This document shows, piece after piece, positions 1 through 22,010 of a DNA stretch of 22,010 nt (positions are counted from its first letter, which is position 1; each line of letters begins with the position of its first letter). Made by a program: the position numbers and the translations under genes. The notes beneath the pieces were generated by a model. That model saw nothing but the letters and a program-made list of their open reading frames with translations, did no database searches and had not been told where the DNA came from. The DNA lies in the IMG/VR virus record IMGVR_UViG_3300023240_000133, positions 1-22,010 of that record. One strand, 5' to 3'. This DNA comes from a virus.

Positions 1-243
1 CCCACCTTTCTCAGCACGAAGAGCCGCGGCTGTATATACATACTAATCTGCACAAGGGGGGCCTATTTTTTGAGTTTCCATCCCGGGTACCCCACCCCCA
101 TCTGTACCACGGACCCACCCCCTATCAACCCAAAAACCAACACCCCGGGGGGGTACTAAAAAATCTCGTTAACCTAACCTATTGATTAGCTTAAAACTCT
201 GCTGTACACTGGGCCAAATCGGTATAACTACCTGCGGAAAAAC
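1..243. other. non-coding leader with G/C tracts and palindromes
   Basis: No convincing gene is present upstream of the terminase small-subunit gene. The stretch contains long C runs (91-120), a C4G7 tract ending in GTAC (143-156), a perfect 10-bp palindrome TGTATATACA (31-40) and a GGGTACCC palindrome (85-92). GTACCCC at 87-93 is the reverse complement of GGGGTAC at 150-156, so the two could form a long-range hairpin. Phage packaging (pac or cos) sites often lie beside terS, so this is a reasonable place for one. That role is inferred from position and composition only. Confidence 0.4.
182..210 (+). promoter_or_regulatory. candidate sigma70-type promoter before the packaging genes
   Basis: TTGATT (182-187) and TACACT (205-210) are separated by exactly 17 bp. 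Each matches the bacterial -35/-10 consensus at four of six positions. The start codon of the small terminase gene lies 34 bp downstream. It could drive the packaging and head operon, but phage promoters are often non-consensus, so this is a candidate only. Confidence 0.35.
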
Positions 244-855
244 ATGTCTACTGTAAAAGTGGAGCCTACTAGGGCCCATAAAGTCCCGTATGACCTGTCT
301 GAAGAGAAGACAAACACTCTGTTCGACGAGATAACTGTCGCCGGAAATACAGCAGAGCTGCAAGTTGAGATGGGCGCACCCCTTGATTGCACTGAGGGCG
401 ACGCTGCCCGTGAGAAGGCCCTGCTAAAGGCCGTCGCAAACTCCTCCAAACCCGGCAATCTAACTGAAACCAATACAGCTTACGCTGCTGCGGCATTCCT
501 GCGTACCTACGGCCAACAACTTGCTGTGGATGCGGCTGAAGCCCGGGCGGCTATTACTAATAAGCTAATGGAAATTGCAGATTGCGGCGACCCACGGTAC
601 GAGTTGAAAGCACTAGAGCTCCTCGGCAAGCACAGCGACATAGGGATATTCACCCAGCGCAGTGAAATAACAGTCAACTATAAAGACCCGGTAGACCTAG
701 AAAACGCCATCAAGGCTAAGATTAAAAACCTCCTCAATGCCTCAGTTATAGATACCGTACCCCTAGACGCATCACTTGGTAGGCTAGACCAAGAAGAAAC
801 CCTACGCAGGTTAGACGAAACTCTAGGGGTGCTGGGGGAAGATGACGATGAGTAA
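244..855 (+). CDS. terminase small subunit (putative)
   Basis: A 203-aa protein directly upstream of the large terminase. The small subunit recognises the viral DNA packaging site and hands the concatemer to the large subunit. The middle is helical (about residues 70-130), ending in ELKALELLGKHSDIGIFTQR. This 'ELLGKH...F' pattern is typical of phage small terminases, where it links the DNA-binding part to the oligomerisation part. The tail is acidic (GEDDDE). The start at 244 is the first ATG of the frame and has only a weak purine stretch (GGAAAAA) before it. The 3' end overlaps the large-subunit gene, which suggests translational coupling. Assignment rests on the motif, the length and the neighbour; small terminases diverge strongly, so homology cannot be proved by eye. 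Confidence 0.8.
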   Translation: MSTVKVEPTRAHKVPYDLSEEKTNTLFDEITVAGNTAELQVEMGAPLDCTEGDAAREKALLKAVANSSKPGNLTETNTAYAAAAFLRTYGQQLAVDAAEARAAITNKLMEIADCGDPRYELKALELLGKHSDIGIFTQRSEITVNYKDPVDLENAIKAKIKNLLNASVIDTVPLDASLGRLDQEETLRRLDETLGVLGEDDDE

Positions 856-2377
856 GAGTGTATTTGATGGCATAGCCCTGTCAGACATACCTAAAATCTT
901 ACCCATGCTAACGCAGGTAGAGCAAGAAAAACTACTTGCCGAACTAGACCACCTAGCCCGCTTAAAGTTGAAAACAAAGGCCCAGACACGGTTTATAGAT
1001 TTCGTGAACCAGATGTGGCCCACCTTTATTAGTGGCAGACACCATGCAATTATGGCGGAGGCTTTTGAGAGAGTGGCATCGGGGGAATGTAAACGGCTCA
1101 TTATTAATATGCCACCGCGCCACACTAAAAGTGAATTTGCATCTTACCTATTACCCGCATGGTTCTTGGGTAAGTTCCCCAACAAAAAGATAATCCAAAC
1201 CTCGCACACAGCAGAACTAGCCGTGGGCTTTGGGCGTAAGGTGCGTAACTTAGTAGACCAAGATAACTACCGGGAGATATTCCCCGAGCTCACCCTACAA
1301 AGTGACTCAAAAGCTGCCGGACGGTGGAACACCAGTAAGGGTGGGGACTACTTCGCTATTGGTGTAGGCGGTGCAGTAACGGGTAAAGGTGCTGACCTGC
1401 TCATTATTGATGACCCTCACTCGGAACAAGAGGCCGCACTGGCAGAAGTTAACCCCGAGGTCTATGACAAAACCTACGAGTGGTATACATCAGGGCCCAG
1501 ACAGCGATTACAGCCCGGTGGGGCTATAGTTATAGTGATGACTCGCTGGAGTTTGCGTGATTTAACCGCAAAAGTGTTGAAATCTGCCGCGTTACGTGGT
1601 GGGGACGAGTGGGAAGTCATTGAATTTCCTGCACTTATGCCCTCTGGTAACCCTGTGTGGCCGGAATTCTGGGAACTTAAGGAGCTCGAAGCACTTAGGG
1701 AGGAACTACCCAACGGTAAGTGGATGGCGCAGTACCAACAGCAGCCAACTTCAGAAAACTCTGCTATAGTCAAGCGTGAATGGTGGCAGATTTGGGAAGA
1801 ACCCGAGCCGCCGGAGGTTAATTTCATAGTTCAATCGTGGGATACGGCCTTTGAGAAGACAAACAGATCAGATTACTCCGCTTGTACTACTTGGGGGGTG
1901 TTTTACCAGACCGGCGACGACGGGGTTGAGCGGGCAAACATAATATTACTCAATGCGTTCCGGGAAAGGATGGAATTTCCTAGGTTAAAGCGGGCCGCGG
2001 TGGAGCAGCACGAGGAATGGGCCCCAGATTCCCTGATTGTGGAGAAGAAAGCGTCAGGTTCGCCCCTAATTTACGAGCTTAGGGCTATGGGCATTCCCGT
2101 ACAGGAGTTTACTCCTACTAAGGGTAACGATAAGATAAGCCGACTTAATGCTGTGTCGGACATGTTTGCCTCAGGTATGGTTTGGGCCCCCAGCAAACGC
2201 TGGGCAGAAGAAGTAATTGAAGAGGTTGCTAGTTTTCCAGCGGGTGAGCACGATGACTATGTGGATTCCACAACTCAGGCTATGATGCGGTTCCGTAAGG
2301 GTGGGTTTATAAGACTCCCATCGGATTTAGAGGAAGAACAGCAGTATTTCAAACATAAAAAGGGTGGCTACTACTAA
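842..2377 (+). CDS. terminase large subunit (ATPase and nuclease)
   Basis: The DNA-packaging motor that docks on the portal, pumps DNA with ATP and cuts the concatemer; 511 aa is a normal length. Residues 90-97 (MPPRHTKS) are the Walker A-like loop. LLIIDD (186-191) is Walker B with the adjacent acidic residue. VIVMTRW (about 227-233) fits the coupling motif. The C-terminal RNase H-like nuclease shows D334 in QSWDTAF, E401 in IVEKKASG, and D471/D472 in HDDYVDS as probable metal ligands. The start at 842 (MTMSK) overlaps terS by 14 bp. An in-frame ATG at 848 sits 8 bp after GGGGGA (834-839) and may be the true start. The stop TAA overlaps the portal ATG (TAATG). The Walker A Thr-Lys-Ser is intact, so the motor should be active. 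Confidence 0.97.
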   Translation: MTMSKSVFDGIALSDIPKILPMLTQVEQEKLLAELDHLARLKLKTKAQTRFIDFVNQMWPTFISGRHHAIMAEAFERVASGECKRLIINMPPRHTKSEFASYLLPAWFLGKFPNKKIIQTSHTAELAVGFGRKVRNLVDQDNYREIFPELTLQSDSKAAGRWNTSKGGDYFAIGVGGAVTGKGADLLIIDDPHSEQEAALAEVNPEVYDKTYEWYTSGPRQRLQPGGAIVIVMTRWSLRDLTAKVLKSAALRGGDEWEVIEFPALMPSGNPVWPEFWELKELEALREELPNGKWMAQYQQQPTSENSAIVKREWWQIWEEPEPPEVNFIVQSWDTAFEKTNRSDYSACTTWGVFYQTGDDGVERANIILLNAFRERMEFPRLKRAAVEQHEEWAPDSLIVEKKASGSPLIYELRAMGIPVQEFTPTKGNDKISRLNAVSDMFASGMVWAPSKRWAEEVIEEVASFPAGEHDDYVDSTTQAMMRFRKGGFIRLPSDLEEEQQYFKHKKGGYY

Positions 2378-4851
2378 TGGCAATTGAAAAGCAAATATAC
2401 GACCTGCCTGTGGGCATAGAAGACATGGGCGAAGCTGAGGCTATGATTGAAATAGACCTCATGGCAGGAGATGGGACTGAAGTAGTCCTAGAAAATGGCG
2501 ATGTAGAGATAACTTTTGGGGGAGGCCCCGCTGAGGACGAGGAACTAGCCCCGTTTGACGCAAATCTTGCCGAATACCTAGACGACGAAGAGCTTACTAC
2601 GATAGCGAGTGAGTTAGTTGGGTATGTAGAGTCGGATATTGACTCCCGCAAGGAGTGGGCTAACACCTATGTCAAGGGTTTAGAGAGTATTGGCCTGAAA
2701 TACGAGGAAAAGACCGAGCCTTGGCAGAATGCTTGCGGTGTTTATAGCACTGTGTTAGCTGAGGCCAACATAAGGTTCCAAGCTGAGGCCATGAGTGAGA
2801 CATTTCCCGCTTCTGGGCCTGTGAAAACTAAGGTTCTAGGGGAAGTTACCAAGGATAAGGAGGATGCAGCCCTCCGTGTGCAGACAGACATGAATTATGA
2901 GCTGACTGAGGTGATGACGGAGTACCGCCCAGAGCACGAAAGGATGCTTTATAGTCTAGGATTGGCCGGTTCTGCTTTTAAAAAGGTGTATTTTGACCCT
3001 AGTTTAGGCCGCCAAGTAGCCCTATATATCCCCGCAGAAGACGTAATTGTGCCCTACGGAGCCTCTACAATAGAGCAAGCAGAGCGTGTAACTCACGTAA
3101 TGCGTAAGACAAAACACGAAATGACGACCTTACAAGCGGCTGGGTTCTATAGAGATATAGACTTAGGCGAGCCTGTGGCATACCACAGCGATATTGAGGA
3201 GCAGAAGGCTGAAGAAGGCGGATACTCCGTCACTGACGACGACCGGTATTGTGTATATGAGATAAACGCTAATCTTATTATAGATGGGGTAGATGTAGAT
3301 GAAACAGACGATGGCTACCAGTTAGCTAAGCCGTATGTGGTTACCATAGAGCGGGGCTCTAACCATGTGCTAGGTATCAGACGGAACTGGGAAGAGCCAG
3401 ACCCACTGATGTTGAAGCGTCAGCACTTCGTTCACTATGTATACGTACCGGGGTTTGGATTCTATGGGCTTGGCCTTATTCACATTATTGGGGGCTACGC
3501 TAAAGCGGGCACTTCCCTTATTCGTCAGCTTGTTGATGCTGGCACCCTATCCAATTTACCGGGCGGTCTTAAATCTAGAGGACTACGAGTTAAGGGAGAT
3601 GACACCCCCATTGGCCCCGGCGAGTTCAGGGATGTGGATGTACCATCAGGTTCGATTAGAGACAACATCCTACCCCTACCGTACAAAGAGCCCAGTCAAA
3701 CCTTACTGGCTTTGCTAGACAAGATTACCGATGAGGGTAGACGACTAGGTGCTATCTCGGATATGAACATATCTGACATGGGCGCTAACGCACCGGTGGG
3801 TACTACGCTCGCGCTACTTGAACGCACGCTAAAGCCAATGGCCGCGGTGCAGTCTCGGGTCCACTACGCGATGAAGCAGGAATTTAAACTACTGCGTAAG
3901 ATTATTGCCGAGTATGCCCCAGAGGAGTACGAGTACCTTCCCGAACGTGGAGAGGCTAGGGCCAGACAAGCTGACTACGCAATGGTAGAGGTTATACCTG
4001 TCAGCGACCCTAACAGCAGTACAATGGCTCAGCGGGTAGTGCAGTACCAGACGGTTCTACAAATGTCTCAAGGGGCTCCAGAGATATACGACCTACCCCA
4101 GTTGCATAGGCAGATGATTGAGGTACTGGGCATTCAAAACGCAGATAAGCTGGTGCCTACCTCAGCGGACTTGATCCCTACGGACCCAGTTAGTGAGAAC
4201 ATGAACGCCCTGAATGGTACCCCGATGAAAGCGGTTATATTCCAAGACCACGACTCGCACATTGCTACCCACCAAGCGTTTATGCAAGACCCGCAGATAG
4301 CGGCATTCATCGGGCAGAACCCAGCAGCGCAGCAGATCATGTCCGCTCTAACAGCTCATATAGGGGAGCATGTGGCGTTTAGCTACAGGCAGCAGATGGA
4401 GACTACCTTGGGTGTCCCACTACCTGCACCAGATACAGAACTACCAGAGGAGCAAGCGGTACAGTTGGCTCAGCTTATGGCACAGGCAGGACAGCAGTTA
4501 ACCCAGCAGAAGCAGGCCGCGGCGGCGCAGCAACAAGCGCAGCAGAAAGCCGAAGACCCCATAATCCAGATGCAACAGAGAGAGCTCGCCTTGAAGGAAG
4601 CTGAACTTCAGCGTAAGGCCCAGAAAGACCAAGCGGATACACAACTCGACGCAGCAAGACTACAGCTAGATACAGAGAAGGCAGGTAATACAACCTCACT
4701 CGAAGCGGCTCGCATAGCCTCACAGACAGACGCGGCCAATTCAAGCGCAGACTTAGCGGAAGCTAAACTAATGCTGGATGCAAACAAGGCGCGTAGGGAA
4801 GCTGAACTTCAGCGTAAGGAAGCGCAATATGACCCAAACCAGCCTAAATAA
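2377..4851 (+). CDS. portal protein
   Basis: The dodecameric ring at one head vertex through which DNA enters and leaves; it nucleates head assembly and binds terminase and connectors. The 824-aa protein starts at the ATG overlapping the terminase stop. An acidic N-terminus (about 1-70) is followed by a conserved core: KEWANTYVKGLESIGLKYEE, EPWQNACGVYSTVLAEA, MLYSLGLAGSAFKKVYFDP, then the IPAEDVIVPYGA region. From about residue 690 the chain is a Gln/Ala/Lys/Glu-rich predicted coiled coil with two KEAELQRK-type elements 67 residues apart. The length is closer to P22-like portals with a C-terminal barrel than to short siphovirus portals. Identity is inferred from the core pattern, the size and the position immediately after the large terminase. 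Confidence 0.92.
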   Translation: MAIEKQIYDLPVGIEDMGEAEAMIEIDLMAGDGTEVVLENGDVEITFGGGPAEDEELAPFDANLAEYLDDEELTTIASELVGYVESDIDSRKEWANTYVKGLESIGLKYEEKTEPWQNACGVYSTVLAEANIRFQAEAMSETFPASGPVKTKVLGEVTKDKEDAALRVQTDMNYELTEVMTEYRPEHERMLYSLGLAGSAFKKVYFDPSLGRQVALYIPAEDVIVPYGASTIEQAERVTHVMRKTKHEMTTLQAAGFYRDIDLGEPVAYHSDIEEQKAEEGGYSVTDDDRYCVYEINANLIIDGVDVDETDDGYQLAKPYVVTIERGSNHVLGIRRNWEEPDPLMLKRQHFVHYVYVPGFGFYGLGLIHIIGGYAKAGTSLIRQLVDAGTLSNLPGGLKSRGLRVKGDDTPIGPGEFRDVDVPSGSIRDNILPLPYKEPSQTLLALLDKITDEGRRLGAISDMNISDMGANAPVGTTLALLERTLKPMAAVQSRVHYAMKQEFKLLRKIIAEYAPEEYEYLPERGEARARQADYAMVEVIPVSDPNSSTMAQRVVQYQTVLQMSQGAPEIYDLPQLHRQMIEVLGIQNADKLVPTSADLIPTDPVSENMNALNGTPMKAVIFQDHDSHIATHQAFMQDPQIAAFIGQNPAAQQIMSALTAHIGEHVAFSYRQQMETTLGVPLPAPDTELPEEQAVQLAQLMAQAGQQLTQQKQAAAAQQQAQQKAEDPIIQMQQRELALKEAELQRKAQKDQADTQLDAARLQLDTEKAGNTTSLEAARIASQTDAANSSADLAEAKLMLDANKARREAELQRKEAQYDPNQPK
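4596..4819 (+). repeat. 23-bp direct repeat inside the portal coiled-coil tail
   Basis: An identical 23-bp sequence occurs at 4596-4618 and 4797-4819, exactly 201 bp (67 codons) apart and in the same reading frame, encoding the EAELQRK element twice. Each copy contains the near-perfect palindrome GCTGAACTTCAGC (6-bp arms, 1-nt centre). It is probably an old internal duplication within a coiled coil. Confidence 0.85.
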
Positions 4852-4866
4852 CCCAGAGGGAATCTA

Positions 4867-5064
4867 ATGGCTACTACCGTCTTTGGCGTGCTGAACAACA
4901 AGTTAACAGAGCATAAAACCTCTGCACAAGAATTTCTGAACAACGGGGGAGCTAAAGACTTCGCCGGGTACAGGGAGGGGTGTGGTGTAATTCAGGGTCT
5001 AAACATCGCACTTAGAGAACTAAATGACCTTTCGCGTAAATATATGGAAGAAGATGATGAGTAA
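4867..5064 (+). CDS. small conserved phage protein, function unknown
   Basis: A 65-aa protein beginning 15 bp after the portal stop, with AGAGGGAA as ribosome-binding site. The pattern EHKTSAQEFLNNGGAKDFAGYREGCGVIQGLNIA, then an amphipathic helix and an acidic end (MEEDDE), resembles small helical proteins I recall beside portal genes of marine phages. They have no assigned function. It is rich in charged helices and has no signal peptide or membrane segment. Its stop lies inside the start region of the next gene, so the two are probably coupled. It could be a portal- or scaffold-associated helper; that is a guess from position only. Confidence 0.8.
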   Translation: MATTVFGVLNNKLTEHKTSAQEFLNNGGAKDFAGYREGCGVIQGLNIALRELNDLSRKYMEEDDE

Positions 5065-5548
5065 AGCAGAAGTCGGGCAGACCAGTGTGCTTGTGGGGGC
5101 ATCAGGGGAACCACTAACGGAGCAGTTAGAGTTGTTTCCCGTGGAACCTACAGAACTAGAGAAAAAACGTAAGGGTAGGATTGAGACCGAGGCGGCGGAA
5201 GCTGCTGAAATAGAGGCCCAGATACCAGTACCTGTAGGTTACCGAGTACTTATCGCACTTCCAAACGTGGAAGAAACCTATGGTGAAAGTGGGTTAGTTA
5301 AGTCAAACCAGACTGTACGAGAGGAGTATATCTTGTCTACGGTTGGTGCAGTTATTGAGATGGGTAAGCAGGCGTATTCTGATAAAGAACGTTTCCCTAC
5401 TGGTCCGTGGTGTGCGGTGGGGGACTATGTAATGTTCCGGGCTAACACTGGTACGCGCTTTAAGGTGGGAACCCAAGAATATAGACTAATGAACGACGAC
5501 TCTGTAGAAGCAGTCGTTGCTGATCCGCGTGCTGTCACGCGAGCTTAA
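5057..5548 (+). CDS. GroES-like co-chaperonin
   Basis: About 163 aa. Residues 57-155 follow the Cpn10 (GroES) fold pattern: PVPVGYRVLIALPNVEETYG at the first strand, SGLVKSN where the mobile loop should be, STVGAVIEMGKQAY, WCAVGDYVMFRANTGTRF and EYRLMNDDSVEAVV. Such proteins can cap the host GroEL so that the viral capsid protein folds, as shown for T4 gp31. An extra charged N-terminal arm of about 55 residues is absent from bacterial GroES. The open frame extends up to 5024, but ATGs at 5054 and 5057 are better placed, after GGAAG (5047-5051) and overlapping the upstream stop. The position between portal and scaffold fits a role in head assembly. Family membership is by pattern; chaperonin binding is inference. 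Confidence 0.75.
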   Translation: MSKAEVGQTSVLVGASGEPLTEQLELFPVEPTELEKKRKGRIETEAAEAAEIEAQIPVPVGYRVLIALPNVEETYGESGLVKSNQTVREEYILSTVGAVIEMGKQAYSDKERFPTGPWCAVGDYVMFRANTGTRFKVGTQEYRLMNDDSVEAVVADPRAVTRA

Positions 5549-5558
5549 GGAGTAAGGT

Positions 5559-6590
5559 ATGGCTATGCAAGAAGTGGAGTACGAGTTCCCGGAACCAGAT
5601 GCGACTAATGCTGAGGTTGAGGTAACCCTAGACGAAAAAGAAACCAACAGTATAGAAGTAGAAGGTGCCGTTGGTAGAGAAGACATGAAGACCCCTGCTA
5701 AACAAAAAGCAGAGAGTGACTTTGAGATAGAAATTGAGGACGACACCCCCGCAGAAGATAGGGGGCGCAAAGCCACAACCCCGCCAGAGTCTGTAACTGA
5801 CGATGAGCTGGAGAACTACTCAGAGAAAGTTAAGAAGCGTATTAAGCACTTCAGTAAGGGCTACCATGATGAGCGTAGGGCTAAAGAAGATGCCATGCGT
5901 CAGTCCGGCGAGCTAGAGACCTACGCCCGTAGCCTGATGGCGGAGAACGAAAAGTTAAAGGGTTCCGCCGACCACAGCCATAATGCGTTAATAACCTCGG
6001 CCAAGAAACAGGTTCAAGCAGAAGTTGCTATGGCTCAGCGAGGGTATAAAGAAGCATACGAGGCGGGTAACTCAGATGCTATCGTAGAAGCCCAGCAGGC
6101 ACTTAACACGGCCCAGATACGGCAGGCAAAGGTAGACGGCCTGAAACCAAGAGAAATCCGGGCTTTACAAGCACAGGCCAATGCTGTACAACAACAGGTA
6201 AATGCCCCAGAACCGCAACCTGCGCGGGATGAGAAGGCCGAAAGCTGGAGAGGTGAAAACTCTTGGTTTGGAGCTGATGATGAAATGACCGCATTTGCGC
6301 TGGGGTTACATAACAAACTTACGAAAGATGGGGAAGACCCACGATCTGACGGGTACTACGACAAAATTAACGCTCGTATGCGACAAGTGTTCCCGGAAAG
6401 TTTTGACGAAGGTATAGAAGACACACCAGAGACTAAGAAGAAGGCAAGCAGTGTGGTTGCACCCGCTACGCGGAGCACAGCACCCCGAAAGGTGGTACTA
6501 AAGCAATCACAAGTAGCTATTGCTAGAAGACTTGGAATCTCGCTGGAAGAATACGCCAAACAGGCTGCCGTACTACTGAGGAACGAATAA
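5559..6590 (+). CDS. capsid scaffolding protein (putative)
   Basis: A 343-aa protein with a very acidic N-terminal third, a long Glu/Lys/Ala-rich helical middle (about 85-225) and a short C-terminal helix-turn-helix (KVVLKQSQVAIARRLGISLE, then YAKQAAVLLRNE). This is the usual architecture of scaffolds: an extended coiled coil inside the procapsid with a small C-terminal capsid-binding end. A conserved patch around residues 229-275 (SWFGADDEMTAFALGLHNKL, then DPRSDGYYDKINARMRQVFP) matches a pattern I associate with scaffolds of marine phages. AAGGAG (5548-5553) precedes ATG 5559. It lies between portal and capsid genes, the standard scaffold slot. No protease motif is visible, so removal of the scaffold is probably by exit or by another protease. 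Confidence 0.8.
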   Translation: MAMQEVEYEFPEPDATNAEVEVTLDEKETNSIEVEGAVGREDMKTPAKQKAESDFEIEIEDDTPAEDRGRKATTPPESVTDDELENYSEKVKKRIKHFSKGYHDERRAKEDAMRQSGELETYARSLMAENEKLKGSADHSHNALITSAKKQVQAEVAMAQRGYKEAYEAGNSDAIVEAQQALNTAQIRQAKVDGLKPREIRALQAQANAVQQQVNAPEPQPARDEKAESWRGENSWFGADDEMTAFALGLHNKLTKDGEDPRSDGYYDKINARMRQVFPESFDEGIEDTPETKKKASSVVAPATRSTAPRKVVLKQSQVAIARRLGISLEEYAKQAAVLLRNE

Positions 6591-7036
6591 TGACGCAAAA
6601 TAGAGCTAATAGAGAAGGTCAAACCCGAGCAAACACGGAACGTAAAGCAGCATGGGTACGGCCTGAAGCATTGCCAAGCCCCGTGCCGGAAGAAGGTTAT
6701 TCGTACCGCTGGGTTAGAGTTGCTATGATGGGTCAGGCTGACGCAGCCAACGTTTCTGCCAAAATGCGTGAAGGATGGGAACCTGTACCTGCTACAGCTC
6801 ACCCCGAGATATTCTCCGATGCCGTGGACGACCCCCGGTTTAAGGACAATATCATCGTTAGTGGTTTGATGCTGTGCAAGGCCCCAAACGAGATGGTTGC
6901 AGAAAGAGCGGCTTACTATTCAAACCAAGCCTCGTCTCAGATGCAATCTGTTGATAACAGTCTTATGCGAAACAATGACCCCCGTATGCCCCTATTTAAC
7001 GATAGGAAAACGAAGGTTACTTTCGGTAAAGGCTAA
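6590..7036 (+). CDS. conserved head-module protein, function unknown
   Basis: A 148-aa protein whose ATG overlaps the scaffold stop (TAATG), with GAGGAA just upstream. A basic N-terminus is followed by YSYRWVRVAMMGQADAANVS, KMREGWEPVPATAHPEI, VSGLMLCKAPNEMVAERAAY and a C-terminus NNDPRMPLFNDRKTKVTFGKG. The sequence looks like a conserved phage family, but I know of no function for it. Sitting between scaffold and decoration/capsid genes, it is probably a minor head component or assembly factor. No signal peptide, membrane segment or catalytic motif is seen. Confidence 0.8.
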   Translation: MTQNRANREGQTRANTERKAAWVRPEALPSPVPEEGYSYRWVRVAMMGQADAANVSAKMREGWEPVPATAHPEIFSDAVDDPRFKDNIIVSGLMLCKAPNEMVAERAAYYSNQASSQMQSVDNSLMRNNDPRMPLFNDRKTKVTFGKG

Positions 7037-7054
7037 CAAAATTAGGAGTTACAA

Positions 7055-7642
7055 ATGGCTTATCCAACAGTCAACGCTCCCTACGGCTTTGAGCCAGTTA
7101 ACCGTATAGACGGTATGCCTTATTCAGGTGCGACCCGATTGATTCCAATCGCAGGCACTTACAATACAGCTATCTTCAACGGTGATTTGGTTTCAGTCGC
7201 GGCGAACGGTTCGTTAGTAAAATTTACGGGCACTACTACAGGTTCTCCCTGCGGTGTGTTTATGGGCGTACAGTACGTCAATTCCCTCGGTCAGTTCACA
7301 CCGGCTCAGACTTACCCCGGCACTTCTGTAACGGAAGCGTATGGTATTGTTGTTGACGATCCGATGGCTGCTTTTAAAGTAGCGGTGACTAACGCTGGTA
7401 GTGCTATGTCTTCTGCGCCTTCGGCATCAGTTGGCGCTAACATGTCTGTATTAGCAGGCACGGGAAATGCTACCACGGGTAATTCTGGTTCGTCTGTATT
7501 AGCAGGCTCTGAAGCCGGAACCGCAGCTCTAGTTGTGCGCGTTATTGCCACAGTAGATGAAACTAAAACCGCTGCTGATACTTTTGTTGAGGTGATTGTT
7601 AAGATCAACTTGCATCAGTACAACAACACAACTGGCGTATAG
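7055..7642 (+). CDS. putative capsid decoration / head structural protein
   Basis: A 195-aa protein preceded by AGGAG and followed 11 bp later by the major capsid gene. It starts MAYPTVNAPYGFEPVNRIDG, then becomes rich in Gly, Ala, Thr, Ser and Val with alternating beta-type patterns (GVFMGVQYVN, AYGIVVDDPMAAFKVAV, VRVIATVDETKTA). Small beta-rich proteins directly upstream of the capsid gene are commonly head decoration proteins that clamp the shell. Isoleucine uses ATA once in eight, like the capsid gene and unlike the rest of the window, which suggests high expression and supports an abundant virion protein. The specific decoration role is inferred from position and composition. Confidence 0.65.
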   Translation: MAYPTVNAPYGFEPVNRIDGMPYSGATRLIPIAGTYNTAIFNGDLVSVAANGSLVKFTGTTTGSPCGVFMGVQYVNSLGQFTPAQTYPGTSVTEAYGIVVDDPMAAFKVAVTNAGSAMSSAPSASVGANMSVLAGTGNATTGNSGSSVLAGSEAGTAALVVRVIATVDETKTAADTFVEVIVKINLHQYNNTTGV

Positions 7643-7653
7643 GAGACTAGCAG

Positions 7654-8562
7654 ATGGCTATTTCAAGAGCACAACTCCTTAAGGAGTTACTACCGGGCCT
7701 AAACGCCTTATTTGGTCTCGAATATGCGAAGTACAACGATGAGGTTGCTGAGATTTTTGAATCAGAAACTTCTGACCGCTCATTCGAGGAAGAAGTTAAA
7801 TTGTCAGGCTTTAGTGCTGCACCTGTTAAGGGTGAAGGCGCTGCTATTGAGTATGATAACGCACAAGAAGCGTACACTGCTCGGTATACCAACGAGACTA
7901 TCGCAATGGGGTTCTCTATTACTGAGGAAGCTATTGAGGATAATCTTTACGACTCACTTTCTGCTCGCTATACAAAGGCTCTCGCCCGCGCTATGGCTTA
8001 CACTAAGCAAGTTAAAGGTTCCACAATATTGAACAACGCATTCTCCGGCGCTACTACTTACGGTGACGGTGTGTCTTTATGTTCAACAGCGCATCCATTG
8101 GTTTCTGGTGGCGTTAACTCTAACCGTCCTGCTATTGCGGCTGACCTTAACGAGGCTTCACTAGAAGCGGCTGTTATTCAGATTGCTGGCTGGACTGATG
8201 AGCGTGGCTTGCTAATTGCTGCACAACCTAAGAAGTTAATCATTCCACCTGCCTTGCAATTCGTTGCTACGCGCATCTTGGAAACTAACCTCCGTGTTGG
8301 TACAGCAGATAACGACTTGAACGCCCTTAAGAACAACAGTGCTATCCCGGGTGGTTATTCAACTAACCATTACCTAACGGATACCAATGCTTGGTTCTTG
8401 ATGACGGACATTCCTAACGGCCTGAAGCACTTTGTCAGAACACCTATGCAAACAAGCATGGATGCTGATTTCGACACTGGTAACAGCCGTTATAAAGCCC
8501 GCGAGAGATACAGCTTCGGCGTATCTGATCCACTGGGTATATTTGGTTCTCCGGGCGCTTAA
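7654..8562 (+). CDS. major capsid protein (Mu gpT-like, HK97 fold)
   Basis: The shell subunit of the head, 302 aa, with ribosome site AGGAGA. The sequence follows the Mu gpT-type major head subunit: FESETSDRSFEEEVKLSGFS, APVKGEGAAIEYDNAQEAYT, YTNETIAMGFSITEEAIED, TAHPLVSGGVNSNRP, LLIAAQPKKLIIPPALQFVA, LKHFVRTPMQTSMDADFDTG and a C-terminal RYSFGVSDPLGIFGSPGA. Gene order (scaffold, decoration, capsid) agrees. Codon use differs from its neighbours: only 2 of 17 isoleucines are ATA, whereas ATA is common in the portal gene, as expected for a very highly expressed protein. There is no long N-terminal extension, so the scaffold is probably the separate upstream gene rather than a fused delta domain. 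Confidence 0.95.
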   Translation: MAISRAQLLKELLPGLNALFGLEYAKYNDEVAEIFESETSDRSFEEEVKLSGFSAAPVKGEGAAIEYDNAQEAYTARYTNETIAMGFSITEEAIEDNLYDSLSARYTKALARAMAYTKQVKGSTILNNAFSGATTYGDGVSLCSTAHPLVSGGVNSNRPAIAADLNEASLEAAVIQIAGWTDERGLLIAAQPKKLIIPPALQFVATRILETNLRVGTADNDLNALKNNSAIPGGYSTNHYLTDTNAWFLMTDIPNGLKHFVRTPMQTSMDADFDTGNSRYKARERYSFGVSDPLGIFGSPGA

Positions 8563-8583
8563 TAAGCAAACGGTGTTGAGATT

Positions 8584-8608
8584 AGGGGCTTAGGCCCCTT
8601 TTCTTTTT
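8584..8608 (+). terminator. rho-independent terminator after the capsid gene
   Basis: AGGGGC (8584-8589) pairs with GCCCCT (8594-8599) around a TTAG loop and runs directly into a T-rich tract interrupted by one C (8599-8608). It lies 22 bp after the capsid stop and should end most transcripts of the head operon. Confidence 0.85.
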
Positions 8609-8633
8609 GGGTGGAGTTTAACCGGGGTATATT

Positions 8634-8807
8634 ATGAAAAACGCAAAGCATTATAGAAAGAATGGGGAAGTGTTTACAGGTAAGACCCATAAACACCCAG
8701 ACGGCACACTTATGAGTGGTTCAAAAATGAGTAAAAATGCCAGCACCCTCCTCCACTATGGGGAACTTAGTGCTGCGGCTAAAAAGAAAGCCCGTACTAA
8801 ACAGTAA
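8634..8807 (+). CDS. 57-aa basic protein, function unknown
   Basis: An ATG with GGGG six bases upstream opens a 57-codon frame between two terminators. The product is strongly basic (MKNAKHYRKNGEVFTGKTHK at the start, KKKARTKQ at the end) with a central STLLHYGELS segment. The 'Y..G....GKTHK.PDG.L.SG' pattern looks like small conserved proteins from marine phages, but I know of no function. A nucleic-acid-binding role is possible from charge. Being enclosed by terminators, it would be expressed by read-through from the head operon or from its own weak promoter. Confidence 0.65.
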   Translation: MKNAKHYRKNGEVFTGKTHKHPDGTLMSGSKMSKNASTLLHYGELSAAAKKKARTKQ

Positions 8808-8889
8808 TTTGTTTGTAAATTAGCTAAGTTGAGGTAAGCTAACGTTGGAACTTACCCGACAAGGCGTTCCAATGCCCATAAGAAGGCTT

Positions 8890-8915
8890 AGACCCACTAC
8901 GGTGGGTCTTTTTTT
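8890..8915 (+). terminator. rho-independent terminator
   Basis: AGACCCAC (8890-8897) pairs perfectly with GTGGGTCT (8902-8909) around a TACG loop, followed by seven T residues (8909-8915). The 8-bp GC-rich stem plus T tract is a textbook intrinsic terminator. It is the second terminator within about 310 bp, so this is a firm boundary between transcription units. Confidence 0.9.
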
Positions 8916-8924
8916 ACCTATCTG

Positions 8925-8953
8925 TTGTGCAATGCAAGAATAAATGTTATATA
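8925..8953 (+). promoter_or_regulatory. candidate sigma70-type promoter
   Basis: TTGTGC (8925-8930) and TATATA (8948-8953) are separated by 17 bp and lie just after the terminator at 8890-8915, where a new transcription unit is expected. TATACT at 8950-8955 is an alternative -10. The region is AT-rich around the -10. Transcripts would carry a leader of roughly 90 nt before the gene at 9049. Confidence 0.45.
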
Positions 8954-8979
8954 CTTGGGGTTATCCCGGGAACTAGACC

Positions 8980-9041
8980 GGTGTATCTGACAGTCCCGGC
9001 TGACGACATGCAGACAGATACGCCATAACTCGCATGTGAGG
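8980..9041 (+). other. structured mRNA leader, possible pseudoknot at the ribosome site
   Basis: A 10-bp stem (8980-8989 with 9015-9024, one G.U pair) encloses a 25-nt loop. In that loop ACATGC (9006-9011) is perfectly complementary to GCATGT (9032-9037), which ends one base before the ribosome site GAGG (9038-9041) of the gene at 9049. Together these give an H-type pseudoknot topology. A TCCCGGGA palindrome (8964-8971) lies just upstream. It could control translation of the downstream virion-type genes. The pairings are visible in the sequence; formation and function are inference. Confidence 0.45.
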
Positions 9042-9048
9042 TTCCAAA

Positions 9049-9258
9049 ATGTCTACAACTACCTTTACTGGTCCCGTCGTTTCTACAAACGGCTTTGATT
9101 TCCCAGTCGTAACCACGGCTAATCTTCCCGCTTTTGCTACTGTTTCCGCTGGTACGGTGTATATCGTTAGCGATAATGGTGCAGGCAATAACGAGTTTTG
9201 TCTAGTAATTAACACAGGCGCTGCTTGGGTTACTTCTATCGGCGCTGCTCTCTCATAA
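9049..9258 (+). CDS. small Thr/Val/Ala-rich protein, probable virion component
   Basis: A 69-aa protein, first gene of the second transcription unit, with GAGG seven bases before its ATG. It is rich in Thr, Val, Gly and Ala: TTTFTGPVVSTNGF, then FPVVTTANLPAFATVSAGTVYIVSDNG, and a C-terminal CLVINTGAAWVTSIGAALS. The 'AGTVYIVSDNGAG...' part resembles short beta-hairpin segments found in phage fibre and virion surface proteins. No signal peptide or enzyme motif is seen. The function is unknown; a virion surface role is likely from composition and neighbours. Confidence 0.7.
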   Translation: MSTTTFTGPVVSTNGFDFPVVTTANLPAFATVSAGTVYIVSDNGAGNNEFCLVINTGAAWVTSIGAALS

Positions 9259-9269
9259 GGAGCTAACTC

Positions 9270-9683
9270 ATGGCTGATACAAATGCTTCACAAATAATCC
9301 AAGATGGCGGCCGCACGGCCATCATTAAGGTAACTACAGTTATTGGTGCAGGGTCACCCCCTGCGTCGGCTACCGTTATTGTGGTTGATGTTTCATCATT
9401 AGCGGCTGACCCCGTTAGTAAACGTCCTTGCACAGGAGTTACTTTAGAAAAGCTAACTTTTGCCAGTGTTGGCGTAGCAGTTAAGCTGGAGTGGGATGCA
9501 GACACTAACGTGTTACTTTTTGACTTTCCATCAAACTGGACAGAGCAGTATGACTTTACTGACTTTGGTATCCCCAATAACTCAGGAGCGGGTAAGAGTG
9601 GTGATATAGTTGCTACTTCTGTGCCAGCAGCGGCGGGGAACACCTACACCATGATACTAACTGTGCAAAAGCTCTATGGTTAA
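9270..9683 (+). CDS. conserved beta-rich virion-type protein
   Basis: A 137-aa protein with a strong AAGGAG ribosome site. It begins MADTNASQIIQDGGRTAIIK and continues with alternating beta patterns: ATVIVVDVSSLAADP, CTGVTLEKLTFASVGVAVKL, WDADTNVLLFDFPSNWTEQY, GIPNNSGAGKSGDIVATSV, NTYTMILTVQKLYG. The pattern is one I recall as a conserved but unassigned protein near capsid genes of marine phages. The GAGKSGD string is not placed like a nucleotide-binding loop and is more likely a surface turn. It is probably a head, neck or tail surface component. The next gene overlaps its last 8 bases. Confidence 0.7.
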   Translation: MADTNASQIIQDGGRTAIIKVTTVIGAGSPPASATVIVVDVSSLAADPVSKRPCTGVTLEKLTFASVGVAVKLEWDADTNVLLFDFPSNWTEQYDFTDFGIPNNSGAGKSGDIVATSVPAAAGNTYTMILTVQKLYG

Positions 9684-9951
9684 GCGAGCAGATAAAAGCA
9701 GCATGGCTTGTAATAAGCCAAATAGAACTTCTAACCACCCGAAGAAGTCTCATATAGTTAAGGCTTGTGAGGGTGGTAAAGAGAAGATAATACGGTTTGG
9801 GGAGCAGGGCGCATCTACGGCAGGTAAACCTAAAGCAGGAGAGTCTGATAAGATGAAGGCTAAGCGCAAGTCATTTAAGGCTCGTCACGGTAAGAACATT
9901 GCCAAGGGTAAGATGAGCGCAGCTTACTGGGCCGATAGAGCAAAATGGTAG
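9676..9951 (+). CDS. highly basic conserved phage protein, function unknown
   Basis: Up to 91 aa. The conserved part begins at the internal ATG 9703 (MACNKPNRTSNHPKKSHIVK) and runs through CEGGKEKIIRFGEQGASTAG, KPKAGESDKMKAKRKSFKAR and HGKNIAKGKMSAAYWADRAK. Lys and Arg dominate, so it may bind nucleic acid. This string is one I recall as strongly conserved among marine phages, without a known role. ATG 9676 overlaps the previous gene and is also possible; neither start has a clear ribosome site. The product is too small and charged to be an enzyme. A role in DNA condensation or packaging is possible but unproven. Confidence 0.75.
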   Translation: MVKRADKSSMACNKPNRTSNHPKKSHIVKACEGGKEKIIRFGEQGASTAGKPKAGESDKMKAKRKSFKARHGKNIAKGKMSAAYWADRAKW

Positions 9952-9976
9952 CAGAATCAAGGGCTTATTCACATAG

Positions 9977-10615
9977 ATGGTGACCATAGAAGACTCAAGA
10001 ATCTCTAAAGCAGAGGGTGGGTTTAGGACTACCTGCAAGTGTGGGGCCGAAGTAGCCTTTACAACTAAATATGGTGCGGTAAAAATGTTGGCCCGGGGTA
10101 CTTGTAGAAACTGCACGAATAAATACCAAAAGGGACAAATTGAGCCCACTGAGGTATACAAAAATGCGGAAGGTAAGTGGAGTAGCACCTGTAGTGGGTG
10201 TGGTAGGGAGCAGGCGTACACTAGGCTGGGCCATGCAAAACAAAGCACAGTTGCAGACTGGCAGTGTAAACTCTGTGTTGGTAAGGCCAGAGGTTATGCC
10301 AAGAACCGGACTGTCGGAGACAAGACTAGAATATACCGTAGAGTAATAAAAAACGCTAGGAATAGAGGGTTGGAGTTTAACCTTACAGAAGAACAGATGT
10401 GGGACACCTATACTGCTAAATGTGCGCTAAGTGGGGTAGACCTCACTACTACGTATAAGGGTGGCACAGCAAGTCTAGACAGAATAGACAGCAGCGTAGG
10501 GTACGTAGTAGGGAATATTCAGTGGGTTGCGGGTAAGGTAAACCTAGCCAAACGCAACTTAACCGACGATGAATTTATATATATATGTATCAATGTAGCT
10601 AATACAAGGGTTTAG
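9977..10615 (+). CDS. HNH-type endonuclease with two N-terminal zinc ribbons
   Basis: A 212-aa protein. Two Cys4 clusters come first: C20/C22 with C43/C46 (CKCG...CRNC), and C72/C75 with C97/C100 (CSGCG...CKLC). They probably bind zinc and contact DNA. After a basic linker, the C-terminus has CALSGVDL, ASLDRIDSSVGYVVGNIQWV (about 165-184) and KVNLAKRNLTDDEF, typical of HNH-like phage nucleases; D168, D171 and N180 are candidate active-site residues. The first His of the classical motif is not obvious (LDRID has Arg where other members have His), so activity is uncertain. It stands between small structural genes without interrupting a recognisable frame, as a free-standing homing endonuclease would. 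A packaging-related nicking role is the alternative. Confidence 0.8.
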   Translation: MVTIEDSRISKAEGGFRTTCKCGAEVAFTTKYGAVKMLARGTCRNCTNKYQKGQIEPTEVYKNAEGKWSSTCSGCGREQAYTRLGHAKQSTVADWQCKLCVGKARGYAKNRTVGDKTRIYRRVIKNARNRGLEFNLTEEQMWDTYTAKCALSGVDLTTTYKGGTASLDRIDSSVGYVVGNIQWVAGKVNLAKRNLTDDEFIYICINVANTRV

Positions 10616-10619
10616 ACTT

Positions 10620-10784
10620 ATGAAAAAAGAGTATATGGCGGGCGGCATGATGGGCGGTAAGATGGACGATAAGCAAGCTATGGGTAAAGCAAAGCCTAAA
10701 ATGAAAGGGTACATGGCAGGCGGTTCAGTAGGTCGCGGCGATGGTTGCGTTACTAAGGGCCGTACTAAGGGTACAATGCGGTGA
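10620..10784 (+). CDS. 54-aa Gly/Met/Lys-rich protein, function unknown
   Basis: The ATG at 10620 follows the nuclease stop by 4 bp. The product is MKKEYMAGGMMGGKMDDKQA, then a second YMAGG and a GRGDGCVTKGRTKGTMR end. Eight of the 54 residues are Met and thirteen are Gly. The 'RGDGC...GxTKG' ending resembles a motif I recall in tiny proteins of marine phages. Its stop overlaps the next start (TGATG), so it is probably translated as a coupled set. Extreme composition suggests a disordered protein; no function can be given. A short length makes the call less certain, but the overlap on both sides and the lack of other coding here support it. Confidence 0.6.
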   Translation: MKKEYMAGGMMGGKMDDKQAMGKAKPKMKGYMAGGSVGRGDGCVTKGRTKGTMR

Positions 10785-10954
10785 TGCAGTGCCGAGGCAT
10801 GGGCAAAATGAAGCCCATTGCGCTTAAGGAGGGCGGTACGGTCAAAGATGAATGTTACCGCAAGGTGAAGGCATCATATAAAGTCTTCCCTTCCGCGTAT
10901 GCCTCGGGTGCTATCGCAAAGTGCCGAAAGAAGAAAGCTAGTGGCCGTTCGTAA
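10784..10954 (+). CDS. 56-aa basic Cys-containing protein
   Basis: The ATG at 10784 overlaps the upstream stop (TGATG). The product is MQCRGMGKMKPIALKEGGTV followed by KDECYRKVKASYKVFPSAYA and SGAIAKCRKKKASGRS. The 'YRKVK..YKV.PSAYASGA..KCRKK' core is a pattern I recognise from many small phage proteins, usually unannotated. It has a strong positive charge and three cysteines. It overlaps the next frame, and the two together form a conserved-looking pair of basic proteins. Function unknown; DNA or virion association is possible. Confidence 0.65.
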   Translation: MQCRGMGKMKPIALKEGGTVKDECYRKVKASYKVFPSAYASGAIAKCRKKKASGRS

Positions 10955-11219
10955 AACCGAGAAGGGTAAAGCCCTAAAGCGTTGGTTTGCGGAAGACTGG
11001 AAAGACGTAAAAACAGGCAAGGCTTGTGGGCGCAAGGACGGCGATAAACGGGGAACCCCGTACTGTAGGCCAACTAAAAAGGTTTCCAGTAAAACACCTA
11101 AGACATCTGGTGAAATGACTGCGGCAGAAAAGAAGTCCCGTGTAGCGCAAAAGAAGCGCCTAGGACAACCGGCAGGAAAACCCAAACGTGTAGCACCGCT
11201 TAGAAGGAAGGAAAAATAA
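10941..11219 (+). CDS. basic protein of the DUF5872 type (putative)
   Basis: The conserved part is AVRKTEKGKALKRWFAEDWK, DVKTGKACGRKDGDKRGTPY, CRPTKKVSSKTPKTSGEMTA and a Lys/Arg-rich tail. The 'KTEKGKALKRWF..W.DVKTGK.CGR' pattern fits what I recall as DUF5872. The frame is open from ATG 10899, but family members I recall begin close to the KTEKGKAL segment, so GTG 10941 is the better start (92 aa), overlapping the preceding gene by 14 bp. Two cysteines are present and the charge is extreme. Function is unknown; RNA or DNA binding would be compatible. The stop overlaps the next ATG (TAATG). Confidence 0.65.
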   Translation: MAVRKTEKGKALKRWFAEDWKDVKTGKACGRKDGDKRGTPYCRPTKKVSSKTPKTSGEMTAAEKKSRVAQKKRLGQPAGKPKRVAPLRRKEK

Positions 11220-11917
11220 TGGCTACTTCAGGTACTTCCTCGTTTAACATGGACTTCACGGAGATTGCCGAAGAAGCATGGGAACGTGCCGGTCGTGAAA
11301 TGCGGTCTGGTTACGACTTTAGAACTGCTAGGCGTTCCATGAATCTGCTGACCATTGAGTGGCAGAACCGCGGCATAAACATGTGGACCATAGAGGAAGG
11401 AGTACTACCTCTAGTTCAGGGCCAATCTACGTATTCTCTGCCTACTGAAACCATAGACCTACTAGAGCAAGTCATACGTACAGAGCAGGGGAATGAAAAC
11501 CTGCAATCAGACTTAACTATAGCCAGAGTAAGTATGCCTACTTACGCTAGTATCCCTAACAAGCTAACACAGGGTCGCCCTATACAGGTGAACGTGGACC
11601 GGAGCATTGCTCCCGTTGTTAGGTTGTGGCCCGTTCCAGATAGGGGTACAGTTGCTGAGCCTTACTACCAGTTGGTTTATTGGCGTATGCGCCGTATCCA
11701 AGATGCTGGGGAAGGTATTAATGACGCTGATGTTAGCTTTCGGTTCCTACCCTGTTTAGTTGCGGGGTTGGCATATTACATAGCGGCTAAAGACCCTGAT
11801 CTTATGGTTAGAATACCCATGCTACAGGCTGAGTATGAGCGTCAGTGGGAACTAGCGGCTGGGGAAGACAGAGAAAAAGCAACTCTACGGCTAGTCCCTA
11901 GAATAAGTGGGTATTAA
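11219..11917 (+). CDS. head-tail connector / tail accessory protein (P22 gp4 or T7 gp11 type, putative)
   Basis: A 232-aa protein with AAGGAA before the ATG. The N-terminal helical part (FTEIAEEAWERAGREMRSGY, RSMNLLTIEWQNRGINMWTI) is followed by PLVQGQSTYSLPTETIDLLE and a beta region with RLWPVPDRG, then a C-terminal helical bundle (LPCLVAGLAYYIAAKDPD). The combination 'W...G.N.W....  L..GQ..Y.LP.. ..L' is characteristic of ring proteins that bind below the portal and close the channel in short-tailed phages. It is followed at 12485 by a second adaptor-like protein, consistent with a two-layer neck. The exact family cannot be settled by eye. Confidence 0.6.
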   Translation: MATSGTSSFNMDFTEIAEEAWERAGREMRSGYDFRTARRSMNLLTIEWQNRGINMWTIEEGVLPLVQGQSTYSLPTETIDLLEQVIRTEQGNENLQSDLTIARVSMPTYASIPNKLTQGRPIQVNVDRSIAPVVRLWPVPDRGTVAEPYYQLVYWRMRRIQDAGEGINDADVSFRFLPCLVAGLAYYIAAKDPDLMVRIPMLQAEYERQWELAAGEDREKATLRLVPRISGY

Positions 11918-11919
11918 GC

Positions 11920-12282
11920 ATGACCACTAGGTTTGCCTCAAATAAGATAGCCCTTGCAATGTGTGATGTGTGCGGGTTTGAGTACAAGCTAAAACAGTTA
12001 AAGAACTTAGTAGTAGCAGGAACCGTAACGCAGACAAAAGCGTGCCCTGAATGTTGGAGCCCAGATCAACCTCAGCTAATGCTAGGTAGGTTTCCAGTAG
12101 ATGACCCGCAAGCGATACGTAATCCAAGACCTGACAGAAGCCTAGTACCTTCAGGTGAGTTTAGTAGTGTGAACATACAGTGGGGTTGGAATCCGGTGGG
12201 TTTAAACGACCCTTTTGGGGTAACCCCAGATAACTTAGAAGCCAAAGGTACTGTGGGTAATGTTACAGTAACTACAGAATAG
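11920..12282 (+). CDS. zinc-ribbon protein, function unknown
   Basis: A 120-aa protein. CDVCGFEYKLKQLKN (Cys15 and Cys18) and KACPECWSPDQPQLMLGRFP supply two CxxC knuckles about 27 residues apart, a probable zinc ribbon. The rest (VDDPQAIRNPRPDRS, then INIQWGWNPVGLNDPFG-like strands) is beta-rich and Pro/Asn-rich. The 'CPECW.P..PQLMLG..PV.DPQA.R.PRPD' pattern is one I recall in marine phages next to connector genes. It could be a small neck or tail component stabilised by zinc. No enzyme motif is seen. Confidence 0.7.
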   Translation: MTTRFASNKIALAMCDVCGFEYKLKQLKNLVVAGTVTQTKACPECWSPDQPQLMLGRFPVDDPQAIRNPRPDRSLVPSGEFSSVNIQWGWNPVGLNDPFGVTPDNLEAKGTVGNVTVTTE

Positions 12283-12291
12283 GATGCTAAA

Positions 12292-12474
12292 ATGAAGAAC
12301 AAATCTAGATCAACAGTAAAAACACCTAAGATAATTGACTTCCCTGATGTGCCTACTGTCTATAAAGTGGATACCTGCAACCAACCCCCGGCCAATTTAA
12401 AGACTGCCGGTGTAAAGATACGCGGTACAGGTGCCGCTACTAAGGGTACTATGGCTCGTGGGCCAATGGGTTAG
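12292..12474 (+). CDS. 60-aa basic protein, function unknown
   Basis: The product MKNKSRSTVKTPKIIDFPDV is followed by PTVYKVDTCNQPPANLKTAG and VKIRGTGAATKGTMARGPMG. The C-terminal 'K.RG.GAATKG..ARGPM' is a short motif I recall as recurrent among tiny phage structural-cluster proteins. It is net basic, with one Cys. It sits 9 bp after the zinc-ribbon gene and 10 bp before the adaptor gene. Length and composition suggest an unfolded or virion-bound peptide. Function unknown. Confidence 0.65.
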   Translation: MKNKSRSTVKTPKIIDFPDVPTVYKVDTCNQPPANLKTAGVKIRGTGAATKGTMARGPMG

Positions 12475-12484
12475 GGAGTAGCTG

Positions 12485-13114
12485 GTGAATTATACTGAGC
12501 TTAAAGTAAATATTCAGGATATCTGTGAGCAGACTTTTACAGAAGACCAGCTTGCCATGTTTGTTAAGCAGGCGGAGCAGTTCGTATATAATACTGTTCA
12601 GATACCCGCTTTGCGCCGTAACCAGACAGGGGCGCTTGGGGTGGGTAATAGCTACCTTATTTACCCTACAGATTTTCTCTACACGTTCTCACTTGCCGTT
12701 ATTGACGCTACGGGTAACTATGAGTACCTGTTAAACAAAGATGTAAACTTCGTGCGGCAGGCGTATCCAAACCCTACTAGCACTGGCAAACCCAAGCACT
12801 ATGCCGTGTTTAGTGATACCTCTTTTATACTAGGCCCGACTCCAGATGCTGCTTATGCTGTGGAGCTACACTACGGGTACTACCCTGAGACTATTGTAAC
12901 CGCGGGGACCACATGGCTAGGGGATGAGTTTGACTCTGCTCTGCTTAACGGGGCCTTAGTACAAGCAATTCGTTTTATGAAGGGTGAGCCTGATATGCTT
13001 GCGCTTTACGAGAAAATGTTTACCCAAGCGTTATTACTGCTCCGCAACCTTGGGGATGGTAAGATGCGTGAAGATATGTACCGCTCTGGGCAAGTAAGAA
13101 TCCCAGTAGCATAA
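12485..13114 (+). CDS. phage adaptor protein (head-tail connector, putative)
   Basis: A 209-aa protein starting at GTG 12485 with GGGAG upstream. The N-terminal helices (YTELKVNIQDICEQTFTEDQ, LAMFVKQAEQFVYNTVQIPA) are followed by a beta domain (NSYLIYPTDFLYTFSLAVID, YEYLLNKDVNFVRQAYPNP, KPKHYAVFSDTSFILGPTPD, YAVELHYGYYPETI) and a C-terminal helical bundle (LLNGALVQAIRFMKGEPDML, ALYEKMFTQALLLLRNLGDG). This helix-beta-helix order is that of phage adaptor proteins such as the SU10-type neck adaptor, which forms a ring under the portal. The GTG start is the only reasonable one here. Confidence 0.7.
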   Translation: MNYTELKVNIQDICEQTFTEDQLAMFVKQAEQFVYNTVQIPALRRNQTGALGVGNSYLIYPTDFLYTFSLAVIDATGNYEYLLNKDVNFVRQAYPNPTSTGKPKHYAVFSDTSFILGPTPDAAYAVELHYGYYPETIVTAGTTWLGDEFDSALLNGALVQAIRFMKGEPDMLALYEKMFTQALLLLRNLGDGKMREDMYRSGQVRIPVA

Positions 13115-13153
13115 CCAAATTAAATTGGGCGTTATGCCTTAGAGGAAAGAAAA

Positions 13154-13588
13154 ATGGCGATATCACAAGCAATGGCAACGTCCTTCAAAGTAGAGCTTCT
13201 TGGTGGCGACTTTGACTTTAGCGCAGGTACAGCACAGACGTTTAAGATTGCACTGTATACATCTAGCGCAACCCTAGGGGCAACGACTACTGCGTATGCA
13301 ACAACTAACGAAGTCACAGGTACTAACTACGTTGCTGCGGGTAATACGCTAACTATATCCACTAATCCAGCGTCTACAGGCACAACCGCGTTTTTGGATT
13401 TCGCGGATACTACTTGGGCGGATGCGACTATTACTGCTCGTGGCGCTTTGATCTACTTAGCAAACGGCGGCACTAACCCTGCTGTAGCAGTACTTGATTT
13501 TGGTGCAGATAAAACATCAACTGCGGGTGACTTTACCATTGTCTTCCCAGCGGCAGATTCTAGTAATGCAATCATCCGTCTAGCTTAA
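13154..13588 (+). CDS. conserved beta-rich virion structural protein (putative)
   Basis: A 144-aa protein with AGAGGAAAG as ribosome site. It starts MAISQAMATSFKVELLGGDF and continues with strands and turns: AQTFKIALYTSSATLGATTT, NEVTGTNYVAAGNTLTIST, AFLDFADTTWADATITARGA, LIYLANGGTNPAVAVLDFGA, then DFTIVFPAADSSNAIIRLA. This order is very familiar from marine phage genomes, where it is an unassigned structural protein. It precedes fibre-type genes, so a tail or fibre attachment role is more likely than a head role. No catalytic or signal features are visible. Confidence 0.7.
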   Translation: MAISQAMATSFKVELLGGDFDFSAGTAQTFKIALYTSSATLGATTTAYATTNEVTGTNYVAAGNTLTISTNPASTGTTAFLDFADTTWADATITARGALIYLANGGTNPAVAVLDFGADKTSTAGDFTIVFPAADSSNAIIRLA

Positions 13589-13591
13589 TAG

Positions 13592-14275
13592 ATGACTGAC
13601 GGCTGGGGTCGAAATACTTGGAGTTCAGGCTCTTGGGGAGAAGGCGTTGATGCAACTGTTCGCTTAGGCGTATGGGGGCGTGGTTCGTGGGGCCAAGGTG
13701 CGTGGGGCGGAGGCTTAGGTCTTGCTACTACAGGCGTAGTAGGCTCAGTTCAGGTAGCGGCGGGTGCAGTTGTTGTCCTTACGGGGGTTCAGTCTACTTT
13801 TGCTCTAGGTAACGTAGCGGTTACGGGCGAAGCGGGTGCAGTTAGTGTACTGGGTAACGCCTCTGACGGATATGTGGGTACAGCCACGATACAGGCTTCC
13901 GCTACGGTCAACCCAACTGGGGTCCAAGCCCTAGGGCAAACAGGCGAAGCCCGAGTTGTAGAAACTACTGGAGTTGTGCTTGTAGGACTCCAAACCAACT
14001 CAGCACTGGGTATAATCGGGGTAACAGGGGATGCCACTGTTACCGAGGTTGGCGTACAAACAAACTCTTCCCTCGGCAATGTAACAGTCCTACTACAGCA
14101 GAATGTAGACGTAACTGGGGTACAGGGCACTACAGCACTAGGTGAAACAACACAAACAGCACTGGCTAATGTTTATATAACAGGGGTAAGTGCCACTGGC
14201 GGAGTAGGAAATGTACTAGTCTGGAGCGAGATTGTTCCGGGTGGCAACCCTAATTGGATTGATGTAGCAGCATGA
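13592..14275 (+). CDS. Trp-Gly and TGVQ-repeat protein, probable virion surface
   Basis: A 227-aa protein of unusual composition. Residues 4-41 repeat short W-G units (TWSSGSWGEG, VWGRGSWGQGAWGGG). From about residue 60 to 212 a degenerate unit recurs about six times, built on [T/V]G[V/L]Qxxx[A/S]LG followed by alternating Val: LTGVQSTFALGNVAV, PTGVQALGQTGEARV, VGLQTNSALGIIGV, VGVQTNSSLGNVTV, VTGVQGTTALGE, ITGVSATGGVGNVLV. Such units suggest a beta-helix or stacked beta repeats, common in fibres. No clear ribosome site precedes ATG 13592. Its stop overlaps the next ATG (ATGA). It is probably a structural or fibre-base protein; the exact role is unknown. Confidence 0.65.
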   Translation: MTDGWGRNTWSSGSWGEGVDATVRLGVWGRGSWGQGAWGGGLGLATTGVVGSVQVAAGAVVVLTGVQSTFALGNVAVTGEAGAVSVLGNASDGYVGTATIQASATVNPTGVQALGQTGEARVVETTGVVLVGLQTNSALGIIGVTGDATVTEVGVQTNSSLGNVTVLLQQNVDVTGVQGTTALGETTQTALANVYITGVSATGGVGNVLVWSEIVPGGNPNWIDVAA

Positions 14276-14487
14276 TTATATTTAACGAAGCAACTAAAAT
14301 AGCAAATGGCGCAATCGACCCCAAACATGAGGTTCAAGTAGTTTGCGGGGCGTGCGGCTATGATCTTGACAAGGAAGAGCTAAATGCCGATACTTGTGGG
14401 GACTGTGGGGGAACCCTTACTTTGCGGCAAAGTACAAAGATTTACGCAACAAGCGTTCCCTCTGCCTCTGGCAGTACCCTAACATAA
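14272..14487 (+). CDS. small zinc-ribbon protein, function unknown
   Basis: A 71-aa protein coupled to the previous gene by an ATGA overlap. VVCGACGYDLDKEELN followed by DTCGDCGGTLTL gives two CxxC pairs about 16 residues apart, a compact zinc ribbon. The ends have no recognisable features. It lies directly before the tail-fibre gene. It could be a fibre-assembly or attachment factor, or a regulatory protein; nothing in the sequence decides. This is the second small zinc-ribbon protein in the structural cluster. Confidence 0.7.
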   Translation: MIIFNEATKIANGAIDPKHEVQVVCGACGYDLDKEELNADTCGDCGGTLTLRQSTKIYATSVPSASGSTLT

Positions 14488-14503
14488 GTACCGGAGAAAC
14501 CAA

Positions 14504-15847
14504 ATGCCTACTTTTAATAACAACTTACGACTTAAAGAAATCACCACAGGTGATGAGGACGGTACTTGGGGCACTAGCACTAACACCAACCTTGAGCTTG
14601 TTACCGACGGTTTTAGCTACGGCACAAAGGATATGGCGGCTGACGCTGATGAAACCTTCACAATGCCTGATGCTACGGCTGACGCTACTCGCGGTTTCTA
14701 CCTAAAGTTTACCTCAGGTGTATCGCTAACCGCTACACGCACGATTACACTCGGCCCCAACACCATATCCAAGGTGTGGATGATTGAGAACGCTACAACG
14801 GGCAGCCAGACCCTCACGATCAAGCAAGGTTCAGGCGCTACAGTAGATGTCCCTAGTGGCAGTAAGCTGATGGTGGTTACCGACGGTGCTGGCGCAGGCG
14901 CTGCGGTACTTAATGCTAACCCTACTGAAATAGGCGGCAGTGTTACCTCTGTAGCAGTAACTGGAACGGTTAATGGAATTACGCTTACAGGAGGCCCAGT
15001 TACCAGCTCCGGCACTTTCACGCTTGGCGGGTCTTTGTCGGATGTGGACCTTACCTCACAGGTTACAGGCACCCTGCCTACCGCTAACGGGGGTACGGGT
15101 ACTACCGCTACTACCTTTGCTAACCTGACTACCAATGTCACAGGCACACTACCTGTCGCTAACGGTGGTACTGGCATTACGTCCCTTGGGGCGGGTGTTG
15201 CGGGCTTCCTTGGTACTCCGTCTAGTGCAAACCTTATAACGGCAGTAACGGACGAGACGGGTACAGGTGCTTTGGTATTCGCTACTAGCCCGACATTTGT
15301 TACTCCAGTCTTAGGAACCCCCGCTTCTGGGGTAATGACTAACGTTTCAGGAACAGCGGCCTCTTTAACCGCTGGACTTGCTACGGACACAGTAACTAAG
15401 ACCGGAACAGGTTCTACCTACGCGACTAATACCTCACCTACGTTTGTGACACCGGTTCTTGGTACACCCGCTTCTGGCACGTTGTCAGGATGCACGGTTG
15501 ATGGCACAGACGCGGTTGGCTTCCGTAATATCCCCCAAAACAGACAGTCTGCCAACTACACATTAGTGCTTACAGACAACGGAAGGCATATCTTCCACCC
15601 ATCTAGTGATGCCAGTACCCGAACATACACCATCCCCGCAAACGCCTCCGTGGCTTACCCCATCGGAACCGCGCTTACTTTTGTCAACATGACAAGTCAG
15701 GTAGTGTCTATTGCAATAACAACAGACGTAATGCGGTTGGCGAAAGACGGAACTACTGGAACACGGAGCTTGGCGCAATATGGTTCTGCGACTGCGCTAA
15801 AGATTGAGTCCGCACTGTGGCTCATCAGCGGGAGCGCCTTAACGTGA
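14504..15847 (+). CDS. tail fibre protein
   Basis: A 447-aa protein, ribosome site GGAGA. The N-terminus (MPTFNNNLRLKEITTGDEDG, TWGTSTNTNLELVTDGF) looks like a fibre base. The central region carries classical fibre repeats: TGTLPTANGGTGTT and TGTLPVANGGTGIT (about 188-228), and SPTFVTPVLGTPASG twice (residues 262 and 311). The C-terminal domain (about 335-447: RNIPQNRQSANYTLVLTDNG, RTYTIPANASVAYPIGTALT, TRSLAQYGSATALKIESALW) is a common distal fibre domain. It probably forms a trimer that contacts the cell surface. The stop TGA overlaps the GTG of the following propeller gene, so the two are likely co-expressed and may act in one adhesion structure. Confidence 0.88.
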   Translation: MPTFNNNLRLKEITTGDEDGTWGTSTNTNLELVTDGFSYGTKDMAADADETFTMPDATADATRGFYLKFTSGVSLTATRTITLGPNTISKVWMIENATTGSQTLTIKQGSGATVDVPSGSKLMVVTDGAGAGAAVLNANPTEIGGSVTSVAVTGTVNGITLTGGPVTSSGTFTLGGSLSDVDLTSQVTGTLPTANGGTGTTATTFANLTTNVTGTLPVANGGTGITSLGAGVAGFLGTPSSANLITAVTDETGTGALVFATSPTFVTPVLGTPASGVMTNVSGTAASLTAGLATDTVTKTGTGSTYATNTSPTFVTPVLGTPASGTLSGCTVDGTDAVGFRNIPQNRQSANYTLVLTDNGRHIFHPSSDASTRTYTIPANASVAYPIGTALTFVNMTSQVVSIAITTDVMRLAKDGTTGTRSLAQYGSATALKIESALWLISGSALT

Positions 15848-16896
15848 GTGGTGCACTACTAGCAGTTTTTCAGAACCAGCGGGGGTTTGTCACTGTTCCG
15901 AGTGGACCATTCTTCGTAGCAACCGCTCACTTTACAAGCCCTAACGTTTCAGCTTACCCTTGGAGCGCGTCAGGGTTTGGGACTAAGTTTTCTAATCCTA
16001 GTACATTACCCACCGCAACTGGCAACGATGTTGCCTTCAGCCCCGCTGGAACTGAGATAGCAGTAGGCCACACCTCAAGCCCTTATGTTTCAGCTTACCC
16101 TTGGAGCGAGTCAGGGTTTGGGACTAAGTTTTCTAATCCCGGCACTTTACCTACAGGCAATGGCAACGCCGTTGCCTTCAGCCCCGCCGGAACTGGGATA
16201 GGTATAGCTCACAACTCAAGCCCTTATCTCGCAGCTTACCCTTGGAGCGCGTCAGGGTTTGGGACTAAGTTTTCTAATCCTAGTACATTACCCACCGGAA
16301 CTGGCAACGGCGTAGCATTCAGCCCAGCAGGAACTGAGATAGCTATAGGCCACACCACAAGCCCTTACGTTTCAGCTTATTCTTGGAGTGCTTCTGGATT
16401 CGGGGCTAAATTCGCTAACCCTGGCACTTTACCAACATTTACTGGCGACGGCGTTGCCTTTAGCCCCACTGGAACTGAGATAGCTATAGGTCACAACTTA
16501 ACCCCGTTTGTCTCGGCTTACCCTTGGAGTGCATCGGGATTTGGGACTAAGTTTTCTAACCCCAGCACTTTACCTACAGGCGATGGCAACGGCGTTGCCT
16601 TCAGCCCAGCAGGAACTGAGATAGGTATAGCTCACGCAGCTTACCCTTATGTTTCAGCTTATCCTTGGAGTGCTTCAGGGTTTGGGACTAAGTTTTCTAA
16701 TCCTAGTACATTGCCAGCAGGAATTGGAGCGAGCATTGCCTTCGACCCCGCTGGAGCTGCAATACTAGTAGGCCACCAGTCCAGCCCTTATCTCGCAGCT
16801 TACCCTTGGAGTGCTTCTGGATTCGGGGTTAAATTCGCTAACCCTAGCACTTTACCCACCGGAACTTGCCAAGGTGTAGCATTCACCGCACTATAA
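15844..16896 (+). CDS. seven-bladed beta-propeller protein, putative receptor-binding
   Basis: About 350 aa built almost wholly from seven 47-residue repeats of the form PYVSAYPWSASGFGTKFSNP, then STLPTGTGNG, then VAFSPAGTEIAIGH. VAFSPAGTEIA resembles the start of WD40/YVTN-type propeller blades. The first repeat lacks its VAFSPAG strand, and the C-terminus ends GVAFTAL, which would complete the ring (velcro closure), giving seven blades. The frame is open from ATG 15817, but GTG 15844 overlaps the fibre stop (GTGA) and has GGGAG nine bases upstream, so I prefer it. A Val/Phe-rich stretch (VSGALLAVFQNQRGFVTVPS) precedes the ring. It probably binds host surface molecules together with the fibre; the ligand is unknown. 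Confidence 0.82.
   Translation: MSGALLAVFQNQRGFVTVPSGPFFVATAHFTSPNVSAYPWSASGFGTKFSNPSTLPTATGNDVAFSPAGTEIAVGHTSSPYVSAYPWSESGFGTKFSNPGTLPTGNGNAVAFSPAGTGIGIAHNSSPYLAAYPWSASGFGTKFSNPSTLPTGTGNGVAFSPAGTEIAIGHTTSPYVSAYSWSASGFGAKFANPGTLPTFTGDGVAFSPTGTEIAIGHNLTPFVSAYPWSASGFGTKFSNPSTLPTGDGNGVAFSPAGTEIGIAHAAYPYVSAYPWSASGFGTKFSNPSTLPAGIGASIAFDPAGAAILVGHQSSPYLAAYPWSASGFGVKFANPSTLPTGTCQGVAFTAL
15928..16893 (+). repeat. seven tandem 141-bp coding repeats
   Basis: The AGCTTA-type anchor (GGCTTA in the fifth unit) occurs at 15951, 16092, 16233, 16374, 16515, 16656 and 16797, each exactly 141 bp apart with no indels. Units 4 and 7 share a variant block (GATTCGGGG, then AAATTCGCTAACC). Units 2 and 5 share ATAGGTATAGCTCAC. 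This shows an extra three-unit (423-bp) periodicity. The repeats encode the propeller blades. Confidence 0.97.
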
Positions 16897-16906
16897 GGAA
16901 TAAAAT

Positions 16907-17218
16907 ATGAAGCATAAACAACTACCAAGCACCTACAAAGCAGACACGATAGCCAGTGCCATGTACGCAAGAGAGGTGGAATACTTCCACTACGATTTTG
17001 ACGCTAAGAACTTTGAGCATCTGATTGATAACGCGCCCACAGGGGCCAACACTAAGGATATTCAAGAAAGGCTTGAGTCTACACGCGCACAGATGGTGGC
17101 AGTGGAAAACACCTACAAAGCCCTAGAAGCTCAAATAACTGACCAGTCAGAACACGAAGCGGCAGTCATTAGAACCACTAAAAAGAGGAAAGAAGATGAG
17201 ATACGTGCAGACAAGTAA
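16907..17218 (+). CDS. small helical protein after the fibre genes, function unknown
   Basis: A 103-aa protein with AAGGAA before the ATG. The central REVEYFHYDFDAKNFEHLID is followed by a long charged helix (KDIQERLESTRAQMVAVENT, YKALEAQITDQSEHEAAVIR, TTKKRKEDEIRADK) that should form a coiled coil. The pattern is one I recall behind phage fibre genes. A role as fibre assembly helper or attachment spacer is plausible but inferred from position. Its 3' end overlaps the next gene by 23 bp. Confidence 0.7.
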   Translation: MKHKQLPSTYKADTIASAMYAREVEYFHYDFDAKNFEHLIDNAPTGANTKDIQERLESTRAQMVAVENTYKALEAQITDQSEHEAAVIRTTKKRKEDEIRADK

Positions 17219-17738
17219 AGGTGCTTTTGTTCGGCATATACTTAATGAGTTCGAAAACATTCGCTGGGACGATACGCACAAAACTTCAGTTAGAAAGCTG
17301 TCTGAAGATGAGCGCAAGCAGTTTGGCGTTTTTCAATTACAGTTAGTTACACCCCCTGCTTTTAACCCAGCTTCTCAGGCTAGGGGAGAGGTGGAGCCAT
17401 TATTGGTTTCTGACGTTTGGACTCAAAACTGGGTAGTAACTGATCTGGATGGAGATGTTTTGGCAGAGGCTCAGGCAGCGGCTTCAGCAAAAGCTGCAAA
17501 AGACTCCAAAATAACAGGCATAGAGATACTTGGTGTCATGTGCTCTGCTACTAAAGAGGACCAGATGGGTTTGACCGCAATAGGCTTGGACTACTCAATG
17601 ACTGCTTCCGCGGGAGATAAGTTTGAGTCTACGAAGTTTGAGTTTGCTAACGGGAATAGCTTGGTTATCACCCATGATAATTTCCTTAGCATTTATGGTA
17701 TTTGGGTTCCCTTCAGAAAGTCGTTCTTCTTGCCATAA
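17196..17738 (+). CDS. conserved protein of the fibre module, possible assembly factor
   Basis: A 180-aa protein with AGAGGAAAGAAG ahead of the ATG. The N-terminal half (VRKLSEDERKQFGVFQLQLV, TQNWVVTDLDGDVLAEAQAA) resembles the short domains of tail-fibre assembly proteins. An Ala/Lys helix links it to a C-terminal domain: IEILGVMCSATKEDQMGLTA, KFEFANGNSLVITHDNFLSI, YGIWVPFRKSFFLP. This 'KEDQ.GL.A..  F.F.NGN.L..T..N...I...W..FR..FF' arrangement is known near phage fibre genes. It probably helps fold or attach the fibre. The family assignment is uncertain. Confidence 0.65.
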   Translation: MRYVQTSKGAFVRHILNEFENIRWDDTHKTSVRKLSEDERKQFGVFQLQLVTPPAFNPASQARGEVEPLLVSDVWTQNWVVTDLDGDVLAEAQAAASAKAAKDSKITGIEILGVMCSATKEDQMGLTAIGLDYSMTASAGDKFESTKFEFANGNSLVITHDNFLSIYGIWVPFRKSFFLP

Positions 17739-17847
17739 TGCTATTTAACTGATTACTTGGTGAAATTATTGACCCACCTTACAGAGAGTAAATTTGGCGT
17801 AGTTGTCAGACGACTGGCCCACTAGCCCGTAGTAATGGAGCAGCACC

Positions 17848-18093
17848 ATGACCGAAGCACAGATAGAGCAGTTAATAGAGAAGGCGGCGGCGGCAGGTGC
17901 TAAAAAGGCTCTGCATGATATTGGCCTGTCAGATGTAGATGCCAACACAGACTTGAGGGAGCTTCGGTCGGTCCTTGACGCATGGCGCATGGCTAAACGT
18001 ACAGCAGGGAAGGCGATTGTGCAGACACTGACATATCTGTTCCTTGGCGCTTTGATGGCGGGTACTTACTTGAAAATAACAGGTAAAGTATAG
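17848..18093 (+). CDS. holin-like small membrane protein
   Basis: An 81-aa protein with GGAG upstream. An N-terminal amphipathic helix (TEAQIEQLIEKAAAAGAKKA), then LHDIGLSDVDANTDLRELRS, a basic stretch (AWRMAKRTAGKA) and a single hydrophobic segment (about 58-73, IVQTLTYLFLGALMAGTYL). The 'LHDIGL...N...ELR..LDAWR.AKRT' pattern resembles a small phage family (DUF6127-like) that I associate with lysis cassettes. One membrane segment and the place just before the other lysis genes favour a holin or holin-like protein that would let the endolysin cross the inner membrane. The family name is from memory and not certain. Confidence 0.65.
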   Translation: MTEAQIEQLIEKAAAAGAKKALHDIGLSDVDANTDLRELRSVLDAWRMAKRTAGKAIVQTLTYLFLGALMAGTYLKITGKV

Positions 18094-18100
18094 GGGGTAT

Positions 18101-18469
18101 ATGAGTCATTTCTCATCCAATTTTATAGCTGAGGCCGTTGATGGCGGGTGGCTCTTGCGTCAAGGGCTCGTATACCATAGTGATATACTAGGCCGAATTG
18201 TTGAGGTACCAGAGGGGTATATTACCGATCTGGCCTCAGTGCCTAGACTATTCCGTTTTATAGTGCCCGTAGCAAATGCACGTAACCGGAGAGCAGCGGT
18301 GGTCCATGACTACTTATGCACCCACGGCAAGGGCATTGTTAAGCACCAAAAGCAAGCAGATCAAGTGTTTAGGGAAGCATTAGGTGTTGTTGGGCTAGGT
18401 AGGATGCGCTCCGCTGCGCTATACTACCCAGTACGTACATTCCAATGGTTTAAGGGGTTGTTCACATGA
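18101..18469 (+). CDS. DUF1353 family protein
   Basis: A 122-aa protein with a GGGGG ribosome site. GYITDLASVPRLFRFIVPVA, then RNRRAAVVHDYLCTHG and KQADQVFREALGVVGLGRMR are the defining pattern of DUF1353 (TDLAS.P, VHDYL, AD..F.EAL). The family is common in phage lysis and tail regions and has no established function. The conserved Asp, His and Asp residues could form a small catalytic or metal site. The next gene overlaps by 4 bp (ATGA). Its place in the lysis cassette suggests an accessory lysis or cell-wall role; this is inference. Confidence 0.85.
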   Translation: MSHFSSNFIAEAVDGGWLLRQGLVYHSDILGRIVEVPEGYITDLASVPRLFRFIVPVANARNRRAAVVHDYLCTHGKGIVKHQKQADQVFREALGVVGLGRMRSAALYYPVRTFQWFKGLFT

Positions 18470-18696
18470 GAGCATTAATTTTACTAGCATTGCTAGTACC
18501 AGCGTGTAGTCAGCTTAATAGTCTGCAAATTGAAGCGGGCGAGAACGCAATGGCCTGCGTTAAAGGTAGCACATCTGCTACCAGCGGCCTATTTGGGGGT
18601 AACATAGCGGGCATCACTGTGGAGGTTCCCTCTACTGTAGACACTTCAAGCTGGACTGCGGAAGACTGGAAGACCCTTGCTGAGTTGTGTGACTGA
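18466..18696 (+). CDS. small lipoprotein (putative)
   Basis: A 76-aa protein starting inside the previous stop. MRALILLALLVPACSQLNSL has a hydrophobic signal and a lipobox-like VPAC with Cys14 as the probable lipidated residue. The mature part (MACVKGSTSATSGLFGGNIA, then WTAEDWKTLAELC) is about 63 residues with two further cysteines. Lipoproteins in lysis cassettes can be outer-membrane spanins, but no inner-membrane partner gene is visible and the sequence is not Pro-rich, so that role is uncertain. The TGATG overlap with the endolysin gene suggests coordinated expression. Confidence 0.7.
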   Translation: MRALILLALLVPACSQLNSLQIEAGENAMACVKGSTSATSGLFGGNIAGITVEVPSTVDTSSWTAEDWKTLAELCD

Positions 18697-19046
18697 TGCT
18701 CACCCTAACGTACTTTAAGCGGTCTGAGTTTGACTGTAAGCATACGGGGCTTAACGGCATGGCCCCTGAGTTCTTGGAGCGGCTTGACAGACTTCGGGCC
18801 GCTTGCGGTTTTGCCTTTAGTATTACTAGTGGGTACCGAGATACAAGCCACCCTAATGAATGCCGCAAAGCCAAAGGCGGTACACACACTCAAGGCATCG
18901 CAGCCGACATACGTATTACTAACGGCGCAGACAGATATATGATTGTCCAAAATGCACTCCTGCTGGGTTTTACAGGCATAGGAGTAGCTAAGACTTTTGT
19001 TCACGTAGACATTCGGGAAACCACCCCCGTACTATGGACCTATTAA
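18696..19046 (+). CDS. endolysin, zinc peptidase of the M15 type
   Basis: A 116-aa protein. SGYRDTSHPNECRKAKGGTH followed by TQGIAADIRI and later GIGVAKTFVHVDIR is the M15 (D-Ala-D-Ala type) peptidase pattern. Probable zinc ligands are H64, D71 and H103, with D105 following in HVD. It should cut peptide cross-links of peptidoglycan. No signal peptide or separate wall-binding domain is present, so release depends on the holin-like protein upstream. The start ATG overlaps the lipoprotein stop. Confidence 0.9.
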   Translation: MLTLTYFKRSEFDCKHTGLNGMAPEFLERLDRLRAACGFAFSITSGYRDTSHPNECRKAKGGTHTQGIAADIRITNGADRYMIVQNALLLGFTGIGVAKTFVHVDIRETTPVLWTY

Positions 19047-19049
19047 GTT

Positions 19050-20897
19050 ATGCCACTACAAAAACTACAGATAAAACCCGGTGTAGACCGGGAAAGCACC
19101 CGCTATGCTGCTGAAGGTAGTTGGTATGAGACTGATAAGGTGCGTTTTAGACGGGGGTTTCCCCAAAAGATAGGGGGGTGGGTAAGGCTTTCTAGCTCTA
19201 CCTTTCTTGGCGTATGCCGCTCTATGCACAACTGGGTTACCCTTGGCAGCCAGAACCTTGTCAGCGTGGGCACCAACTTAAAGTACTACATAGAACGCGG
19301 CGGAGCCTATTATGATATTACGCCTATCCGCTCGACTGCTACCCTAACTAACCCCTTTACTACTACGTTGGGCTCCGCGGTTGTGGGGGTTACAGATACA
19401 TCTCACGGGGCAATTGAAGGTGATTACGTTACTTTTAATGGGGCTTCTGCGGTTGGTGGGCTTACTCTAAACAATGAGTACGCAATTTCTTTTATAACCG
19501 AAGACGCATATAGCATAACAGCCGAGACCACAGCTTCCTCGGGAGCAACGGGCGGAGACACCGTTACTGCGGCATACCAAATAAACACAGGCTCCGAAAT
19601 AGCAGTACCCTATACAGGCTTTAGTGCAAGTACTTGGGGCGCTGGAGGTTGGGGCGTTGGAGGCACTACGTTCTCACCCATACGTTTGTGGAGTCAGGCT
19701 AACTTTGGTGAAGATTTATTATTTGCCCATCGTGGGGGGCAGCTAATGTACTGGGATGCAACTAACTCGGTATCTACACGGGGGGTGTACGTGTCGTCTT
19801 TAGCAGGGGCCTCTGATGTGCCCACTATCGTCAATTCTGTGTTGGTGTCCGACATTTTTCGCTTCGCACTATGCTTTGGTACTACCCCCCTAGGTTCCAC
19901 AGTTTTAGACCCCATGCTAATCCGTTGGTCTGCTCAAGAAGATGTGGCTAATTGGACTCCCGAAGCTACTAACCAAGCAGGTAGCTTGCGATTCTCTAGT
20001 GGTACCGAGATTGTTAAGGCCTTGCAAGCGCGTCAGGAGATTTTGATCTGGACTGATACTGCACTTTACGGCCTACAGTACCTAGGAGCCCCCGAAGTGT
20101 TTGGTGCCCAATTGTTGGGAGATAACATAACCATAGCCAGCCCCAACGCGGCAGTTTATTCGGGTAACGCAGCCTACTGGATGGGTTCTGACAAGTTCTA
20201 CTACTACGAGGGTACGGTTAATACCCTCCCTTGTAGCCTACGCGGGTACATATTTAATGACTTTAACAAAGCGCAGTACTCACAAGTGGTAGCGGGTACT
20301 AACGAGCGGTTCGACGAGGTTTGGTGGTTCTATTGCTCTGCGGGGTCAACTACGATAGACCGGTATGTGATATACAATTACGTGCAAGAAATATGGTACT
20401 ACGGCACGATGGCACGCACAGCTTGGATGGATGCAGATTTAAGAGAGCAGCCTACCGCCGCTACGTACTACAACAACTTAGTGCAGCATGAAGTAGGGTA
20501 TGATTCTCAAGAAACTGCCACTATAGAACCCATTACAGCCACCATACTTTCCTCTGAGTTTGACTTAGATGACGGGGATAAGTTTATGTTTGTTAGGCGC
20601 GTACTGCCCGATGTGACGTTCATAGACTCAACTGCGGAAAACCCTGCGTGTGTAATGACGCTACTGCCTATGGAGAACTCAGGCTCGGGCTACAATACTC
20701 CTACGTCTCAAGGTGGGGTAGACAACGTAACCGTGACGCGCACTGCAACCGCGCCTATAGAAGAATTTACGGGGCAGGTTTTTATCCGAGTACGGGGTAG
20801 GCAGATGGCCTTTAAGCTAGAGTCTACTGAACTGGGTGTGGCTTGGCGGCTTGGCCTACCACGTTTAGACATGCGGCCTGACGGCCGGAGGGGGTAA
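19050..20897 (+). CDS. tail hub / stabilisation protein (P22 gp10-like)
   Basis: A 615-aa protein. The N-terminus (KLQIKPGVDRESTRYAAEGS, WYETDKVRFRRGFPQKIGGW) matches the pattern of phage stabilisation proteins related to P22 gp10, which form the hub under the connector and plug the DNA channel. Later parts (RLWSQANFGEDLLFAHRGGQ, LMYWDATNS, ILIWTDTALYGLQYLGAPEV, WMGSDKFYYYEGTVNTLPC, YNYVQEIWYYGTMARTAWMD) read as a beta-propeller-like hub core. A WGAGGWGVGG insert lies at about residue 194. A C-terminal segment (GQVFIRVRGRQMAFKLESTE) fits a final strand. No strong ribosome site precedes ATG 19050. The gene follows the lysis cassette directly. Confidence 0.75.
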   Translation: MPLQKLQIKPGVDRESTRYAAEGSWYETDKVRFRRGFPQKIGGWVRLSSSTFLGVCRSMHNWVTLGSQNLVSVGTNLKYYIERGGAYYDITPIRSTATLTNPFTTTLGSAVVGVTDTSHGAIEGDYVTFNGASAVGGLTLNNEYAISFITEDAYSITAETTASSGATGGDTVTAAYQINTGSEIAVPYTGFSASTWGAGGWGVGGTTFSPIRLWSQANFGEDLLFAHRGGQLMYWDATNSVSTRGVYVSSLAGASDVPTIVNSVLVSDIFRFALCFGTTPLGSTVLDPMLIRWSAQEDVANWTPEATNQAGSLRFSSGTEIVKALQARQEILIWTDTALYGLQYLGAPEVFGAQLLGDNITIASPNAAVYSGNAAYWMGSDKFYYYEGTVNTLPCSLRGYIFNDFNKAQYSQVVAGTNERFDEVWWFYCSAGSTTIDRYVIYNYVQEIWYYGTMARTAWMDADLREQPTAATYYNNLVQHEVGYDSQETATIEPITATILSSEFDLDDGDKFMFVRRVLPDVTFIDSTAENPACVMTLLPMENSGSGYNTPTSQGGVDNVTVTRTATAPIEEFTGQVFIRVRGRQMAFKLESTELGVAWRLGLPRLDMRPDGRRG

Positions 20898-20899
20898 GT

Positions 20900-21325
20900 A
20901 TGTCTATTACAAACAAGAAAGTTGTTGCACCCGCACTGCCAACACCTCCACAAGAGTATGAACCCGGTAAATTTGCGGCCTTAACTAACATACTGCGGTT
21001 GTATTTTATCCGCGTTGATGCTGCGGTAGCTGCTTTGCTAGGCCAATCAACTGTTTCAGTCAAAGCCTATACCTTGGCAACTACAGCGTACACAATATTA
21101 ATAACCAACTACTTAGTTGAGTATCGCACCGGTAGCTTTACAGTTACACTGCCTAGTGCAGTAGGCATACCGGGGCAAGAATTTCAAGTTAAAAACAGCG
21201 GCGCAGGCTCTATAACCCTAGATGGCGCTGGTTCTGAAACTATTGATGGTGCAACAACCAAAGCCCTTTCGCAGTATGTGAGCATAAAAGTTATGAGCAA
21301 CGGAACTAACTGGATGATTGTGTAA
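20900..21325 (+). CDS. short fibre/spike-type protein
   Basis: A 141-aa protein, ribosome site GGGGG. The N-terminus (APALPTPPQEYEPGKFAALT, NILRLYFIRVDAAVAAL) is a Pro-rich linker plus a helix that may trimerise. The C-terminal part (FTVTLPSAVGIPGQEFQVKN, SGAGSITLDGAGSETIDGAT, YVSIKVMSNGTNWMIV) is the stacked beta pattern of phage fibre or spike tips. Position beside the hub suggests a component of the tail spike or an attachment adapter. Its stop overlaps the next ATG (TAATG). Confidence 0.7.
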   Translation: MSITNKKVVAPALPTPPQEYEPGKFAALTNILRLYFIRVDAAVAALLGQSTVSVKAYTLATTAYTILITNYLVEYRTGSFTVTLPSAVGIPGQEFQVKNSGAGSITLDGAGSETIDGATTKALSQYVSIKVMSNGTNWMIV

Positions 21326-22010
21326 TGGGTACTACAACAAATAGAATGCCCACATCAATAACCGTCACGGGCCAAAGTGGCGGCCTTGGCTCATTAGACC
21401 TGGGTGCATTTAACACTTCTTTTGACCCCTCACTAGGGGGTAGCAGTGGGTTAAGCCCGGGCACAATGGTTCGACAGCCTGATGGGTCATACAAAACCCA
21501 AGCACAGGTAGACCAAGATGCTTTTTTGGCAGCCCTGCAAGCTACCTCGGATTTAGCTAACCAAGAAGGCGACTCAGACTTTCTCCCACCCGACCGACTT
21601 CCCGGAGGACCAAGCTCAAATACGGGGGTATACAGTGATTCTATTGGGGGCACCGAAGTTGACCTTGGTAGTGCGCTATCTTTATTTCCAGACCCCGTGG
21701 TAGGCGCGGTTAGTGCAGCCCAACAAAACGACTACCTTAATTCTATTTTGGAACAGGGCGCGGATATTCGCCCAACCTCGGAACAGATAGCATCCCGGAC
21801 AGCTATTAACAATGCAGCAGACACCCGCACGCTAGAAGAAACGCTGGCAGATATACAGAACAACTATAACAACAGTAACTTCCAAGACTCGTTTGACCTA
21901 GCGGGTGCAATCCAGCAAACCCAAAACAGGTTTGCTGCTGAAGCAAACCAAGCTGCCAACACCCCCATGACCCCCGAGGAAACTGAGGAGTACACAACAA
22001 TTTATTTGAT
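21325..22010 (+). CDS. partial gene, unknown virion-type protein (3' end outside window)
   Basis: The ATG at 21325 overlaps the previous stop and the frame stays open to the window end (228 codons seen). The product is Ser/Gly/Thr-rich at first (MGTTTNRMPTSITVTGQSGG, LGSLDLGAFNTSFDPSLGGS), then Asp/Pro/Gln-rich, with QNNYNNSNFQDSFDLAGAIQ and a Gln/Ala helix after it. There is no recognisable domain. As the gene after hub and spike, it could be a large internal virion or tail protein. The true length is unknown. Confidence 0.7.
   Translation, partial: MGTTTNRMPTSITVTGQSGGLGSLDLGAFNTSFDPSLGGSSGLSPGTMVRQPDGSYKTQAQVDQDAFLAALQATSDLANQEGDSDFLPPDRLPGGPSSNTGVYSDSIGGTEVDLGSALSLFPDPVVGAVSAAQQNDYLNSILEQGADIRPTSEQIASRTAINNAADTRTLEETLADIQNNYNNSNFQDSFDLAGAIQQTQNRFAAEANQAANTPMTPEETEEYTTIYL

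Follow-up and report, generated by a model that had tools for sequence, protein, structure and literature searches.

The gene at positions 15844 to 16896 of the window, the whole 22,010-nucleotide stretch of viral DNA analysed here (IMG/VR record IMGVR_UViG_3300023240_000133; all coordinates refer to the + strand), encodes a product of 350 amino acids plus stop codon whose reading frame, repeats and predicted fold indicate that it is very probably a seven-bladed propeller protein. With a probability of about 0.78, we consider this protein to be a distal tail-fibre adhesin, in which the propeller ring sits on the fibre tip and turns one variable face to the host surface. The computed fold, the occurrence of its repeats in multiples of seven, in-frame fusions to a fibre-tip domain in relatives, and variability and raised pN/pS at specific repeat positions make up the evidence for this reading.

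Repeat array and predicted fold of the propeller protein

The reading frame is open from GTG 15844, or from an in-frame GTG at 15817, through the TAA at 16896. The start at 15844 is favoured, since a Shine-Dalgarno-like GGGAG (15830 to 15834; identified by eye) is located 9 nt upstream and a start codon occurs at the equivalent overlap in the syntenic relatives L018/L019 and L137, in which an ATG with SGA..AV likewise overlaps the fibre stop by 4 nt. In the window, the overlap takes the form GTGA (15844 to 15847), the propeller start sharing 4 nt with the TGA stop codon of the upstream fibre ORF.

The seven repeat cores begin at residues 37, 84, 131, 178, 225, 272 and 319, and each of the six steps between them measures exactly 47 amino acids or 141 bp. 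TRF detects the array at 15935 to 16856 with a period of 141 (score 973), while the triple period scores 1208. The original prediction of seven 47-residue units of exactly 141 bp each stands as regards seven cores at exact steps, but only six units are full-length. These occupy positions 15952 to 16092, 16093 to 16233, 16234 to 16374, 16375 to 16515, 16516 to 16656 and 16657 to 16797, while the seventh core (16798 to 16893) comprises the first 32 amino acids of a unit, ends in GVAFTAL and is completed by N-terminal strands. Residues 22 to 36 supply the remainder of this unit, so that six full units and a split seventh make up an array of 7 x 47 = 329 residues (residues 22 to 350). The proposal that the two chain ends jointly complete one blade is borne out by this arrangement.

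A Pfam scan of the window protein returned no family at E 0.1, and the sole significant library match is phrog_19311 (7e-23), for which the function is unknown. As Pfam is empty for this protein, and as its units contain no WD dipeptide, the label of WD40 proper (PF00400) was dropped in favour of a WD40-like propeller, which is what the profile search supports: the family profile matches the solved repetitive WD40-like propellers 2ymu (E 1.1e-24) and 6r60 (E 2.9e-7).

From an input alignment of 46 propellers, AlphaFold2 predicts a propeller (pLDDT 93.0; pTM 0.89) whose blades each comprise four strands, the fourth short and the others long. In the split blade, strand a (residues 342 to 349; 16867 to 16890) is derived from the C-terminus, while strands b (residues 23 to 29; 15910 to 15930) and c (residues 35 to 41) are derived from the N-terminus. 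The matches listed from Foldseek and VIA-align are seven-bladed propellers, namely 7bid (Z 39.9), 1l0q (36.8), 2ymu (35.3) and 6nau (34.5), and the fold neighbours among them include 6-phosphogluconolactonases (Z 34.5). The superposition on the crystal structure 7bid covers 286 residues at 1.7 A, within model residues 23 to 350. In BFVD, the best fold matches include A0A6J5SDD4 (42% identity), Orf76 of phage POR1 (24%) and other WD40/YVTN proteins of uncultured Caudovirales. Because the superposition on closed rings spans residues 23 to 350 and residues 342 to 349 are assigned as a strand, the model supports a closed seven-bladed ring with a split closing blade. The N-terminal 16 residues (15844 to 15891) constitute the only segment with a pLDDT below 50 and are a possible flexible link to the fibre.

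Unit numbers and fibre linkage in related phages

Four scans of IMG/VR yielded at least 295 loci, the window's own (L001) included, and in the last of these at least 582 stretches were confirmed among at least 600 that matched. Contigs could recur across the scans, and merging of identical arrays left 147 distinct arrays, of which 144, including that of the window, are complete; three arrays cut by contig ends were left out. Multiples of seven cores are found in 137/144 complete arrays (116 with seven, 17 with fourteen and four with 21), while seven ORFs have other numbers. The latter comprise L075 with 13 cores (7+6), L160 with nine, L019, L065 and L241 with five each, and the two ORFs of L128 with four and two. 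Both L065 and L241 extend beyond the 5′ contig end but were counted as complete, their arrays beginning well inside; the five-unit arrays may be real or may represent collapsed assemblies. An earlier count over 59 clusters from the first 80 loci gave the same picture of unit numbers. Quantisation at 7, 14 and 21 is not a demand of an open solenoid, and together with the AlphaFold2 model and its superposition on closed crystal rings it supports the closed propeller with velcro blade that had been predicted.

Clustering at 85% identity resulted in 127 clusters, one of them being the window's own, and the split of the closing blade recurs across their representatives. In all 127, the final unit position detected is 29 to 32, while the first is 30 to 36 in 88 and 15 to 29 in nine; in the other 30, among them that of the window, the short N-terminal piece is missed by the unit profile. 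A single scan of bacterial genomes identified two relatives among 70 stretches, one of which, by eye, adjoins tail genes and an integrase-like ORF.

A tail-fibre-like ORF of 447 amino acids (14504 to 15847) is located directly upstream of the propeller gene, and its PHROG scan returned phrog_31104 only, as a weak match (E 1.2e-4). The last 116 residues of its product (15497 to 15844) are predicted by AlphaFold2 to form a confident C-terminal beta domain (pLDDT 87.4). Fold matches to T4 gp9 (1qex; Z 9.3, 2.3 A, 89 residues) and to entries of TSP4 of phage CBA120 (Z 9.3 to 10.2 at 5.6 to 6.4 A) assign this fibre tip to the XD1, or T4 gp9-like, fold. Its best fold match is the capsid spike of Pseudomonas phage Pa223 (Z 13.2), with Foldseek E-values of 1.4e-5 to this spike and 8.3e-5 to TSP4. 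XD1 is the name given to this fold, which is described as what seems to be a spacer separating interacting modules (PMC8825819). The fibre tip also matches CpaA (6o38) and StcE (4dny), whose glycan-binding domains share the fold and have been named as XD1 homologues (PMC8825819).

An XD1-like domain of the kind found in the window fibre precedes the propeller as an in-frame fusion in 57/127 clusters. In a further 40 clusters, including that of the window, the propeller is encoded by a separate gene with a possible start codon that shares 1, 4 or 8 nt with the preceding stop, and 32 of these have a fibre-tip-like domain at the end of the upstream ORF, either 'APT' (27 clusters; a label coined in this analysis for a fibre-tip domain built from upstream ORFs) or XD1-like (five clusters). 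The 57 fusions form the bulk of 62 'long lead' clusters, some of whose leads contain bases preceding the true start codon; four others carry an FN3-like motif, and one, L058, has in reality a separate propeller gene with an open upstream frame. The remaining clusters consist of 20 classed as 'other' and five without upstream sequence, while the adapter in 12/127 clusters is short and not a fibre tip. Domain scans detected collagen in 4/62 leads and 7/60 upstream ORFs, and Mtd_N in 2/62 leads and 5/60 upstream ORFs; the commonest tail-fibre PHROG matches 4/62 and 14/60, respectively. No single fibre family covers more than a minority of the leads or of the upstream ORFs. Short gene overlaps are frequent in phage operons, and as such the start/stop overlap shows linkage only. 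It is the in-frame fusion of the window-type fibre-tip domain in relatives that upholds the predicted tie between propeller and tail fibre: there the propeller stands within the fibre chain, while the window has a separate overlapping gene.

The relatives in cultured phages are distant (26 to 28% identity), and the unit profile resolves one, three and five cores, not seven, in those of POR1, CGphi29 and ZRG1, respectively. In POR1, the propeller follows a collagen fibre, the two overlapping by ATGA, and Orf76 matches the propeller fold (TM 0.87 to 0.89). The propeller of CGphi29, a Salicola phage, is contained in a single protein of 562 amino acids, which passes the cut-offs of both PF00400 (34.1 vs 27 bits) and PF10282 Lactonase (37.9 vs 21.7 bits). 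The relative in ZRG1, a phage of Stutzerimonas stutzeri, is carried not on a fibre but on the tail-terminator protein, by way of a proline-rich linker. MW202701 contains 14 cores, and nearby genes are annotated as tail assembly chaperone, holin and peptidase M15. Counting against the adhesin reading, no virion proteomics of a family member was found in the literature searched. The paper on CGphi29 reports no visible tail fibres (PMC6518143), and none are reported in that on XacN1 either, which includes virion proteomics and whose main text makes no mention of ORF384 (PMC5852040).

Variable positions, selection and possible blade turnover

Entropy was scored over 849 gap-free units from the 127 representatives, with a local unit profile in which position 1 is constant by construction and outside which position 47 falls. 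The most variable positions are 41, 25, 23 and 42 (entropy 3.46, 3.31, 3.22 and 2.54, respectively), which also vary most between the blades of one protein, and four such positions per blade amount to about 28 per ring. Arginine accounts for 17.9% of the residues at position 25 vs 0.7% over the units, and this position is also frequently occupied by asparagine, tyrosine or phenylalanine. Strand order suggests that the hypervariable positions lie on one face of the ring: consecutive strands among a, b and c run in opposite directions, so that the start of a (23 to 25) and the end of b (41 to 42) would share a face, with the loops at 6 to 7 and 30 to 34 on the opposite one. When all loop positions of the presumed binding face are compared with the opposite-face loops, variability is not significantly different (Mann-Whitney p = 0.16), and the claim of variability is limited to individual positions rather than the whole face.

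Selection was assessed in ten non-overlapping close pairs, aligned with gaps and differing at no more than 21% of nucleotides. At the four variable positions, which had been picked for being variable, pN/pS, uncorrected for multiple hits, is 1.48 (bootstrap 1.09 to 2.08), as compared with 0.60 at other same-face positions, 0.21 in the opposite-face loops and 0.16 in the core. The pS values are equal (0.20) at variable and core sites, and pN at the variable positions exceeds that of the core in 10/10 pairs. Five pairs from loci outside the alignment in which the positions were defined gave a pN/pS of 1.33 vs 0.16 in the core; two earlier runs (1.70 with six overlapping pairs and 1.23 with five ungapped pairs) are superseded by the ten-pair analysis. 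As would be expected of a host-binding surface, one face of the ring in these relatives seems to evolve rapidly under selection, and the binding role originally proposed for the protein gains indirect support from the hypervariable positions with pN/pS above 1.

Whole blades may also be exchanged. Blades within a protein are 71% identical to one another in the alignment of 46 sequences, while between proteins blades at the same position are no more alike than those at different positions (63.7% vs 63.5%). The best partner of a blade sits at another position in several close pairs, and the difference between L018 and L019 amounts to two whole blades. The reverse transcriptase domain RVT_1 was detected in 0/28 records (that of the window and 27 behind the loci, some possibly fragments), the same search being positive in 3/14 control genomes. 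Given that no reverse transcriptase was found and that blades often match those at other positions, exchange among blades may generate the variation; short-read assembly error may likewise be a source of apparent exchange. A possible, if tentative, extension is that blades are duplicated, swapped and deleted by recombination in the absence of a retroelement, with the ring kept at multiples of seven and selection acting on approximately four display residues per blade, resulting in a combinatorial host-binding face. The logic would be comparable to that of repeat-based immune receptors.

Proposed function and comparison with known systems

In the proposed mechanism, the fibre encoded at 14504 to 15847 would end in its XD1/gp9-like beta domain, and the propeller, made from a start overlapping the fibre stop and hence expected alongside the fibre, would sit on this tip. 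The placement is suggested by relatives that carry both domains in one chain, while for the separate chain of the window non-covalent docking would be likely. The ring would form a rigid scaffold displaying on one face approximately four exchangeable residues per blade, located at the end of the d-a loop and start of strand a and in the b-c loop. The resulting face of about 28 variable residues would be presented on the virion and bind a receptor on the host surface, probably a glycan.

Several features would also suit a virion-displayed glycan-binding module that tethers the phage to mucus, exopolysaccharide or particles rather than to a host receptor. Three paralogues each occur on the contigs of L028 and L035, the propeller is fused to FN3 and, in ZRG1, to a tail terminator, and there are the non-fibre adapters of 12/127 clusters. 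Such a role is nevertheless unlikely, with the fibre tip as the commonest partner (57/127 clusters fused and 32 overlapping), in some cases together with Mtd_N, and with a strong diversification at a few positions that fits an evolving receptor, although variable polysaccharides could fit as well. Propellers also occur in podovirus tail-tube proteins, T7 and SU10 reportedly having a structural propeller in the tail tube or nozzle, and the window encodes an SU10-type adaptor. However, the ORF at 19050 to 20894, which matches the virion structural protein family phrog_3287 (1.5e-65), would be the better nozzle candidate, and the propeller gene is paired with fibres and, in certain phages, occurs in multiple divergent copies, which leaves a structural role in the tube with a minimal chance.

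An assembly factor or intracellular WD40-like protein merely encoded beside the fibre would accord with a single significant library match of unknown function and with the lack of virion proteomics for a family member in the literature searched. It is difficult to reconcile with in-frame fusions to fibre, collagen, FN3 and Mtd_N domains and with pN/pS above 1 at a few positions, and we accord it a very low probability. A fibre-borne enzyme of the lactonase, sialidase or depolymerase type is brought to mind by the 6-phosphogluconolactonases among the fold neighbours, the distant CGphi29 relative above the Lactonase cut-off, and the phage endosialidases, which are propellers (PMC4901313). The blades of the window protein are, however, near-identical and its conserved residues recur in every one of them, so that an asymmetric active site is not apparent; the least conserved positions moreover include several in loops, and the protein itself matches no Pfam family, which makes an enzyme quite improbable.

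Should the protein indeed be a distal fibre adhesin, a large and mostly unannotated family of environmental phages would carry host-recognition proteins identifiable by their sequence alone, in which the position within the repeat indicates the likely contact residues. This would help in linking uncultured phages to their hosts and would provide a case from nature in which an adhesin diversifies on a symmetric scaffold without a retroelement.

Propellers in phage receptor binders, including those only proposed as such, and highly repetitive propellers are both already known. The adhesin type was originally described as little-described, which holds for this sequence family in the literature searched, where no paper on it was found and repeat phrases gave no match, but not for propellers in phage receptor-binding proteins, which have been published (PMC4901313). 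Among these, Gp45 of Staphylococcus phage phi11 is a receptor-binding protein and proposed GlcNAc binder with a propeller domain on a stalk, a homotrimer with five propeller blades and with stem, platform and tower in one chain (PMC4901313). It resembles the fused relatives of the window protein in that the propeller is part of a tail fibre or baseplate chain, but the window protein has seven near-identical blades and forms a separate chain. The seven-bladed propeller of PhiKZ gp131C (PDB 4GBF) is located at the baseplate periphery, with speculated functions in receptor binding or cell-surface degradation, and is named together with PRD1 P2 among actual or putative receptor binders with propellers (PMC4901313). 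It shares the blade number with the window protein; 4GBF is absent from the four sequence matches of the family profile and from the fold matches listed.

The gp38 proteins of T-even phages are separate adhesins encoded just after the long fibre gene, located on the fibre tip and built of glycine-rich helices. The window shares with them a separate adhesin gene right after a fibre gene; its predicted all-beta propeller does not have the glycine-rich helix fold, and assignment to the gp38 type was rejected. In Mtd of Bordetella phage BPP-1, a retroelement varies a C-type-lectin domain. Mtd_N heads some propeller proteins of the present family, as in L077, but here the variable module is the propeller, and no RVT_1 was found in the 28 records. 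Highly repetitive propellers have been recorded in cells and viruses, with continuous amplification from single blades (PMC9218822). The near-identical WD40-like blades of 2ymu and 6r60 resemble those of the window protein, but these two are named only as WD-40 repeat proteins, and A0A6J5SDD4 and others, as well as POR1 Orf76, are annotated just as WD40-like or uncharacterised, whereas the family described here is a phage-fibre family with hypervariable positions.

Histidine at unit position 40 and blade number

Every blade of the predicted propeller protein (15844-16896, + strand) carries a histidine at unit position 40, the end of strand b (residues 29, 76, 123, 170, 217, 264 and 311), and this residue is found in 647 of the 742 family units covering the position. 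It adjoins the hypervariable positions, and in the predicted propeller the histidines would together form a ring. Three arrays among the relatives comprise five rather than seven cores (L019:1787-2548, L065:1-990 and L241:3-1262), with that of locus L019 looking like the L018 gene minus two blades, or a collapsed assembly.

Additional genes in the window

An SU10 adaptor family protein is encoded at 12485-13114 (PF24175; e-value: 1.7e-20) and, together with the phrog_3287 ORF (19050-20894), suggests a short-tailed phage. An endonuclease VII/HNH-like gene (9977-10615; phrog_1035; e-value: 9.3e-23) sits within the head-tail module. By eye, a V/G-rich, internally repetitive ORF (VGVQ..ALG..) can also be observed at 13592-14275, for which family searches of the window ORFs found no match.

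Genomic context of the propeller relatives

A short N-terminal adapter precedes the propellers at L028:6965-8110 and at loci L027, L040, L092, L101, L108 and L275. Its motif, PGG.I.KTPVT....GVWTL.....KQGLWP or a shorter form, occurs in 12 of the 127 array clusters by a loose motif count, and the adapter may represent a virion attachment module.

In a Gammaproteobacteria MAG (L084:5183-6978), the propeller ORF overlaps a fibre ORF (phrog_19976; e-value: 1.7e-6), as in the window, and the region is probably a prophage. An integrase-like ORF was noted nearby by eye.

Among named phages, a 2823-aa protein of Xanthomonas phage XacN1 (L087:2274-10745), annotated as a glycerophosphoryl diester phosphodiesterase, includes a stretch with a match to the propeller (28% identity; e-value: 2e-8). 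In Pseudomonas phage ZRG1 (L083:4161-5960), a single protein combines a tail-terminator domain (phrog_4204; e-value: 1.6e-14), a long PDPDPT-type linker and a propeller relative, and the propeller may thus be displayed at a site other than the fibre.
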